Shown here: positions 1 to 64,000 of the stretch, in pieces
Position numbering within the stretch: position 1 is the first letter of the stretch
How the letters are laid out: every line of letters begins with the position of its first letter
Source: Desulfitobacterium dichloroeliminans LMG P-21439
GTDB lineage: Bacteria; Bacillota; Desulfitobacteriia; Desulfitobacteriales; Desulfitobacteriaceae
Length of the DNA: 64,000 nucleotides
Reading direction: 5' to 3'
NCBI RefSeq assembly: GCF_000243135.2
Contig: NC_019903.1
Coordinates: forward strand, 1,526,001 to 1,590,000
Position numbers and translations under genes: made by a program
Notes under the pieces: model-generated
Told to the model about the DNA's origin: nothing
Seen by the model: only the letters and a program-made list of their open reading frames with translations
Databases searched by the model: none

Positions 1-1
1 A

Positions 2-1216
2 ACTAAACAGGCTAGAGAGCGGGGCGTCACAATAATCAATAGGGTAATGATTTATGATCTGATTAAAGACGAAAATGGAGTTGTCGGAGCTCTGGGTATA
101 AGTACTCGGGAAGATAAGTTATATGAATTCGATGCAAAAGCTGTTATTTTAGCAACCGGGTTAGGCACCAGAATGTATCCAAGTGCTACACTACATGATT
201 TTAATAGACCTTTCCCTGCAACAAATACTTGTGACGGAAGAGCAATGGCTTATAGAGCAGGTGCGGATCTAATGAACATTGAACTGACTTCTCGTCACGC
301 TGGTCCCAAATATTATAATCGAGCCGGTCAAGCCACGTGGATAGGCGTCTTAAGGAATAGACAAGGCAAACCGGTAGGACCGTTTATGACTGAACCAGAT
401 CGATACTATAGTGATATGACAACCGAGGTAAATAAGAGTATTTTTGCTGATTATATAAAACAAGGTAAGGGCCCTATTTATATGGATGGTCGAGGCATGT
501 CTAATGATGACCTTGCTTATGTGAACCATTGGCTTCTGCAAGAAGGCAATGGAGGTTTACTAAATCATCTGGAAGAAGAAGGCATAGATCTAAGAAAGCA
601 TCCAGTAGAATTTATGACCTTTGATATGTGTTGCTGGTCGGGAATTCCTTACAATAAGAATGGTGAGACTTCGGTAGAAGGTTTATATGCAGCTGGAGAT
701 GAGTCCATGGGTGGAATATCGTGTGCTGCTGTATTCGGTAGATCGGCGGGTAAAAATGCATCCGTATATGCTGGACGCAGAACAGCAAGTAAATCAAATG
801 CCTTGGAAAAATCAACGAGTATGGCGAAAACTGAAATCGAAGAGTTAAGAAAACGTAAAGAAGGCCCTAAATGGCAAGAGACTAGCCAAGCCTTACAACA
901 AATTATGCGAGATTATGCAGAAAGTGTTCGGTGTGAGGATGGACTGCAAGCCGGTCTTGTGAACTTATATCGATTGAAAACAAAAGCCCATGAGCGCCTC
1001 GTAGCCGAGAATTCACATGAACTGATGCACTGTTTAGAAGTATTTAATCTAATTGATATTGGCCAACTAATATTTACCGGTGCTTTGGATCGCAAGGAAA
1101 CAAGAGGTGCCAATCATATTAGGCCGGATTATCCAATTACGAACCCTATTTTAACGGGTAAAGCCCATTTGGCTAGAAAAAATTATGACGGTAGCCCAAT
1201 GTTTGTCTGGAAATAA
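2..1216 (+). CDS. AprA/fumarate reductase-like FAD-binding flavoprotein, 5' end outside window
   Basis: The reading frame is open from base 2, so the gene begins upstream; by alignment with the two full paralogues at 1923 and 6865 about 165 N-terminal residues, including the FAD GxGxxG motif, are missing. What remains covers the substrate/capping region (AGPKYYNRAGQATWIGVL), the second FAD contact (GLYAAGDE) and the C-terminal helical domain with KETRGANHIRPDYP, the arginine-rich motif typical of the FrdA/SdhA/AprA superfamily. No membrane segment or haem motif is seen, so it is probably a cytoplasmic reductase or dehydrogenase. The small ferredoxin gene follows after 32 bases and is the likely electron partner. 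The substrate cannot be told from sequence; true APS reductase is possible by family but not shown. Confidence 0.85.
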   Translation, partial: TKQARERGVTIINRVMIYDLIKDENGVVGALGISTREDKLYEFDAKAVILATGLGTRMYPSATLHDFNRPFPATNTCDGRAMAYRAGADLMNIELTSRHAGPKYYNRAGQATWIGVLRNRQGKPVGPFMTEPDRYYSDMTTEVNKSIFADYIKQGKGPIYMDGRGMSNDDLAYVNHWLLQEGNGGLLNHLEEEGIDLRKHPVEFMTFDMCCWSGIPYNKNGETSVEGLYAAGDESMGGISCAAVFGRSAGKNASVYAGRRTASKSNALEKSTSMAKTEIEELRKRKEGPKWQETSQALQQIMRDYAESVRCEDGLQAGLVNLYRLKTKAHERLVAENSHELMHCLEVFNLIDIGQLIFTGALDRKETRGANHIRPDYPITNPILTGKAHLARKNYDGSPMFVWK

Positions 1217-1248
1217 ATTGGAGGCTATTATTGAAAGGAGATGGTCGT

Positions 1249-1464
1249 ATGCCACCGATCATTAATAAAGAGATGTGTATTTCTTGCGGAAAGTGTTACG
1301 ATGTTTGCCCACATGATGTGTTTTATAATTCAGTTGAAGGAGAGGTGCCGGTAGTATCTTACCCTGAGGAATGTTGGCATGAAGCAGCATGTGTTGCTGA
1401 GTGCCCGGTGGGGGCTATTAAGTTAAGGACACCATTGCAAATGATGATAAGCTATATGGAGTAA
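1249..1464 (+). CDS. AprB-like dicluster ferredoxin with one cluster cysteine missing
   Basis: A 71-residue protein with two ferredoxin half-motifs. The first is complete (CISCGKCYDVCP). The second reads CWHEAACVAECP, so the cysteine found at the second position in both paralogues (CWYCRAC, CWHCNAC) is glutamate here. The start at 1249 is chosen because AAAGGAG lies 8 bases upstream and because both paralogues start MPP; an upstream TTG at 1231 overlaps that ribosome site. It is probably an electron carrier for the flavoprotein just upstream, which it follows in the same operon. The odd second site might hold a three-iron cluster, a Glu-ligated cluster, or none. Confidence 0.85.
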   Translation: MPPIINKEMCISCGKCYDVCPHDVFYNSVEGEVPVVSYPEECWHEAACVAECPVGAIKLRTPLQMMISYME

Positions 1465-1493
1465 TAGCGAATTATGGTTATAGTATAGTTGTC

Positions 1494-1528
1494 AAGCTCT
1501 CTAAGTCTTGGATTTGGAGAGCTTTTTT
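1494..1528 (+). terminator. Rho-independent terminator of the first module
   Basis: AAGCTCTC (1494-1501) pairs with GAGAGCTT (1517-1524) and is followed by a T run. It lies 30 bases after the ferredoxin stop and separates module 1 from module 2. Confidence 0.75.
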
Positions 1529-1556
1529 GTTTGGGTATATTCAGAGAGTCTTTAAG

Positions 1557-1585
1557 TTGAAAAACACATGGAAAAACTTTAATTA
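1557..1585 (+). promoter_or_regulatory. Candidate promoter of module 2
   Basis: TTGAAA (1557) and TAATTA (1580) are 17 bases apart, between the upstream terminator and the ferredoxin at 1676. A second -10-like TATAAT at 1625 has no good -35, so which one is used is open. Confidence 0.3.
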
Positions 1586-1675
1586 TGTGTATCCATAGAT
1601 ACAGTTTTTGCCATAGAACAAATTTATAATTTAAATAGGGATAACTAATACCTTTGAAAGGTGAGGTGAGGTTTT

Positions 1676-1909
1676 ATGCCGCCCGTAATCGACCAGAATA
1701 AATGCAATAAGTGTGGCATATGTGCGCAAATTTGTCCACTGGATGTAATCAGGGTCGAAATGAAGAATCAGGAAAAGGAAATGGTTGTCAAGTATCCTGA
1801 TGAATGCTGGTACTGCAGAGCGTGCGTAATTGATTGCCCAAAAGAAGCCATTAAAATTAGATATCCATTGTCCCATATGATGTTGCATATGGAAGTACCA
1901 AATGCTTAG
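1676..1909 (+). CDS. AprB-like dicluster [4Fe-4S] ferredoxin
   Basis: A 77-residue iron-sulfur protein with two complete motifs, CNKCGICAQICP and CWYCRACVIDCP, expected to bind two [4Fe-4S] clusters. The layout resembles the beta subunit of APS reductase (AprB) without its C-terminal tail. AGGTGAGG lies just upstream of the ATG. The flavoprotein gene begins 13 bases after the stop, the same B-then-A order as aprBA, so the pair probably forms a flavo-iron-sulfur complex in the cytoplasm. The physiological donor is unknown. Confidence 0.88.
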   Translation: MPPVIDQNKCNKCGICAQICPLDVIRVEMKNQEKEMVVKYPDECWYCRACVIDCPKEAIKIRYPLSHMMLHMEVPNA

Positions 1910-1922
1910 GAGGTGATAAATA

Positions 1923-3599
1923 ATGCAAGTCAAGGTTAGAAAAGATGTTATTAAATCAGATGTGCTGATCATAGGCGGCGGTATTGCCGGACTGCAAGCA
2001 GCAATTGCGGCTGCTGAAAAAGGTGCGAAAGTTATCATTACTGAGAAAGCAGATACTCGCCGTTCAGGAAGTGGCTCTACCGGCAACGATCATTTCATGT
2101 GTTATATTCCGGAGTACCATGGCAATGATTTCAATGAAATTATACTTGAGTGTTCGGAAACTTTAGTCGGCCCCATTCAGGATTTTGATTTATTCAGGCT
2201 CATGATGGAGCGTTCCTTCGAGCTGGTGCAAAAATGGGAATCCTATGGCATTAGTATGCGACCTACAGGTAAATGGTCCTTCATGGGTCATGCTATGCCC
2301 GGACGAAGAAGATATCATTTAAAATATGACGGACATGATCAAAAACCATGTTTGACAAAGGAAGCCCTGAGACAAGGCGCCAAAATAATGAATAAAACAC
2401 CTATATGTGAATTATTAAAAAATGACGAGGGGCGTATTGTTGGTGCTATCGGTATTAATATTGCTGATGAAGAGCCTGAAGTTGTTGTATTCCAGGCAAA
2501 ATCAGTAATATTAGGCACAGGTGACTCGCCAAGGCTATATCCGGGTCCTAACCCCGCATATCCGTTCAATACTGCTTTCTGTCCCGCATCCAGTGGTAGT
2601 GGTCAGGCGATGGCTTTAAGAGCAGGAGCACGTCTTGTCAATTTGGATCTTCCTTATAATCATGCGGGCCCTAAATATTTTGCTCGTTGTGGCAAAGCTA
2701 CCTGGATAGGTGTGCTGTCAGATATCAAGGGTAAGCCGATTGGTCCGTTTGTTTCCCAGCCAACTCGCGAATTAGGCGATGTTATGGCGGACATCTGGCC
2801 GGGTGTTTTCAAGGAGAAAATGGATGATGGAACAGGTCCCGTGTATATGAATTGTTCCGGAACAAGTGATGATGATCTGGATTACATGATGAAAGCATTT
2901 GCTTCGGAAGGCGATACTTCACTTGTCGATTATTTTGATCAATATAATCTGGATTTGCACAAAGATATGTTTGAATTCACTACTTATGAATATACCCTTA
3001 CTGCCCGTGGCCCCGACATTGGCTTAGATAGCAGTACAACAGTTCCCGGTCTTTATGCGGCAGGTAATATGACAGGAAACGTTCGTGGGGATATCACAAG
3101 TGCTGCTGTATTCGGTCAAATTTCCGGAGAAAGTGCCAGTGAATATGCCAAGACGGTGGGGGACTATGATGTTAGTAACCATCCTCTCGTTACGGAAAAA
3201 ATCGAACTATGTAATAAGGTCTTGGGCAGAGAAGTAGGTGCTCACTGGAAAGAAGCAAACTCAATGCTACAGCAAATAATGAATGACTATGTTGGCATGA
3301 AGGTTCGCTCAGAATCACTTATGAAAGCTGGATTAAGCTATGTACGCGATTTAAAACGATACGCTCATGAACAGTTAATGGCTGAGAATGCTCATGAGCT
3401 GATGAGGGCTCTAGAAGTATTTGATTTAATTGAAGTGGGCGAGGCAGTAGCTATTTGTTCTGAAAATCGTAAAGAGACCAGAGGCACTCACAAACGCACA
3501 GACTTCACTTACACAAATCCACTGCTGAATAATAAATTCCAAACTATTGAATTAACTAAAGACGGTTTTAAAACTGAATTCAGAAATAAGAAGCGATAG
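1923..3599 (+). CDS. AprA/fumarate reductase-like FAD-binding flavoprotein
   Basis: A 558-residue flavoprotein. The dinucleotide motif IIGGGIAGLQAA is at residues 15-26, followed by the acidic end of strand 2 (ITEKAD). Mid-protein is the block shared by all three paralogues (HAGPKYFARCGKATWIGVL), then GLYAAGNMTGN, and a C-terminal KETRGTHKRTDF motif like that of FrdA/SdhA/AprA capping and helical domains. There is no signal peptide, haem motif or covalent-flavin signature, so it is unlike the periplasmic flavocytochrome fumarate reductases. AGGAGGTGAT precedes the ATG. It sits between its ferredoxin and a DASS anion transporter, suggesting that it acts on an imported organic anion; the identity of that anion is inference only. 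Confidence 0.88.
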   Translation: MQVKVRKDVIKSDVLIIGGGIAGLQAAIAAAEKGAKVIITEKADTRRSGSGSTGNDHFMCYIPEYHGNDFNEIILECSETLVGPIQDFDLFRLMMERSFELVQKWESYGISMRPTGKWSFMGHAMPGRRRYHLKYDGHDQKPCLTKEALRQGAKIMNKTPICELLKNDEGRIVGAIGINIADEEPEVVVFQAKSVILGTGDSPRLYPGPNPAYPFNTAFCPASSGSGQAMALRAGARLVNLDLPYNHAGPKYFARCGKATWIGVLSDIKGKPIGPFVSQPTRELGDVMADIWPGVFKEKMDDGTGPVYMNCSGTSDDDLDYMMKAFASEGDTSLVDYFDQYNLDLHKDMFEFTTYEYTLTARGPDIGLDSSTTVPGLYAAGNMTGNVRGDITSAAVFGQISGESASEYAKTVGDYDVSNHPLVTEKIELCNKVLGREVGAHWKEANSMLQQIMNDYVGMKVRSESLMKAGLSYVRDLKRYAHEQLMAENAHELMRALEVFDLIEVGEAVAICSENRKETRGTHKRTDFTYTNPLLNNKFQTIELTKDGFKTEFRNKKR

Positions 3600-3609
3600 T
3601 ATTTAGTAA

Positions 3610-3655
3610 GGGCAAGATTGTTGTTAAACGTATTAACATACGCATCTTCTTGCCC
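3610..3655 (+). terminator. Intercistronic hairpin after the second flavoprotein
   Basis: GGGCAAGA (3610-3617) pairs with TCTTGCCC (3648-3655). No strong T run follows, so it may be a partial terminator or an mRNA-processing or stability hairpin before the transporter gene. Confidence 0.45.
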
Positions 3656-3718
3656 CATTTATCTCACCACATCTTAATATTAAGATTTAAGATCAATGGA
3701 TGAAGGGAGATGATTAAG

Positions 3719-5257
3719 ATGGCACTATGGAGTGAATTAAATGAACTAAAGAATTCACTTAGTGAAAAAGAGTTTAAGAACGAGAAAACGAAAAGAACTA
3801 TCGGCTTCTTTCTGGGTCCCATTTTATTCCTTCTACTTGAGTTTGTTATCGCTCCACCGTCTGGGTTAACAGATATCGCTTGGCGTTGTTTGGGAGTTAC
3901 CTTATGGGCTATTGTATGGTGGGTTTGTGAGCCTTTTGCCGTACCAACTACATCTCTGTTAGTTATTCTGTTACTTCCTATTTTGAATATTCTTCCCCCG
4001 GAAAAGGTTTATCCGAATTTAGGACACACGGCTATTTTCATGGTAATCGGTGCATTCATTTTGGTAGAATCTCTAGGGGCGTCTGGGTTAGGAAAAAGGA
4101 TAGCCCTATGGACTGTCACTAGGCCATCGGTTAATAGCGTCTGGCGTATGGCGATAGCAGTTTCACTTGTAACAATGATATTAAGCTCTGTGATGCCCAA
4201 TATACCAGTAACTATTCTCATGATTAGTCTAACCATACCCTTGCTTGATAATTTGGGTGCTCCGTTTAGAGGCAAATTAACCACTTTACTTTTGCTAAGT
4301 ACTGCCTTTCCATCAGTTATCGGTGGAATTATAACTCCGATTGGTGCGACTGCGCCTAACTTTCTCTTGATTGGCGTTACTCAAAATGTGTTGGGTACAA
4401 GTATTCCCTTTGGGCTTTGGTTTATTACTTGTCTACCCGTTGCCCTTTTGATGTTTGTAGTTATGTTGGCACTTTTCGCAGTCTTCTTTAAAAAAGAAGC
4501 GTCTAATGCGATGGACATTGATGCAGCAAGGGTAAACATTGTCCAGGACTATAAGAATCTAGGTAAAGTCACTAGAAGAGAATTGTACGCTGGTATTGCC
4601 ATTGTTTTAGCCTTGATTTTATGGGTGATACCCGGTATGGCAACGATGACTCTGGGAGCTCAAAATCCCACGACTTTAATACTTAATAAATATTTGAGTA
4701 TGGAAAAAGTTGCTTTGCTGGTCGCGTTGCTATTGTTAATCGTTCCACTCGACTGGAAAAAACGCGAATATACGATTGGTTGGAAAGATGCCTCAAAGGC
4801 TGTCGATTTTGGATTATTGATTTTTATTGCCGTAACCTTTACCTTACCAGCTGCTTTTACCGAGACTGGTCTGTTGAAGTACATTACAGGCATTCTACAA
4901 GGAGCAGTTGGTGATTTGCCCACAATTATGGTGGTTTTTATACTGGTGACCATCGTAAGTCTCTTAAGCCAATTAGGCTTGCAAATGCCCTTGATTGCTC
5001 TATCCGTACCGATTACGGCAAGTTTAATCGGTGCTATCGGAGGAAATCCATTGGCGGCAGTTCTTGCTGTGGGTATGGCAGCGGTTGGAGGTACCTACTT
5101 AATTCCAATTAGTACGCCTGTCCACATGGTTCCATTTTCCACAGGCCGGATTCCTATGAATGACTTTGTTAAAGCTGGCTTACCTTTCACAATTGCTTGG
5201 GTTTTTGCGCTTGCTTTTATTATGTACCCACTCGCTTCGATGATTATTAAGTTTTAA
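3719..5257 (+). CDS. DASS-family anion (dicarboxylate-type) transporter
   Basis: A 512-residue, very hydrophobic protein with about a dozen membrane segments after a short charged N terminus. WWVCEPFAVPTTSLL near the N terminus, the region around SSVMPNIPVTILM, and a second repeat ending in GGTYLIPISTPVHMV resemble the two inverted repeats of the DASS/SLC13 family, which imports di- and tricarboxylates or sulfate. The start at 3719 is preferred to the ATG at 3710, since AAGGGAG ends at 3709 and would leave no spacing for the first ATG. It is in the same direction as the flavoprotein upstream and 12 bases before the MFS gene, so it probably supplies or exports the substrate or product of that enzyme. 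Confidence 0.85.
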   Translation: MALWSELNELKNSLSEKEFKNEKTKRTIGFFLGPILFLLLEFVIAPPSGLTDIAWRCLGVTLWAIVWWVCEPFAVPTTSLLVILLLPILNILPPEKVYPNLGHTAIFMVIGAFILVESLGASGLGKRIALWTVTRPSVNSVWRMAIAVSLVTMILSSVMPNIPVTILMISLTIPLLDNLGAPFRGKLTTLLLLSTAFPSVIGGIITPIGATAPNFLLIGVTQNVLGTSIPFGLWFITCLPVALLMFVVMLALFAVFFKKEASNAMDIDAARVNIVQDYKNLGKVTRRELYAGIAIVLALILWVIPGMATMTLGAQNPTTLILNKYLSMEKVALLVALLLLIVPLDWKKREYTIGWKDASKAVDFGLLIFIAVTFTLPAAFTETGLLKYITGILQGAVGDLPTIMVVFILVTIVSLLSQLGLQMPLIALSVPITASLIGAIGGNPLAAVLAVGMAAVGGTYLIPISTPVHMVPFSTGRIPMNDFVKAGLPFTIAWVFALAFIMYPLASMIIKF

Positions 5258-5269
5258 TGAAGAATTGAC

Positions 5270-6499
5270 GTGTTGCTAATGAAAAAAAATGACTATGGAT
5301 ACGCGATAATAGTTGGTGGGTTTATTGTTTGGCTTACCGCTTGGGGAACGTATTCCACATTTGGTGTTTTTGTCAAACCGATAATTGACCAATTCGAGTG
5401 GGAGCGGGCGGATATTGCCCTAGCCTATTCCCTATCGACTATAGTGCAGGCAATCTGTGCTTTGGGAATGGGTAAGTTAACTGATAAATTAGGCCCACGT
5501 CTAGTTGTTACAGTATTCGGATCATTCTTAGCCTTAGCATACTTATTGTTATCAAGGGTCACGGTTTTATGGCAATATCAATTTGTGTATATTTTTGTGG
5601 GTTCAATCGGGCTTAGTACTGCCACAGTTCCTATTATGACAACCATCGCAAGATGGTTTGTTAAGAATCGGGGGACCGTCTCAGGTATTGTCCAATCCGG
5701 AATGGGGATAGGCGGTTTAATATTTTCTCCACTTGTCGGCTGGTTAATCGTAAATTATGATTGGCGAACCGCCTATCTTATCCTGAGTTATATTTCTCTG
5801 CCGTTGATAGTAATATCTGGGTTACTCTTGCGCAGGGATCCGGGGAGATTGTCTAACTCTCAAGGTGAAAATAGAGAGAAATCAACAATAAACCAAGATG
5901 CTAAAAAACCGCTGGAAGTAGGTTTATCATTAAGAAGAGCGATAAGTACCGGACAATTTTGGATGATTGCCGTAATGTTTTTGAGCTTTGGATTTTGTAG
6001 ATGTACCTTTTTAGCGCATACAGCTACCCATGTCCAGGATTTGGGTTATTCTTTAACCGAGGGAGCCAATGTAATGGCAGTTCTCACTTTTTCAAGTATC
6101 ATTGGCAGGGTAGGAGTTGGTTTTTTGGCTGACAAAATTGGTTGTAGGAATGCCTATTTTATTAGTTTCTGTACTATGGGAGTTGCTTTAATTTGGGGTG
6201 GGTATACTCGACAGTTGTGGGGGTTATTCCTTTTTGCTACATTATTCGGAATTTCGTGGGGAGGTCAGGCTGTTTTAAGGTTTACGTTTTCTGCAGAAAT
6301 GTTCGGTTTAGTCGCTTTAGGTGTTATTACAGGGGTCTTGGGTCTTACGGAGGCTAGTGGGGCCGCGTTTGGGTCGTTTTTTGCGGGGTATGTTTTTGAT
6401 CTAGTAGGTAGCTATGACATAATGTTTGTTTTGGGTATAGTGCTATCTGTGTTAGGCGGAATAATGTCTTATTTCATTAAGCCTATCAAGATAAACTAG
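5270..6499 (+). CDS. MFS transporter, oxalate/formate antiporter-like
   Basis: A 409-residue major facilitator with about 12 membrane segments and a central polar loop (residues ~195-220). GMGKLTDKLGPR matches the loop 2-3 signature, and VGFLADKIGCR repeats it in the second half. The N terminus (GYAIIVGGFIVWL, then TYSTFGVF) resembles the OFA/monocarboxylate branch. The first codon is uncertain: GTG 5270, TTG 5273 and ATG 5279 are all in frame and only a weak GAAGAA precedes them. It follows the DASS gene by 12 bases and is probably co-transcribed with module 2. Confidence 0.8.
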   Translation: MLLMKKNDYGYAIIVGGFIVWLTAWGTYSTFGVFVKPIIDQFEWERADIALAYSLSTIVQAICALGMGKLTDKLGPRLVVTVFGSFLALAYLLLSRVTVLWQYQFVYIFVGSIGLSTATVPIMTTIARWFVKNRGTVSGIVQSGMGIGGLIFSPLVGWLIVNYDWRTAYLILSYISLPLIVISGLLLRRDPGRLSNSQGENREKSTINQDAKKPLEVGLSLRRAISTGQFWMIAVMFLSFGFCRCTFLAHTATHVQDLGYSLTEGANVMAVLTFSSIIGRVGVGFLADKIGCRNAYFISFCTMGVALIWGGYTRQLWGLFLFATLFGISWGGQAVLRFTFSAEMFGLVALGVITGVLGLTEASGAAFGSFFAGYVFDLVGSYDIMFVLGIVLSVLGGIMSYFIKPIKIN

Positions 6500-6568
6500 T
6501 GGAATTGATCTCGAAATGTCTGCTAATAGGGAGCAATAGATGACTGATAATCAAAACAATGGTTTCCC

Positions 6569-6589
6569 TTCCCTTTATATATAAGGGAA
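6569..6589. other. Small inverted repeat between MFS gene and module 3
   Basis: TTCCCTT (6569-6575) pairs with AAGGGAA (6583-6589). The flanks are A/T-rich but have no clear T run. It is either a weak terminator or part of the leader of the following ferredoxin. Confidence 0.3.
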
Positions 6590-6620
6590 ATATAAAAATT
6601 ATTAAGGGAGAGTGATACCT

Positions 6621-6845
6621 ATGCCTCCAGTAATCGACAAGAATAAGTGTATTTTGTGTGAAGAATGCGCACAGATCTGTACTATGGATGTGTTTGGTCC
6701 GACAGTACCTGATGAAGTTCCCGAAGTTCGTTATCCTGATGAGTGCTGGCATTGTAATGCATGTGCATTGGATTGTCCGGTAGATGCTATCACATTAAGA
6801 TACCCATTACCGTTGATGCTGCTGTCAGTGAATTCAGTCAAGTGA
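6621..6845 (+). CDS. AprB-like dicluster [4Fe-4S] ferredoxin
   Basis: A 74-residue protein with CILCEECAQIC and CWHCNACALDCP, giving eight cysteines for two [4Fe-4S] clusters. It is closely similar to the copy at 1676 (shared MPPVID.NKC start and RYPL near the end). The start at 6621 is chosen because AAGGGAG is 10 bases upstream and the paralogues start MPP; a GTG at 6612 lies inside that spacing. The flavoprotein follows 19 bases after the stop, so this is module 3 with the same ferredoxin-flavoprotein order as module 2. Confidence 0.87.
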   Translation: MPPVIDKNKCILCEECAQICTMDVFGPTVPDEVPEVRYPDECWHCNACALDCPVDAITLRYPLPLMLLSVNSVK

Positions 6846-6864
6846 AAATTTAGGGGGTGCTAAA

Positions 6865-8538
6865 ATGGTGGAAACTAATAAACAAATTAGAGAATGTGAA
6901 GTATTGGTAGTGGGTGGTGGTATAGCAGGTCTGATGGCGGCCATCGCTGCAGCTGATAATGGAGCAAAAGTAATTTTGGCTGATAAAGCAGACTCAAGAC
7001 GTAGTGGCTCCGGTGCCACTGGTAATGACCATTTTGTTTGCTATATTCCAGAAGTTCATGGAGCCCCGGAAGGTTTCCTGGCTGAATATCAACAGAGTAT
7101 GGTTGGCGGAAATGCTGATGTTTCTATTCAAATGAAGTTTATCAAACGGACTTTTGAGTGTGTTAAGGATTGGCATAAATGGGGTATTGACATGAGACCC
7201 CATGATGAATGGGAATTTAATGGGCATGCATTCCCGGGCAGAATGAGAATCTTTCTGAAATATAATGGCGAAAATCAAAAAGGCGTTTTAACGGAGCAGG
7301 CTCTTAAGCGTGGTGTTATAATTGAGAATAAAACACCCATAACCGAGTTTTTAACTAATGAAAATGGCAAGATCATAGGAGCAATAGGTGTTGATATATC
7401 AAAGCTCGAGCCTGAAATCAAATTGTTTAAAGCAGACAGTGTAATTTCGGCAACAGGGCAAGCTGTTAGATTATATCCTTCTATTACAGGGGGTATGATG
7501 TGTAATACTGCTTTTAGTCCGGCCAACGCCGGGACAGGTCGTGCTGCAGCGTATAGAGTTGGAGCAAAATTAGTCAACTTGGAAATACCAAATACCCATG
7601 CAGGCCCTAAATATTTTGAGCGTGCGGGTAAAGCGACGTGGATAGGTGTATTAAAAGATTCTTCTGGTAAGCCGGTTGGCCCATTTGTTACAAAGCCCAC
7701 TAAAGAGTATGGGGATATAACAGCTGATGTCTGGCATTCTGTATTCACCGAAAAGAACCAAAATGGAACTGGTCCTGTGTTTATGGATTGTTCTGAAACA
7801 GCACCTAAAGATATGGAATATATGATGTGGGGTCTCAAGTGTGAAGGAGATACTTCCTTAATAGATGCCATGGAAAAACAAGGTATTGATCTCGGCAAGA
7901 GTATGGTGGAGTTTACTAAATACAAACCGTTCCTGATTGGCAGAGGTATTCAAATCGATGAAAATGGTTCAACCAATGTCGATGGCCTCTACGCTGCTGG
8001 AGATGAAGTAGGTAATTTTAGATGTGATATTGCCGGTGCTGCGGTAATGGGAAGAATCGCCGGTGAACATGCTTCTGCCCGTTCGAAAGGGCAAATTGTT
8101 TCTTATGATATTGAAAACCATCCAACAGTCAAAAAAGCACAAGAGTTCTATACTAAATTGATGACTCGTGAAGAGGGCTCTCCGTGGAAAGAACTAAACA
8201 TGGCGGTGCAACAAATTATGGATGATTATGCCGGTGTTACGTTCGTTCGTTCGGAAACACTATTGTCATCTGGTCTGGAGTATTTAAGACAGTTAGAAAG
8301 TAATGCTAAGAACTCCATGACATGCAAAGATTCTCATGAATTGATGAGAGCACTGGAGTCCTTCGATTTGTTACTAGTGGGTAAATTGGTTATGAAAACT
8401 GCAATGGAAAGAAAAGAAACTAGGGGTATGCACAAAAGATCAGACTATACCTTTACCAATCCATTGCTTAACGGGATGTTTATTACGATTCAAAATGAAA
8501 ATGGAAGCTCAAAATTAGAATGGAGAAAAAGCTACTAA
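6865..8538 (+). CDS. AprA/fumarate reductase-like FAD-binding flavoprotein
   Basis: A 557-residue paralogue of the flavoproteins at 2 and 1923. VVGGGIAGLMAA (residues ~14-25) is the FAD motif. HAGPKYFERAGKATWIGVL, GLYAAGDEVGNF and KETRGMHKRSDY are the conserved internal and C-terminal blocks. No export signal or membrane segment is present. TAGGGGG lies 7 bases before the ATG. It forms an operon with the ferredoxin just upstream and has no transporter of its own. Sequence divergence among the three copies suggests related but distinct substrates rather than recent duplication. Confidence 0.87.
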   Translation: MVETNKQIRECEVLVVGGGIAGLMAAIAAADNGAKVILADKADSRRSGSGATGNDHFVCYIPEVHGAPEGFLAEYQQSMVGGNADVSIQMKFIKRTFECVKDWHKWGIDMRPHDEWEFNGHAFPGRMRIFLKYNGENQKGVLTEQALKRGVIIENKTPITEFLTNENGKIIGAIGVDISKLEPEIKLFKADSVISATGQAVRLYPSITGGMMCNTAFSPANAGTGRAAAYRVGAKLVNLEIPNTHAGPKYFERAGKATWIGVLKDSSGKPVGPFVTKPTKEYGDITADVWHSVFTEKNQNGTGPVFMDCSETAPKDMEYMMWGLKCEGDTSLIDAMEKQGIDLGKSMVEFTKYKPFLIGRGIQIDENGSTNVDGLYAAGDEVGNFRCDIAGAAVMGRIAGEHASARSKGQIVSYDIENHPTVKKAQEFYTKLMTREEGSPWKELNMAVQQIMDDYAGVTFVRSETLLSSGLEYLRQLESNAKNSMTCKDSHELMRALESFDLLLVGKLVMKTAMERKETRGMHKRSDYTFTNPLLNGMFITIQNENGSSKLEWRKSY

Positions 8539-8612
8539 AAAGAACTTTTCATTTGTAAGATTAAACATTAAGTGTGGACGTAAATCTGGCAGCTAATTTC
8601 AAATTTGCAAAT

Positions 8613-8659
8613 AGCGCTATTTGGTTTCTTATGAAGCTGAAGGGCGCTTTTTTTTGGAT
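8613..8659 (+). terminator. Probable terminator after module 3
   Basis: AGCGC near 8613 can pair with GCGCT near 8644, followed by a run of more than eight T. A perfect 14-base palindrome, AAATAGCGCTATTT, overlaps its left arm (8609-8622). Confidence 0.5.
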
Positions 8660-8845
8660 TGAACATAAAGAACCGCTTTGTTCAGCGGATATCAGCGAGG
8701 CTGGCGAAATTGCATTAAAGTCACCAAGTATGATGCTGGGGTATTATAAGAACCCGAAGGCAACCCATGAAACCCTCCGTGACGGCTGGCTTTTAACTGG
8801 AGATGTCGATGTGAATGATGTAGTTGGTTATCTATGGATGTGCTT
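8650..8845 (+). pseudogene. Remnant of an AMP-dependent acyl-CoA synthetase
   Basis: In one frame the sequence encodes GEIALKSPSMMLGYYKNP and then DGWLLTGDVDVND, which are the A7-A8 region motifs of the acyl-CoA synthetase (AMP-binding) family. A complete enzyme is over 500 residues; here only about 60 match and there is no ATP-binding P-loop motif upstream. After the motif the frame runs into unrelated sequence. It is therefore a gene fragment. The ORF at 8574-8927 that contains it is not likely to be a functional protein. Confidence 0.65.
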
Positions 8846-8859
8846 ATCTATGGATGTCG

Positions 8860-9006
8860 CTTATCGTGAAGTGGGGCACTGTAATAGGAATTCAATCCGT
8901 AATTGGAAAGGTACAAACTGCTTTTAAGAATCTTTCTGAGAACTCATCAGAGATTAGTCAGTCAATAGTAGAAGCCAAGGTCTCGGTCGGTGTTAGGTTT
9001 GATTAA
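8860..9006 (+). pseudogene. Possible remnant of a methyl-accepting chemotaxis gene
   Basis: One frame reads VQTAFKNLSENSSEI, resembling the segment after the sensor domain in many clostridial chemoreceptors. There is no transmembrane or signalling hairpin attached, and the frame ends at 9006. It directly follows the acyl-CoA synthetase fragment, suggesting that a deletion or recombination joined two broken genes. The family match rests on a short stretch. Confidence 0.35.
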
Positions 9007-9135
9007 GCGAAGGGTAAGCCATTGTCAAGGAAGCGAATAAGAGGACTTTGAGCCTTGAAGGAGAAATATCAATATAGATCGTGATTCTAATGAGATGAAC
9101 GAAAATTGGCATAACGCAGGGAAAGGAAAGTTCAA

Positions 9136-9873
9136 ATGAGCGAACGTGAATGCGGTCATGGGTGTGATCATGGAGGTAATCATGGAGGTAATCATGGGTG
9201 TCAATGTGAGGGACACACATCCTGTGTCTCCCTAGTACCGATATTTAATCATCTTGAGGATGAGCAGATGGCTGAAATCACGGAAGCGGTTCATTCAGCT
9301 TCCTACAAAAAGGGCGAGATTGTTTATCGAGCCGGGGATCAATCGGATTCACTCTATATTGTCAGAACTGGAAGAATCAGAATCTATCGTTTATCTGAAT
9401 CAGGAAAGGAACAATTGGTGCGTTTTCTGGGCCCAGGGGATTTTACAGGTGAACTGGCATTGTTCAGTGAGTCTATTCATGAGTCCTATGCTGAAGCAGT
9501 GGAAAACACAGAGGTCTGCTTGATAACTCGCACGAATTTGCAGCAATTCCTTATGAACTACCCTTCAATTTCTTTGAAAATGCTAGCTGAGTTCTCTAGC
9601 AGGCTGGAAAAGTCGGAGAAGCAAACCACAAGGGTTTCGACTGAGAAGGTGGAAACTAGACTTGCCCTTTTCTTGGCCGAGTGTATCCATAAGGAGGATT
9701 CGTCCATGGAGTTTGTGCTACCGATGAGTAAAAGGGACTTGGCTTCCTTCCTAGGCACAACGCCGGAAACAATCAGTAGGAAATTAACGGAATTTGAAGA
9801 CGCAGGATATATCAGACAGAAGCCCCATCGGAAGATAGAAGTTCTTGATTTAGATAAACTGCTCCTAGTATAG
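9136..9873 (+). CDS. FNR-like transcription regulator with His/Cys-rich N terminus
   Basis: A 245-residue Crp/Fnr-family protein: cyclic-nucleotide-binding-fold barrel (residues ~30-150), dimer helix, and winged helix at ~185-235. The recognition helix TPETISRKL keeps the E..SR of E. coli FNR, which reads TTGAT half sites. Residues 6-30 hold five cysteines and six histidines, including CQCEGHTSC, and another cysteine lies in EVCLI, in the place of FNR Cys122, so a [4Fe-4S] or metal sensor is plausible. Part of the N terminus is made by two copies of CATGGAGGTAAT at DNA level. AAAGGAAAG precedes the ATG. It may control the neighbouring anaerobic genes; no clear TTGAT-N4-ATCAA site was found by eye. 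Confidence 0.85.
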   Translation: MSERECGHGCDHGGNHGGNHGCQCEGHTSCVSLVPIFNHLEDEQMAEITEAVHSASYKKGEIVYRAGDQSDSLYIVRTGRIRIYRLSESGKEQLVRFLGPGDFTGELALFSESIHESYAEAVENTEVCLITRTNLQQFLMNYPSISLKMLAEFSSRLEKSEKQTTRVSTEKVETRLALFLAECIHKEDSSMEFVLPMSKRDLASFLGTTPETISRKLTEFEDAGYIRQKPHRKIEVLDLDKLLLV

Positions 9874-9923
9874 TGACAGGCGATTCTATAGATTATCTAC
9901 TGGGAAAGATAGAAATAATAAAA

Positions 9924-9971
9924 ATACCAAAGGAGCACGTTAAATAATATATTTGCGTGCTCCTTTGGTAT
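9924..9971 (-). terminator. Strong terminator of the 25-residue small gene
   Basis: A perfect 16-bp stem: 9924-9939 pairs with 9956-9971 (arm CGTGCTCCTTTGGTAT). On the minus strand it is followed by TATTTTTATTATT, so it acts on minus-strand transcripts. It may also limit read-through from the FNR-like gene. Confidence 0.75.
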
Positions 9972-9991
9972 ATCAATAGTGGACGTGATAA

Positions 9992-10069
9992 TTAAGGGAT
10001 AGGATTGATTGTGATTTGCGGACTTTGTTTCTTCTGCTTTTCAACATTCTTCGGACTTTTTTCTCCCAT
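9992..10069 (-). CDS. Small basic protein, 25 residues, unknown function
   Basis: A minus-strand ORF reads MGEKSPKNVEKQKKQ and ends in ITINPIP. It is rich in Lys and Gln with a hydrophobic Pro-containing tail. AGGAGG lies 8 bases before this ATG, ideal spacing, whereas an earlier ATG is only 1 base from it and opens a frame of 11 codons. A strong terminator starts 20 bases after the stop, so this looks like a complete single-gene transcription unit. I do not recognise a function; it may be one of the tiny conserved lysine-rich proteins of clostridia, but that needs a homology search. Confidence 0.55.
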   Translation of the reverse strand: MGEKSPKNVEKQKKQSPQITINPIP

Positions 10070-10168
10070 TTTGCATACCTCCTAGGCATTATTGAACTGG
10101 TGTAGTCCAGAATTACCTCTAGTATGCCTTGTAAGAGAAAATTTTATACACATTGGGGAAAACATCTT

Positions 10169-10966
10169 TTAGGTACTCAAAAGCATGCGATCATCATCCA
10201 AAGCGTTTTGGCTTTGTTGAGAAAAGAGCTCCAATAAGCGGGGAACCGTCATATCTTCCCGCTCCTTGCCCGAGATATCCAGAAGGATTTTTCCCTGATC
10301 CAACATGATTGTGCGGGTTCCGGTTTTGAGGGCGGTTTGAATATTGTGAGTGATCATCATGGTGGTGATCTGATCCTGACTGACGATGTCTTTGGTAATC
10401 TCCATAATCTTTTGAGCAGCGGCAGGATCTAAGGCCGCGGTATGTTCATCAAGGAGTAACAGCGATGGTTTGGCAATGGTGGACATGAGCAGGGAGAGGG
10501 CCTGTCTTTGACCGCCCGAAAGCAGTCCGACCTTGGTCTTAAGGCGATCCTCAAGTCCCATGTCCAGTTGGGCGATTTTTTCACGGAAAACCTTCACATC
10601 CTTGGGATGAACACCCAGACGCAGGCCGTTTCTGCTGCGGCGGTTATAGGCAAGGGCTAGGTTTTCCTCAATGGTCATATCCGGTGCCGAACCTTTCAGA
10701 GGATCTTGAAAGAGCCGCCCAATCCTGGCGGCACGCTTGTGTTCAGCCAGATAGGTGATGTTGTCCCCTTGGAGAAGAATTTTACCGCGATTGAGCCAAA
10801 ATGTACCGCCGATGGCATTAAACAGGGTGGATTTACCGGCCCCGTTAGAACCGATGAGAGTGATGAATTCACCTTTTGCCAGAGAGAGGCTGACTCTGTC
10901 TAAGGCCACATGCTCATTGGGTGTGCCTGCTAAGAAGATTTTGGTGGCATTGCTAATTTCAAGCAT
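10169..10966 (-). CDS. trpZ: ABC transporter ATP-binding protein (TrpZ-type)
   Basis: A 265-residue ATPase with Walker A GSNGAGKST (residues ~39-47), the signature LLSGGQRQALS and Walker B LLLLDEHTAALD. Unusually, a His replaces the common Ala/Pro after DE. It is the third gene of a minus-strand operon and its ATG overlaps the permease stop by 8 bases, indicating translational coupling. It energises the TrpXY-type importer. The name rests on gene order and the Trp T-box upstream. Confidence 0.85.
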   Translation of the reverse strand: MLEISNATKIFLAGTPNEHVALDRVSLSLAKGEFITLIGSNGAGKSTLFNAIGGTFWLNRGKILLQGDNITYLAEHKRAARIGRLFQDPLKGSAPDMTIEENLALAYNRRSRNGLRLGVHPKDVKVFREKIAQLDMGLEDRLKTKVGLLSGGQRQALSLLMSTIAKPSLLLLDEHTAALDPAAAQKIMEITKDIVSQDQITTMMITHNIQTALKTGTRTIMLDQGKILLDISGKEREDMTVPRLLELFSQQSQNALDDDRMLLST

Positions 10967-11858
10967 CCAGTTCCACCTTCTTTCTCATGTTGTGGAGATC
11001 AAGATGCTTTTTGAGCACAGGTAGGGCTAGGGCAATGATGACAATCACCGCCGAAACGACCCTGAGCATGTAGGCAGGAAAGATGCTCGACTTCAGAGCG
11101 GCCGCGATGATGAAACGGTAAATAAGGGAACCGAATATAGCGGAGATTAGCCCAATAGCCAATGAACGACGGCCAAAAATCGCCTCCCCGATGATGGCCG
11201 AAGCCAGACCGACCACCATAATGCCAATCCCGGAGCTGATGTCGGCATAGCCCTGATACTGGGCGAGCACCGCACCGGCTAAGCCGATACAGGCGTTGGA
11301 AATAGCCACAGCAAGAATTTTCATAGCATCCACATTGATTGAGGAAGCCCTGACCATATCCTCGTTATTGCCGGTGGCACGGATGCAGAGGCCCAGGTGG
11401 GTCTTAAAAAACCAGATAAGAATCAAGGCACAGAGAACACAAAAAATAAGGGGGACAAGGGTCTTGAGGATTTCTTTGCTGACCGGCAACCAAGCTATTT
11501 GCGTAAACAAGCTGTCGCTGCCGATTAAGGATAGATTGGAACGGCTGCCGAGAATATAAAGGTTGATACTGTAAAGGCAGCTCATGGTGATAATGCCGGC
11601 GAGGATGGGGTGGATCTCCAACTTGGTTTGCAGGAGTCCCGTCACAGTTCCCGCCGCGGCTCCGGCCACGATAGCTAGTAAGATACCGAGAAAAGGATGC
11701 CCGGCCAAGGTCAGGACAGCCGAGACAGCGAGGCCGAGAGTAAAACTCCCATCAGCAGTTAGATCGGGGATATTCAGGATGCGGAAGGAAATATAGATGC
11801 CCAGTGCCAGCATGCCGTAGATGAAGCCGAGCTGAAGGGAACCGATCAGTAAAGTCAT
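10959..11858 (-). CDS. trpY: ABC transporter permease (TrpY-type)
   Basis: A 299-residue protein with about eight membrane segments, of the BPD_transp_2/LivH-like permease class (FRILNIPDLTADGSFTLG near the N terminus is typical). GCAGGAGGT is a strong ribosome site before the ATG. It lies between the lipoprotein and ATPase genes of one operon. Only one permease gene is present, so the channel is presumably a homodimer. Confidence 0.85.
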   Translation of the reverse strand: MTLLIGSLQLGFIYGMLALGIYISFRILNIPDLTADGSFTLGLAVSAVLTLAGHPFLGILLAIVAGAAAGTVTGLLQTKLEIHPILAGIITMSCLYSINLYILGSRSNLSLIGSDSLFTQIAWLPVSKEILKTLVPLIFCVLCALILIWFFKTHLGLCIRATGNNEDMVRASSINVDAMKILAVAISNACIGLAGAVLAQYQGYADISSGIGIMVVGLASAIIGEAIFGRRSLAIGLISAIFGSLIYRFIIAAALKSSIFPAYMLRVVSAVIVIIALALPVLKKHLDLHNMRKKVELDA

Positions 11859-11893
11859 ATTCTTACCTCCTGCGCGATTGAAAGGTGGGGGGG

Positions 11894-12877
11894 TTAGTCG
11901 ATTATTTTAGCGCTATCTAGTACGTTTTGGGGAAGAGTAAGCCCAAGGGCATGCGCGGTGGACTTGTTAATGACGGTGGTAAAATCTGTGACGACTAGGG
12001 ATGGAATCTGGTCGATAGGGGTACCCTTCAAGTGCTTTTCCGCCATTTCGGCGGTGATGGCGCCAATCGTAATGTCGTCGATACTGACCGTAGCGAAGGC
12101 ACCGGATTGAACCATTACGGCTGAGCTGCCATAGACTGGAATTTTAGCATTTTTGGCGATTTCAGCTACCTGAGGCATGGCGCTTTGAACCATACTATCA
12201 TTGGGAATGAAAAAGGCATCGACTTGATTAACTAAGGATTCCGCAGCCTGCTGTACTTCCGAAGAGGAGGTAATGATGACCTCTTTATAGTTTAATCCCA
12301 CTGAATCCAGGTAGTTTTTGGCGTTTTCAATCGTTGTCACCGCATTGATTTCGCCGGTATTATAGATCAAGCCATAGGTCTGGCGGTTGGGAGTCAGCTG
12401 GTCCGCAAGTTTGAACATTTCACTGACGGGGATGGCGTTGGAGGTGCCGGTGGCATTTTTATCCGGAGTGTTCATATCGGTAATGATCTTGGCGCCTACC
12501 GGGTTGGAAACCGAGATGTAGAAGACAGGGATACCGCTGTCCATATTGACGATGGCTTGGGTTGCCGGTGTGCCGATGGTCACAATCATGTCCTTCTTTT
12601 CCTCGACCATCGTTTGCATGATGGAATTAAGGGTAGCGGTGTCCCCGTTAGCGTTTTTGTAGTCAATCACCATTCCCTCTTCTGAATAACCGAGCTCGCG
12701 CATCTTATTGGTAAAACCTTCGCGCATGTCCGTAAAAGCTCCGTTGTCGGCGAGCTGAACTAAGCCAACCTGGATAGCATCTGATGAAGCCTTGCTTTGG
12801 GGAGTTGTTTCCGAACTGCAACCTACAGCTGCGAGGAGAAGAATAGAGATTAGGAACCCGATAAGTGTTTTTTTCAT
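11894..12877 (-). CDS. trpX: ABC substrate-binding lipoprotein, predicted tryptophan importer (TrpX-type)
   Basis: A 327-residue lipoprotein with signal peptide and lipobox LAAVGC (Cys at residue 20). The mature part is a two-lobed binding protein of the ABC_sub_bind family (IVTIGTPATQAIVN, then VSNPVGAKII). It is the first gene of the operon and starts 120 bases after a T-box terminator. The family is known to bind aromatic amino acids in other Firmicutes; the TGG specifier makes tryptophan (or a precursor) the best guess here. Surface-anchored, it delivers ligand to the permease encoded next. Confidence 0.85.
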   Translation of the reverse strand: MKKTLIGFLISILLLAAVGCSSETTPQSKASSDAIQVGLVQLADNGAFTDMREGFTNKMRELGYSEEGMVIDYKNANGDTATLNSIMQTMVEEKKDMIVTIGTPATQAIVNMDSGIPVFYISVSNPVGAKIITDMNTPDKNATGTSNAIPVSEMFKLADQLTPNRQTYGLIYNTGEINAVTTIENAKNYLDSVGLNYKEVIITSSSEVQQAAESLVNQVDAFFIPNDSMVQSAMPQVAEIAKNAKIPVYGSSAVMVQSGAFATVSIDDITIGAITAEMAEKHLKGTPIDQIPSLVVTDFTTVINKSTAHALGLTLPQNVLDSAKIID

Positions 12878-12998
12878 TTCTTTCCCTTCCTTTCACTTTT
12901 CGCCACGGAGTGGATAAGTCAACTACCCTTCTTATGGAGTTAAAACTCCGCCAAAAGCTAGTTTCCTATATGTTGGTTTTTATGAGAAGCAAAGGCTT

Positions 12999-13299
12999 AA
13001 AAAATAATAAAAGCCTGTCCTTGATCGGGATCATCCTAAAAAGGATAATCCGAATCAAGGACAGGCTTAAGCCTGCGGTGCCACCTTGCTTGGTAATATA
13101 AAAATATTACCCCACTCTTCCAGAGTGCCAACACACCCCTGCCTGATAACGCTGGCCTGCGTCGCACTATACTAGAAAGCAAAGGCTTTCGTTCCCTGCG
13201 CCCTCAGTAGTCCATTTGCCGTACCGCTTTCTGCTGAGTTCCCAGCCCTCTCAGCTCTCTGTAAGTGCGCTTAACGGTTTAATTTCTACTTCAACAGTT
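12999..13299 (-). promoter_or_regulatory. T-box riboswitch, Trp (TGG) specifier, upstream of trpXYZ
   Basis: Read on the minus strand, the leader has a stem I whose base pairs CGTT..GCGC with GCGC..AACG and whose specifier region reads AAATGGACTA, placing TGG at 13212-13214. The conserved T-box sequence appears as AAGGTGGCACCGCAG (about 13073-13087). It is followed by a long terminator hairpin (13011-13068, arm AAGCCTGTCCTTGAT) and the T-rich run 12999-13010. Binding of uncharged tRNA-Trp would favour the antiterminator and switch on the importer when tryptophan is scarce. The stretch 12878-12998 between terminator and trpX shows no gene. Confidence 0.88.
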
Positions 13300-13305
13300 T
13301 TCACT

Positions 13306-13334
13306 ACATTAGCACGGTGGAAAATTCTTGTCAA
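13306..13334 (-). promoter_or_regulatory. Promoter of the T-box/trpXYZ transcript
   Basis: On the minus strand TTGACA (13329-13334) and TAATGT (13306-13311) are separated by exactly 17 bases, and the T-box leader starts within about 10 bases downstream. Confidence 0.75.
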
Positions 13335-13565
13335 GATTTTTTTTAGAGCTTGTTGCCCTGGATTGACCAATATCGGTTATGAGAAAGAGTAATCAGATGC
13401 GAAAGCGCTAAGTATTTTGGGGAAAATGTCGACATATAGATAAAGAGGCTAAATTAGTAAGCATAGATATTTTTCAGAGCCTTGAAAATATAGGCAAAAA
13501 ATATAAAACATATGCAAGGGATGTTTTATATTCGTGAAACTATGGATATTTTGACGAGGTTAAAT

Positions 13566-16500
13566 ATGGATTATTCAACATTTTGGGGAATGCTCCTCAT
13601 TGCAATTGGCGGAATATCATTTGTTTATGGCTTATACGCCACAAATGGAATCTTTAAAACGGCGATCAATAGGTTATTGATGATTATGTGCTGTGCTCTA
13701 TTAGTTTGGTCTTTAGGCCTAGCAATTACTGCGGCAGCGAATAATAAAGAGATTTGTATGATCGGCTATTTGGTTGCTCCTTTTGGCTGGGGGCCCATGT
13801 CGGGCCTGCTCTTGCATTTTACCCTCTTGCTAACTGAGCAAGAAAAGCTCTTAAAGAAATGGTGGATCTATCCAGCACTCTATTTGCCGGGGCTGGTGAT
13901 GATTTATGCCTTTACGATACTTCCGGCCATGGGTCTTTACCCCGACGATTTCATTCATACCTTATACGGATGGGTTCCGGTGGTCAATTATGATGTATGG
14001 GATTATCTTTTTTATGCCTATTACATAAGCTTCACAATTACAAATCTGATTCTGTTGCTTTCAACGAGAATAACCTCCCCAGATAAAAGCAAACGGACTC
14101 AAGTGACTTGGTTGGCAATCTGCTATATTATTGCCTATACACTTGGAACGCTGTCAGATGTTGTCTTCGGGTATTTGGATATTACAATTCCTCGTCTTTC
14201 AACTATTTTTTCTCTCATACCTATCGGAGCGATCGCTTATTCTGTCATGAAATACGGACCATTGAGTCGCAAACCTGCCACCCAAAGTGCGGCATTTCGC
14301 ACTGATCATGCCCATAGCAATGTGTACCGGGTTATGAGCTTTGGCTTTGCGATCGGGAGTATTCTGAATATCATCAGTCAAAAGTTGCTATACCAAGAAA
14401 CGGGTTTGCCTGACATTGATAAGTTTAGTGTATTTTTGATCTTTGTAGCGATTATAATCCTTTTGATTAACGAGCTCAGAATCAACAGTTTACTGAAAGA
14501 AATGTCAATGGCCATTGTCTATTCGATTATTATTCCTTATATGACTTTAAGATTTGTCCAGTATGGAAGTATTACCATATGGGCTTTTGTATTTTTGTTA
14601 TTTATTCTTTGCTTAATCTATAATAGGCGAATCCTGTTGATCACGATTACCATGTCATCTTTGATGACCCAAGTACTGGTTTGGGCGATATCTCCCCGTG
14701 TATTGGTGGAAGTGAATGTTGCGGATTATAGTGTAAGGCTTGGTTTAATAGGGCTTTCGGCTATTCTGACTGTTTTTGTAAACTCCATCTATGTTGCGAA
14801 GCTTAAAGAGAATTTTACTTATGACGAAAAACAGACCCTGTTAGCGGAGATTTCGCGAGATTTTATCTCTGCCGAAGAGTGGAATAAGGATGAAATACTC
14901 CATAATCTATTAGAAAAATGCAGTATTTTTATTAAGTCTGAGCGGGCCTATATCATTGTATTTGAACAAGATAAGGGGAAATTACACTATTCTTGTGAGT
15001 GGTTGGCAGATGGAACAAGATCGTTTCTGAAGGATTTTGAAAATTTAAGTTCAGATATACATCGGAAGTTGTTTGAGCAGTTCGAATCAGAAGGGGTAAT
15101 GAAGCTTCCTGATGCGAATCTATTACCACCCATAGCCGGAAAGTTTAAAAAGCTGCTTGCGGAGCAAAATATTCGAGGTATGGTCAATTTACCCGTAAGA
15201 GAAAAGGGAAAGATCATAGGAATCATGGGCTTTAATTCCTCAAGGCCCTTAAGGGAATGGAATTTGGATTCCAGTGATTTTATGGAGATTGTTGCCAATG
15301 TTGTTTCAGATATGCTGCTGAAGATTAAGGTTGAGAATAGAAATAAATTTCTTGCCTATCATGATCAACTTACTCGGCTACCCAACCGCATTTCATTTAA
15401 GGAACACTTAGATGAGGTAATCAAACAAGCAAGTATAACTAGGAAAACCCTAGCTGTTGTTTTCCTAGATATTGACTCGTTTAAAGCAATCAATGATACC
15501 ATGGGCCATGATCTTGGCGATACGGTTCTTTATGAAGTCGCCCAAACAATATCGGATAGCATCCGTTATTGTGATGCAGTTTCTCGTTTCGGTGGAGATG
15601 AATTTGTGATTATCCTCAATGAGATATCCGGTCAAGATGATGTGGAAAAAATCATGGATGGGCTTATGACTGCAATTAGCAAGCCGCTCAATATACGGGG
15701 TCAAGAATTTTATGTGACTATCAGTGTAGGCTGTGCTCTGTATCCAGAGGATGGAGAGGATTCTGAGACACTGATTAAGAACGCTGATACCGCTATGCAC
15801 CATGCCAAAGGGCTAGGCAAAAACCAATATTTAATGTGTACCCAAGCTATAAAAGATCAGGTTGAAGAACAATTAGTGCTGACGAATCATCTGCACCGAG
15901 CCCTCGAAAGAGAACAGCTTGTAGTTTATTACCAGCCTCTAGTTGACATGACAACAAAATCTATTGTGGGCTTTGAAGCGCTGCTTAGATGGTCGCTTCC
16001 CGAGCGAGGGATCATAAGCCCTGGTCTATTTATTCCAATAGCAGAACAAACGAGGCTGATTAATCCAATCGGTGAATGGGTTTTGGAAACGGCCTGTCGG
16101 CAAAATAAGCTTTGGCAGGAAAAAGGATTTTCCGGACTGCGGATGGCTGTTAATGTATCCGTAGTTCAGTTGGGTAACCCAAATTTTGTGCAGCAGGTCG
16201 AAGCAATTTTGAAGAAGACGGGCTTAGCCCCAAAAGATTTAGAACTGGAAATTACCGAAAGCGCTGCGAGCAATAATGTCGATAATATTGTTTCTATACT
16301 AGCGAGCTTGAAGGCACTTGGACTCACTTTGTCCATCGATGATTTTGGTACGGAATATTCCTCCTTAAGTCGTTTGAAGGTTTTGCCTATCGACCGTATA
16401 AAAATGGATATGCAATTTGTGCATGGTATTGAGGGAAGTGAAAAGGACCAAGCCATCGTCAAGGTGATCATAAACCTTGCCAAGAGTATGAAGGTCAAGG

Positions 16501-16652
16501 TTATCGCCGAGGGTGTCGAAACAAAGATCCAGCTTGATTTCCTAAGTCAATTGTTGTGTGACGAGGTGCAAGGCTATTATTACTACAGGCCGATGCCGGC
16601 TGAAGAGATTGAAGAAATTTTAGTCTCGAAAAGCCTTGTCGATTCTGAATGA
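13566..16652 (+). CDS. Membrane GGDEF-EAL cyclic-di-GMP protein with 7TM and GAF regions
   Basis: About 1028 residues. The N-terminal third is a 7TM sensor-like membrane region followed by more hydrophobic helices (to ~residue 400), then a GAF-like domain (~425-585). The GGDEF domain has intact GGDEF (from residue 676) and a product-inhibition RYCD five residues before it. The EAL domain has EALLRW (from ~804), ELEITES, DDFGTEYSSL, IKMD and EGVET, so the metal and catalytic residues are present. Both synthesis and hydrolysis of c-di-GMP are possible; which dominates is unknown. ATG 13566 has an AGG six bases upstream; an in-frame ATG at 13512 would add 18 residues but lacks a ribosome site. 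Confidence 0.9.
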   Translation: MDYSTFWGMLLIAIGGISFVYGLYATNGIFKTAINRLLMIMCCALLVWSLGLAITAAANNKEICMIGYLVAPFGWGPMSGLLLHFTLLLTEQEKLLKKWWIYPALYLPGLVMIYAFTILPAMGLYPDDFIHTLYGWVPVVNYDVWDYLFYAYYISFTITNLILLLSTRITSPDKSKRTQVTWLAICYIIAYTLGTLSDVVFGYLDITIPRLSTIFSLIPIGAIAYSVMKYGPLSRKPATQSAAFRTDHAHSNVYRVMSFGFAIGSILNIISQKLLYQETGLPDIDKFSVFLIFVAIIILLINELRINSLLKEMSMAIVYSIIIPYMTLRFVQYGSITIWAFVFLLFILCLIYNRRILLITITMSSLMTQVLVWAISPRVLVEVNVADYSVRLGLIGLSAILTVFVNSIYVAKLKENFTYDEKQTLLAEISRDFISAEEWNKDEILHNLLEKCSIFIKSERAYIIVFEQDKGKLHYSCEWLADGTRSFLKDFENLSSDIHRKLFEQFESEGVMKLPDANLLPPIAGKFKKLLAEQNIRGMVNLPVREKGKIIGIMGFNSSRPLREWNLDSSDFMEIVANVVSDMLLKIKVENRNKFLAYHDQLTRLPNRISFKEHLDEVIKQASITRKTLAVVFLDIDSFKAINDTMGHDLGDTVLYEVAQTISDSIRYCDAVSRFGGDEFVIILNEISGQDDVEKIMDGLMTAISKPLNIRGQEFYVTISVGCALYPEDGEDSETLIKNADTAMHHAKGLGKNQYLMCTQAIKDQVEEQLVLTNHLHRALEREQLVVYYQPLVDMTTKSIVGFEALLRWSLPERGIISPGLFIPIAEQTRLINPIGEWVLETACRQNKLWQEKGFSGLRMAVNVSVVQLGNPNFVQQVEAILKKTGLAPKDLELEITESAASNNVDNIVSILASLKALGLTLSIDDFGTEYSSLSRLKVLPIDRIKMDMQFVHGIEGSEKDQAIVKVIINLAKSMKVKVIAEGVETKIQLDFLSQLLCDEVQGYYYYRPMPAEEIEEILVSKSLVDSE

Positions 16653-16673
16653 AGGACTTCTCAAGAGAATGCC

Positions 16674-16707
16674 ACAAAAGCACCCTGATTCGTCAGAGTG
16701 CTTTTGT
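16674..16707. terminator. Bidirectional terminator hairpin
   Basis: ACAAAAGCAC at 16674 pairs with GTGCTTTTGT ending at 16707, with CTGA/TCAG extending the stem round a TTCG loop. It lies between convergent genes and has T runs on both strands. Confidence 0.75.
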
Positions 16708-16748
16708 TATCTTGCTATGTATTTCAGATGGGTATTATTAGAATTACC

Positions 16749-17120
16749 TTATAAAACAGATTCCATGGTTGCAACAGGTGCATTTTTACGGACGCTCTCA
16801 ATTCCATTTAGGCAACTAGCTTTCGCTTTATATCCTTCGGATGTAGCAATAATTTCACCGTTTCTTGCCTTGAGACGAAAACGAAACTCGCCTGCCTTAT
16901 CTTCATACATTTCAAACTTAGGGTTCACAGCGGGTTTGACAGGTTCCTCAGTTAAGTCCTCATAATTAGCAATGGGTGCGTTAACTTTTACACTTTCAAC
17001 ACCATTTAAACAGGATTTTTCGGTGGAATATACCTCGGAAGTTGCAATTGTCTCTCCATTACCTGCTTTTAAGTCGAACTTAAATCCAGTAGATGTCTTC
17101 TTAACAACAAATTTAGCCAT
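16749..17120 (-). CDS. YegP-family protein with two DUF1508 repeats
   Basis: A 123-residue protein made of two similar halves: FKFDLKAGNGETIATSE (residues ~13-29) and FRFRLKARNGEIIATSE (~78-94), each followed by SCLNG.ESV. This is the tandem DUF1508 (UPF0339/YegP) architecture, small soluble beta-rich proteins of unclear function. AAGGGGG lies upstream of the ATG. It is a single-gene unit. Confidence 0.85.
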   Translation of the reverse strand: MAKFVVKKTSTGFKFDLKAGNGETIATSEVYSTEKSCLNGVESVKVNAPIANYEDLTEEPVKPAVNPKFEMYEDKAGEFRFRLKARNGEIIATSEGYKAKASCLNGIESVRKNAPVATMESVL

Positions 17121-17227
17121 AGGTAAACCCCCTTCTAAAATTCTGGTTTCTTCACTATTTTAACACAGAATTACAAAAGGGTATATTATATTCATCGGAA
17201 AGGAGAAAATTTTCTGTCTTTTTGTAG

Positions 17228-17233
17228 TATAAT
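17228..17233 (+). promoter_or_regulatory. -10 element of a short transcription unit
   Basis: A perfect TATAAT at 17228-17233 without an obvious -35. A terminator begins 95 bases downstream, so a transcript of roughly 130 nt is implied. Confidence 0.35.
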
Positions 17234-17251
17234 CATATTCATGAGGGCGGA

Positions 17252-17317
17252 GTGAGCTATAACGATAGTGTGGTCGGTTTGAGGATTGATTACAAGGATG
17301 AAGAGGCCGAAGGGTAA
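17252..17317 (+). CDS. Possible 21-residue peptide or small RNA
   Basis: A GTG-started frame of 21 codons ending in DYKDEEAEG lies between the -10 at 17228 and the terminator at 17329. GAGGGCGG is present but only one base from the GTG, which is poor spacing, so the transcript could equally be a non-coding RNA. No family is recognised. Confidence 0.22.
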   Translation: MSYNDSVVGLRIDYKDEEAEG

Positions 17318-17328
17318 ATTTGAGAAAG

Positions 17329-17369
17329 AGAGCGGCGTTTTTGCATCATGCAAAAACGCCGCTCTTTTT
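17329..17369 (+). terminator. Very strong terminator of the short unit
   Basis: A perfect 18-bp inverted repeat (17329-17346 with 17348-17365; arm starts AGAGCGGCGTTTTTGCAT), followed by TTTT. It also faces the end of the hemerythrin gene. Confidence 0.8.
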
Positions 17370-17405
17370 AGATTTTATTATTAAAATGCGATTTCCTATA
17401 ATCAC

Positions 17406-17957
17406 TTATTTTAACTTTAGATATTTTTCTTCGAACTTATGAAGAGTTTCATGTAATTTCTCATGGGTTCCTTCGCCCATGACCTCTTCTTCAAACTCTT
17501 CAAACTGAACAAGTAGTTGCGTTTGCACGTCCATCGGTATTTTCTGATCCCCCATGGGAAATAGCACGGAGTTTTCCTTTTCGATGTGCGCGCGCATCAA
17601 ATTGATGTAGCCTGTCGCTGCTTCTGTAAATAAGTTCCCAAGGGATGAGCTGTTTTCGGTGGATTTTCCCATTTCGGCAATATACTGTCTGCCTTGATTG
17701 TGCTCTACTAGCATCTGTCCGATCGGTCCTCTTTCGTTAGGTATGCCGACCTTCTCCATGGCCGGGAACATCAGACCTTCTTCTTTTCCATGGTGACACT
17801 TGTCGGCAAACAAACGTAGGAAATGAACCATTTCATCAATATCCTTGGTGTCTACCGTGCCTGACAGCTTGAACGTGTTGACCATTTGCTCCAGAATTTC
17901 AAGTCCGAAGAGAATACCTTTGTGTTCGTCCCTTAAATCTTCACTGGCATACATCAT
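17406..17957 (-). CDS. Hemerythrin-like HHE domain protein
   Basis: A 183-residue four-helix-bundle protein. Probable di-iron ligands are His12 (DEHKG), His and Glu of CHHGKEEGLMFP, His of EHNQGRQ and His/Glu of HIEKENSVLFP. This spacing fits the cation-binding hemerythrin HHE family, which binds O2, NO or iron in anaerobes. It lacks the sensory or signalling domains that some members carry. GGAGGC lies before the ATG. It is a single gene with an extended -10 promoter; a role in oxygen or NO protection is inference. Confidence 0.85.
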   Translation of the reverse strand: MMYASEDLRDEHKGILFGLEILEQMVNTFKLSGTVDTKDIDEMVHFLRLFADKCHHGKEEGLMFPAMEKVGIPNERGPIGQMLVEHNQGRQYIAEMGKSTENSSSLGNLFTEAATGYINLMRAHIEKENSVLFPMGDQKIPMDVQTQLLVQFEEFEEEVMGEGTHEKLHETLHKFEEKYLKLK

Positions 17958-18043
17958 TTGTTTAGCCTCCTTGTTATTTGGTTTGGTTTCATCGCTCGCT
18001 AGGCTTCCTTAAATGTTATTTCACAATAGTCGGTCGATACATA

Positions 18044-18052
18044 ATTATACCA
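18044..18052 (-). promoter_or_regulatory. Extended -10 promoter of the hemerythrin gene
   Basis: The minus strand reads TGGTATAAT, an extended -10, about 90 bases before the start codon. No convincing -35 is seen. The rest of the 327-base gap 17958-18284 holds only this and the hairpin at 18190. Confidence 0.5.
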
Positions 18053-18189
18053 TACAGGCTATCTATTATTCTAACATCAATTTCCGTTGTTGGTGTCAGA
18101 CAATTATTCAATCAACCAGTTCCTGTTCCCAGAAAGTGCAGGCCATCTCGTATAAAGGAGAACGACCCACTGAATTAGGAGAAAAGCAG

Positions 18190-18225
18190 AAGCCTCACAC
18201 GGATAACTAATCCGATGTGAGGCTT
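18190..18225 (-). terminator. Terminator of the short-chain dehydrogenase gene
   Basis: AAGCCTCACA (18190-18199) pairs with TGTGAGGCTT (18216-18225), extended by GGAT/ATCC. On the minus strand it follows the dehydrogenase gene by about 60 bases; the T tail is only modest. Confidence 0.6.
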
Positions 18226-18284
18226 GGCTTACTTGTTTGGATATATTCATTTAGGAACTAGCAACATTTGGGAAAGCCTCAGTG

Positions 18285-19046
18285 TTAAACGCAGGTATAG
18301 CCGCCATCAATGGGTAAGATTACCCCCGTTACATATGAGGATTCATCGGCCGCTAAGAAACAGGCGGCTGAATTCAATTCACCGACGTTTCCATAACGTT
18401 GAAGTGGGACAGTTCGCTCCATATAAGTAGTGAATTCTGCTGTTTTCAGAGTATCGGTGGTTAGTTCAGTTGCAAAATAACCTGGGCAAATACAATTAAC
18501 TGTCACACCGCGAGTAGCCCATTCAGCTGCTAAAGCACGGGTAAGATTAACAACACCGCCCTTAGCTGCATGGTATGCAGAAGCTGGGGCAGCGGAATTA
18601 CCGACCATTCCATACATAGACGATATGTTGATAATGCGTCCATAGCCTGCTTCGAGCATCACTTTACCAAATTCCCGAGCGGTGCGGAAGACACCGGTGA
18701 GGTCGATGGAGAGGTTGTATTCCCATTCTTCATCTTCCATTTTTTCAGCAGGGACCATCGTTCCGACTCCTGCATTATTAACAAGAATATCGACTTTACC
18801 AAACTTGTCTAAAGTAGCTTGAACAGCACCTTTAACAGAATCTAATTGAGTTACATCGCAAACAACAGGATGGACTGTAACCCCATATTTGCTTTCGATT
18901 TCTGTGGCGACTTTAAGCAATTTATCTTCACGGCGAGCAAGTAAGACAAGATTAGCACCTTGTTCAGCCAAACCATGGGCCATTTGGGTACCTAATCCGC
19001 TTGATGCTCCGGTAATGACAGCGACGCGACCTTTTAAATTAAACAT
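18285..19046 (-). CDS. Short-chain dehydrogenase/reductase (SDR)
   Basis: A 253-residue classical SDR. TGASSGLG (residues ~13-20) binds the nucleotide, NNAG (~90) is the structural motif, and the catalytic Ser (INISS), Tyr and Lys (YHAAK) are present; PGYFATE follows. A basic residue after strand 2 (LARRED) favours NADP(H). It resembles 3-oxoacyl-ACP reductase and gluconate 5-dehydrogenase-type enzymes, but substrate cannot be assigned. GGAGGAGCAA lies before the ATG. It is divergent from the 49-residue gene at 19272. Confidence 0.88.
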   Translation of the reverse strand: MFNLKGRVAVITGASSGLGTQMAHGLAEQGANLVLLARREDKLLKVATEIESKYGVTVHPVVCDVTQLDSVKGAVQATLDKFGKVDILVNNAGVGTMVPAEKMEDEEWEYNLSIDLTGVFRTAREFGKVMLEAGYGRIINISSMYGMVGNSAAPASAYHAAKGGVVNLTRALAAEWATRGVTVNCICPGYFATELTTDTLKTAEFTTYMERTVPLQRYGNVGELNSAACFLAADESSYVTGVILPIDGGYTCV

Positions 19047-19194
19047 ATATATTGCTCCTCCTAAATATAATAATTGTGAAACGTCGTTTCATTTCTAATC
19101 TCTTTATTTATAGTATGCCCTAAAACAGTGCAAAAGACAACGACTTTGTAATAAAAAGAACTATTAAAATTAGTCTGAATTAACAAATTATATC

Positions 19195-19223
19195 TTCAAT
19201 ATATTTAAAAACTATGTTATGAT
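19195..19223 (+). promoter_or_regulatory. Candidate promoter of the 49-residue gene
   Basis: TTCAAT (19195) and TATGAT (19218) are 17 bases apart, about 50 bases before the start codon. Confidence 0.4.
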
Positions 19224-19271
19224 AATTTTAAGAATTGACTGAATAAACTTTATAATCAGGGAGGAATGGAT

Positions 19272-19421
19272 ATGGAATCGTTAGCAGTAGCATATGTTTT
19301 AAAATGCAAACAAGAAAAGATGAGCGAGTTATCTTCAGGGAATGCGTATGAAGAAGAAAACCTCAGAAAAGAAATTTCAAACCTCCAAGAGCTTTATAAG
19401 GAAGTGTGCGAAAATTATTAA
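19272..19421 (+). CDS. Small 49-residue helical protein, unknown function
   Basis: The frame encodes MESLAVAYVLKCKQEKMSEL and ends EVCENY; most of it is charged and helix-forming (EEENLRKEISNLQELYKE looks like a short coiled coil). GGGAGG lies 7 bases before this ATG, whereas an in-frame ATG six bases earlier is too close. A promoter precedes it and a terminator follows at 19447, so it is a complete small transcription unit. I do not recognise a family. Confidence 0.6.
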   Translation: MESLAVAYVLKCKQEKMSELSSGNAYEEENLRKEISNLQELYKEVCENY

Positions 19422-19446
19422 ACCGGCCATTGAATTTAAATAAGAA

Positions 19447-19490
19447 GGGTAATTCTTCGACAACAGACGTCTTAGAATTACCCGTTTTTT
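19447..19490 (+). terminator. Terminator of the 49-residue gene
   Basis: GGGTAATTCT (19447-19456) pairs with AGAATTACCC (19474-19483), followed by GTTTTTTATT. Confidence 0.8.
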
Positions 19491-19510
19491 ATTGTGAAGA
19501 GATCTCACCC

Positions 19511-19539
19511 TTGTGTATATCACTAATTAGTGATATAAT
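19511..19539 (+). promoter_or_regulatory. MarR promoter with overlapping 22-bp palindrome operator
   Basis: TTGTGT (19511) and TATAAT (19534) are 17 bases apart. A perfect 22-bp palindrome (19516-19537; half site TATATCACTAA) fills the spacer and covers most of the -10. This is the expected layout of an autorepressed MarR-family gene, and the MarR coding start is 20 bases downstream. Confidence 0.75.
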
Positions 19540-19558
19540 TTTCCCAGGAGGATGGATC

Positions 19559-19984
19559 ATGCTATATAAAACAGAGGATAAACCGGATTTAGCTCTTCTT
19601 ATTGCTTTAAGCAGGTCGACACAGGCAGTGCACAGGCGATCAGCGGTTATTTTCAAGGAAAGCGATATGACTTTAGCTCAGTTCGCCGTGTTGGAAGCCT
19701 TGTACCACAAAGGAGATATGACGATTCATCAAATCATTGAGAGCGTACTTTCGACAAGTGGAAACATGACTGTGATCATCAACAATCTTGAAAAAGAGAA
19801 CCTGGTCCAACGCCATGCGAATCCCTCGGATAAGCGGTCATTTTTGATTGCAATCACTGAAAAGGGAAGAGAAAAAATAGCAACAACCTTTCCAAAGCAT
19901 CTACAGGATCTGAAGAAATGCTTCTCAGTTTATACCGAGAATGAGAAGGAACAACTTATTCGGTTGCTTAGAAAAATCAAGTAA
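19559..19984 (+). CDS. MarR-family transcription regulator
   Basis: A 141-residue winged-helix protein: N-terminal dimer helix, HTH at TIHQIIESVLSTSGNMTVII, then the wing (RHANPSDKRSFLIAITEKG), where the D.R motif typical of MarR proteins is seen. The start at 19559 is fixed by AGGAGG 7 bases upstream and by the promoter/operator at 19511; the longer frame from 19406 would run through both. Pirin follows 86 bases downstream in the same direction, so pirin may be part of its regulon. Confidence 0.87.
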   Translation: MLYKTEDKPDLALLIALSRSTQAVHRRSAVIFKESDMTLAQFAVLEALYHKGDMTIHQIIESVLSTSGNMTVIINNLEKENLVQRHANPSDKRSFLIAITEKGREKIATTFPKHLQDLKKCFSVYTENEKEQLIRLLRKIK

Positions 19985-20070
19985 TAAGAATAACCATAAG
20001 ACGGGGATTAATATGCGATGATGAAACAGGCATCTATAAGATGAATTAGAAAAAGAAAGGGATGGACAGA

Positions 20071-20913
20071 ATGAGTGAATTAAGAACAGTGCAAAAGATT
20101 ACTAAAGGTGTACAGGCTGTAGATGGAGCTGGGGTGAAGCTCGTTCGTGTGATTGGAAATCGTGACACGAAAGATTATGATCCGTTTCTGATGTTAGATG
20201 CTTTCGACTCAAGTAACTCAGACGATTACATTAAAGGATTCCCCTGGCACCCCCATCGAGGGATTGAAACCATAACCTACCTGATTCAAGGTGAAATGGA
20301 GCACAGTGACAGCCTTGGCAATAAGGGAGTCATCAGAGATGGAGATTGTCAATGGATGACTGCGGGATCCGGGATCATTCATCAAGAAATGCCTAAGCCG
20401 GCAGAACGGATGCTGGGAGCACAACTCTGGCTAAATCTGCCCGCCAAAGATAAAATGACTCCACCGCAATATGGGGATATAAAAAGCAAAGATATCCCTG
20501 TCCTCGAGAAAAACGGCAATAAAGTCCATGTCATCGCCGGAGATTATCAGGGAACCCCTGGCGCCTTTGCAGGGAAGCATGTGCAAGCAACCTATCTTGA
20601 TGTAGAGGTCCTGCCAAATAGTGAATGGTATTTGGATAGTGAAGAGGATTGGACACTTTTTATCTACATCGTTCAAGGTGCAGGTAAGTTTGAACCAGAC
20701 AGTGAGACAAACATACTCGAAAAGCAGGCTGTCTTGTTCAGCGAAGGGCGCAGATTCTGGGTTAAGGCAGGGGATAGCGGAATCCGCTTCTTGCTTCTCA
20801 CAGCTAAACACCTCCGCGAACCGATTGCCTGGGGTGGCCCCATCGTCATGAACACAAAAGAAGAACTCAATCTGGCCTTTAAAGAGCTAGAAGAAAAAAC
20901 ATTTATCAAATAA
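20071..20913 (+). CDS. Pirin-family cupin protein
   Basis: A 280-residue bicupin. The pirin metal-binding signature is clear: PWHPHRGIETITYL, then MEHSDS, and GSGIIHQE, giving three His and one Glu. The C-terminal cupin follows after PPQYGDI. Family members act as quercetinases or redox-sensing regulators; the function here is unknown. ATG 20071 is preferred over ATG 20062 because AAAGGG is directly in front of the latter. It follows a MarR gene and may be controlled by it. Confidence 0.87.
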   Translation: MSELRTVQKITKGVQAVDGAGVKLVRVIGNRDTKDYDPFLMLDAFDSSNSDDYIKGFPWHPHRGIETITYLIQGEMEHSDSLGNKGVIRDGDCQWMTAGSGIIHQEMPKPAERMLGAQLWLNLPAKDKMTPPQYGDIKSKDIPVLEKNGNKVHVIAGDYQGTPGAFAGKHVQATYLDVEVLPNSEWYLDSEEDWTLFIYIVQGAGKFEPDSETNILEKQAVLFSEGRRFWVKAGDSGIRFLLLTAKHLREPIAWGGPIVMNTKEELNLAFKELEEKTFIK

Positions 20914-20932
20914 AGACTAGAATACGACTAGG

Positions 20933-20969
20933 AATCCCTTAGAACCAAGGTTCTGAGGGATTTTTTTTT
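20933..20969 (+). terminator. Terminator after pirin
   Basis: AATCCCTTAGAACC (20933-20946) pairs with GGTTCTGAGGGATT (20949-20962), followed by a run of T. Confidence 0.85.
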
Positions 20970-20977
20970 AATACATC

Positions 20978-21006
20978 TTGACGTTGTATTTAGTTAGCAG
21001 TATATT
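20978..21006 (+). promoter_or_regulatory. Promoter of the ferredoxin/HesB selenoprotein operon
   Basis: TTGACG (20978-20983) and TATATT (21001-21006) are 17 bases apart, directly after the pirin terminator and 93 bases before the ferredoxin start. Confidence 0.7.
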
Positions 21007-21022
21007 AGAGATAAATTCCCTA

Positions 21023-21037
21023 TACCCCAGGGGGGTA
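21023..21037. promoter_or_regulatory. CsoR-type operator-like dyad
   Basis: TACCCCAGGGGGGTA is a dyad of TACCCC and GGGGTA with a three-base centre, lying about 10-25 bases downstream of the expected transcription start. G/C-run dyads flanked by TA/AT are the operators of the CsoR/RcnR/CstR repressor family (Cu, Ni, persulfide, formaldehyde). No member of that family is encoded in the window. Confidence 0.5.
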
Positions 21038-21098
21038 AAATCCAAGCTACAAACGATAAGATAAATGGCGGAAAAGTGTAAGAGGAGGCGGAGTTTGG

Positions 21099-21302
21099 AT
21101 GTCGGCGTATATCTTAGAAAAGCTATGCCTTGGCTGTCAACGCTGTGTTCGCGCCTGTCCACAAGACGCAATTCAAATGGTCGCGCATATGGCAAATGTC
21201 AATCCTGAACAATGTATAGAATGTGAGGAATGTGTGGAAGTATGTATGCAGGGGGCAATCACTTTCCGAGAGGATGAGAGAAGAGATATTGGCTATGGAT
21301 GA
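21099..21302 (+). CDS. Small dicluster [4Fe-4S] ferredoxin
   Basis: A 67-residue protein with CLGCQRCVRACP (from ~residue 10) and CIECEECVEVC (from ~41), giving eight cysteines for two [4Fe-4S] clusters. The fourth cysteine of the second motif is followed by Met instead of the usual Pro. AGAGGAGG lies before the ATG. It is the first gene of an operon, overlapping the coiled-coil miniprotein by 8 bases and 180 bases before the HesB selenoprotein. It may donate electrons to, or receive a cluster from, the HesB-like protein. Confidence 0.87.
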   Translation: MSAYILEKLCLGCQRCVRACPQDAIQMVAHMANVNPEQCIECEECVEVCMQGAITFREDERRDIGYG

Positions 21303-21465
21303 TAATCAGCGAAGAATGCATGAGCATAACCTCCTGAGGCTACAGAAGGAGTTAGACGATCTTCGCTCCCGTTGGCCGGCTCATTCTGTCAAACCCGAAA
21401 TGGTCAATCAACGAGAAGAATTAGAAGAAGAAATAGCGGACCTGAGGAAGCGATTGAAAGAATAA
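21295..21465 (+). CDS. Small coiled-coil protein, 56 residues
   Basis: The ATG at 21295 overlaps the ferredoxin stop (ATGGATGA), a common coupling arrangement. The protein is almost entirely charged helix: NLLRLQKELDDLRSRW, then REELEEEIADLRKRLKE with leucine heptads, so probably a dimeric coiled coil. The longer frame from 21223 lies within the ferredoxin gene and is unlikely. No family is recognised. It may be an adaptor between the ferredoxin and the HesB selenoprotein. Confidence 0.65.
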   Translation: MDDNQRRMHEHNLLRLQKELDDLRSRWPAHSVKPEMVNQREELEEEIADLRKRLKE

Positions 21466-21483
21466 TAAAACGAAGAGGTGAAA

Positions 21484-21786
21484 ATGATGATAAAAGTAAC
21501 TGAAAGAGCAGCAGAGATGCTTGAAAGTTTGATGACAGGACAAGACGACTTGGGAATGAAGTACCTGAGGATTTCCATGGGTGGCTATGGCTGAGGCGGC
21601 CCCAATTTTAAATTAGCTCTGGATGAGCTAAAGAATGAAAACGATATCATGGTTGAATCCCAAGGAATTAGGGTTGTTTATACGTCCACATTTGAAGAAT
21701 ATCTATCTGATTCGGTTATCGATTACGTGGACGACTTCTTCGGCCGAGGCTTTTATGTTAGAGGGTCGGGACAATCCTCTTGTTAG
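21484..21786 (+). CDS. HesB/IscA-like selenoprotein (in-frame TGA read as selenocysteine)
   Basis: One frame runs from ATG 21484 (or the adjacent ATG 21487) to TAG 21784 with a single internal TGA at 21592-21594. Read as selenocysteine (U), the 100-residue product contains RISMGGYGUGGPNFKLALDE and ends in YVRGSGQSSC. U stands where HesB/IscA-family proteins have the first cysteine of the G-C-G-G motif; the fold before it (KVTERAAEMLESL) and the C-terminal cysteine also fit. Coding character is unbroken across the TGA. A SECIS-like hairpin follows at 21613. The protein may handle iron-sulfur clusters or sulfur/selenium redox. Normal gene calling splits it. AAGAGG lies before the ATG. It is the third gene of the ferredoxin operon. 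Confidence 0.85.
21613..21631 (+). promoter_or_regulatory. Bacterial SECIS-like hairpin
   Basis: TTAGCTC (21613-21619) pairs perfectly with GAGCTAA (21625-21631) around the loop TGGAT. The loop begins 25 bases after the TGA and has G at its second position, matching the published bacterial SECIS pattern (short stem, small loop with an early G, about 16-37 nt from the UGA). Confidence 0.75.
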
Positions 21787-21845
21787 TGAGGATGGCTTAG
21801 TTTACAATTACCGCTAAATTGTGAATAACTTAAATGTTTTATGTA

Positions 21846-21880
21846 ATAAAAACCCTTATTTACGAGGGTTTTTATTTTTT
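21846..21880 (+). terminator. Terminator of the selenoprotein operon
   Basis: AAAAACCCT (21848-21856) pairs with AGGGTTTTT (21865-21873), followed by ATTTTTTT. Confidence 0.8.
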
Positions 21881-22046
21881 TATTATTATAAGAGAATTTT
21901 TAAAAGAAGTAATCATTATTAGAAATAATAAGAGGAAATATGAACTATTTGGAGAATCTACAATAATAAATATCAATATTTCGACAATTTCATATAGCCT
22001 TTAGCCTTAACAAAAATAGTATGGTGTGGAGGGATGTGAGTATGCA

Positions 22047-22472
22047 ATGAAAAAGCTTGTACTTATTGTCGCGATTCTTTCTTTAAGTTTTGGTTTGCTG
22101 TTACTTACAAAGCACCCAGCTTTAGGCCTGGATGGACCGGTCTTCTGTGGCAGTTGCCATGTCATGGAAGAACAAGTTGAAACCTATTTGCATTCAGCTC
22201 ATCGCCTAGGAACGAAGTGTGGCGATTGCCACGTGCCTCACAGCTTGGTTCCCGGAGCGATAAACAAGGCCTACACAGGGACGAAGGACTTTATTGGGGT
22301 GCTTAGGGATAAAGATCCCTACACAATTGAGGTAAGTCCACTTGGTCAAGACATTATTCAAGAAAATTGTTTACGGTGTCACGGTGATCTTCTTCATATG
22401 GTAGGCGATACCAAAAGGGATGGAGGAAGGTTCTGTTTTGACTGTCATCGCGATACTCCCCATCTAAATTAA
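22047..22472 (+). CDS. nrfH: Cytochrome c nitrite reductase small subunit NrfH
   Basis: A 141-residue tetrahaem cytochrome of the NapC/NirT type. One N-terminal membrane anchor (LVLIVAILSLSFGLLLL) is followed by four CxxCH sites: CGSCH, CGDCH, CLRCH, CFDCH. It takes electrons from menaquinol and passes them to NrfA on the outer face of the membrane. ATG 22047 is chosen because it opens the membrane anchor; the GTG at 22026 overlaps the GGAGGG region. It lies 15 bases upstream of nrfA, which has its own AAGGAGG. Confidence 0.93.
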   Translation: MKKLVLIVAILSLSFGLLLLTKHPALGLDGPVFCGSCHVMEEQVETYLHSAHRLGTKCGDCHVPHSLVPGAINKAYTGTKDFIGVLRDKDPYTIEVSPLGQDIIQENCLRCHGDLLHMVGDTKRDGGRFCFDCHRDTPHLN

Positions 22473-22487
22473 AAGGAGGTAAAAGGT

Positions 22488-23753
22488 ATGGAAAAGAGAT
22501 CTTTATCCGGAAAGGCTTTAGGGGTGATCATTTTTTTGATCGTGGTTTTGGTAGGGAGCATTGCCACCGTCATCTATATCTTTGACTCTAATAACCAAAA
22601 GCTGAAGACGGAGCAAGTAGGCCAAATTGCCGCAGATGAAGTAGATCCTGCCGTGTGGGGTCAATATTATCCTGTGCACTATCAGACCTATCTGCAAAAT
22701 GGTGAAAATACGGATATGCCTTCTCATTTTGAGACTAAACCCTATATGAAGCTTTTATATGCAGGCTTAGGTTACTCCAACGAATTCAATGAACCAAGGG
22801 GTCATGTCTACACCCTAGAGGATATTCGGGCGGTTGATTCCTCCAGATATAAAGTCGGAGCCTCCTGTAATACCTGTAAATCAACCCAAATACCAGGACT
22901 CATTGAAAAGTATGGGGCAGATTATTATACATCTTCTTTTGAAGAGATCAATTCACAGCTAGAATATCCTATCGGCTGCTTGGATTGTCATAACCCCGAA
23001 ACTATGGAACTCAGGATTTCCCGTCCCGCATTGATCGAGGCCTTTGAAAGGCAAGGAAAGGACATCACCCAAGCAACGAGACAAGAAATGAGGTCGTTAG
23101 TGTGTGCTCAGTGCCACGTTACCTATTATTTTGAGCCTGACACCAAAAAAGTGATGTTCCCCTGGGACAAGGGAGTAAAAGCTGATCAGATCCTCGACTA
23201 TTATGATGAAAAGAAATTTAGCGAATGGAAACATCCTGATGCTGATACAGGATTGGTAAAAGCCAGACATGCTGAGTATGAAGTTTTTCAGGGAAGTACC
23301 CATGAATCGGCCGGGCTTGCTTGCGCAGATTGTCATATGCCTTATATGAAGATGGGCAACACCAAGGTCAGCTCACACTATTGGACAAGTCCTTTGAAAA
23401 ATATTGAAGAAAGCTGCGGCGTCTGTCATCGCGAAGGTGCTGAGTGGTTAGAGAGTCGGGTCGATGATATCCAAGCTAAGACCAAGGAAATTCAGGATAT
23501 TGCCGGCGAAACCATGGTGCAAGCGGTCGAAGAGATTGCCCTTGCTCGCCAGACACCGGGTGTCAACGCGGATTTGCTTGCCCAGGCCCAGCAAATGCAC
23601 CGTGATGGTCAGTGGTATCTGGATTATGTCATGGTAACGAACGGCTATGGCTTCCATAATCCGATGGAGTCCATGAATAATCTCGGCAAAGCGATTGATT
23701 TTGCCCATCAAGCTATTCAGTTAGCGAAGGATGCGGCAATTAAATCCCAATAA
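22488..23753 (+). CDS. nrfA: Ammonia-forming cytochrome c nitrite reductase NrfA
   Basis: A 421-residue pentahaem enzyme reducing nitrite to ammonium outside the cell. An N-terminal hydrophobic segment (residues ~9-31) serves as signal or anchor. The active-site haem motif CNTCK (C127-K131) has the diagnostic lysine ligand; CLDCH, CAQCH, CADCH and CGVCH supply the other four haems. KARH before the fourth haem matches the KxRH motif used to recognise NrfA. Length is slightly shorter than E. coli NrfA. Maturation would need haem lyase genes not seen here, and thiol reduction, for which CcdA and a TlpA-like protein occur at 58-59.5 kb. Confidence 0.94.
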   Translation: MEKRSLSGKALGVIIFLIVVLVGSIATVIYIFDSNNQKLKTEQVGQIAADEVDPAVWGQYYPVHYQTYLQNGENTDMPSHFETKPYMKLLYAGLGYSNEFNEPRGHVYTLEDIRAVDSSRYKVGASCNTCKSTQIPGLIEKYGADYYTSSFEEINSQLEYPIGCLDCHNPETMELRISRPALIEAFERQGKDITQATRQEMRSLVCAQCHVTYYFEPDTKKVMFPWDKGVKADQILDYYDEKKFSEWKHPDADTGLVKARHAEYEVFQGSTHESAGLACADCHMPYMKMGNTKVSSHYWTSPLKNIEESCGVCHREGAEWLESRVDDIQAKTKEIQDIAGETMVQAVEEIALARQTPGVNADLLAQAQQMHRDGQWYLDYVMVTNGYGFHNPMESMNNLGKAIDFAHQAIQLAKDAAIKSQ

Positions 23754-23807
23754 TTACAGACAAGAATCACTAGGTGTTGAGGAGTCTAAAAGAGGAGGGA
23801 AAGTCTG

Positions 23808-25580
23808 ATGAAACGTTGGATTTGTAAGGTTTGTGGCTACATTCATACTGGGAATGAACCCCCTGAGCGTTGCCCCCAATGTGGTGCACCGAAAGAAGAG
23901 TTTAGACTTCTTGAAGAAAATGAAAGTGCTGTCGATCAAATTCAATCGGACCAACCTGCGGAGTTTAGGCAAGAAGTTGATGTTTTGGTTGTAGGTTCTG
24001 GTGCAGCTGCCTTCTCTGCCGCCATTACGGCTAAAAATGAGGGGTGCTCGGTTATCATGCTGGAAAAAGCCAGTGAGATTGGGGGCACAACCAGACGATC
24101 TGGTGGTGGGTTCTGGATACCGAACAATCGCTTTCAACGTAAGCATGGAATCATCGACAATCGGGAGGAAGCCCTCAAGTACATGGTTCGCTATTCTTAC
24201 CCCCATCTGTATCAGCCAGAGGCAGAGCGCTACGGTGCTCCCCAGAACGAATTTGCCCTAATCGAGGCCATGGTGGATCATGGGGCTGAGATGACTGAAT
24301 ATCTCGAGAATATCGAAGCCTTTAAGCTGATTGAGCAGATTAACTGGACGGGAAAGCTCCAGGTGGATTACCAGGATCACCTGCCGGAAAATCGTTCGAT
24401 TCGTGGTCGGGTATTATTTACCCAAGATGAAAAGGGAGAATTAACTTATGGTTATGCCCTGATCAATAGTTTCAAAGCCTGGGCTGAGAAAAATGATATA
24501 CCTATCCTTGTGGATCATCGGGTCACGAAAATCCTCCGGGACGAATCGGGACGGGCCATCGGCCTTGAAGCTAGGAACAAGGGGAAATTGGTTAGCTTTT
24601 CAGCAAAAAAAGGCATTATATTTGGTTCCGGCGGTTACTCGCATAATCCAGAGTTGATGTTGCATTTTCAGCGGGGTCCAATCTTCGGAGGCTGTTCTGC
24701 ACCTACCAATACGGGTGACTTTGTTCGCCTGGGCGGAGCAATTGGTGCTAAGCTAGGTAATATGAGTGGAGCTTTTCGTGCCCAAAGTGTGTTTGAAAGT
24801 GTCTTGGAGAACCCTGATGGCTCGAATAATTTGTTCTTTATCCCCGGTGACGGTGTGATAGAAGTCAACCGCTATGGTAAGCGGGTCATGGATGAGAAGA
24901 GGAACTATACGGATCGTGGAATGGTGCATTTCGTCTGGGATCCCAATCGTGCCGAGTGGACGAACATGCTACTTTTCATGGTTTTCGACCAACGAACAGC
25001 TGAGCTTTGGCAGGGTGATCCTCCGTATCCGATGGCAGGCAGCATACCACCTTACATGATTACCAGTAACACCCTTAAGGAATTGGGTATAGCTATTTCA
25101 GCAAGATTAGAAAAATTGCGGAATAAGACCGGCGGCTTTGCCTTAGATGAACATTTCAACGAGACCTTTGCGGAAACGGTCCAGACCTTCAATGGTTATG
25201 CTAGGACCGGAGTCGATTCCGATTTCCGTCGCGGTGACTTTGCTTATGACAGAGAATGGACAACTTACCCGCCCACTCAACCCGGCGGCGTCCAGTGGCC
25301 GACAGACATGAGTAAGAATTACACCATGGCGCCCCTGAGTGAAGAGGGTCCTTATTATGCGATTATCCTAGCTTCGAGCACCCTGGACACCAATGGTGGC
25401 CCGATGATTAATCAGCACTCTCAGGTCTTGGATTATGAAGGCAAGGTAATTCCCGGCTTGTATGGAGCGGGCAACTGTATTGCCTCTCCGACAGGGAATG
25501 CTTATTGGGGCGGTGGCAGTACAATCGGACCAGCCTTGACCTTCGGTTATATTGCCGGACTTCAAGTGGCAAAATCGTAG
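23808..25580 (+). CDS. Rubredoxin-domain/FAD flavoprotein fusion (fumarate reductase/KstD-like)
   Basis: A 590-residue fusion. Residues 1-35 form a rubredoxin-like iron site (CKVCGY at 6-11 and CPQCG at 22-26). From ~57 the FAD motif VLVVGSGAAAFSAAI begins a FAD_binding_2 flavoprotein with SGGGFWIPNN and, near the end, GNCIASPTGNAYWGGGSTIG. The C-terminal region resembles 3-ketosteroid dehydrogenases and fumarate reductase flavoproteins more than the AprA-like copies at 2-8.5 kb. No signal peptide is present, so it is cytoplasmic. The rubredoxin domain probably feeds electrons directly to FAD. It follows nrfA by 54 bases, with its own GGAGGG, and may be co-transcribed. Confidence 0.87.
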   Translation: MKRWICKVCGYIHTGNEPPERCPQCGAPKEEFRLLEENESAVDQIQSDQPAEFRQEVDVLVVGSGAAAFSAAITAKNEGCSVIMLEKASEIGGTTRRSGGGFWIPNNRFQRKHGIIDNREEALKYMVRYSYPHLYQPEAERYGAPQNEFALIEAMVDHGAEMTEYLENIEAFKLIEQINWTGKLQVDYQDHLPENRSIRGRVLFTQDEKGELTYGYALINSFKAWAEKNDIPILVDHRVTKILRDESGRAIGLEARNKGKLVSFSAKKGIIFGSGGYSHNPELMLHFQRGPIFGGCSAPTNTGDFVRLGGAIGAKLGNMSGAFRAQSVFESVLENPDGSNNLFFIPGDGVIEVNRYGKRVMDEKRNYTDRGMVHFVWDPNRAEWTNMLLFMVFDQRTAELWQGDPPYPMAGSIPPYMITSNTLKELGIAISARLEKLRNKTGGFALDEHFNETFAETVQTFNGYARTGVDSDFRRGDFAYDREWTTYPPTQPGGVQWPTDMSKNYTMAPLSEEGPYYAIILASSTLDTNGGPMINQHSQVLDYEGKVIPGLYGAGNCIASPTGNAYWGGGSTIGPALTFGYIAGLQVAKS

Positions 25581-25610
25581 TCTGAAGCCCATCTCCTACA
25601 AAGGGAGTAT

Positions 25611-25640
25611 AGGGGTGCAGGTAACTGTGCCCCTCTTTTA
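25611..25640 (+). terminator. Terminator after the rubredoxin-flavoprotein
   Basis: AGGGGTGCAG (25611-25620) pairs with CTGTGCCCCT (25625-25634), allowing two G-T pairs, followed by CTTTTAATT. Confidence 0.7.
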
Positions 25641-25767
25641 ATTAGCATTTTCTTGATTGATGTGGTTTCTTAGTTAATTTATTGGTTTTAGATTGTAGTT
25701 TTTTCTAGACAAATATAGGGATAATAACTTCAAAGACGTGTATTGAAAATAAAGGGAGATGGATAAT

Positions 25768-26322
25768 ATGAGTGAGGTCATCAAGATTTTGGGGATCAGC
25801 GGAAGTTTACGCCGGAATTCATATAACAGTGCGGCTTTAAAAGCGGCTCAAGAATTGCAACCGGAAGGTGTAATTATTGAAATCGCTGACATTTCGCAGA
25901 TACCCTTTTTTAATGAGGACTTAGAAGCAGAAGGGGTTCCCCTGGTCGTTGAAGAATTTAAAAAGAACATTGCGGAGGCCGACGCCTTATTGATTGCAAC
26001 ACCGGAATATAATTACTCGATACCACCGGTTTTAAAAAACGCCCTCGATTGGGCTTCACGGGCAGGTAAACCCTTGGACGGGAAACCCTTGGGGATTATA
26101 AGTGCTTCTACGGGAATGTTTGGTGGGGCACGTGTCCAATATCACCTTCGCCAGGTTTGTGTAGGGCTTAATCTTCAGCCGCTAAATAAGCCAGAGGTCT
26201 TTATTATGAATGCCCATACAAAATTTGACAAAAGCGGGGCTCTTAACGATGAATTTACTCGTAACGCCATCTCGAAGCTATTACAAGGGTTGGTAATCAA
26301 AACCTTGCAGTTGAAGAAATAG
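25768..26322 (+). CDS. NAD(P)H-dependent FMN reductase
   Basis: A 184-residue flavodoxin-fold protein. GISGSLRRNSYNSAAL binds the FMN phosphate and TPEYNYSIPPVLKNALDW is the second FMN-binding segment; both are typical of the NADPH-dependent FMN reductase/chromate or azo reductase family. ATG 25768 is preferred to ATG 25759, which directly abuts AAGGGAG. It is a single gene by spacing. It probably provides reduced flavin or reduces quinones; the substrate is unknown. Confidence 0.88.
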   Translation: MSEVIKILGISGSLRRNSYNSAALKAAQELQPEGVIIEIADISQIPFFNEDLEAEGVPLVVEEFKKNIAEADALLIATPEYNYSIPPVLKNALDWASRAGKPLDGKPLGIISASTGMFGGARVQYHLRQVCVGLNLQPLNKPEVFIMNAHTKFDKSGALNDEFTRNAISKLLQGLVIKTLQLKK

Positions 26323-26477
26323 AGGCAAAAAATAATTAGTCCCCAATTGTTGGAATTATAGAGGAATTCTGATAAATATCGAGAATATTAATAAAAAATG
26401 TTAGCATAATTTATCAGATCAATCGGGAAGTTTTTACGCAAGATCTATAAAGAGAAAAAGCGGGGGTAATTGAAGGA

Positions 26478-27557
26478 ATGGATTCAATTTTTTTTGCAGC
26501 ATTAACTCAAGAAATGGCTCAAGCCACAAAGCAGGTAATGCAAGAGCTGGGTTTATCTTTTCCCATCAAAGTAGTAAGCTTTGATGAAGGTCCAGAGGTA
26601 GTCAAAGCGAATTCTGATGTGGATGTCATGATAAGTAGAGGTCTTATGGTAGACCTAATGAAAAAATACACGGATAAGCCAGTGGTAGGACTGACGATGT
26701 CGATCGACGAGATCTTCGAAGCAGTAAACCAACTCATCATTGGTGGCGCAACCAAAGTGGGTGTTGTGGCACATCAAGGGTATATAGAAATGGGGAATTC
26801 GGACTTTGCCTTAGGGGACATGACGATACATATCCGTCCTTGGAATACCCTGGAGGATATTCCGAAAATTCTCGAACATTTGAGTAAAATCGGAGTTGAC
26901 GCTATTGCGGGTGATAAAGGTGGCTCTACAGCGGCGAAGGAACGGGGGTTTGTTGTAGTTACCCTTGAATCAGGATTAAATGCCATGAGAAGGTCCATCA
27001 ATGAAGCCTCGAAAATTGCTAAGGCTCAAGAGCGAGAGCGAGACAAGGAACGGGAGAAGTCACGCCGTTTTGAACAAGTATTGAATGTGCTTTATTCTGA
27101 GTTGGAGCAGTCGGCGTCCTTTATTGAAGAATTAACAGCTTCCTCAGAAGAACTCGCCGCGTCAAGTCAGGAATCGTCTGATATTGCCCTAACAGCCGCT
27201 AGAGAAGTGAATAATATCTCGGAAATATTGGATGTGATTCGGCGGGTGGCGCAACAGACTAATTTATTGGGACTTAACGCCGCTATTGAGGCTGCACGAG
27301 CTGGTGAACATGGGAGAGGCTTCTCGGTAGTGGCAGAGGAAGTTCGCAAGTTGGCCGATGAGAGCAATAAGTCGGCTAGAAATATTGATGAAATGCTTCA
27401 TCGTTTTCGCGAGTCGGTCAACATGGTGCAGAAAAATGTTGAGGAGAGCAATGTTATTACTCAGGAACAGGCAAAGGCCACCCAAGTATTGGCTCAGAAG
27501 CTGGATGAGCTTAGACTGGTGGGTGAAAAGCTCACTTCCATGGTGGGATCAAACTGA
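26478..27557 (+). CDS. Soluble chemoreceptor with PrpR_N sensor domain
   Basis: A 359-residue protein with no membrane segment. Residues 1-~180 match the PrpR_N fold ([25 protein letters not shown], shown here only in part: DVDVMISRG and [11 protein letters not shown]), a periplasmic-binding-like domain first seen in propionate regulator PrpR. A helical linker follows, then a methyl-accepting chemotaxis signalling hairpin with tip [20 protein letters not shown]. It should work as a cytoplasmic receptor signalling to CheA/CheW. The ligand may be a small organic acid or acyl metabolite; that is inference from the domain. Confidence 0.88.
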
Positions 27558-27564
27558 AAATTAA

Positions 27565-27620
27565 GAAGAAAAAGGCTTAGCAATGCAATTCAGGGCATTA
27601 TTAAGCCTTTTTCTCTTCAA
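27565..27620 (+). terminator. Terminator after the chemoreceptor
   Basis: GAAAAAGGCTTA pairs with TAAGCCTTTTTC across an inner AATGC/GCATT stem, with a pyrimidine-rich tail. Confidence 0.75.
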
Positions 27621-27798
27621 CGAATGCAGAGACTTCTTCGGTGCTTGCGCCGTATAACCACGAAATTTGTAAAATATTTTGTTTATTTCAGAAATGTAAG
27701 AGGGGAATGGAAGTCGATGCAGAATTATATAGGCAAGAACTAAATAGAATTCAATTAGGGAGATGTTCACAATATTATTCTGAAAGGAAGTAATGCCA

Positions 27799-28518
27799 AT
27801 GGAGCAGAACGTAAAACCTTTTGACAAGTTTTTTTCCGGTAATCATTTGATTCTGGGCGAGGCAGGTTCTGGAAAAACAAAGTTAATATGGTCTATCCTT
27901 CAGGACAAAGATTATGTCAAAGAGAATTCAATCAACATTGTTCTTACAGACTCTGAGAAGAGGATGTGGGAAGGGTCGCGTCAAAATCCCGTTACAATTG
28001 TAAATCCGTATCATTCTGATATTTCTTGGGCTACCAATCCGAGCAAGCCTGGTGTGTATTATTGTGCTTGTGGGTATGTTCCAAGAATTATTACTTTTCT
28101 AGAGTGTTTAGCTACCTGGGCTATTCAAAATGAAAAAAACATTGAACCCAAAGTACGCGTTATTATCGACGTATCCTCAAAAACCTGGGCTCTCCCAGAG
28201 TTCACTGAACAAGTCAACAGACTGCATTTCATTGCTTCCGGTCAGGATGAAAACCCTTCGATTGAGATTTGGGCCGCGCTGGGAAGTCTTAAGAAACTAA
28301 GCGATCAGGCTAAATCAATCTTTGCCAGCATCAATCTCGTGTTGTTGGATCCGATCTCTCCGTCTTGGATCAATGAAATAAAAGATACCGTAGGTATGAA
28401 ATGCGACAGTCTTCAGGCGAAATTAGCCGAAATCAAGGTCGAGGGCGAAAAAGGATACTATTACGCTCCTTGCAATGGTTGTGATCTTTATTTCCAGCCG
28501 CAAAATAATAAATGCTAA
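27799..28518 (+). CDS. P-loop NTPase-like protein of unknown family
   Basis: A 239-residue protein with a clear Walker A motif, ILGEAGSGKTK (residues ~18-28). RVIIDVSS (~116-123) may be the Walker B strand. The C terminus holds CNGCDLYFQ and a final Cys. The overall size and VLTDSEKRMWEG region recall small FtsK/HerA or TraG-like ATPases, but no family is certain. ATG 27799 is preferred to ATG 27793, since AAAGGAAG needs the extra spacing. It is convergent with the MoxR/VWA operon, separated by a bidirectional terminator. Confidence 0.75.
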   Translation: MEQNVKPFDKFFSGNHLILGEAGSGKTKLIWSILQDKDYVKENSINIVLTDSEKRMWEGSRQNPVTIVNPYHSDISWATNPSKPGVYYCACGYVPRIITFLECLATWAIQNEKNIEPKVRVIIDVSSKTWALPEFTEQVNRLHFIASGQDENPSIEIWAALGSLKKLSDQAKSIFASINLVLLDPISPSWINEIKDTVGMKCDSLQAKLAEIKVEGEKGYYYAPCNGCDLYFQPQNNKC

Positions 28519-28590
28519 AAGCCAGAAAAATTAAATAAGAAAATGAATAAGAACCGGCTGCTTTAGTAGGGCAGCTGGATATAAGTAAAA

Positions 28591-28626
28591 TTTAGGGTAG
28601 GCTGATTGGATTCAGCCTACCCTAAA
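28591..28626. terminator. Bidirectional terminator hairpin
   Basis: A perfect 15-bp stem, TTTAGGGTAGGCTGA (28591-28605) with 28612-28626, between two convergent genes, with T-rich flanks on both strands. Confidence 0.8.
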
Positions 28627-28640
28627 ATAGTATTGAGCAA

Positions 28641-30086
28641 CTAACGCTCCTGATCTTGCATCGAATAGCCATCTCGCTTAACATCACTCATACTTACTGA
28701 ATCATCTTTTGCTTCGACCTTCTTAAGCCGTTTGACTACCCCATAAGGTTCTTCTAAGGAAAGGGCATCCCCTCTCCCGGTAATAACCCATAAGGTTCTA
28801 AACCCCTTAGGTAAGGTTTGCAGCTTCTCTTCACCACGACCATCAGTAAAATAGATTAACAAATTCACCTTATGCTCATTGGCATATTCAAAAACTGGGG
28901 TAAATCGAGTACCACCTCGGGTATTAATTCGCTCCCTAATATCCTTTGTGGATTTAATAGTATAGACGCGTCTGATCTCACTATCGCATTCGACGATTGT
29001 AATTTCGTGATTATAGTTCTTAACAATAGCAAGGACTTCCTGCACAGCTTGATTGAATTCCTGATCGCTGATGCTACCGCTGATATCCAGGGCCACAATG
29101 ATGTTGGCTTTATGACTCCGGAGCTGACCTCGCAGATCCAAGCGATGGGGTTGTCGTCTGTTTCGACGGGTTACAGTTTTCTTATTATTGCTTTCCACAG
29201 ATCCCATCAAGCGTTTGAGATAGAGGTTCCAAGGCAATTCCCCCTTGTTACTTTGAAAGGAGGAGATGAGACTTTCTAAATAATGGGGAACGCTCCCTTT
29301 TTGGGCCTGAGCAATATAGTGCTCAGTAAATTCTTGGAGGGTTTTAGGGTCGAGCTCATTGGAATCTTCCCAAAGGTCATGGGCTTTTGCGGGATCATAG
29401 ACGGTAGCTAGAGTTCCGTCCTGTTGGGGATCCGAGGCTTCAGGGTTATGACGATCATCGTCTTCATCCCTATCACTTTCGTCGCTCGCCTCCTCATCCG
29501 CTTCCCATAAGTCCAGAGCCGTTTGCAACTCTTCAACATAATACTCAAAGGTTTTAAAGGGCAGAAGCTGTAACGAATAATTCAGATTAACCCATTTCAA
29601 GGTCACCGAATAAGGGGGAAGATCCTCCAAGAAAGTATTAACGACGATATTCATAGCCATGTTAATGGCTGTTTTGCTGTGGGTACTCTTGAACTCTTTG
29701 GCTCTAATAAGATGTAGGGATACGATATGGAGTATTTCATGTTTGATGGTGCTCTCCATCTGTAGGAGAGTAAGATTTAAAAAAATGATGGGGTTAAAAT
29801 AGATGACATATTTTGCCCCTTTGAAATTCACAGCTGTAGGACTGCTGATATCAAAGCGTATTTCTTTGGACATCTGCAGCAAAAAGTAGCCGAAAAAGTG
29901 ATCCCCGTCCTCCATCAGACTTAAATTCACTTGATCCACAAGGCTGAAAAACTCAGCTTCAAACTTGGGGGGGATGCTTAGTTTGGCTTGATCACCATAT
30001 TTGCGTTTAGCTTGGACAAAGTCGTTGATGATTAAATCGGCTTTTGCGTAAAGTTCTTGAACCTGATTAGTAAAGGATGTTTCCAT
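28641..30086 (-). CDS. Putative metallopeptidase with VWA domain (DUF2201-type)
   Basis: A 481-residue protein. The N-terminal half carries a zinc-peptidase-like HEILH (His116, Glu117, His120) with another His at 125. An acidic linker (residues ~195-223) follows. The C-terminal von Willebrand A domain has a MIDAS motif DISGS (334-338), Thr in GGTRFTP and FTDG (~413-416). This is the DUF2201/VWA-like arrangement often paired with MoxR ATPases. Its ATG lies 6 bases after the MoxR stop. Such pairs are thought to act as chaperone or metal-insertion devices, or in conflict systems; the target here is unknown. Confidence 0.85.
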   Translation of the reverse strand: METSFTNQVQELYAKADLIINDFVQAKRKYGDQAKLSIPPKFEAEFFSLVDQVNLSLMEDGDHFFGYFLLQMSKEIRFDISSPTAVNFKGAKYVIYFNPIIFLNLTLLQMESTIKHEILHIVSLHLIRAKEFKSTHSKTAINMAMNIVVNTFLEDLPPYSVTLKWVNLNYSLQLLPFKTFEYYVEELQTALDLWEADEEASDESDRDEDDDRHNPEASDPQQDGTLATVYDPAKAHDLWEDSNELDPKTLQEFTEHYIAQAQKGSVPHYLESLISSFQSNKGELPWNLYLKRLMGSVESNNKKTVTRRNRRQPHRLDLRGQLRSHKANIIVALDISGSISDQEFNQAVQEVLAIVKNYNHEITIVECDSEIRRVYTIKSTKDIRERINTRGGTRFTPVFEYANEHKVNLLIYFTDGRGEEKLQTLPKGFRTLWVITGRGDALSLEEPYGVVKRLKKVEAKDDSVSMSDVKRDGYSMQDQER

Positions 30087-30092
30087 AGAGCA

Positions 30093-31217
30093 TCACCTAA
30101 TTAAACGATAAGCTTCAAAATAAGAGTCGACAAACCCCTCATTCTCGATGGCATGTCTGTAGACTTCCGGATAACTGTTTTTAATATCCTTCATAATACC
30201 GATTTTCAAATCCACAGGATAGAGCTTCAGAAACTCGATCAGCCTGTCCATGGAATAGCTTAAATCATCACCCTCGTTGGTGATTGTGGATGCGAGGGTT
30301 TTGAGAATATTCTTAGCGGCAAGATAGAGCCGGGTGTGGCTTTCCATTTTTACAGTTTCTTTAAGAGATTCAGGAAGAGAAGGTCCTGAAAAAACATCGG
30401 TATAAGAGATGAGAGCCTGATGGTCGGCTTCGGCAAAGCTCATGAACTCTTCGGCAATCAAGCGTCCTACATTTCCCTTGAGGACATTGAGAAAGACCGA
30501 GCGAGGTATGGAAGCTTGGTTTTCCAAATATATCCGATAGCTGTTGGATATTCGTTCATAGCTTCTGGGGGTAGCCCTTAGATCATCATCATTGATTTTG
30601 TGCAGATATTCGGGGAAGGTGGAGATAAACTCGATAACCTTCTGTTCAATTCCGGCCTCCATGGCCCAATCGATCCATTGATTATAATCGGGCTCCATGG
30701 GTAACCACACAAAGCGATTTTCTTGAGCTGCATCCATGTCCACAACCTGGTAATCGAAATCAGCACCGTATTTGCTGGAAGGATTCATGGCAGCTAAGAT
30801 TTTAACGTTTTTAGGCAACCTATAGCCGTTGATTTCTCGATTTAAGATTAAATTCATCAGTTCCTGCTGAACGGTATGTTCACAGCGATTGATCTCATCG
30901 ATAAATAGGAGCACCGTTCTTCCTTTTCCTACTTCCTCATCGATTTCGCGAAGCTTATGATGGACGGCATAGATCGTGGTTTTCTTTTCAACCGGATCTC
31001 CTTGATTTTGGACAACATAAGCTTCTACTGTGGGTAAACCACCGATTTCTCCTTCTTTAAGAAGGTTCCCATTGATGACGACGAGACTCCATTGATTTTC
31101 CCTAGCAATTTCCTTAGCTAAGGCTGTTTTGCCGATGCCACTTTCGCCCACGATTAATGGGACCTCTTCGGTGGCTAGGACCAATTCAACACTTTTTAAG
31201 GTGTCGGTAAAATTCAT
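30093..31217 (-). CDS. MoxR-type AAA+ ATPase
   Basis: A 374-residue AAA+ protein. Walker A is GESGIGKT (residues 24-31), Walker B LLFIDEINR (Asp107, Glu108), and sensor 1 KILAAMNPSSKYG follows. The C-terminal part (RATPRSYERISNSY) is the helical lid. The family (AAA_5/MoxR) usually works with a VWA protein, and a VWA gene is directly downstream. It is the third gene of a tightly packed minus-strand operon. Confidence 0.88.
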   Translation of the reverse strand: MNFTDTLKSVELVLATEEVPLIVGESGIGKTALAKEIARENQWSLVVINGNLLKEGEIGGLPTVEAYVVQNQGDPVEKKTTIYAVHHKLREIDEEVGKGRTVLLFIDEINRCEHTVQQELMNLILNREINGYRLPKNVKILAAMNPSSKYGADFDYQVVDMDAAQENRFVWLPMEPDYNQWIDWAMEAGIEQKVIEFISTFPEYLHKINDDDLRATPRSYERISNSYRIYLENQASIPRSVFLNVLKGNVGRLIAEEFMSFAEADHQALISYTDVFSGPSLPESLKETVKMESHTRLYLAAKNILKTLASTITNEGDDLSYSMDRLIEFLKLYPVDLKIGIMKDIKNSYPEVYRHAIENEGFVDSYFEAYRLIR

Positions 31218-31231
31218 GATAGCTCCATCTC

Positions 31232-32035
31232 CTATAACATCTTCAGCTTTTCATCGACAGTGATTTTTTTGGCTTTTTTACTTCCATATTGATCGATAAA
31301 CATAATTTTGTCGATGGGCATATGGGTGCTGTTTTTATGGATATAATTGCAATTTACAAAATCCCGGATATATTTTTCTTCAACATCCTCACGGGCTAAT
31401 GCTTCCCGCAAAACCAGTTCTAATTCGGCTTGAGATATTTCATTAATGACGTATTTTATGACCAGAATATTGACTTTTAAAAACTCTAAGATTTTATCCT
31501 TGGTTAAATCATGGACAAAGATAATCGCGCTTTCATGTTCCTTGATGGCCAGAAGCTCCGCTTGGTAAGTAGGTGACTTGATATATCTTAAGGCATCATA
31601 GCAGATTTTAACGGCTTCTTCTTGGACGCGAGGGTAAGGAGCCTGAATAAACTTAAGGGAATCGTAATTTTTGCGTATCGCTAATAATTGTAATTCTTCA
31701 CTGGGATTTTTGACATATTTAATAGCCCAGCCAGCTTGGTCGAGGGCTAATTTGACCAACTGATCACTGGGATTCTTAATATACTCTAAGTTAAGCCATC
31801 CATCATGGATGGCTTTAACCATCATCTCATCCGTAGGGTTATCAATAAATTGAATAGCTTGACCGTTATTGGATATGGCTAACTCCTGCATCTCTTGAGT
31901 TGGCTGAACAATATATTTTAAGGTCAGGCCATTTTTTTGGACAGCTAATAGCTTTAACTCATCAGTGGGATTGGTTAGGTAGGCGATAGCATTGGGATTC
32001 GTCTTGATCATTTCGATAAGCTTGGAATGTTCCAT
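31232..32035 (-). CDS. DUF4116-like repeat protein
   Basis: A 267-residue protein built of about seven repeats of ~23-30 residues with pattern NPT.E...LAI..NG..I.YI (for example NPTDELKLLAVQKNG, NPTDEMMVKAIHDG, NPSDQLVKLALDQ, NPSEELQLLAIRKN). It resembles DUF4116 helical repeats, probably a protein-binding scaffold. The start is taken as the ATG at 32035, which overlaps the methyltransferase stop as TAATG; the upstream GTG at 32050 is inside that gene. It lies 14 bases before the MoxR gene and may be the substrate-adaptor of the system. Confidence 0.75.
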   Translation of the reverse strand: MEHSKLIEMIKTNPNAIAYLTNPTDELKLLAVQKNGLTLKYIVQPTQEMQELAISNNGQAIQFIDNPTDEMMVKAIHDGWLNLEYIKNPSDQLVKLALDQAGWAIKYVKNPSEELQLLAIRKNYDSLKFIQAPYPRVQEEAVKICYDALRYIKSPTYQAELLAIKEHESAIIFVHDLTKDKILEFLKVNILVIKYVINEISQAELELVLREALAREDVEEKYIRDFVNCNYIHKNSTHMPIDKIMFIDQYGSKKAKKITVDEKLKML

Positions 32036-32724
32036 TAACCCTTCACCCACTTAGCCACCACAAACCCAGGATTACCTTGTCTTTTCTCCTCAATGGCTAG
32101 GGCCTCGGCTGACTGGACGTTTGGCGGAAAGAAAAGACATTCGCCAATCTCGGCGGGTACACCGATTTGCCAGGAGGCTATCTCATCCTTAGTATAAAGA
32201 GCGGCACGGGCGAAGACCGAAGTGGGTTTGTTGCGCACGACCTCGGCATAGTATTCGCTCCAGGAACTCTCACCGGCGATGAGCCCAATCATCAGACAGC
32301 CCCCAGGCTTTAGATGTTTGAAAAGCTCTTGCAAAACCTTTTCTGGTTCTGGTACGAATTCAAAAGCAGTCATTGAAAAAATCCCATCATAGGTTGCAAG
32401 CTGATCCAGAATTTCAGTAATATCCCCATGCCACCAGCGAACAGGTTTAGTGTTCATAACGTTACTTGTCAGTGCTGCAATTTTTTGTTGTGCCCGAGCC
32501 ATCATTTCGCCGGAAATATCCACTGCAGTAACTTCATATCCCTCTTGCACAAGCCAGCTTGTATAGTGGCCGGTACCACATCCGATTTCCAGGACTTGCG
32601 GACCAGGTGACTTAAACATAGATTGTGCCAAGTGACGTTCCACTTGATCAGATACTGAGCCAAGCTCAGTAGAATACCAGGAATCATAGTGTGCGGCAAT
32701 GGGGTCAAAAAGTGCTTCGTTCAT
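32035..32724 (-). CDS. SAM-dependent methyltransferase (class I)
   Basis: A 229-residue Rossmann-fold methyltransferase. Motif I is VLEIGCGTGHY (residues ~44-54), the acidic end of strand 2 is AVDISGEM, and GIFSMTAFEFVPEPE with LKPGGCLMIG are motifs III-IV. It is like UbiE/Methyltransf_11 enzymes; the substrate is unknown. ATG 32724 is preferred since GAGGGTGA ends six bases before it. It is the first recognised gene of the minus-strand operon with the repeat protein, MoxR and VWA genes. Confidence 0.85.
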   Translation of the reverse strand: MNEALFDPIAAHYDSWYSTELGSVSDQVERHLAQSMFKSPGPQVLEIGCGTGHYTSWLVQEGYEVTAVDISGEMMARAQQKIAALTSNVMNTKPVRWWHGDITEILDQLATYDGIFSMTAFEFVPEPEKVLQELFKHLKPGGCLMIGLIAGESSWSEYYAEVVRNKPTSVFARAALYTKDEIASWQIGVPAEIGECLFFPPNVQSAEALAIEEKRQGNPGFVVAKWVKG

Positions 32725-32736
32725 TAGCAATCACCC

Positions 32737-32895
32737 TCATGTCATTTTTTTGAGTATTTCAAGCATGGTGTTAGAATTTCTACTTTTGCTTGACAATTCC
32801 TGCTTGATAACAACTTCTTGTTCTTCCCTCTTCTGCAGACGATTTCCTCCCGAGGATTTCCTCTTTAGTAGACAACTTCCCCCTGTAGGTCGCAT
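32737..32895 (-). CDS. Doubtful 52-residue basic ORF before the methyltransferase
   Basis: An ATG frame (MRPTGGSCLLKRKSSGG...) ends 12 bases before the methyltransferase start. It is Lys/Arg/Ser-rich with a more helical end (REEQEVVIKQELSSK). There is no clear ribosome site, and no family is recognised. It may be chance; it is listed since it fills the otherwise empty minus-strand leader. Confidence 0.2.
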   Translation of the reverse strand: MRPTGGSCLLKRKSSGGNRLQKREEQEVVIKQELSSKSRNSNTMLEILKKMT

Positions 32896-33009
32896 CAACT
32901 ATATTTTACAAATGCTTAAGTCAAAGGCAGTTCTTGTCGATATAGATAACATAGAGATCAGTTATTGTACGGTATGTTTAATTGTATGACATGAAAGGGA
33001 GGATATCAA

Positions 33010-33612
33010 ATGGATATGTCTAAAATTACACCGGTAAACCCTCACCCAAATACCGACAATCGCCTGAAGTCCGAAAAGACAACCAACAAAGGTTCGGAAG
33101 CTAATAGGCCTCCTGTCGATGATGTGGCAGCGACCTACGAACCGAGTCGTTCCAAAGCTGACGATTCATTAGGGAAGATGTATTCTCCGGATACCGAGAC
33201 TATTTCTAGATTAAAAGCCGATGTGGAGATGCGCACTGAACAACTAAGAAGTCTGGTGGAGAGACTGTTATTACAGCAAGGACATAAGCTGAATGATGCA
33301 ACGAATATCTACGCACTCCTCAGGGAAGGGAAAGTGCAGGTAGATCCGGAGACGGTAGCCAAAGCCCAGGCGGAAATTTCAGAAGAGGGATATTGGGGAG
33401 TTAAACAAACTTCTCAGAGAATATTTGATTTTGCAATTGCTTTAACTGGAGGAGACCCCAGTAAAGCGCAAGCCATGAAGGAAGCGGTGAAGAAAGGCTT
33501 CGCCCAAGCACAGGAGATGTGGGGCGGGGAGCTTCCCGAGATTAGCCAAAAAACCTATGAAGAAACCCTCAAAAAATTTGATGAGTGGATCGGTAGTAAC
33601 GAGAAAGAATAA
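33010..33612 (+). CDS. Conserved-looking hypothetical protein with GGDPSK/ISQKTY region
   Basis: A 200-residue soluble protein. Residues 1-55 are polar and probably disordered; from ~60 it is helical. The C-terminal half (EEGYWGVKQTSQRIFDFA, GGDPSKAQAMKEAVKKGF, GGELPEISQKTYEETLKK) has the look of a conserved domain also present in other clostridial and proteobacterial hypothetical proteins; it may match DUF5610, which I cannot verify. No catalytic motif is visible. GGGAGG lies about 7 bases before the ATG. It is a single gene with its own terminator. Confidence 0.75.
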   Translation: MDMSKITPVNPHPNTDNRLKSEKTTNKGSEANRPPVDDVAATYEPSRSKADDSLGKMYSPDTETISRLKADVEMRTEQLRSLVERLLLQQGHKLNDATNIYALLREGKVQVDPETVAKAQAEISEEGYWGVKQTSQRIFDFAIALTGGDPSKAQAMKEAVKKGFAQAQEMWGGELPEISQKTYEETLKKFDEWIGSNEKE

Positions 33613-33646
33613 TAGTGAATTATTGTGGTTAAGGCAAAGCAAAGTG

Positions 33647-33692
33647 AGCGGTTGATTTAGAAGTAGAGAATTTCTAGATCAGTCGCTTTTTA
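33647..33692 (+). terminator. Terminator of the 33010 gene
   Basis: AGCGGTTGATTTAGAA (33647-33662) pairs with TTCTAGATCAGTCGCT (33672-33687) with a few G-T pairs, followed by TTTTATT. Confidence 0.7.
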
Positions 33693-33806
33693 TTGTTGTT
33701 GCTTTCTGATAAATTGTTTAATGCCAAGCCAACTGGTATCATTAGTATAGACCTACAGCCCTTAGTGTGCTGTATTAAGGTAGACAAAACGAAGGATTTG
33801 AGATAG

Positions 33807-36452
33807 ATGATGAAAAACCTAGTGATTGGCATCTTAGCACATGTGGATGCGGGCAAGACAACATTATCAGAGAGCATGCTTTATCTAAGCGGTAAAATAG
33901 GTAAATTGGGCAGAGTTGACACGAAGGATGCTTATTTAGATACATATGAACTAGAACGAGCAAGAGGAATCACCATTTTTGCGAAGCAAGCCATCTTTGA
34001 AATGGGAGAAACTCAGTTTACCCTATTGGATACTCCAGGACATGTGGATTTTTCTGCTGAAATGGAGAGGACCCTCCAGGCTTTAGACTATGCTATTTTA
34101 GTGGTAAGCGGCTCAGATGGGGTACAAGGACATACCCAAACCTTATGGAGGTTGCTTCATAAGTATCGCATACCTGTGTTTATCTTTGTCAATAAGATGG
34201 ATCAGATGGGTACCAATCCGGAGAAGGTAAGGGAAGAATTAAAAAAGCAACTGGCTGAAGGCTGTATTGAATTTGGAGAAATCGGGACGGACGAGTTTTA
34301 TGATCAGCTGGCCATGTGCGATGAAGCCCTGCTGGAAGAATATTTGGAAACAGGGCATGTCGCCAGTGCCCAGATCCAGAAAGCAATTCAGGAGCGCAAG
34401 GTTTTTCCGTGTTTTTTCGGCTCTGCCTTAAAATTAGAGGGCGTTGAACAATTGCTGCAGGGCATTATTCACTACAGTATCGTACCTGACTATCCCAAGG
34501 AATTCGGGGCAAAAATATTTAAAATTACCCGAGACGAGCAAGGAAATCGACTTACTCACCTGAAGATTACCGGTGGCAAACTAAAGGTGAAAGATATTCT
34601 AATGAATGGTGATTGGCAAGAGAAAGTGAATCAAATTCGGGTTTATTCCGGACAGAAATTTGAGTCGGTGAACGAAATCGGGGCGGGTAATGTATGCGCG
34701 GTAACCGGACTCAGCCAAGCGAGACCTGGAGAGGGCTTAGGGATAGAGGAGGCTTCAGATACACCGGTCTTGACACCGGTGCTGTCTTATCGGATTATTC
34801 TACCATTAGACTGTGACCCCAGGGTCATGATTCCTAAATTACGTCAGATCGAAGAGGAAGAGCCGGAACTCCATGTGGTCTGGGATGAACAGTTACAGGA
34901 AATACAGGTTCAAATCATGGGCGAGGTGCAGATTGAGATTCTGCAGAGCCTTATCCAAGACCGTTTCGGGGTTGAGGTGGCCTTTGATGAGGGGAGAATT
35001 CTCTATAAAGAGACGATTGCCAATAGAGTAGAGGGAGTAGGGCATTTTGAACCCTTACGTCATTATGCGGAAGTCCATCTGGTGTTGGAACCGGGTGAAC
35101 CAGGCAGTGGTCTACAGTTGGGGGCAGAATGCAGTGAGGATAACTTGAGTAAGAGCTGGCAAAGACTTGTCCTAACCCATCTGGCTGAAAAGGAACATAT
35201 AGGAGTTCTCACCGGCTCAGAGATTACCGATATGAAAATTACCCTCGTGGCGGGTCGAGCGCATACGAAGCATACAGAGGGTGGGGATTTCAGAGAGGCC
35301 ACCTACCGAGCAGTACGTCAGGGATTGATGGAGGCAGAATCCATTCTGTTGGAACCTTATTATGCCTTTCAGCTGGAATTGCCTGTGAAAATGGTCGGCA
35401 GAGCGATGACCGATATTGAGAAGATGCGGGGTACTTGCGCAATAGCTCAAACCAATGACGAGATGACGGTTCTTGTGGGCAGCGCCCCGGTGATTACCAT
35501 GAAGAATTATCAGAAAGAGGTAGTTGCCTATACGAAGGGTCTGGGCCGACTGTTTTGTAGTCTGAAAGGGTATGAACCCTGCCACAATGAGTCAGAGGTC
35601 ATCACAAGCATCGGCTATGATCCGGAAAAAGATTTCGGAAACCCGACAGGATCAGTATTTTGTGCTCATGGTACGGGCTATTTAGTAGCTTGGGATGAAG
35701 TGAAGAGCCATATGCATCTCGAAAGCTATCTGCAGAAAAGAGCTGATTCAGAAGGAGAAACTGTTCAAAACTACACTAGCTACACAGAAGAGAAATGGAT
35801 CAGCTTAGACGAGATTGATAAAATTATCAACAGCACCTTTTATGCGAATCAAGGGAAGAAATCTGCTTGGAGAAAACGCAGAACAGCCCGCGATAGTCAT
35901 TATGAATCAACGACCCCCGTTTTCAGAGAGATGGAAAGCAAGGAAGAATATCTTCTGGTCGATGGCTATAATATCATCCATGCCTGGCCCGAGCTGAAAG
36001 AGTTAGTTGAAGACCATATGGAAGGTGCCAGAATAAAGCTGCTGGATAGTCTCAGTAATTATCAGGGGATTCGCAAGTGCCAGATTATCGTTGTGTTTGA
36101 TGCTCACCTTGTGCAGGGGCATAGGGAGGAAGCCATCGACTACCAGAATATCCATCTGGTATTTACCAAAGAGGCCCAAACGGCAGATCAATATATCGAA
36201 AGATTTGCTCATGACAATCGGAAAAGATATCAGATAACAGTTGCCACTTCTGACGGTCTGGAGCAGATAATTATTAGGGGAGCAGGATGTTCCCTGTTAT
36301 CCGCCAGAGAGCTGAAATTGGAGATCGAGGGTGCCAAGGAAAGAATGATGCAGGACTTCCAAGAAGCAAAGCGTGGCGAGCGTAATTATCTAAGCGATGC
36401 CTTATCGCCTGAGGTAAAAGAACAGCTCGAGCAAGTTAAGAAAAGCCCCTAA
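33807..36452 (+). CDS. TetM-like ribosome-protection GTPase fused to Rae1/YacP NYN nuclease domain
   Basis: An 881-residue fusion. Residues 1-~650 form an EF-G-like translational GTPase of the TetM/TetO class: G1 AHVDAGKTT, G2/switch RGITI, G3 DTPGHVDF, G4 NKMD, then domains II-V (GRAMTDIEKMRGTC in the C-terminal GTPase part). A basic linker (KKSAWRKRRTAR) leads to a NYN/PIN domain from 714: LLVDGYNIIHAWPELKEL, VVFDAHLVQG, TADQYIE, VATSDG, SARELK, with the four acidic residues Asp719, Asp765, Asp794, Asp816 intact. That is the signature of YacP/Rae1, a ribosome-associated endoribonuclease. The fusion suggests a factor that enters the A site and cuts mRNA, or protects and rescues stalled ribosomes. 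The ribosome site is weak. Confidence 0.88.
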   Translation: MMKNLVIGILAHVDAGKTTLSESMLYLSGKIGKLGRVDTKDAYLDTYELERARGITIFAKQAIFEMGETQFTLLDTPGHVDFSAEMERTLQALDYAILVVSGSDGVQGHTQTLWRLLHKYRIPVFIFVNKMDQMGTNPEKVREELKKQLAEGCIEFGEIGTDEFYDQLAMCDEALLEEYLETGHVASAQIQKAIQERKVFPCFFGSALKLEGVEQLLQGIIHYSIVPDYPKEFGAKIFKITRDEQGNRLTHLKITGGKLKVKDILMNGDWQEKVNQIRVYSGQKFESVNEIGAGNVCAVTGLSQARPGEGLGIEEASDTPVLTPVLSYRIILPLDCDPRVMIPKLRQIEEEEPELHVVWDEQLQEIQVQIMGEVQIEILQSLIQDRFGVEVAFDEGRILYKETIANRVEGVGHFEPLRHYAEVHLVLEPGEPGSGLQLGAECSEDNLSKSWQRLVLTHLAEKEHIGVLTGSEITDMKITLVAGRAHTKHTEGGDFREATYRAVRQGLMEAESILLEPYYAFQLELPVKMVGRAMTDIEKMRGTCAIAQTNDEMTVLVGSAPVITMKNYQKEVVAYTKGLGRLFCSLKGYEPCHNESEVITSIGYDPEKDFGNPTGSVFCAHGTGYLVAWDEVKSHMHLESYLQKRADSEGETVQNYTSYTEEKWISLDEIDKIINSTFYANQGKKSAWRKRRTARDSHYESTTPVFREMESKEEYLLVDGYNIIHAWPELKELVEDHMEGARIKLLDSLSNYQGIRKCQIIVVFDAHLVQGHREEAIDYQNIHLVFTKEAQTADQYIERFAHDNRKRYQITVATSDGLEQIIIRGAGCSLLSARELKLEIEGAKERMMQDFQEAKRGERNYLSDALSPEVKEQLEQVKKSP

Positions 36453-36467
36453 GCCCCAGCAGAATGA

Positions 36468-36497
36468 TTGGATAGATTTAGTAATTAATGCTAAAAT
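36468..36497 (+). promoter_or_regulatory. Candidate promoter of rubrerythrin
   Basis: TTGGAT (36468) and TAAAAT (36492) with an 18-base spacer, about 40 bases before the start codon. Confidence 0.45.
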
Positions 36498-36537
36498 GAT
36501 ATGAAAATAGTTTTAATATGTAGTGGAGGTTATGAAT

Positions 36538-37032
36538 ATGAGCGACAATAAAACACATCAAAACTTGATGGAAGCCTTTGCCGGAGAATCACAAGCGAAC
36601 AGAAAATATCTTGCCTACGCAAAGAAGGCTGAGCAAGAAGGAAAGCTTAACGCAGCCAAGCTCTTTAGAGCGGCATCTGATGCCGAAACCCTTCATGCCC
36701 TCAAAGAGTTTGAGATTGCCGGAAAAATTGGTTCGACCAGTGAAAACTTAAAGGATGGGGTTGCTGGGGAGACCTATGAGTATCAGAGTATGTATCCTGG
36801 ATTTATCGAAACAGCTAAAGAAGAGGGAAATAAAGCTGCCGTAGCTGTCTTTACTTTTGCGATGAAGGCTGAAGAAGTTCATGCTAAGCTCTATCAAGAA
36901 GCGTTAGAAAATATGGATGAAGCAGAGGAAGTATTTTATTACTTATGTCCGGTCTGTGGAAATATCGAAAAAGTGGTACCTGAAAAGTGTAGTATTTGTG
37001 GAATTTCTGGCGAGAAATTCATTAAATACTAA
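36538..37032 (+). CDS. rbr: Rubrerythrin
   Basis: A 164-residue peroxide-scavenging protein. The ferritin-like four-helix part carries the two EXXH-type iron-binding helices (AGESQANRKYLAYAKKAE; DAETLHALKE; AEEVHAKLYQEAL), and the C-terminal rubredoxin-like site is CPVCGNIEK...CSICG. It reduces hydrogen peroxide to water in the cytoplasm of anaerobes. ATG 36538 lies 8 bases after GGAGG; the GTG at 36523 and ATG at 36532 are too close to it. It has its own promoter and terminator. Confidence 0.92.
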   Translation: MSDNKTHQNLMEAFAGESQANRKYLAYAKKAEQEGKLNAAKLFRAASDAETLHALKEFEIAGKIGSTSENLKDGVAGETYEYQSMYPGFIETAKEEGNKAAVAVFTFAMKAEEVHAKLYQEALENMDEAEEVFYYLCPVCGNIEKVVPEKCSICGISGEKFIKY

Positions 37033-37050
37033 GAACAATTAGGAAAAAAA

Positions 37051-37090
37051 CAAGGAGCGTTTAGAAAAATTTCTAAACGCTCCTTGTTTT
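37051..37090 (+). terminator. Terminator of rubrerythrin
   Basis: A perfect 17-bp stem: CAAGGAGCGTTTAGAAA (37051-37067) with 37070-37086, followed by TTTT. Confidence 0.85.
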
Positions 37091-37118
37091 GGAAGCAAAT
37101 GCGGCATAATTTTAAACT

Positions 37119-37146
37119 TTGTGGCAAGATTACTTTCTGGTATGAT
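37119..37146 (+). promoter_or_regulatory. Candidate promoter of trmO
   Basis: TTGTGG (37119) and TATGAT (37141) are 16 bases apart in the gap after the rubrerythrin terminator. Confidence 0.35.
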
Positions 37147-37213
37147 TACATTAGTTTAGTTGCTAACCATACGCAAGTAAGAATAGTTGCACAGGCAATA
37201 GGAGTAATAACAT

Positions 37214-37915
37214 ATGACTACTTCACGAGAAACAAAAATCATTGCGCGCATTCGCACGGATTTCCCTACCAAATTCGGAATTCCCCGTCAAAGTGGCCTG
37301 ATCGACAATTTGAAGGCAGTGGTTGTCTTCGAACCTGAGTACCGCAATCCCGATGCCTTGCGTGGGTTAGAGGGATTCTCACACATCTGGTTGATCTGGG
37401 AATTTTCCGAAGCCCTGCGTGACACATGGTCGCCCACAGTGCGCCCTCCACGTCTGGGCGGTAATACTCGGATGGGAGTTTTTGCGACCCGATCTCCTTT
37501 TCGGCCAAACGCAATTGGTCTTTCCTCAGTTAAGCTTGAGGGTATCGAAACACATCCGGATCTCGGGCCTGTACTGCATGTTTCCGGTGCTGATCTGATG
37601 GACAAGACCCCTATTTACGATATTAAACCTTACCTAGCGTACACCGATTGTCACCCGGAAGCCGTGGGAGGCTTCATTGAGCCCCTTCAGGCAAAGGTGC
37701 TTGAAGTAGAGTTTCCCGAGCAATGGCTCCGACTTGTATCTGAGGACCGACGCGAGGCGATTTTGAGGGTGCTGGCTCATGACCCAAGGCCGTCTTATCA
37801 AAAGGACCCGAAGCGTATCTATGGGCTTGAATTTGCTGGATTTGACATCCGTTTCACAGTGCAGGACAATTTGCTTTCCGTTTGTGAAGTGGTGTGCAGA
37901 ACCGACCAATCCTAG
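37214..37915 (+). CDS. trmO: tRNA (N6-threonylcarbamoyladenosine-37-N6)-methyltransferase TrmO
   Basis: A 233-residue UPF0066/TsaA/YaeB-family protein that methylates t6A37 of tRNA using SAM. The family block appears as GLEGFSHIWLIWEF (residues ~57-70), then RLGGNTRMGVFATRSPFRPN (~86-105) and DIKPYLAYTD (~143-152). The C-terminal domain (AHDPRPSYQKDP, YGLEFAGFDIRF) has the usual tyrosine-containing end. The gene appears rather more G/C-rich than its neighbours, so transfer is possible. It is a single gene. Confidence 0.9.
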   Translation: MTTSRETKIIARIRTDFPTKFGIPRQSGLIDNLKAVVVFEPEYRNPDALRGLEGFSHIWLIWEFSEALRDTWSPTVRPPRLGGNTRMGVFATRSPFRPNAIGLSSVKLEGIETHPDLGPVLHVSGADLMDKTPIYDIKPYLAYTDCHPEAVGGFIEPLQAKVLEVEFPEQWLRLVSEDRREAILRVLAHDPRPSYQKDPKRIYGLEFAGFDIRFTVQDNLLSVCEVVCRTDQS

Positions 37916-37962
37916 GAAGTCGTGATTGGTATTTCTGGTTGTGTTTATCTAAAAAAGATATT

Positions 37963-38002
37963 AAAATGTTGTATGGGCTAATTATCTGCAATGCAACATT
38001 TT
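37963..38002. promoter_or_regulatory. Inverted repeat before the MarR/ABC exporter operon
   Basis: AAAATGTTG (37963-37971) is the inverse of CAACATTTT (37994-38002), 23 bases before the MarR start. It may be the MarR operator or a leader hairpin with a T run; the first fits better with a repressor encoded next to it. Confidence 0.45.
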
Positions 38003-38024
38003 TTGCTTATAAGGAGGAATTGTG

Positions 38025-38474
38025 ATGAGCAGAGAGGGAATCGCTTTTAAAATACGTTCGCTAACACATCTTTGTAAGCGTTACGCAGTGAATTCCGACC
38101 ATTTCCAATTCGAAAAAAGCATTACAGCCACTAACATTTGGATTATTGATTATTTAATCGAGCATATGGATGAAGATATTTATCAAAAAGACTTGGAGAC
38201 TATGTTCACAGTCAACCGATCAACAACCTCCAAAGTGATTAAACTCATGGAGCAGAAAGGATTGATTGAGCGACAGGCCGTGCCGAATGACGCACGACTA
38301 AAAAAACTGTTACTTACCCCCAAAGCACTTGGAATACACAAAATGCTCATTGAGGATATAACTAAGCTCGAAAAACAAATGGTACGTGGTTTTAGAGATG
38401 AGGAAATAAGACAGCTTTCCTCCTATATTGGTAGAATGAAGGCAAATCTACAAGAAGGATTAACCAATGATTAA
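38025..38474 (+). CDS. MarR-family regulator of the ABC exporter
   Basis: A 149-residue winged-helix protein. DIYQKDLETMFTVNRSTTSK is the HTH and RQAVPNDARLKKLLLT the wing, with the D.R motif of MarR proteins. ATG 38025 has AAGGAGG at good spacing; a GTG directly before it is the alternative. It overlaps the next gene by 8 bases, so regulator and exporter are one operon. It is probably a drug-responsive repressor of this exporter. Confidence 0.88.
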   Translation: MSREGIAFKIRSLTHLCKRYAVNSDHFQFEKSITATNIWIIDYLIEHMDEDIYQKDLETMFTVNRSTTSKVIKLMEQKGLIERQAVPNDARLKKLLLTPKALGIHKMLIEDITKLEKQMVRGFRDEEIRQLSSYIGRMKANLQEGLTND

Positions 38475-40224
38475 AAAGCTTGCCCGTAGTATCAGGCAAT
38501 ATAAAAAAGCAACTCTATTGATCCCTCTTTTTGTCACTCTAGAGGTGATTGTGGAGGTCATCATTCCCATATTAATGGCTAAGCTCATTGATTATGGCAT
38601 TGATGCCGGAGACATGAATTACGTACTTAAAATGGGAGCAGCACTTTTTATCGCTGCTTTGATTAGCTTGCTCTTTGGTATCCTAGCCGGACGGACCTCC
38701 GCTGTAGCCTCGGCGGGCTTCGCCCAAAATCTCCGGAGGGATATATTTTATAATGTCCAGCACTTTTCCTTTTCAAATATTGACAAGTTCTCTACGGCAA
38801 GCATTATTACCCGTCTCACCACAGATGTGACCAATGTACAGAATTCTTTCCAGATGCTGACCCGCATGGCGATGCGGAGTCCGGTGATGCTGGTTTTTTC
38901 TTTGATTGTATCCTTTAGTATTGATCCGCAGTTGTCTCTGATTTTCCTCGTCAGTATTCCTATCCTCGGTGTGGGGCTTTGGCTTATCATGAGCAATGCG
39001 CATCCTGTTTTTGAAAGGGTGTTTAAGACCTATGATAAGCTGAATAATGTGGTTCAGGAAAACTTGCGTGGCATGCGGGTAGTCAAGTCCTTTGTTCGTG
39101 AAGATTATGAGAATGATAAATTCATGGACATCTCCAACCGGATCTTTAAGGACTTCACTAAAGCCGAAAGATTGGTTGCCATGGTCATGCCCCTGATGCA
39201 GTTTTGCATGTATGCCTGTATCCTCTTAGTTTCTTGGTTTGGTGCGAGAGCCATTGTCGCTTCCGGAGGGAACCCTGTGAATGGGCTTTCCACAGGGGAG
39301 CTTTTAAGCCTCATAACCTATGCAACACAGATTCTAATCAGCCTCATGATGCTTTCCATGGTTTTTGTGATGCTGACTATTTCCCGTGCCTCTGCTGAGA
39401 GAATCGTCGAAATTCTTGATGAAGAAAGCAATCTCCGGAACGGTCTACAGCCCATCTTTAACCTTAAGGATGGGGAAATTCGCTTTGAAAATGTTAACTT
39501 TAGCTATGGAAAGCAAGGGGATAAGCTGGTTTTGGATCAGATCAACCTGACCATTAAATCCGGTGAAACCATTGGTGTTCTCGGTGGAACGGGGTCCTCT
39601 AAATCAACCTTAGTTTCGCTGATTCCCAGACTTTATGATGTGACACAAGGCAAGGTTACCGTGGGCGGAGTGGATGTCCGAGACTATGATATTGAAACCT
39701 TACGCAACGGAGTGGCCATGGTTCTGCAAAAGAATGAACTTTTTTCAGGGACCATTAAGGACAATCTGCGTTGGGGTAATGAGCTTGCTACTGAAGAAGA
39801 AATGATTCATGCCTGTAAACTCGCTCAGGCCCATGATTTTATTGAAAGCTTCCCGGAAAAATATGATACCCTCATTGAACAGGGTGGCACGAATGTATCG
39901 GGAGGACAAAAGCAACGGCTTTGCATCGCTCGTGCTTTATTAAAGAAGCCAAAGATTCTTATTCTTGATGACTCGACAAGTGCAGTGGATACGAAAACCG
40001 ATGCCCAGATTCGCAGAGCTCTGCGTGTCGAAATCCCAGGGACAACGAAGATTATCATTGCCCAACGGGTATCCTCTGTTCAAGATGCCGATAAAATCGT
40101 GGTCATGGACGATGGAAAAATCGTTGCTATCGGAAAGCATGAGGGACTGCTGGATTCTTGCCCAATCTATCTTGAAGTGTTTGAATCACAAGCCAAGGGA
40201 GGGAAGAATAATGGGGATGAGTAA
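38467..40224 (+). CDS. Heterodimeric ABC exporter, subunit with degenerate ATP site
   Basis: A 585-residue half-transporter with six membrane segments and a C-terminal ATPase domain. Walker A is GGTGSSKST (from residue 373), the signature VSGGQKQR, and Walker B is LILDDSTSAVD, where Asp502 takes the place of the catalytic Glu. This is the pattern of the non-catalytic partner in heterodimers such as BmrC/BmrD or TM287/288. The partner gene overlaps its end by 14 bases. Together they probably export drugs or lipids from the membrane. Confidence 0.9.
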   Translation: MIKKLARSIRQYKKATLLIPLFVTLEVIVEVIIPILMAKLIDYGIDAGDMNYVLKMGAALFIAALISLLFGILAGRTSAVASAGFAQNLRRDIFYNVQHFSFSNIDKFSTASIITRLTTDVTNVQNSFQMLTRMAMRSPVMLVFSLIVSFSIDPQLSLIFLVSIPILGVGLWLIMSNAHPVFERVFKTYDKLNNVVQENLRGMRVVKSFVREDYENDKFMDISNRIFKDFTKAERLVAMVMPLMQFCMYACILLVSWFGARAIVASGGNPVNGLSTGELLSLITYATQILISLMMLSMVFVMLTISRASAERIVEILDEESNLRNGLQPIFNLKDGEIRFENVNFSYGKQGDKLVLDQINLTIKSGETIGVLGGTGSSKSTLVSLIPRLYDVTQGKVTVGGVDVRDYDIETLRNGVAMVLQKNELFSGTIKDNLRWGNELATEEEMIHACKLAQAHDFIESFPEKYDTLIEQGGTNVSGGQKQRLCIARALLKKPKILILDDSTSAVDTKTDAQIRRALRVEIPGTTKIIIAQRVSSVQDADKIVVMDDGKIVAIGKHEGLLDSCPIYLEVFESQAKGGKNNGDE

Positions 40225-42154
40225 AGGGTTCTCTCGTTCTTCCCAGGGCAGGATGCCTGGAGGTAAGCCGCCAAAGGCCAAGTTAAATCCTTTGACAGTG
40301 AAGCGGCTCCTTTCCTATATGAAGAATTATAAGCTGCATCTTTTGTTAGTTATGTTCAGCATCATCATTAGCTCCATAGCTAGTGTTATGTTGGCCTTGT
40401 TTTTACAAACCTTAATTGATGACTATATTTCCCCACTCTTACTGGAAGCCGTGCCGAACTTCGCGGGATTGTTGCGGATAATCTTAGTGATGGCCGGGAT
40501 TTATCTAACGGGAGTCTTAGCCACCTTCTTTTATAGCCGGATTATGGCTTCCATCACCCAAGGAACCTTGAAAAAGATTCGGGATGATATGTTCGCGCAT
40601 ATGCAAAAATTGCCCATTAAATATTTTGATTCCCATACCCATGGGGATGTCATGAGCCATTATACAAATGATACGGATACTTTGCGACAGATGATATCCC
40701 AGAGTATACCTCAGACCTTTTCCTCTTTGATTACTCTTGTCGCGGTATTTTTCGCGATGCTCTACCTCAGTGTATGGCTTACTGTATTCGTTGTCCTCTG
40801 TATCTTTTTCATGTTGAAGGTAGTAGGCAGCATTGTCGGCAAGAGTGGCATGTACTTTGTTAAGCAACAGCAGTCATTAGGTGACTTGAATGGCTATATT
40901 GAAGAGATGATCAATGGGCAGAAGGTTGTGAAGGTCTTTACCCATGAGAAAAGGACTAAAGATATTTTTGATCTCAAAAACCAAGAACTTTGTGCTCAGG
41001 CCACCGCGGCAAATTCGTATGTCAATATCGTGATGCCCATGATGAACAATTTTGGCTATCTGCTCTATGTGCTTTTGGCCATCGTCGGCGGTCTCATGGC
41101 CATTGGTGGGGTAACCAATTTCACCATTACAGGGATTAATGTGCTCACCTTAGGGACCATCGCTTCCTTTTTGCAGCTTTCCCGCAGCTTCATCATGCCC
41201 ATAGCGCAGGTATCCCAACAGTTGAATGCGATTATCATGGCCTTTGCCGGAGCCGAGCGGATCTTTAAGCTTTTGGACGAAAAGCCGGAGGTAGATGAAG
41301 GTTCTGTGAGTTTGGTCAATGTTAAAAATGAGAATGAAACTCTCGTGGAAACGACTGAGCATACCGACCTGTGGGCTTGGAAGGTTCCCTGTGAGGATGG
41401 AACCTTCGCCTACAAGGAGCTTCAAGGCGAAGTTCGTTTCTTTGATGTGGATTTTGGCTACGATGAAACGAAAATGGTCTTGCATAATATCACTTTATAC
41501 GCAGAGCCTGGGCAAAAGGTGGCCTTTGTCGGAGCTACCGGTGCAGGAAAGACCACCATTACCAATCTCATCAATCGTTTTTATGATATTGCGGATGGTA
41601 AAATCCGCTATGACGGAATCAACATCAATAGAATCAGAAAGAACGACCTACGCCGCTCCTTGGGGATCGTGTTACAGGAGGTCAATCTGTTTACCGGAAC
41701 AGTAATGGATAATATTCGCTATGGTCGCTTGGATGCCACCGATGAGGAATGTATCGCGGCTGCCAAGCTAGCTAATGCCGATGGATTCATCCGTATGTTG
41801 CCCGCAGGGTATCAAACAGAGTTATCCGGGGATGGAAGTGGGTTATCCCAAGGTCAAAGGCAATTGATTTCTATTGCCCGTGCGGCGGTAGCGGACCCAC
41901 CTGTCATGATCCTGGATGAAGCTACATCCTCAATCGATACCCGCACGGAAGCCATCATCCAGCGAGGAATGGATTCACTGATGGAGGGGAGAACGGTATT
42001 CGTAATTGCTCATCGACTTTCCACGGTGCGAAACTCGGATGTGATCATGGTTCTTGAAGAGGGGCAAGTCATCGAAAGAGGCAACCATGAGAAGCTGATT
42101 TCTCAAAAGGGTAAGTATTATCAGTTGTATATGGGTGCATTTGAACTAGAATGA
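40211..42154 (+). CDS. Heterodimeric ABC exporter, catalytic subunit
   Basis: A 647-residue half-transporter with a Gly/Lys-rich N-terminal extension (~30 residues), six membrane segments, and an ATPase domain with about 40 extra residues (HTDLWAWKVPCEDG) before its first strand. Walker A is GATGAGKTT (from 441), the signature is LSQGQRQ rather than LSGGQ (from 545), and Walker B keeps the catalytic Glu570 (ILDEATSSID). The start at 40211 follows GGAGG by 8 bases; the frame continues upstream to 39965 but that part lies within the preceding gene. It pairs with that subunit. Confidence 0.9.
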   Translation: MGMSKGFSRSSQGRMPGGKPPKAKLNPLTVKRLLSYMKNYKLHLLLVMFSIIISSIASVMLALFLQTLIDDYISPLLLEAVPNFAGLLRIILVMAGIYLTGVLATFFYSRIMASITQGTLKKIRDDMFAHMQKLPIKYFDSHTHGDVMSHYTNDTDTLRQMISQSIPQTFSSLITLVAVFFAMLYLSVWLTVFVVLCIFFMLKVVGSIVGKSGMYFVKQQQSLGDLNGYIEEMINGQKVVKVFTHEKRTKDIFDLKNQELCAQATAANSYVNIVMPMMNNFGYLLYVLLAIVGGLMAIGGVTNFTITGINVLTLGTIASFLQLSRSFIMPIAQVSQQLNAIIMAFAGAERIFKLLDEKPEVDEGSVSLVNVKNENETLVETTEHTDLWAWKVPCEDGTFAYKELQGEVRFFDVDFGYDETKMVLHNITLYAEPGQKVAFVGATGAGKTTITNLINRFYDIADGKIRYDGININRIRKNDLRRSLGIVLQEVNLFTGTVMDNIRYGRLDATDEECIAAAKLANADGFIRMLPAGYQTELSGDGSGLSQGQRQLISIARAAVADPPVMILDEATSSIDTRTEAIIQRGMDSLMEGRTVFVIAHRLSTVRNSDVIMVLEEGQVIERGNHEKLISQKGKYYQLYMGAFELE

Positions 42155-42418
42155 TAACATAATCAACGCTGATGCCCGTTGATGTCCACTGATGTCACGC
42201 TGGACCTCAGATATTTCCACCGGGTACGCAGATTATGGAAGGAATTGCCTAAAGAAGTAGAGAACTATGTAAGAAATAGTATAGAAGTGCTCATGAAGTA
42301 CAGTTATTGGGAAAAGCCAATTACCTTGAGCGATAATAGTTATAATAAGAAAAAATGTTTGCAGAAAAAAACAAGTGGCTTATGAAGGCATAATACTTTA
42401 AGAAGGAAGGTTAATCTC

Positions 42419-43138
42419 ATGAAAAGTAAAATTGCTGAGGCTATCAAATTAAAAAGTCATCCCGTAGCCGTATTCCGATCCGATTCCAAGCCGGAAGGGG
42501 CCATGGAGTTTGTGGAAGGAACATGGGGTTGTACTATCTCCTTGCTGAATATGGCTACCAAAGGTCGTACAGCTGTGTTTAGTCTCCCCACGACTACTTG
42601 TAGGGGAGGGAAGTCCGGTTTAGGATTTCAACGCTATGAGCTGGGCTTTATTGAATATTTTTTATCTACAGGTGGTGTAGGCGGTAGAGAAGGTGAGTAT
42701 TACAAGAAAAACCCTGAATTAGCAGGGGCATTCATTGAAAATTTACCCGAGATTCCTCATAAAGAATTCGTTGTCTTTAAGCCTCTGGCCGAAGTAAATG
42801 AGGACGAAAAGCCGGAGGGCGTAGTCTTTTTAGTCAACGCGGACCAAATCTCTGCCTTAACCGTGTTAGCTAATTTTGATCAACCTACACAGAATAATGT
42901 GGAGGCGAACTTTGGGGCGGGCTGTCATCAGACCGTGCTCTATGCTCTCAATCAAGTGGATGCGGAGCATCCCAAATGCTATATCGGTCTCACTGATCTT
43001 TCAGCGCGTAAATATATTGACAAAGACCTGTTATCCTTCAGTATGCCCTATCAACGCTACTTGGAGCTTGAGGCACAGGTGGAAGAGAGCTTCCTAACCA
43101 AGGAGACTTGGCTGAAGATTTCCGAACGTATTGAGTAA
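42419..43138 (+). CDS. DUF169 family protein
   Basis: A 239-residue protein of the DUF169 family: [13 protein letters not shown] near the N terminus, [20 protein letters not shown], and [10 protein letters not shown], then [12 protein letters not shown]. Three conserved-looking cysteines (W-G-C, TTTC, GAGC) could bind a metal or cluster. The family is common in anaerobic archaea and bacteria and its function is not known. AGAAGGAAGG lies before the ATG. It is convergent with norB, only four bases from its end. The 264-base gap before it holds no convincing gene. Confidence 0.82.
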
Positions 43139-43142
43139 GGTA

Positions 43143-44531
43143 TTAGTTGGCTGTTTTACGCCGTACAGGTCGTGTCTTCCACCAGGTTCTGATGATGATT
43201 GTGCATAAGATCATGGCTCCTAAGGTGAACAGAGAACCGCTTAGAGCCCGGAGAATTAGGTAGGGACTAAGGATGGAGCTGACTGCCATAAAGTCAAGAC
43301 CGAGAACTCGCCAGAGATAAGTCTGGAGAAAACCGGCTATAAGCAGACAGGAGCTCATGCCAATGAGTCCAAAGTTGAGCAGGATTATTCCCATAACTCC
43401 ATAGCGGTAGGTCTTGGGGGTCGGGTTATCGCGGTCGCTTAAAATTGTATAGGCACCGGCAAGTATCAGAAAACCGATGGTACCAAACAGAGCCAAGTGA
43501 GCATGACCGGAAGTTATGTAGGTACCATGGGTATAAAGATTGACCCAGGGAATAGTCATCAGCAATCCCAGTAAAGTAGCTCCGGTCAGATGGTGAAATA
43601 TACTGCTTAAAATAAGCCACATGGCAAGTTTTTCTTTGAGGCTCAGCACCTTGTGGTTTTTAAATCCTTTATAAATCATATAGGCAAGGAGAAGTACGGG
43701 GATAGCTTGTATGACGCTAAAGAACGATCCTAAGAAGAGCCAAATCGAGGGAAAGCCAATCCAAAAATAGTGGTGCCCCGTACCGAATAATCCGCCCGTG
43801 ACCGATAAAGTGGCTTCGAGATAAAGCCACTTTTCTATATCCTTTTTGTCGGCAATGCCTGTGGACACGAAGAAAGATGCGATAAAGCCACTGGTAGTTA
43901 ATTCAAAGGCCATCTCTTCCCAAAGGTGAACTACCCAAAATTTCACGGCTTCATCAGCAACCGGATTGCTATAGTGTAGTATATTGGGAATAAGCAATAC
44001 ACAAAGTAAGACGACACCGACGGTCATTATTCCCGTTGCTGGCGTTAATCTTTGTCTATTTTCCCAAAGGGTTCTTACTAAATTGTAGGCTCCGATTAGG
44101 ATCCCCAGGGAAATTCCCGCATAAAAAATGGGCAGGCCATCGAGATATTCGCGCCCATTGCCGATTCCTAAAGCTAAGCTTCCCAACAATCCTAAGGAGG
44201 TCACAAGCAAAATTGCAAATTGCCAACGGGCCAGCTTTGGGGAGTGGATATCGGTCTTAAGCTGCTCTGCGGTGAAATAATAGACCATCCCCAGCATTCC
44301 GATAACCGGCCAAAATGTGGCCAAAGCAAGGTGAACTGCACGACCATATTCACCAGAAACCGGTGAGGGTAAATCGGGGATAACCAGCGAGGTTGCTCCA
44401 AGCAAAGCAACGATTCCTTGAACTCCAAAAAGGAATACGGCATAGAGCGTATATCTACGGGCAACTTGTTTTCCGGAGAGCGCCTTCAAAGAATATCCCC
44501 GCTTTCCAACTTTATCGGTGTGGGTGGCCAC
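43143..44531 (-). CDS. norB: Nitric oxide reductase subunit B (cNOR catalytic subunit)
   Basis: A 462-residue haem-copper-superfamily protein with about 12 membrane segments. NO-reductase residues are seen: HLWEEMAFE supplies a haem ligand and the two conserved Glu near the non-haem iron; GTGHHYFWIG supplies His ligands of FeB; SGHAHLALFG supplies the haem b/b3 ligands. It lacks the long N-terminal quinol-oxidising domain of qNOR and is paired with a NorC gene, so it is the cytochrome-linked type. The start is uncertain: GTG 44531 overlaps norC by 46 bases; a TTG at 44489, at the norC stop with GCGGGGAT before it, is a good alternative. Confidence 0.9.
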   Translation of the reverse strand: MATHTDKVGKRGYSLKALSGKQVARRYTLYAVFLFGVQGIVALLGATSLVIPDLPSPVSGEYGRAVHLALATFWPVIGMLGMVYYFTAEQLKTDIHSPKLARWQFAILLVTSLGLLGSLALGIGNGREYLDGLPIFYAGISLGILIGAYNLVRTLWENRQRLTPATGIMTVGVVLLCVLLIPNILHYSNPVADEAVKFWVVHLWEEMAFELTTSGFIASFFVSTGIADKKDIEKWLYLEATLSVTGGLFGTGHHYFWIGFPSIWLFLGSFFSVIQAIPVLLLAYMIYKGFKNHKVLSLKEKLAMWLILSSIFHHLTGATLLGLLMTIPWVNLYTHGTYITSGHAHLALFGTIGFLILAGAYTILSDRDNPTPKTYRYGVMGIILLNFGLIGMSSCLLIAGFLQTYLWRVLGLDFMAVSSILSPYLILRALSGSLFTLGAMILCTIIIRTWWKTRPVRRKTAN

Positions 44532-44887
44532 CCTAAGGTGGGAATGGTCCTCATATATTCGAAATAAGCAATAATATCTTGGGTTTCCAAAGGGGTTAAT
44601 GAGGGATGTTTCTCTTCTTGATGGGGAGGGATAACGGGCGGGTGACGGAAGAAAGCATTGATTTCATCAGGACTTCGTTTAGCCATGATGTGGGTAAGAT
44701 CTTCTCCCACGTACCCCCCCTGCCCAAGCAAAGTGTGGCAACTCACACAATTATGGCTCTGCCAAACGTCCTTGCCAGCGCTTGCCTCTTGGCTGATTGG
44801 TATGTCAATTTTCCAAGAAAATCTAACGCTTAACACAAAGATTGCTAATGAAGCTGAGGAAATGAGAATAAAGGTTCTGAGTCTCAT
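44486..44887 (-). CDS. norC: Nitric oxide reductase subunit C (membrane cytochrome c)
   Basis: A 133-residue monohaem cytochrome. One N-terminal membrane anchor (FILISSASLAIFVLSV) is followed by the haem c site CVSCH (Cys47, Cys50, His51) and LLGQGGYVGEDLTHI, typical of NorC. It passes electrons to NorB on the outer membrane face, for 2 NO to N2O. Only a weak ribosome site (GGATGA) precedes the ATG. It overlaps norB in the same minus-strand operon. Confidence 0.9.
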   Translation of the reverse strand: MRLRTFILISSASLAIFVLSVRFSWKIDIPISQEASAGKDVWQSHNCVSCHTLLGQGGYVGEDLTHIMAKRSPDEINAFFRHPPVIPPHQEEKHPSLTPLETQDIIAYFEYMRTIPTLGWPPTPIKLESGDIL

Positions 44888-44924
44888 TCAATCATCCATT
44901 CTCTAACAAGATCCTAATGACTTG

Positions 44925-44943
44925 CATACTTGTATTTAGTATG
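44925..44943. promoter_or_regulatory. Dyad upstream of norCB
   Basis: CATACT and AGTATG flank a 7-base centre, about 40 bases before the norC start, between that start and the nup operon terminator. It may be an operator for a NO- or nitrite-responsive regulator. Confidence 0.35.
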
Positions 44944-44964
44944 GACAATTTTACCAGATAAATA

Positions 44965-45003
44965 CAATAGGGAACCGCCCTAACCAAGGACGGTTCCCTA
45001 TTG
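44965..45003 (-). terminator. Terminator of the nup operon
   Basis: CAATAGGGAACCG (44965-44977) pairs with CGGTTCCCTATTG (44991-45003), 14 bases after the last nup gene on the minus strand; the T-rich tail is TATTTATC. Confidence 0.75.
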
Positions 45004-45017
45004 CTTTACTCAAGCTA

Positions 45018-45983
45018 TCAACGCTGGCTCTTATCATAGGGTATGCCTTCTGCTTTCGGTGCTCTTGATTTCTGCGAGGTAAAGGCGAGTACCACCATGG
45101 TGGCAAGGTAAGGCAACATTTTATAAAAGGTTTGGTTGATGTCCAAAGCATGCAGGAAGGGAATGAGAGCAATGGAATAGGCCAAGGTGCGCAGAAAGGC
45201 GAAGAAAAGAGCTGCGAGCAAGATCTGGAAGGGCTTCCATTGACCGAAGATCATTACAGCCAAAGCCAAGAAGCCAAAACCGGCTACCCCGGTGTGACCA
45301 TTGATGTTGCTGTTCATTACCCCTACTGCGTAGAAGAAACCGCCGATTCCTCCCAGAAAACCGGAGAGGCTGACACCGGCATAGCGCATCAGGTGAACAT
45401 TAATCCCTACGGAATCAGCAGCATGAGGATGCTCGCCGCAGGCCCGCAGGCGCAGCCCAAAACGTGTCTTATAGAAGATGATGGCTGCCATAACTAGGAA
45501 AAGGAAACCAAGATAGACGGTGATGTAGGTGTTTTGGAAAAACAATCTTCCGAGCACGGGCAAATCACTTAAGATCGGAACTTCTCGAATATAAAAATTC
45601 ACGTTGGTGGTGATTCCATCACTATTAAAAGAAATTTTGGAATAAAGGAGGATCATACCAGGAACCAGCATGTTCAAGGCCGTTCCGGAAATGGTTTGGT
45701 CAGCTTTCATGGTTACGGCAGCTAGGGAAAGGAGTAAAGAAAAGAGTATTCCGGCCAAAGCAGAAACAATCATGCCCAGGAGTAATATATACTGGGTGTT
45801 CATCGTCGAGCCCTGAGTAAAGTAGACAAAGAGGCAACCAAAGAAGGCTCCGAAGAGCATAATCCCCTCTAAGGCGATATTGATGACCCCACTGCGCTCG
45901 CTAAACATCCCACCCAGTGCCACGAGGAGCAAGGGGATGGCTACGGGAAGCGTGTTTTGTACCAAATAATAGATTGTATCCAT
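45018..45983 (-). CDS. nupQ: Nucleoside ABC transporter permease (NupQ-type)
   Basis: A 321-residue BPD_transp_2 permease with about nine membrane segments; GMFSERSGVINIALEG near the N terminus is typical of YufQ/NupQ. ATG 45983 follows GGAGGAG and lies just after the preceding gene's stop (TAGTATG). The longer frame to 46019 lies within that gene. Last gene of the operon. Confidence 0.88.
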   Translation of the reverse strand: MDTIYYLVQNTLPVAIPLLLVALGGMFSERSGVINIALEGIMLFGAFFGCLFVYFTQGSTMNTQYILLLGMIVSALAGILFSLLLSLAAVTMKADQTISGTALNMLVPGMILLYSKISFNSDGITTNVNFYIREVPILSDLPVLGRLFFQNTYITVYLGFLFLVMAAIIFYKTRFGLRLRACGEHPHAADSVGINVHLMRYAGVSLSGFLGGIGGFFYAVGVMNSNINGHTGVAGFGFLALAVMIFGQWKPFQILLAALFFAFLRTLAYSIALIPFLHALDINQTFYKMLPYLATMVVLAFTSQKSRAPKAEGIPYDKSQR

Positions 45984-45984
45984 A

Positions 45985-47169
45985 CTACTCCTCCTCTTTT
46001 GAAGCACTAGAGCTATCATGATGATTAGAATATATTTCTTCAGCGTTTATGTCCGCAGACGCATGTTGAGCAGAATGCTCATTCACGAATTCCTTACTAT
46101 TTTTCTTAAAGATTTTCTTAAAGAAAGAGGCTACTGTTGTATTCATCAGCATGGCAAAGGCTGAGAAATAAATAATGACCGCAATTACAATATCGATAAT
46201 CTCCGGTTTATACCCGTAAAGGCTTGCTAAGGTGCCGCCTCTCTGGATATGGGAGATAAATACTGCCGCAAAGATAATTCCCAGAGGATTGTTGCTACCG
46301 AGGAGGGCGACGGCAATTCCGTTAAAGCCATTGGCAGCGATAACGTTGATGGGTTCATAGGTCATGCTACTGCCAGCAATCGTCGAGGGTGCAAGAATTG
46401 CAAAGGCTCCACCAAGTCCAGCCATAGCTCCGGCAATGCCCATGGTAAGGATAATATTGCGCTTACCGTTCATTCCGGCATAGGTACTAGCATACTTGTT
46501 AAAACCGGTGGCTTTCAGTTCGAAACCAAAAGTGGTCTTGTTCAAGATAACCCAGAGTGCCACAGCAATAAGTATGGCAATAAAGATGGAAATATTGGCA
46601 TTGGATCGTTCTATGCCCAAGGAGGGCAATTGAGCGGAGGCGGGAAGATAGGCTGTTCGAGTTTTGGAGGAAATATACATCGTAGCATTGCCCTGAATGA
46701 GCATATCCACTAAGTACATGCCAATATAGTTGAACATGATCGAGGTAATTACTTCATGGACGTTTAGAATAGCTTTGAAAATTCCTGGGATCAAGCCCCA
46801 TAGTAGTCCACCAACCATGCCGGCGAGGACACAGACGACCCAATGGATACCAACGGGAAGGTCCCACATAAAGCCTACATATAAAGCAAAAAACATGCCC
46901 ATCGTGTATTGCCCGGAAGCCCCGATATTGAAAAGCCCCATCTTAAAGGCAAAGCCCACAGCTAATCCGGTCATAAGGATCGGGGTTGCAAAATAGATAA
47001 CATCGGCAAAACGCTTAACGCCACCGATGAGTAACATTTGCAAACCGGAAAATGCGTTGGCAGGATTGGCGAAGGCCATAATAATAAAGGCAAAAACAAA
47101 GCCGAGAATGATGGACATGAGGGCGGCGGTCAAAGCAGAAAAGCTTTTACTATAGATAAATCGTTTCAT
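45985..47169 (-). CDS. nupP: Nucleoside ABC transporter permease (NupP-type)
   Basis: A 394-residue permease with about nine membrane segments and a long charged cytoplasmic tail (EFVNEHSAQHASADINAEE). FKMGLFNIGASGQYTMG matches NupP/YufP. ATG 47169 is preferred to ATG 47175 for spacing to AAAGGAGA. It overlaps the ATPase gene by 20 bases and is followed directly by the second permease. The two permeases form the channel. Confidence 0.88.
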   Translation of the reverse strand: MKRFIYSKSFSALTAALMSIILGFVFAFIIMAFANPANAFSGLQMLLIGGVKRFADVIYFATPILMTGLAVGFAFKMGLFNIGASGQYTMGMFFALYVGFMWDLPVGIHWVVCVLAGMVGGLLWGLIPGIFKAILNVHEVITSIMFNYIGMYLVDMLIQGNATMYISSKTRTAYLPASAQLPSLGIERSNANISIFIAILIAVALWVILNKTTFGFELKATGFNKYASTYAGMNGKRNIILTMGIAGAMAGLGGAFAILAPSTIAGSSMTYEPINVIAANGFNGIAVALLGSNNPLGIIFAAVFISHIQRGGTLASLYGYKPEIIDIVIAVIIYFSAFAMLMNTTVASFFKKIFKKNSKEFVNEHSAQHASADINAEEIYSNHHDSSSASKEEE

Positions 47170-48706
47170 GCTCATTCTCCTTTAGTTGATCGCGTTTTGC
47201 TCCTGACATGTAGAGGCCCAGCTCCTGAACGGTAGTGGTCTGCGGATCTAATTCGCCGACGATTTCACCCTCATACATGACCAAAATTCGGTCGCTGACG
47301 TTCATGACTTCTTCAAGCTCTAAAGAGACCAACAGAACAGCCTTACCGGCATTTCGTCCGGCCACAAGCTGTTGATGGATATATTCGATGGCCCCAACAT
47401 CCAGTCCTCGTGTGGGTTGAACAGCTACCAAAAGCTCATGCTCTTTGTCGATTTCGCGAGCAATAATCGCTTTTTGCTGATTCCCACCGGACATGCTACG
47501 TACGACAGTTAACGGGCCTTGCCCACTTCTTACATCGTATTGTTCAATCAATCGTTCCGCATAGGAGCGTACCGCTTGGCGTTTAAGGAACCCAAAACGT
47601 TGAAATTCTGGCTGCCAGTAGCGCTGAATCACCAAATTATCTTCTAAAGTATAATCCAGAACGAGCCCGTACTTGTGTCGATCCTCCGGTATATGACTCA
47701 TACCGGATTTTGAACGGGTGCGAATCGAAGCTTTAGAAATATCTTTGTCACAAAGGGTGATGGATCCGCTGGTGTGGTTTTCCAAACCGGTCAGTGCTGC
47801 GACAAATTCAGTTTGCCCATTACCGTCAATGCCGGCGAGACAAACTATTTCTCCTGCACGAACTTGGAAAGACACGTTGTTTACAGCGTCCTTCTTACTG
47901 GTTTTTGAAGGCACAGAGATATTTTTTACGGATAAAACCACTTTTTCTGGTTGGCTTCCTTCTTTTTTGACCCGAAAGCTCACGTCCCGGCCGACCATCA
48001 TGCGCGAGAGCTCTTCTTTAGTTGTTTCCTTTATTTCAACAGTGCCTACACATTGACCTTTACGCAATACGGTGCAACGATCGGCAACCGCCATAATCTC
48101 GTTCAATTTATGAGTTATGAATAAGATCGATTTACCTTCTTGAGCAAAACGGCGCATGATTCCCATCAGCTCATCAATTTCCTGAGGGGTTAAAACGGCT
48201 GTGGGTTCATCAAAAATCAAGATTTCATTATCTCGATAGAGCATTTTAAGAATTTCAACCCGTTGTTGCATTCCTACCGAAATTTTTTCAATGACAGCAT
48301 CGGGATCCACTTCCAGACCATATTGTTTACTTAACGCTAAGACTTTTTCTTTAGCCTTTGTCTTCTGCAAAAATCCGAAACTATGGGGCTCTACCCCGAG
48401 AATGATATTATCAAGAACAGTGAAAATCTCTACTAGCTTAAAGTGCTGATGGACCATGCCAATTCCTAGAGCGTTAGCATCATTGGGGTTATTGATTTTT
48501 ACGACTTGTCCGTTCTTGCGGACCTCACCGTGCTCCGGCTGGTATAAACCAAAAAGAACGCTCATTAGAGTAGACTTCCCGGCCCCGTTTTCTCCCAGCA
48601 AAGCGTGTATTTCACCCTTTTTTAAGCGCAGGGTGATATTATCATTGGCTTTAATACCGGGAAACTCCTTAGTTATATTGAGCATTTCAATAATATTATC
48701 GTCCAT
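47150..48706 (-). CDS. nupO: Nucleoside ABC transporter ATPase with two NBDs (NupO-type)
   Basis: A 518-residue protein with two fused ATPase domains. The first has Walker A GENGAGKST and signature ISVGMQQRVEI and Walker B LIFDEPTAVL. The second has a degenerate Walker A (GIDGNGQTE) with signature MSGGNQQKAI and VAVQPTRGLD in place of a normal Walker B. This is usual for the sugar/nucleoside CUT2-like ATPases. It is the energy module for the BMP-dependent importer. Confidence 0.9.
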   Translation of the reverse strand: MDDNIIEMLNITKEFPGIKANDNITLRLKKGEIHALLGENGAGKSTLMSVLFGLYQPEHGEVRKNGQVVKINNPNDANALGIGMVHQHFKLVEIFTVLDNIILGVEPHSFGFLQKTKAKEKVLALSKQYGLEVDPDAVIEKISVGMQQRVEILKMLYRDNEILIFDEPTAVLTPQEIDELMGIMRRFAQEGKSILFITHKLNEIMAVADRCTVLRKGQCVGTVEIKETTKEELSRMMVGRDVSFRVKKEGSQPEKVVLSVKNISVPSKTSKKDAVNNVSFQVRAGEIVCLAGIDGNGQTEFVAALTGLENHTSGSITLCDKDISKASIRTRSKSGMSHIPEDRHKYGLVLDYTLEDNLVIQRYWQPEFQRFGFLKRQAVRSYAERLIEQYDVRSGQGPLTVVRSMSGGNQQKAIIAREIDKEHELLVAVQPTRGLDVGAIEYIHQQLVAGRNAGKAVLLVSLELEEVMNVSDRILVMYEGEIVGELDPQTTTVQELGLYMSGAKRDQLKENEHETIYL

Positions 48707-48754
48707 GCTAACCTCTCTTCTTCGTTATAAATCAACTACACAAAAACAAGGAAA

Positions 48755-48780
48755 AGGGGAAAGGGTAGTCCCTTTCCCCT
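48755..48780 (-). terminator. Hairpin between nupN and nupO
   Basis: AGGGGAAAGGG (48755-48765) pairs with CCCTTTCCCCT (48770-48780). On the minus strand it is followed by TTTTCCTTGTTTTT. As it lies inside the operon it is probably an attenuator or stabiliser giving more binding protein than membrane parts. Confidence 0.65.
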
Positions 48781-48816
48781 ATACCAGGTTGCCAAAAATG
48801 AGGCTAGTTATTGATA

Positions 48817-49998
48817 TTATCTAACTTCAACTTTAACTATAGCAAGCTTAAGACCGGAAACAAGCTCATCGGCCGTAGCATAACCGTTAGGATCGGCTAC
48901 AGTGATGGTACGGATAGGATCTACAGCGCCATCAACAAGCGTTGCATAAGCTTTGGCGTATTGTTCTTTGGTGAATTTTTGGAAACGGTCAAAAGGATTG
49001 CCGTCGGGTTGGTCGAGGACGACAGTGGGGAGACCAATTCCGTCATTCTTAGCATCGAAGTAGGTTGTCTTTCCGGAAAAAGTACTCCAGCTGTCAGTCT
49101 TGTAGATAGACTCGAGAACTTGAACAACCGAAGCGCGCAGGCCTTTAGTTGCTGAAGTAATAACGGTTTCACTGTCATATCGTTGATCCACATCGACGCC
49201 GATGACTTTTTTGTCGGCTTCAGCAGCTGCGGACATAACACTTTTACCCACCGAACCGCCACAGGCAAAGATTAATTCCGTACCACCTTGGTACATGGTT
49301 TTTGCGGTAGCTTTATTGGTATCAGTTTCTGCAAAATCACCAGTGTAATGATAAATTGCCGAAATAGCGCCATCAGCAAGACCTAATTCTGCAGCCGCCG
49401 CTTCAGCACCTTGTAAATAGCCATAACCAAATGCTTGAACTGCAGGAACAGCCATTCCGCCCATAAAGCCAAGCTTAGTCATGCCGTCCATAACTGCAGC
49501 ATAACCGGCCAAGTAGCCAGATTCTTCTTCAGCGTAGAGGACACTTGCCACGTTTTCTTTGGTTTCAAATGTTTTGTAATCAGCAGTATGCGGAGTTCCA
49601 TCTAACAGGATGAATTTCACTTCTGGGTATCTAGTTTGTGCTTCAAAGATAGGAACTTCAAATAAGAATCCCGGTGTGACGATAACCTTAGCGCCGCCAG
49701 CGACAGCTAAATCGATAGCAGCTAGGTAGCCTGTATCGGATGCTTCTTCGGGTTTATAGTATTTGTGGGTGATGGTGTTGGCTTCAGCAAATTCAACGAC
49801 GCCTTCCCAAGAACCTTGGTTGAAGGATTTGTCATCGATATTGCCTTTGTCGGTGATGAGAGCAATCTCAAAACCGTCCTTTGGAGTTTCAGTGTTCGTT
49901 CCGGCACTAGGCGGGTTATTGGTGGCCGAACTGCCGCATCCCGTAACCATAAGGGCTACTAATAGGACAACCAAGAGCACCGATGTGATTTTTTTCAT
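48817..49998 (-). CDS. nupN: BMP-family nucleoside-binding lipoprotein (NupN-type)
   Basis: A 393-residue lipoprotein with lipobox LMVTGC (Cys at ~21). The mature part is a BMP (PnrA/Med-like) binding protein: LITDKGNIDDKSFNQGSWEG is the family start, and FACGGSVGKSVMSAA and GVDVDQ follow. It should capture nucleosides outside the membrane for the NupOPQ-type machine encoded next. The gene order N-O-P-Q is that of the B. subtilis guanosine importer. No purine riboswitch is seen in front of it. Confidence 0.88.
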   Translation of the reverse strand: MKKITSVLLVVLLVALMVTGCGSSATNNPPSAGTNTETPKDGFEIALITDKGNIDDKSFNQGSWEGVVEFAEANTITHKYYKPEEASDTGYLAAIDLAVAGGAKVIVTPGFLFEVPIFEAQTRYPEVKFILLDGTPHTADYKTFETKENVASVLYAEEESGYLAGYAAVMDGMTKLGFMGGMAVPAVQAFGYGYLQGAEAAAAELGLADGAISAIYHYTGDFAETDTNKATAKTMYQGGTELIFACGGSVGKSVMSAAAEADKKVIGVDVDQRYDSETVITSATKGLRASVVQVLESIYKTDSWSTFSGKTTYFDAKNDGIGLPTVVLDQPDGNPFDRFQKFTKEQYAKAYATLVDGAVDPIRTITVADPNGYATADELVSGLKLAIVKVEVR

Positions 49999-50061
49999 TT
50001 TCCTCTTCTCCTTTTGTCTCCTTCTTTTTTGGCAAATTTATGTATTATGTATCCCAAATTT

Positions 50062-50089
50062 ATTGTACCATTGATACCAAAATTTTCAA
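50062..50089 (-). promoter_or_regulatory. Promoter of the nup operon
   Basis: On the minus strand TTGAAA (50084-50089) and TACAAT (50062-50067) are 16 bases apart, about 65 bases before the lipoprotein start. Confidence 0.55.
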
Positions 50090-50213
50090 CTATTGAATTT
50101 TAAAAATAATTACTACTGCCGGATCGCTTAATGTGTCTCAACCAAAGAGTGTGTTTCATATGATACATCATCGCATGATGACTTTGTTGAATATTTAGAT
50201 ACGGGAGGTTTAA

Positions 50214-51128
50214 ATGAAAATTTTAGTGACTGGCGGAAAAGGAGTCGTTGGAACTCATTTAGTAGATAAATTAAAGAGAATGGGGCATGAAGTATGGGTA
50301 TGTGATCTTAAGCATAGTCATGAGAACAATTATTATCGCTGTGATGTAAGTAAAATCAGGCAATTGCAAACTATTTTTCAACATCATACTTTTGATTATG
50401 TTTATCATCTTGCTGCTGAATTTGGCCGCTGGAATGGAGAAGACTATTACGAGGATTTATGGCTGACAAATGCTGTGGGTACGAAAAACTTGTTGCGCTT
50501 ACAAACTGAATATGGATATAAAATGGTGTTCACCAGTAGCTCGGAAGTCTATGGCGACTATGATGGCGTGATGGTTGAGGATATAATGGACCTTCTGGAA
50601 ATCAAGCAGATGAATGACTATGCTATTACGAAATGGGTCAATGAAATGCAGATCCTTAATGAAGCAGCCATGCATGGTAATCAAGTGGTTCGAATCAGGA
50701 TTTTCAATACCTATGGCCCTGGAGAACATTTTACACCATTTCGTAGCGCCATTTGCACCTTTTCATATAAAGCGCTCCATGATCTACCCTATACCGTTTA
50801 CTTAGGGCATCAACGGAATGCGCTCTACATTGAAGATTGTGCAATAGCCTTAGCTAATATCACCCTGAATTTTAAAGCTGGGGAAGTATACAATATTGCC
50901 GGCATAGAAATGCATGATATGAAATCCGTCTCTGATCAGATTCTGAATTATTTAGGTAAGGATGACAGCAAAGTTACCTATAAAAAAGAAGAGCTCTTCA
51001 CCACAAAAATTAAACAACCGGATATTAGCAAAGCCCAGAGAGATTTATTTTATGAACCTCAGTTTTTTTTAGAAGTAGGTATTCCTAGGACCCTAGAATG
51101 GATGAGGAGTGTATACGGGTTAAAGTAA
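50214..51128 (+). CDS. NAD-dependent nucleotide-sugar epimerase/dehydratase
   Basis: A 304-residue extended SDR. TGGKGVVGTH (residues 6-15) binds NAD, HLAAEFG follows strand 4, FTSSSEVYG carries the catalytic Ser, and YAITK gives Tyr and Lys. It is likely to modify a nucleotide sugar for a surface glycan. GGGAGG lies before the ATG. The two-domain glycosyltransferase gene follows 38 bases after the stop. Confidence 0.88.
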   Translation: MKILVTGGKGVVGTHLVDKLKRMGHEVWVCDLKHSHENNYYRCDVSKIRQLQTIFQHHTFDYVYHLAAEFGRWNGEDYYEDLWLTNAVGTKNLLRLQTEYGYKMVFTSSSEVYGDYDGVMVEDIMDLLEIKQMNDYAITKWVNEMQILNEAAMHGNQVVRIRIFNTYGPGEHFTPFRSAICTFSYKALHDLPYTVYLGHQRNALYIEDCAIALANITLNFKAGEVYNIAGIEMHDMKSVSDQILNYLGKDDSKVTYKKEELFTTKIKQPDISKAQRDLFYEPQFFLEVGIPRTLEWMRSVYGLK

Positions 51129-51166
51129 TGAAGACTCAAGATATGCGCAATAAGGAAGGATTAAGA

Positions 51167-52810
51167 ATGGGAGGAAATATGCTTCCAAAGGTATCCGTTA
51201 TCATTCCTGTTTATAATGGCTCGAAGTATATGCGTGAAGCCATTGATAGCGCTTTAGGTCAAACTTATCCAAGCATTGAGGTTATCGTTGTCAACGATGG
51301 GTCTAAGGATGGGGGCGCTACGAATCAAATTGCTCTTTCTTACGGTAATCGAATCAGATATTTGGTTAAGGAGAATGGCGGAGTCTCTACTGCGCTTAAT
51401 TTAGCCATTGAAAAGATGAATGGTGAGTATTTTTCATGGTTAAGTCATGATGATGTGTATTATCCTCAGAAAATTGAAGTTCAACTTAAGTATCTATTAG
51501 AACAGCAGTTAAAAGATACTATCATCTATGGTGGCTATGAGCTTATCAATAAGCTTTCCCAAACTGTCTCCCAAGTCAAGCCGGACAGTCTTTACACTAA
51601 AGAACAATTAAATATTCCTCTCTTATCAGTTTTCAGGGGTCTAATCAACGGATGTACCCTGCTTATACCCAAAAGTCATTTTGAGAAAGTTGGATTATTT
51701 GATGAAAATTTACCATTAACCCAAGACTATGACCTTTGGTTCAAAATGTTTAGGCAGGCTCAGGTTCATTTTCTTCCCGGTAGTTATGTTAGGACACGGA
51801 TTCATGATGAACAACAAACCCATAGAAAAGAAGAACTGACTCTAAAAGAATGTAATGGGCTTTGGACTTCCTTGATTAACAAGATAACGATTAAGGAAAT
51901 GTGCGAGATTGACGGTTCTCCCTATACGTTTTATCAAAACACTGCGGAATTTTTACGGAAATTTACTAATTATACCGAAGCCCAAAACTACGCAGAAGCA
52001 CTTGCCAGAAAAGCAAAAGGGAAGATTAGTGTGATCATTCCTTTTTACAACAGAATTCCTTTGTTGATTGAAACCATCCGCAGTGTACTGGCCCAGACCT
52101 ATACAAATTTTGAAATAATCCTCATTGATGATGGATCAACAGACGATATCAGCCCAATCAGAATGTTAAAGGACCCTCGGATCCATTATGTGTACCAAAA
52201 GCATCAAGGGGTTTCTATCGCAAGAAATCTGGGTATAAGCTTGTCTTCAGGAGAGTACATTGCTTTCTTAGATTCTGATGATCTCTTTCTTATAAACAAG
52301 CTTGAAAAGCAACTTCATTATATGGAGGGGCACGGCCTAGCTTTTTCACATACATCTTACCAAAGAATGAGCATGCTTGGCATTCCTAGGGAGGTCGTTC
52401 CTACCGGACGATTTACTGGCAAGGTCTTTCCTAGAATCCTAGCTAGCTGTGGCATTGCAACTCCAACTGTCATGATAAAACGAGAAATACTGATCAATCG
52501 AACATTTGATGAGTCCATTGATTTCGGTGAAGATGTGTGTCTGTGGATCGATATTGCCTACACTATTCCGGTTGGCGGTATAGATGAACCCCTGACTCTG
52601 GTTAGAGTTGGACGTCAAACCTCAGCCTTTAATATCGAGAAGCAACGAATCGCATATAGGAAGATCTATGAGCATATTATGAAGAATCCCCATTACCGGA
52701 TTTATGAACGAGAAATTCAAAATTTGCTTAAAGATTACAATAAGATTAATAAGAATGACGAAAACTGGTCTAAATTCATCAGTAAGCATATACACATTAA
52801 AGCAAATTAG
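51167..52810 (+). CDS. Tandem family 2 glycosyltransferase
   Basis: A 547-residue protein with two GT-A domains in a row. The first starts at VSVIIPVYNGSKYM with VVNDGSKDG and SHDD as the metal-binding motif; the second starts at ISVIIPFYNRIPLL with LIDDGSTDD and LDSDD. Both look intact. No membrane segment is present. It probably adds two sugars to a surface polysaccharide, lipid or flagellin. ATG 51167 follows AAGGAAGG; the frame to 51098 lies partly in the epimerase gene and ATG 51179 is a second option. Confidence 0.88.
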   Translation: MGGNMLPKVSVIIPVYNGSKYMREAIDSALGQTYPSIEVIVVNDGSKDGGATNQIALSYGNRIRYLVKENGGVSTALNLAIEKMNGEYFSWLSHDDVYYPQKIEVQLKYLLEQQLKDTIIYGGYELINKLSQTVSQVKPDSLYTKEQLNIPLLSVFRGLINGCTLLIPKSHFEKVGLFDENLPLTQDYDLWFKMFRQAQVHFLPGSYVRTRIHDEQQTHRKEELTLKECNGLWTSLINKITIKEMCEIDGSPYTFYQNTAEFLRKFTNYTEAQNYAEALARKAKGKISVIIPFYNRIPLLIETIRSVLAQTYTNFEIILIDDGSTDDISPIRMLKDPRIHYVYQKHQGVSIARNLGISLSSGEYIAFLDSDDLFLINKLEKQLHYMEGHGLAFSHTSYQRMSMLGIPREVVPTGRFTGKVFPRILASCGIATPTVMIKREILINRTFDESIDFGEDVCLWIDIAYTIPVGGIDEPLTLVRVGRQTSAFNIEKQRIAYRKIYEHIMKNPHYRIYEREIQNLLKDYNKINKNDENWSKFISKHIHIKAN

Positions 52811-52817
52811 ACTGTAC

Positions 52818-52877
52818 AAACGAATGAAAAAACTCCCAATTTTTCTTTTAGAAAGTCGGGAGTTTTTTCATTCGTTT
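52818..52877 (+). terminator. Strong terminator after the glycosyltransferase
   Basis: A perfect 20-bp stem, 52818-52837 with 52858-52877 (core ACTCCC/GGGAGT with A6/T6 tracts). Confidence 0.85.
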
Positions 52878-52891
52878 AGCGGACATAATGG

Positions 52892-52897
52892 TATAAT
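52892..52897 (+). promoter_or_regulatory. -10 element before the TVP38 gene
   Basis: A perfect TATAAT about 85 bases before the start codon; the -35 region is not clear. Confidence 0.4.
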
Positions 52898-52980
52898 AGA
52901 GTGATAAAATTATGCCTTAAGCAAGTCCACGAAGAGCGGTTATCGAATGAATTAGACTACTATATAAAGGACGAAGGATA

Positions 52981-53793
52981 ATGAATCGATATTCGAATTC
53001 AAGAAAGAGTAATTCTTCTTTACTTATCATAGGAGTAGGTATATTAATCGTCATTGCAGCTCTTGTCTATTGGGGTTGGCCCTACCTTAGCCTTTTGAGT
53101 GACCCTGATAGAATCAGAGATCTTATTATTCGCTCCGGGACGTGGGGGCCACTGGTCTTTATCAGCATGCAGGTCGTGCAAATTTTAGTTGCGCCCATAC
53201 CTGGTCAGGTCATTGGCTTGATTGGGGGATTTTTATTTGGCCCCTTCTTGGGTTTGCTCTACTCGATTATCGGAGCTACGATTGGATTTACTCTGGTATT
53301 TATGCTCACCCGAAAGCTGGGGCGACCCTTTGTAGAACGAGTCGTGGACAAGAAAAATGTGGACCGTTTTGACCATCTTACTAAGGAAAAAGGCGCTTGG
53401 GTTTTCTTTTTTATTTTCCTTTTACCGGCTTTCCCCGATGATCTGATCGCTTTTATTGCTGGATTAACTGCTATTCCTATCCGCACCTTAATCTTGATTT
53501 CTGTAGCAGGTCGATTGCCTGGGTATGCAGTATTAGTGTTTATGGGAAACGGCTTGACCTATGAGAACCTTAATCCTGTTGTCGTGTCCCTAGTTCTGCT
53601 GCTTTTCTTCTTAGCCTTAGCTTGGTTCAAGAAAAGGTGGCTACATGAGTTCGTCGAACATAAGAATCGCACCCAATTTATCACGGATCAATGGAATTTG
53701 TATTGGCATAAGATCATACTCTGGGTAATCATAATCGTTGTCCTACTGGTGATAGCTTACCAAGCCGCGACGGTGATACCGATCCAAAGGTAG
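52981..53793 (+). CDS. TVP38/TMEM64 family (VTT-domain) membrane protein
   Basis: A 270-residue protein with about six membrane segments. The VTT/DedA-like core reads PIPGQVIGLIGGFLFGPFLG, then LPAFPDDLIAFIAG and ISVAGRLPGY, a conserved re-entrant loop pair. Members are thought to move or scramble lipids or act in membrane stress. AAGGACGAAGGA is before the ATG. It is a single gene. Confidence 0.85.
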   Translation: MNRYSNSRKSNSSLLIIGVGILIVIAALVYWGWPYLSLLSDPDRIRDLIIRSGTWGPLVFISMQVVQILVAPIPGQVIGLIGGFLFGPFLGLLYSIIGATIGFTLVFMLTRKLGRPFVERVVDKKNVDRFDHLTKEKGAWVFFFIFLLPAFPDDLIAFIAGLTAIPIRTLILISVAGRLPGYAVLVFMGNGLTYENLNPVVVSLVLLLFFLALAWFKKRWLHEFVEHKNRTQFITDQWNLYWHKIILWVIIIVVLLVIAYQAATVIPIQR

Positions 53794-53911
53794 TGGACAT
53801 GTCGTTTACCATAATATTACATTGTTTAATCAACAGTATCGAGATAAAATTAATTTATGATTGCGATAATAACAGTATTTTGAATAAGCTAGGGAAGAGA
53901 GATGATGCGTA

Positions 53912-54820
53912 TTGAGTGATGATCAAGCTGCAGCCATAGGGCTACAACAAAGAGAAGTGAAGAGTCATCAGAAGATGAGGATCAGAAGCCTAATCAGAAG
54001 GGGCGTTTTTATTACCATGGGTGCGACGAGCATGGCCATGGGATTAGAAGGTATCCTCATTCCCAATCAGATAATTGATGGTGGGATTACAGGGGTATCG
54101 ATGATGTTGTCCCATTTAACCTCAATAAATTTAGGAGTATATATATTCTTCCTCAATCTACCCTTCTTCTTTTTAGGATATAAGCAAATAGGAAAGACCT
54201 TTGCTCTGAGTATGCTTTATGGAATCATCATTTTATCTGTTGCAACTTCATATCTTCATCATATTACTCCCTTTGTCCAAGATGTCCTGCTTGCAGTAGT
54301 CTTTGGTGGGTTATTGCTGGGATTTGGGGTGGGATTAGTTATTCGTTCAGGTGGAGTACTCGATGGAACAGAGACTTTAGCCATACTTATCGAAAAAAAA
54401 GCCCCCTTTTCTGTGGGGGAAATTATCATGATTATCAATGTTATTATTTTTGCTGTTGCTGCTTTTGTCTATGGGTTAGATAATGCTTTATACTCTATGT
54501 TAACGTATTATATAGCCTTTAAAACGATCGATATTGTGGTTAAGGGCTTTGATGATATGAAATCGGTCTATATTATAAGTGATCAAAATACGGAGATTGC
54601 TGAGGCAATTTCATCACGCCTGGGACGTGGTGTAACCTTTTTACAAGGCGAGGGGTCTTTCACAGGAGATGTAAAGCGCGTCGTATTTTGTGTGTTTACT
54701 CGTTTGGAAGAAGCAAAGATGAAGGATATTATTCGGGAAATCGATACTTCAGCTTTTGTGATCATTGGCGATGTGGGTGAGGTCAAAGGCGGACGCTTTA
54801 AGAAGAAGGATATTCATTGA
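53912..54820 (+). CDS. YitT-family membrane protein (DUF161/DUF2179)
   Basis: A 302-residue protein with five or six membrane segments (SMAMGLEGILIPNQIIDGGITG and RSGGVLDGTETLAIL, each quoted only in part as IDGGITGVS and GGVLDGTE) and a C-terminal soluble DUF2179 domain (SVYIISDQN, RGVTFLQGEGSF). The family is common in Firmicutes with no settled function. The first codon appears to be TTG, as no ATG frame is open; AGGGAAGAGAGA lies upstream with long spacing. Confidence 0.82.
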   Translation: MSDDQAAAIGLQQREVKSHQKMRIRSLIRRGVFITMGATSMAMGLEGILIPNQIIDGGITGVSMMLSHLTSINLGVYIFFLNLPFFFLGYKQIGKTFALSMLYGIIILSVATSYLHHITPFVQDVLLAVVFGGLLLGFGVGLVIRSGGVLDGTETLAILIEKKAPFSVGEIIMIINVIIFAVAAFVYGLDNALYSMLTYYIAFKTIDIVVKGFDDMKSVYIISDQNTEIAEAISSRLGRGVTFLQGEGSFTGDVKRVVFCVFTRLEEAKMKDIIREIDTSAFVIIGDVGEVKGGRFKKKDIH

Positions 54821-54846
54821 AGCAAAGAACATATACCATTGAGATG

Positions 54847-54892
54847 AAAAGACTTAGCATACAGGGATGGAATCCTGTGTGCTAAGTCTTTT
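54847..54892 (+). terminator. Terminator of the YitT-family gene
   Basis: AAAAGACTTAGCA (54847-54859) pairs with TGCTAAGTCTTTT (54880-54892) with one weak pair inside, followed by GTTTT. Confidence 0.8.
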
Positions 54893-54943
54893 GTTTTAAA
54901 AATTACTGAGAATTTTGGGAAGATTTGCATGACTTTGATTCAA

Positions 54944-54973
54944 TTGACATGACTTGAGGCTAGATGGTATCTT
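54944..54973 (+). promoter_or_regulatory. Promoter of brnQ with upstream direct repeat
   Basis: TTGACA (54944) and TATCTT (54968) are 18 bases apart, about 70 bases before the start. CATGACTT occurs twice (54928 and 54948), two helical turns apart, once before and once in the promoter. Confidence 0.5.
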
Positions 54974-55042
54974 AGAATAGTTTGCTGAAAAAAGTAAAAT
55001 TATATAGTAATAAGAAGAAACTCTAGAGAAGGGGTCGAAGAG

Positions 55043-56356
55043 ATGAAGCTATCATACAAGGACATTTTGATCACTGGATTTGCACTCTTAGCAATGTTTT
55101 TCGGAGCGGGGAATTTGATTTTTCCTCCTATGTTAGGCTTACAAAGCGGAGACCAGCTTTCTTGGGCTTTATTAGGCTTTATCATTACCGGAGTAGGACT
55201 TCCCTTTTTAGGGGTTACGGCGGTGGCCAAAGCAGGTGGGGACCTGGAACTGCTTGCTAATCGGGTTCACCCCGCTTTTAGTAAAATCATTACCACTATA
55301 TCCGTCCTATGTATTGGACCCCTGTTGGCCATTCCCAGAACAGCTGCCACAACCTATGAAGTCGCTGTTGCCCCGGTGACCCAAGGGCTTAATTCGCAAT
55401 TGGCCTTATTTTTATCATCCGTTATCTTTTTTTCCTTAACTTTATTCTTTGTTTTGAGACCAACTCAAATTTTGGACAGTGTGGGTAAAATCCTGACTCC
55501 TCTGATGCTCATTTTCCTAGCTCTCGTTATTTATGTCGGTGTTACGCATCCACTCGGCACTGCAGGTGTGAATAGCTATGCGAACCCATTTTCCCAAGGT
55601 TTCTTAGAAGGCTATAATACCATGGACGCCATTGCTTCCGTTATTTTTGGGATGATTATTGTCAAAGGCATCAGAGAGAAGGGGATAACCGATAATAATC
55701 AAATTGCTAAGATAGCAATTATTTCGGGAATGATTGCGGCGATAGGTCTTGGTGTAATCTACATCGGCTTGGCTTATATCGGTTCCACGACAGGAACCTT
55801 ATTTACCGGAGAAAATCATGGTCAGATGCTCCTCTTTATCAGTGAATCTTTATTGGGCATTGCCGGAAGAACAATTATAGGTGTTGTTATGGCCCTTGCC
55901 TGCCTTACGACATCCATCGGTTTGGTTGCCAGCTGCGGTGAATACTTTAGTCGCTTAACCCATTATCGAGTAGGCTATAACACGATTGCTCTCATCACAA
56001 CCATGGTTAGCTTTGTTTTAGCGAATATGGGGTTAACTAACATCTTAAAGTTTTCGGTGCCTTTGTTGGAATTTGTGTATCCCATTATCATTGTCTTGAT
56101 CATGCTTCCACTGTTTCATAATTTCTTTAAGGGTAAAAGAGCGGTCTATGTTTATACGGTGGGAATAATTATTCTCTTCGTTATCCTCGACACCATCTAT
56201 GATATTGGCTTAAGCTTAGGTGTAAATCTAAGCATCATAGCGAAGATGTTGAGTGCATTGCCTTTTTATCAGTTGGGACTGGGTTGGGTCATACCTGCTT
56301 TGTTTACGTTAATCATAACCATAGTCTTGACTTCTAGAAAATCAGTTGAAGTATAA
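55043..56356 (+). CDS. brnQ: Branched-chain amino acid:cation symporter BrnQ
   Basis: A 437-residue protein with 12 membrane segments, of the LIVCS family. The N-terminal block FALLAMFFGAGNLIFPP is the family signature, with GPLLAIPRTAATTYE and LACLTTSIGL further on. It imports Leu, Ile and Val with Na+ or H+. AAGGGG lies before the ATG. No T-box or leader peptide was found, although a direct repeat marks the promoter. Confidence 0.92.
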   Translation: MKLSYKDILITGFALLAMFFGAGNLIFPPMLGLQSGDQLSWALLGFIITGVGLPFLGVTAVAKAGGDLELLANRVHPAFSKIITTISVLCIGPLLAIPRTAATTYEVAVAPVTQGLNSQLALFLSSVIFFSLTLFFVLRPTQILDSVGKILTPLMLIFLALVIYVGVTHPLGTAGVNSYANPFSQGFLEGYNTMDAIASVIFGMIIVKGIREKGITDNNQIAKIAIISGMIAAIGLGVIYIGLAYIGSTTGTLFTGENHGQMLLFISESLLGIAGRTIIGVVMALACLTTSIGLVASCGEYFSRLTHYRVGYNTIALITTMVSFVLANMGLTNILKFSVPLLEFVYPIIIVLIMLPLFHNFFKGKRAVYVYTVGIIILFVILDTIYDIGLSLGVNLSIIAKMLSALPFYQLGLGWVIPALFTLIITIVLTSRKSVEV

Positions 56357-56378
56357 TAGGGCTTAAATAAATTCCGGT

Positions 56379-56415
56379 TATAAAGCAGAACTCTTCTAAA
56401 GGGTTCTGCTTTATA
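56379..56415 (+). terminator. Terminator of brnQ
   Basis: TATAAAGCAGAAC (56379-56391) pairs with GTTCTGCTTTATA (56403-56415); the tail is A/T-rich but not a pure T run. Confidence 0.65.
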
Positions 56416-56479
56416 CATTTATCTTTGTAAAATTACGTTTCGATTCTATAGAATTCAAAAAAATGACAAGATTCTGTAG

Positions 56480-56485
56480 TATAAT
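56480..56485 (+). promoter_or_regulatory. -10 element of the diguanylate cyclase gene
   Basis: TATAAT, placing the transcript start near 56492. It rules out the TTG at 56491 as the start codon unless the mRNA is leaderless. Confidence 0.45.
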
Positions 56486-56535
56486 GAACATTGTATGAGA
56501 ATGAGATCCATAGATTTAAGTTTAGGAGAAAGTTA

Positions 56536-57651
56536 ATGGATATCGACTTGCAAGTATTGTTGATTCTTGAGATGTTCTTGGTTAACCTGTATGTGATGAC
56601 CATCTCATCAAAGGGTCAAACTACCCCGTTGAAGACGCTCCTGATATTAACGGTCTATACAATAGGACTGATCGGGATGACGTATCTCTTCGTTACAAAG
56701 GTTTTCCCCGCTGGAAATCATAATGGGGTCTTTCTTCTATTCGGTTTTTTGTATTTATTACCCTCAAAGATATTGTATGACCAGCCTCTAAAGTATTCCT
56801 TAGCTATCACCTGCACATCTTGGCTTCATACACTCTTCTTATTATCTTTAGCTATAAGAGTAGCTCCATTGCTTAATGAAGCATGGTCGGACGGGGTGAT
56901 GCTGCTGACCCTAACCCTGTTGTATATCCTCACTTTACCTTTCTTTATCTCCTCATTAAAAAGGACTACTTATGCTTTGGGCAAAATTGACGATGAGATG
57001 TTGACTAATTTTATTGTCTTAGGAAGCCTCTGGTTTCTGTCCTATATCCTGCTTAATACTCAATTTGACAGATATGATAGTGATTGGTTTGAATTTGTGA
57101 TTACTTTAGTGTTGGCCCTTTGCACTATTCTTTCCTATAAGGTATTTTATTCATTAATTGTAATTAGCAATACAGCGAAAGAGCTTACGAAAAGGACCAA
57201 GACCGACATTCTAACGGGTTTGAAAAATCGCGATGCATTTTTTCGGGATGCCCAGAAACGATTGGAAAGCAGAAAACCATTTTCTATTGTTTTCATTGAT
57301 TTAGACCAATTTAAACAGGTCAATGATCGTTATGGTCACGCCGAAGGAGATCGCTATCTAGTCCAATTTGCCGATGTTTTACGGCAGTTTTATAACGACC
57401 AAGGTACCCTTTATCGACTTTCGGGAGACGAATTTGTCTTCTTATATCTAGGTCGTTCGATTGTGGAGTTCTGTAGCCAATTGGAGACTAGAATAATCCC
57501 AGCCTACAAGAACAAAATTCGTTTTAAAGGATTGAGTTTAGGATATGCTTCTTTTCCTAAAGATGGAGAGGATTTAAATAGTCTGCTGAAAACTGCGGAC
57601 CATAATATGTACCTGCAAAAAAAAGTCAAACATTTTGATCGAAGCTTGTGA
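56536..57651 (+). CDS. Membrane diguanylate cyclase (GGDEF domain)
   Basis: A 371-residue protein: six to eight membrane segments to residue ~205, then a GGDEF domain. The catalytic motif reads SGDEF (from 296), an accepted active variant; FIDLDQFKQVNDRYGH gives the metal and substrate residues. No RxxD inhibition site is seen in the usual place. ATG 56536 follows AGGAGAAAG. It would make c-di-GMP in response to a membrane signal. Confidence 0.87.
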   Translation: MDIDLQVLLILEMFLVNLYVMTISSKGQTTPLKTLLILTVYTIGLIGMTYLFVTKVFPAGNHNGVFLLFGFLYLLPSKILYDQPLKYSLAITCTSWLHTLFLLSLAIRVAPLLNEAWSDGVMLLTLTLLYILTLPFFISSLKRTTYALGKIDDEMLTNFIVLGSLWFLSYILLNTQFDRYDSDWFEFVITLVLALCTILSYKVFYSLIVISNTAKELTKRTKTDILTGLKNRDAFFRDAQKRLESRKPFSIVFIDLDQFKQVNDRYGHAEGDRYLVQFADVLRQFYNDQGTLYRLSGDEFVFLYLGRSIVEFCSQLETRIIPAYKNKIRFKGLSLGYASFPKDGEDLNSLLKTADHNMYLQKKVKHFDRSL

Positions 57652-57716
57652 TTTTTAGACAATAGTATGTCAAGTAGGTGCTAAATAAATACTAGATAAT
57701 AGAGGGGGTATTTAAA

Positions 57717-58025
57717 TTGAATTTTAAGAAGGCTTTTTACGAAAGCTCAGCAGGACTTTTAGTTACCGATGCAAACTTCAAAGTAATCTGGGCAAATCGA
57801 TTTGAAGAGGAGTTCTATAAGAAGACCGTTATTGGTTTAGATGTTTTAGACTGCCATAGACCAGAGAACCGCGAAAAAATCCGCGATTTTCTCACTAAGT
57901 TTCAAGCAGGGGAGATGAAGGAGTTTACCAAAACTGCAGTGGGCATGTTAATCACCTATAGCAGTTATACTGTGAATGGAGAATTTGCCGGATTGGTGAG
58001 AACGAGGATTAGGTTAGTGAAGTAA
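57717..58025 (+). CDS. Stand-alone PAS-like domain protein
   Basis: A 102-residue single-domain protein starting at TTG, with GAGGGGG 8 bases before it. SSAGLLVTDANFKVIWANRF is a typical PAS N-cap and first strands, then NRFEEEFY and the later strand TYSSYTVNGEFAGLV. No output domain follows. It sits 65 bases after the diguanylate cyclase gene and may act as a separate sensor subunit, possibly for that enzyme. Confidence 0.75.
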   Translation: MNFKKAFYESSAGLLVTDANFKVIWANRFEEEFYKKTVIGLDVLDCHRPENREKIRDFLTKFQAGEMKEFTKTAVGMLITYSSYTVNGEFAGLVRTRIRLVK

Positions 58026-58064
58026 TTCCACGGATAAAAGAACCGCGAAAGATGGGCAAATGCG

Positions 58065-58137
58065 ATGCTCCTCTCTTATGATGGATAGTTTATTACTAAA
58101 ACTGTCAATTAAAAGGAGGAGCATTTTAGATTTTAGC
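58065..58137 (+). terminator. Probable terminator after the PAS gene
   Basis: ATGCTCCTC (58065-58073) pairs with GAGGAGCAT (58126-58134), followed by TTT, with an inner imperfect GATAGTTT/AAACTGTC hairpin. It could also be a small RNA or a leader element. Confidence 0.45.
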
Positions 58138-58221
58138 TATTAAGTTTCTGGTAATGTGTACATCGCCGAGGGTAAATGTACCCCATTGATAGAGTCGAAG
58201 GAGATAAAGTCCAACCAGGAA

Positions 58222-58821
58222 TTATTTCTTAAGCATACTATTTACTACTGTTTCTAAAGTGCTTTTCTTCAAAGGACCTTTATACCCGGTGAAGACATAG
58301 CCCTCCGCATCAATAAACAAGGTTGTGGGAATGGTCGTAACGCCATAAATTGTAGCGGCTTGCAGGTTTTTGTCGATATAAATGGGAAAGTCATAGCCTT
58401 GTTCCTGAACGAAGTTTATCCCTGACTCCTCAGTTTCCCGTTGACCATCCACCAAATCAACCATGAGGAAGACCACATCCTGCTTATGATCTTGATAAAC
58501 ATCGTTGAAATGGGGCATTTCTTCACGGCAGGGTGGGCACCATGAAGCCCAGAAATTTAGAACGACCGGCTTACCTTGAAAATCAGAAAGCTTGTATGGG
58601 GTACCATCGGTTCCATAGACGGTGAAATCAGCTGCTAATAGCTTGCTTTTATTCGCTGAGGAGTCTTTTTCCGCGTCTTGGGAAATAGAAACTTCCTGAT
58701 TTATTGGGGCCCCTTGGCTGGGATCGACCTTTTCAGATAAAGAAGAGTAGGCGGCATAAGCCCCTCCGAGGAATAAGATAAAGGCCACTATACCTAGATA
58801 CATTTTTACTTTACTGTTCAT
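58222..58821 (-). CDS. TlpA/ResA-like membrane-anchored thioredoxin
   Basis: A 199-residue protein with one N-terminal membrane anchor and an extracytoplasmic thioredoxin fold. The active site is WCPPC (Cys95, Cys98), and the cis-proline loop is TIPTT. It is of the TlpA/ResA class that reduces apocytochrome or other exported thiols. It lies 55 bases downstream of ccdA in the same direction, and CcdA is its probable electron source. Confidence 0.9.
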   Translation of the reverse strand: MNSKVKMYLGIVAFILFLGGAYAAYSSLSEKVDPSQGAPINQEVSISQDAEKDSSANKSKLLAADFTVYGTDGTPYKLSDFQGKPVVLNFWASWCPPCREEMPHFNDVYQDHKQDVVFLMVDLVDGQRETEESGINFVQEQGYDFPIYIDKNLQAATIYGVTTIPTTLFIDAEGYVFTGYKGPLKKSTLETVVNSMLKK

Positions 58822-58876
58822 AATATCCTCCTCACTTGCTCGTGTTAGTGTCTGCTAAGATCATGGAACACCCTAA

Positions 58877-59545
58877 TTAGGAAAGTAGGCCTAGAAAATA
58901 CCCCATCAGCCCCGTCGCCATTAAAATACCAACGATGACTAAAAGCCCTCCTGAGAAAAGATTGATGAGGCGATAGTTTCGCTTAATGAAGTCAAGGGTT
59001 GATTTTAAACGGTCAATGAGTACAGCGCTTGCGATAAAAGGTATTCCCAAACCCAAGGAGAAACATAAAAGCATTATAACACCTTTGAGGGTTCCACCCT
59101 CGGAGGCAGCAAACATCAAGGCAGATCCTAAAAAGGCCCCTACACATGGCGTCCAACCAATGGAAAAGATAATACCAAAGAGTAGGGATGAGAAAAAGCC
59201 TAGCTTAACTACGTTGGCCTCGAGCTGTCGATACCGATTGAGAAAGGGAATCCGCAGGACTCCTAGGAAGTTGAGTCCGAATAAGATGACTATTAGCCCC
59301 GAGGCGATATTCACTCCTGTGCTATATTGTCGTAAAACATTGCCCACTGTTCCAGCAAAAGCTCCTAGGGTGATAAAAACCAGTGTAAAGCCAAGGACAA
59401 AAGCGAGTGCATTGGTCAGGGCTTTCTGTTTCTTATCTTCGGATCCCTGCCCGGCAAAATAGGAAATATAGATGGGCAACATGGGCAATAGGCAGGGGGA
59501 GATAAAGGTGATAATCCCTTCGAGAAATAAAAGCAAATACTCCAT
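58877..59545 (-). CDS. ccdA: Thiol-disulfide membrane carrier CcdA
   Basis: A 222-residue protein with six membrane segments. The two redox cysteines are Cys18 (ISPCLLPMLP) and Cys134 (GWTPCVGAFLGS). It carries electrons from cytoplasmic thioredoxin across the membrane to the TlpA-like protein encoded next, serving cytochrome c maturation among other uses. It begins 19 bases after the histidine kinase gene, so all four genes are one minus-strand operon. Confidence 0.92.
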   Translation of the reverse strand: MEYLLLFLEGIITFISPCLLPMLPIYISYFAGQGSEDKKQKALTNALAFVLGFTLVFITLGAFAGTVGNVLRQYSTGVNIASGLIVILFGLNFLGVLRIPFLNRYRQLEANVVKLGFFSSLLFGIIFSIGWTPCVGAFLGSALMFAASEGGTLKGVIMLLCFSLGLGIPFIASAVLIDRLKSTLDFIKRNYRLINLFSGGLLVIVGILMATGLMGYFLGLLS

Positions 59546-59564
59546 ATAATCACCCTTTCGTCAA

Positions 59565-61091
59565 TTAGAGATTAGGAAAACTAAACTTAAATTCTGTACC
59601 TTCGCCAAGCTTACTTGCTACTGTTAATTTAATGTTATGCTGTTGAGCGATATGTTTGGCGATGGCCAGGCCGAGGCCTGTACCGGTCTTATTTTGCTCG
59701 TCTTTTGATTTGTAGAAACGGTCGAAGATATAGGGTAAATCTGTAGAAGAGATGCCTACTCCCTTATCTTTAATAGATAATACTTGGTTAGTAAAAGTAA
59801 CAAGGACTTCGCTTTGCGGTGGAGAGAATTTGACGGCATTATCCAAGATGATTAAGAACATCTGACGAAGACGTACATAATCTCCTTGGAGGGTGCATAA
59901 GAAGGGGTCTTGTTCGTTCTCAGTCTTTATTACTATGTCCTTGCTACGGGCGATATTCTGGGCGCTGCGAACCACATCTTTAAGCAAATCGCAAAGGTTC
60001 AGCTCTGACATCTCAATTTTAAAGTCAGGATTTTGCAGACGAGTTAAATCTAACAGATCATTGACTAAGCGCTGAAGTGAGATGCTTTCATTAAGCATTT
60101 GCTGGTGATAGGATTTGACCTGATCCGGATCAGTAATGACTTCATCACAAAGGGCTTCCAAAGAGCCGCGGATGACGGTGACGGGGGTTCTTAGTTCATG
60201 CGAGATATTAGTGATAAAGTCACGACGCAGTTGTTCTAAGTGTTCGCTTTCGTGACTAGCTAACTCCAAACGCTCACTGAGACTATCGATGGCTGACGCC
60301 AATTCGCCGATTTCATCCTTTTGTTGAACGCCGGTTTTGACCTGATAGTCCCCGTTAGCCAGTTGAAGAGTAGATTTTTTCATACGGTTCAAGGGTTTGG
60401 TGAAGGTGTAGGCTAAGAGTGTGGAAAGGAGAAGGGAGAGGAGGAGTGCTACCCCGATGCTCAGGGTCAAAATCCTAGCCCCCTGCCGAAGAGCTTCCTT
60501 GGTACCCTCAATGGGAGAATGAAGAAGCAAAGCACCGACGACTTTATCACCGGCTTTGATAGGGGCACCGACAGTCAAGGTAGGGGTAGTGAGAAGGGAG
60601 CTAAAGCCTTCGCTGAAGGTGGTTCTTCCCAGAAAGACTTCTTTCACAACCTGATCGGCATCCGCCGGTAAATCAGCATAGTTAATCTGTCGGTTGGTCA
60701 TATGACCGATGGTCATCAGCTGGAGGTATTCATCCACAATCCAGACATCGGCCATGGCAATCTCATCTAGGAATTGGAGGTAAGAGCTATATCCGCCCAT
60801 ACCGTACATCATGCCGCCCATGCCATAACCGTTCATCATACCCCCACCCATGTTGCCCATGCCCCTTCTTCCGGGATCGTTGCTAGGGCTTTCGGTGGAG
60901 GTATTAGAGTCGCTTAACAAGGTTGAAAGGGTTCCGGCCATAGAGGTTGCGCGTTTTTCCATTTCAACTTGGTGAAGTTGAACAGTCTGGTCCTTGAACA
61001 ACGACATAAACACACTGCCGATGATCAGGGAGAACAGGAGCAGGCTCATGGAGAAATACAGAGTGAGTTTAAGGGCGATTTTATTCTTCAT
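59565..61091 (-). CDS. Sensor histidine kinase with Met/Gly-rich extracytoplasmic domain
   Basis: A 508-residue membrane kinase: membrane helix (~8-30), extracytoplasmic sensor (~31-205), second helix, HAMP, then HisKA (SHELRTPVTVIRGSLE, His in the H-box) and HATPase (N box ILDNAVKFS, DKGVGI, GTGLGLAI). The sensor contains a stretch at 76-101 rich in Met and Gly (MGGGMMNGYG, MGGMMYGMGG), similar to that in the secreted protein at 62012, suggesting a metal such as Cu as ligand. ATG 61091 overlaps the regulator stop by 11 bases and has GAGGAAA upstream. Confidence 0.9.
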   Translation of the reverse strand: MKNKIALKLTLYFSMSLLLFSLIIGSVFMSLFKDQTVQLHQVEMEKRATSMAGTLSTLLSDSNTSTESPSNDPGRRGMGNMGGGMMNGYGMGGMMYGMGGYSSYLQFLDEIAMADVWIVDEYLQLMTIGHMTNRQINYADLPADADQVVKEVFLGRTTFSEGFSSLLTTPTLTVGAPIKAGDKVVGALLLHSPIEGTKEALRQGARILTLSIGVALLLSLLLSTLLAYTFTKPLNRMKKSTLQLANGDYQVKTGVQQKDEIGELASAIDSLSERLELASHESEHLEQLRRDFITNISHELRTPVTVIRGSLEALCDEVITDPDQVKSYHQQMLNESISLQRLVNDLLDLTRLQNPDFKIEMSELNLCDLLKDVVRSAQNIARSKDIVIKTENEQDPFLCTLQGDYVRLRQMFLIILDNAVKFSPPQSEVLVTFTNQVLSIKDKGVGISSTDLPYIFDRFYKSKDEQNKTGTGLGLAIAKHIAQQHNIKLTVASKLGEGTEFKFSFPNL

Positions 61092-61854
61092 TGTTTTTTT
61101 CCTCGAATTTATAGCCCACACCCCAAATGGTTTTAATCTCCCAATCTTCATGAGTGAAGGAATCCAGTTTGGAACGTAAACGTTTAATATGGGAATCTAC
61201 AGTTCGGATGTCACCAAAGTAGTCGTAACCCCAAACGCTATTGAGGAGATTATCTCGAGAGAATACCTTGTTGCGGCTTGAAGCCAGAGTCCAAAGAATT
61301 TCGATTTCTTTTTTAGTTAAGGATACAGGGTGTTGGTCGATGGTCACTAGATAGTCGTCCAGATTGATCATTAGATTTGCAAAGGATAAGACTTGCTTTC
61401 TCTGCTCGTCGGTTTGACTGATCCTGCGCAAAATGGCTCTAACTCTTGCCATGACCTCGCCCGGGGAGAAGGGCTTGACAATATAATCATCGGCCCCAAT
61501 ATCCAGACCCATGATTCTTTCAAAATCTTCGCCCCGGGCGGTAATCATGATGATCGGGACATTAGAGCTTTTGCGAATTTCCCGGCAAACCTCAAAACCA
61601 TCGATTTTGGGCATCATCACATCTAATAAGACCAAGTCGGGCTGAAGCTTATGAAAAAGATCCAGAGCCTCAAGGCCATCCCAAGCTAGATGAGGCTGGT
61701 AGCCCTCTTTTTTTGCGTATTCTTCTAATATTGATGTAATTTGTTTATTATCATCCGCAATCAATAGTGTTAACATAATGATCTCTCCTAAGTTTGCTAT
61801 ATCATCATATTCTACCATAAAATTGTGAGAAAAATTGTGACAAAAGTACGTCAT
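61081..61854 (-). CDS. OmpR/PhoB-family response regulator
   Basis: A 257-residue product in its longest form. The receiver domain has DLVLLDVMMPKIDG with the phospho-Asp and KPFSPGEV with the conserved Lys; the C-terminal winged helix has VDSHIKRLRSKL. The first ~25 residues are unusual and the true start may be the Met at the MLTLLIADDN segment (61776), which has GGAGAGAT before it. It heads the kinase-ccdA-tlpA operon and is divergent from the 62012 gene, its likely target. Confidence 0.9.
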   Translation of the reverse strand: MTYFCHNFSHNFMVEYDDIANLGEIIMLTLLIADDNKQITSILEEYAKKEGYQPHLAWDGLEALDLFHKLQPDLVLLDVMMPKIDGFEVCREIRKSSNVPIIMITARGEDFERIMGLDIGADDYIVKPFSPGEVMARVRAILRRISQTDEQRKQVLSFANLMINLDDYLVTIDQHPVSLTKKEIEILWTLASSRNKVFSRDNLLNSVWGYDYFGDIRTVDSHIKRLRSKLDSFTHEDWEIKTIWGVGYKFEEKNNEE

Positions 61855-61893
61855 TTGGTTAATGAAATAAAGTTTTAAATATAATAATTTTTC

Positions 61894-61922
61894 TTGAAAA
61901 AGTCATAGTTATGCCATAATTT
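61894..61922 (+). promoter_or_regulatory. Promoter of the Met/Gly-rich secreted protein gene
   Basis: TTGAAA (61894) and TAATTT (61917) are 17 bases apart in the divergent gap. Confidence 0.5.
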
Positions 61923-62011
61923 TAGGTTACTCTATAATCAAAGATTCAGGAAGAGCTCTTGAATCTCCCTGAGGGGAAGCCCTAGGGGGAAAATAATTAG
62001 GAGGTATGAAT

Positions 62012-62473
62012 ATGACAAAGTTTAAAAAGGCTTTACTGATAGGAGCCATCGTGCTTGGAGTGGGGGCAACCTCATCCACAGTCTTAGCAGCTTCTATCTA
62101 CAACAATCCGGCGGAGGCCTTAGCTGGTATCACCGGAAAAACAGTAGAAGGGGTACTTGTGGAGCAATATGAAACAGGCAAGAGCTTTGGGGCCATTGCC
62201 GATGAAGCGGGTAAGCTTGATGAGTACCAAAAAGAGCTGCTAGAGATAAAGAAGGATGTAGTGACTCAAAGAGTTGAAGCCGGAGATTTGACCCAGGAAG
62301 AAGCGGATCGGATTATTACATCCGTTGAAGAGAACCAAGGATATTGCAACGGCGATGGTTTTGGTAGAGGCCGTGGGGGAATGATGGGCAATGGTTATGG
62401 TGGTATGATGGGTCGTGGCCAAGGTGGCGGCTGTGGCGCCTGGGGAGGATTTGGCTACAATCAAGCCAGATAA
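62012..62473 (+). CDS. Secreted DUF2680-like protein with Met/Gly-rich tail
   Basis: A 153-residue protein with a signal peptide (cleavage after ...TVLAA, ~27). The middle (GKSFGAIADEAGKLDEY, GDLTQEEADRIITSVEE) is DUF2680-like. The tail 111-153 is rich in Gly, Met and Arg with two Cys (MMGNGYGGMMGRGQGGGCG), a possible metal-binding segment. ATG 62012 is preferred to ATG 62006 for spacing to GGAGG. It is divergent from a two-component operon whose sensor has a matching Met/Gly stretch. Confidence 0.8.
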   Translation: MTKFKKALLIGAIVLGVGATSSTVLAASIYNNPAEALAGITGKTVEGVLVEQYETGKSFGAIADEAGKLDEYQKELLEIKKDVVTQRVEAGDLTQEEADRIITSVEENQGYCNGDGFGRGRGGMMGNGYGGMMGRGQGGGCGAWGGFGYNQAR

Positions 62474-62533
62474 GCTATAGGGTAGTGTTATTAGAATGAG
62501 TAAACTATCTTAAACACAAAATAAAGCAGGTAA

Positions 62534-62577
62534 AAAAACCAGACTGTTAAGGAAAATTTCCTTTCAGTCTGGTTTTT
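62534..62577. terminator. Bidirectional terminator hairpin
   Basis: AAAAACCAGACTG (62534-62546) pairs with CAGTCTGGTTTTT (62565-62577), with an inner AAGGAAA/TTTCCTT stem, between the convergent genes. Confidence 0.85.
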
Positions 62578-62605
62578 GCTTTAAAGTCAGTTTTTGTGAT
62601 TATCA

Positions 62606-63292
62606 TTAGATATCCTCAATTTGCCAGTCAATCGGTTCCTTTCCTATCGACAATAAAAAGTCATTAGTTTTTGAGAAGGGCTTGCTGCCGAAGAAGCCGG
62701 CATAGGCCGATAATGGACTGGGGTGCACTGATTTCACTATGTAATGTTGAGGATTGCTGATAAGAGCTTGCTTGCCTTGGGCATTTTTACCCCAAAGAAT
62801 AAACACAACAGGGTCCTCGCGCAGATTCAAGAGGGAGATTACTTTGTCGGTAAACTGATGCCAGCCGATCTGACTGTGGGAATTAGCTTGACTGGCACGC
62901 GCCGTCAGAGAAGTGTTAAGAAGGAGGACACCTTGGTCAGCCCATTTTTTGAGATAACCGTTGTTAGGGATTCTGCAGCCAAGATCACTGTGTAACTCTT
63001 TATAAATATTTTGCAGGGATGGTGGAGCGGGAACACCGGGTTTGACGGAAAAACTCAAGCCATGGGCCTGGTTAGGGCCATGATAAGGATCTTGCCCTAA
63101 GATAACGACCTTCACCTCATGATAAGGTGTGAAGTGTAAAGCGTTAAAAATATCATACATATTCGGATAAACAGTTTTTGTTCGGTATTCGTCAACTAAA
63201 AATCGTCTTAAGGATAGATAATAGTCGAGGTTAAACTCATCTTCAAGCAATTCGTGCCAATCGTTCTTCAATATTTGCATTTTCATCACCAT
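62606..63292 (-). CDS. ung: Uracil-DNA glycosylase (family 1)
   Basis: A 228-residue DNA repair enzyme removing uracil from [23 protein letters not shown] has the catalytic Asp of the GQDPYHG motif; VLLLNTSLT is the uracil-binding Asn segment; [13 protein letters not shown] is the Leu-intercalation loop with the catalytic His. The start is uncertain among ATGs at 63292, 63286 and 63280, with GGTGA best spaced for the last. Confidence 0.94.
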
Positions 63293-63358
63293 TAATCATT
63301 ATAACATAGGAAGATTCGCTTTTATTTTCGAATTTTCTAGAATATATTATAAAATTAA

Positions 63359-63387
63359 TTGTGTCTAACTAGGAAATATAGTATAAA
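63359..63387 (+). promoter_or_regulatory. Promoter of the truncated sensor gene
   Basis: TTGTGT (63359) and TATAAA (63382) are 17 bases apart, just before AGGGAGG and the start codon. Confidence 0.55.
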
Positions 63388-63407
63388 TAATAGAGGGAGG
63401 CATGTGG

Positions 63408-64000
63408 ATGAGAATTAGCAGAAGAAACTTAATGACAAAAATAACAATCATCCTCGCCTTGGTTTGTTTTACCATGGGGACCGGTTCCAGCATTTATGCT
63501 CAGGATGATCCACGGGTCTTATTCATTAGCTCTTATTCCCAGAGCTATAATTCTGTTCCCGATCAGATAGAAGGGATTCATGAGGCACTTGATCCCTATC
63601 ACATCCAGTTAGACATTGAATATATGGATACCAAACGGTTCGACACCCCAGAACATATCGATAACTTTTATTCCTCGTTGCAATATAAACTGAAGGCTCT
63701 GGATCCCTATGATGCCATCATCGTGGGTGATGATCAAGCTCTTGAATTTGCCACGACATATCAAAAAGATCTTTTTGCTGGACTTCCCATCATTTTTTTA
63801 GGGATTAACGATGTAAATCGTGCCGAAAAGGCAGCTCAGAATAAGTATATAACAGGAGTCATCGAGATTACTCCTTATAAAGAAAATATTGAACTGGCTT
63901 TGAAGTTTAATTCGAATGTCAAACGGGTAATCGGAATTTTGGACAACAGCATTACAGGAGCCGGTCATAAGGACCAATTCTATGGTGCAGTGGGCTATTA
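63408..64000 (+). CDS. ABC_sub_bind-like extracytoplasmic sensor domain protein, 3' end outside window
   Basis: The frame opens at ATG 63408, 8 bases after GAGGGAGG, and is still open at the window end (197 codons seen). An N-terminal signal peptide or anchor (ITIILALVCFTMGTGSSIYA) is followed by VLFISSYSQSYNSVPDQIEG and DAIIVGDDQALEFA, the ABC_sub_bind-like fold used as sensor domain in many clostridial histidine kinases and GGDEF proteins. The output domain would lie beyond 64000; a kinase or cyclase is likely, but a binding protein alone is possible. Confidence 0.75.
   Translation, partial: MRISRRNLMTKITIILALVCFTMGTGSSIYAQDDPRVLFISSYSQSYNSVPDQIEGIHEALDPYHIQLDIEYMDTKRFDTPEHIDNFYSSLQYKLKALDPYDAIIVGDDQALEFATTYQKDLFAGLPIIFLGINDVNRAEKAAQNKYITGVIEITPYKENIELALKFNSNVKRVIGILDNSITGAGHKDQFYGAVGY

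Follow-up and report, generated by a model that had tools for sequence, protein, structure and literature searches.

The window, by which we mean the whole stretch of 64,000 nucleotides analysed here (Desulfitobacterium dichloroeliminans LMG P-21439, NC_019903.1, positions 1,526,001 to 1,590,000), contains a short hesB-like gene with an in-frame TGA. The overlap and spacing of the genes and the terminators that flank them suggest that hesB is the last of a three-gene unit, preceded by a ferredoxin gene and the gene for a miniprotein. The features of this region are as follows, in positions of the window:

20930..20965, + strand: terminator-like hairpin that follows the pirin gene and marks the 5′ border of the unit
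20978..21006, + strand: promoter-like TTGACG-17-TATATT before the three-gene unit (consensus match only)
21099..21302, + strand: small ferredoxin, 67 aa, two 4Fe-4S motifs (PF12838, PF00037), forming a conserved pair with the miniprotein
21295..21465, + strand: 56-aa helical-hairpin miniprotein, motif WPAHSxKP, 8 nt overlap with the ferredoxin
21475..21480, + strand: ribosome-binding-site-like GAGGTG (direct sequence reading)
21484..21786, + strand: predicted hesB-like selenoprotein gene, most likely beginning at 21487, with the Sec codon TGA at 21592-21594 and the stop TAG at 21784-21786 (PF01521, TGA-bearing homologues)
21592..21594, + strand: in-frame TGA, predicted selenocysteine (Sec37) at the site of the first IscA/HesB Cys (TGA or a Cys codon in homologues)
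21613..21631, + strand: SECIS-type hairpin, 7 bp, loop TGGAT (subfamily conservation, covariation, synonymous constraint)
21845..21876, + strand: terminator-like hairpin after hesB, before nrfHA-like genes

The hesB frame runs from ATG 21484 or ATG 21487 to the TAG at 21784-21786 and encodes 100 residues from 21484. A first-pass annotation of this DNA had described a single frame over 21484-21786 in which TGA 21592 is the sole interruption, and reading the frame bears this out. Because GAGGTG at 21475-21480 lies 6 nt upstream of ATG 21487, and because the HesB homologues begin at the Met that corresponds to it, ATG 21487 is the likelier start. Behind the terminator that follows hesB is a separate unit (22053-25580), which encodes NrfH- and NrfA-like cytochromes (with CxxCK), followed by a rubredoxin-like protein and an FAD-binding, fumarate-reductase-like protein.

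Predicted selenocysteine decoding and the post-TGA hairpin

The genome of the window is a single contig of 3.62 Mb in which selA, the gene for tRNA-Sec and selB stand side by side, with selD elsewhere (382 bits). The tRNA-Sec scores 71 bits and is called tRNA-SeC with anticodon TCA by ARAGORN, the selB ORF adjoining selA was identified by sequence (L050), and a formate dehydrogenase of the same genome has a TGA in frame at the position of its Sec. The full Sec machinery is thus present, where the first-pass annotation had called for a check of selA, selB, selC and selD and would have given up its reading had there been no sel genes. Just 3′ of selB (L050, 5301-6707) lies an ORF that by eye is of the group II intron-type reverse transcriptase/maturase kind.

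Homologues were found in 49 of 61 genomes searched (the window's own and 60 relatives), many with one TGA replacing the Cys of the others. A profile made from the closest seven homologues, blind to Sec or Cys, was then applied to the class (83 genomes) and to 398 genomes sampled evenly from the phylum, and returned 10 loci above 120 bits, each with exactly one TGA. Scanning with a DNA pattern in which the TGA was fixed and synonymous positions were free, which picks Sec forms by design, gave at least 118 further stretches from Bacillota, Thermodesulfobacteriota, Spirochaetota and others, while a genome scan with the U-to-C protein gave no match, partly as its motif pattern required a Cys codon. 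The collected set comprises 154 distinct proteins, 134 with Sec and 20 with Cys, the Sec count being inflated by the TGA-specific scan and the sampling motif having admitted only TGA or Cys. In a tree of all rows, and again in one of 72 rows built with more care, the window protein falls among 24 all-Sec proteins, most of which end in a single terminal Cys; support for this clade is moderate (78/81), and is strong (95/81) for a 22-row set that includes the window protein and is restricted to subfamily members. L018/G037 and L039 are placed outside the 24-member subfamily.

These homologues bear directly on the alternative that translation truly ends at the TGA, or that the TGA arose by nonsense mutation, leaving a pseudogene or a 36-residue peptide. 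Standard gene finding does stop there, and no ORF of at least 50 aa is listed across the TGA, but the ten loci found without bias share the TGA and have conserved protein beyond it. Identity between the window protein and L003 is also no lower after the TGA (54%, hairpin codons excluded) than before it (40%); the L116/L149 pair was left out of this comparison for an indel. Together with the complete set of sel genes and the conserved, covarying hairpin described below, this makes a true stop very improbable, and we consider it refuted by the comparison with homologues. The search for homologues with TGA or Cys at this position that are conserved past it, proposed at first pass, therefore succeeded, and the homologues do not all end at the TGA.

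The hairpin downstream of the TGA has the sequence TTAGCTC-TGGAT-GAGCTAA, with arms at 21613-21619 and 21625-21631 and the loop at 21620-21624, so that the TGA is separated from the stem by 18 nt and from the loop by 25 nt. These coordinates agree with the 7-bp hairpin first noted, with its loop TGGAT and with a stem and loop starting 19 and 25 bases past the TGA. A bacterial SECIS element is expected to be a hairpin 3′ of the TGA whose small apical loop includes a G (PMC1088965), and the hesB hairpin has each of these properties. Comparable hairpins follow just 13 of the 2486 TGAs within the window (0.5%, the chance level), so the joint occurrence of the hairpin and the domain match described below is far beyond chance. 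An Rfam scan of the hesB region gave no match at a meaningful score, and the folding energy of the single sequence is unremarkable (z -0.41); the case for a SECIS element accordingly rests on comparison.

That comparison concerns both codon choice and pairing. The codons of the loop and inner stem are without synonymous variation in the 24 subfamily members, where the Ala or Thr codon is always xCT, Leu is CTG in 24/24 (19% elsewhere in these genes) and Glu is GAG in 24/24 (background 29%), and the 11 members that came from Sec/Cys-blind genome searches show the same codon picture over the hairpin. The stem pairs of the subfamily covary, with 8 compensatory cells in which both sides have changed; the covariation score is 0.211, compared with 0.122 on average for shuffles, with none of 500 shuffles as high, in a control that ignores relatedness, and slid registers pair at 16-51% as opposed to 98% for the true register. 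Conservation across 24 members, covariation and synonymous constraint all argue for the bacterial-type SECIS element proposed at first pass. The Cys homologues are looser over the hairpin, having CTG in 13/20, GAG in 10/20 and the TCTGGA core in 12/20.

Near-cognate read-through, or another residue at the TGA, would leave hairpin conservation as a by-product of the LxLDE peptide, and the hairpin does overlap a conserved peptide that is also found in the Cys homologues. We regard this as hardly credible, since synonymous positions do not vary in the Sec forms but are less constrained in the Cys forms, the stem pairs covary, and TGT/TGC is the sole alternative to TGA in the sampled set, albeit one whose motif admitted nothing else. 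The TCTGGA cores kept by Cys homologues, L015 and L016 among them, are apparently relics of a Sec-to-Cys change; in Desulfitobacterium hafniense, such relics have been reported from the Cys form (PMC1794560).

Judged from sequence, TGA 21592 is almost certainly decoded as Sec in a member of the HesB-like family, and nothing contradicting Sec decoding was found in the sequence evidence gathered. SelB with Sec-tRNA, together with the hairpin 18 nt past the codon, would help the ribosome insert Sec at this TGA.

An IscA-fold protein in a divergent all-Sec subfamily

The two halves of the protein match PF01521 (Fe-S_biosyn) independently and in collinear order, the half before the TGA covering profile positions 1-26 (E 0.087, weak alone) and the half after it positions 44-95 (E 6e-4). 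The joined protein reaches E 3e-10 and 40.7 bits, above the gathering cut-off of 26.3. One HesB-like protein therefore appears to span the TGA, as was first suggested, and Sec37 aligns with the first Cys of IscA, the place where U had been expected. An AlphaFold model of the protein (pLDDT 82, with a poor tail below 50 at residues 98-100) is similar to IscA and SufA along its length, matching 1s98 (VIA Z 13.3, rmsd 2.4, 97 aligned) and 1r94 (Foldseek E 1.9e-7). At the C terminus, a single Cys100 as the last residue replaces the usual CxC. Going by sequence and model, the product would be an IscA-fold protein of 99-100 residues that ends in Cys100 and carries Sec37 where A-type proteins have their first cluster- or iron-binding Cys.

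The HesB-like selenoproteins already form a recognised family (PMC1794560, PMC1242214), whose motif is UxGP (PMC13188914). A 2016 bacterial survey counted 90 of them in 86 organisms (PMC5029168), making them the sixth most numerous in that survey (PMC5029168; PMC13188914), so that of the phrase "known rare family" used at first pass, "known" stands and "rare" does not. The window protein carries both the UxGP motif and the HesB/IscA domain by which the literature defines the family; the gene is an additional member of it and is not new in kind.

It nevertheless falls below the thresholds of the corresponding models. With TIGR01911 (HesB_rel_seleno) it shares the IscA/HesB fold, Sec at the first Cys, UGGP and a bacterial-type hairpin after the TGA, but scores 35.5 bits against a cut-off of 66.35; clear relatives also score below it. 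The fold and the Sec/Cys position are likewise shared with NF038090 (IscA_HesB_Se), whose cut-off of 85 bits is reached neither by the window protein (44.6) nor by the other HesB selenoproteins tested. The IscA/SufA/ErpA proteins of TIGR00049 have the same fold (1s98, 1r94, 2d2a) and the same first-Cys position, although the window protein has Sec for Cys and scores 55.3 bits against 58.8. A-type carriers have three Cys, one followed by a C-terminal CxC, whereas the window protein has Sec37 and Cys100 alone. Only one other protein of the genome exceeds the PF01521 cut-off, the Cys-type paralogue G000:C1:2269836, which is of the same fold family and 37% identical to the window protein but has Cys at the Sec position and a Cys-rich tail. 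On sequence comparison, the window protein is a member of a divergent all-Sec HesB subfamily that lies below the NCBIfam cut-offs.

Gene neighbourhoods and possible function

The miniprotein has no Pfam or NCBIfam match, and gave one match in each of 35 of the 61 genomes. The ferredoxin gene is directly upstream of it in 20 of 20 checked loci, encoding proteins 56-100% identical to that of the window; the miniprotein motif across L079-L097 is WPAHSxKP or a close variant, and in G003 (L081) ferredoxin and miniprotein are fused in one open frame. The constant pairing and this fusion make the ferredoxin-miniprotein pair a conserved module of its own. A model of the fused protein is of low confidence (pLDDT 66) and supports only two helices for the miniprotein part.

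The first-pass annotation had grouped hesB with these two genes, which holds in the window, but the pair is independent and widely conserved. The two same-genus relatives that have hesB lack the attachment seen in the window's genome, and no pair was present in the stretches fetched around hesB of the closest relatives, where the trio was sought. A HesB selenoprotein stands immediately before the miniprotein in G037 and G039, with no ferredoxin in the fetched stretch; the HesB selenoprotein of G037 belongs to another branch. L038 (7708-8160) and L221 (minus strand, 667 to about 240) have a SAM-methyltransferase-like gene, a HesB selenoprotein and then directly the miniprotein, and a similar methyltransferase adjoins HesB in L033 and L184. 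The closest HesB relatives have other, widely varying gene neighbours.

Of the 12 named subfamily loci, 5 are beside selA/selB; for the other HesB selenoproteins, 4 of 98 loci are near selA, selB or selD (Fisher p 6e-4, ignoring relatedness). The five are L110, L115, L116, L149 and L200, four of them directly after selB; L116 also has a YedE-like transporter and a cysteine-desulfurase-like gene near HesB (families named by eye). The open-access papers searched seem to describe neither the subfamily, nor its position beside sel operons, nor the module of ferredoxin and miniprotein, which is weak evidence that these are new.

A plausible though tentative proposal is that Sec37 and Cys100 form a redox-dependent binding site for iron, an Fe-S cluster or a chalcogenide, and that the ferredoxin made alongside is the partner for electrons or clusters. 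The missing CxC, the poorly modelled tail and the varying neighbours are points against such a function, as is the unimpaired nitrogen fixation of a HesB-like mutant of Methanococcus maripaludis (PMC11097638). The lost CxC tail would also fit a thiol/selenol redox protein that handles peroxide, persulfide or metalloids and has given up cluster assembly, as would the methyltransferase-like gene beside wider-family loci (G009, G037, C. ljungdahlii) and, by eye, the rhodanese-like or CoA-disulfide-reductase-like genes that adjoin the pair elsewhere. This is possible but less likely, as the protein has no UxxC or CxxU motif and has the IscA fold, not that of thioredoxin.

Service in selenium metabolism, as a carrier, sensor or quality-control factor and not in Fe-S assembly, would account for the contrast in sel-gene neighbourhoods and for the neighbours in L116. 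We think it unlikely: hesB is far from the sel genes in the window's genome, the fetched hesB neighbourhoods of same-genus relatives hold none, co-location may reflect co-regulation alone, and a Sec protein cannot be an absolute requirement for making Sec. More speculative again is the combined picture of a distinct, always-Sec subfamily tied to selenium metabolism through clostridial sel operons, with the ferredoxin and WPAHSxKP pair as a redox module.

Redox-dependent binding of iron, a cluster or a chalcogenide by Sec37 and Cys100 thus stands as our working proposal. Whatever the function, a hesB gene model that ordinary stop-codon annotation would cut short is corrected here, and a divergent all-Sec branch that lies under current NCBIfam thresholds is added to a large selenoprotein family. 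The ferredoxin-miniprotein pair and the recurring sel-operon neighbourhood provide concrete leads to the function of HesB-like selenoproteins.
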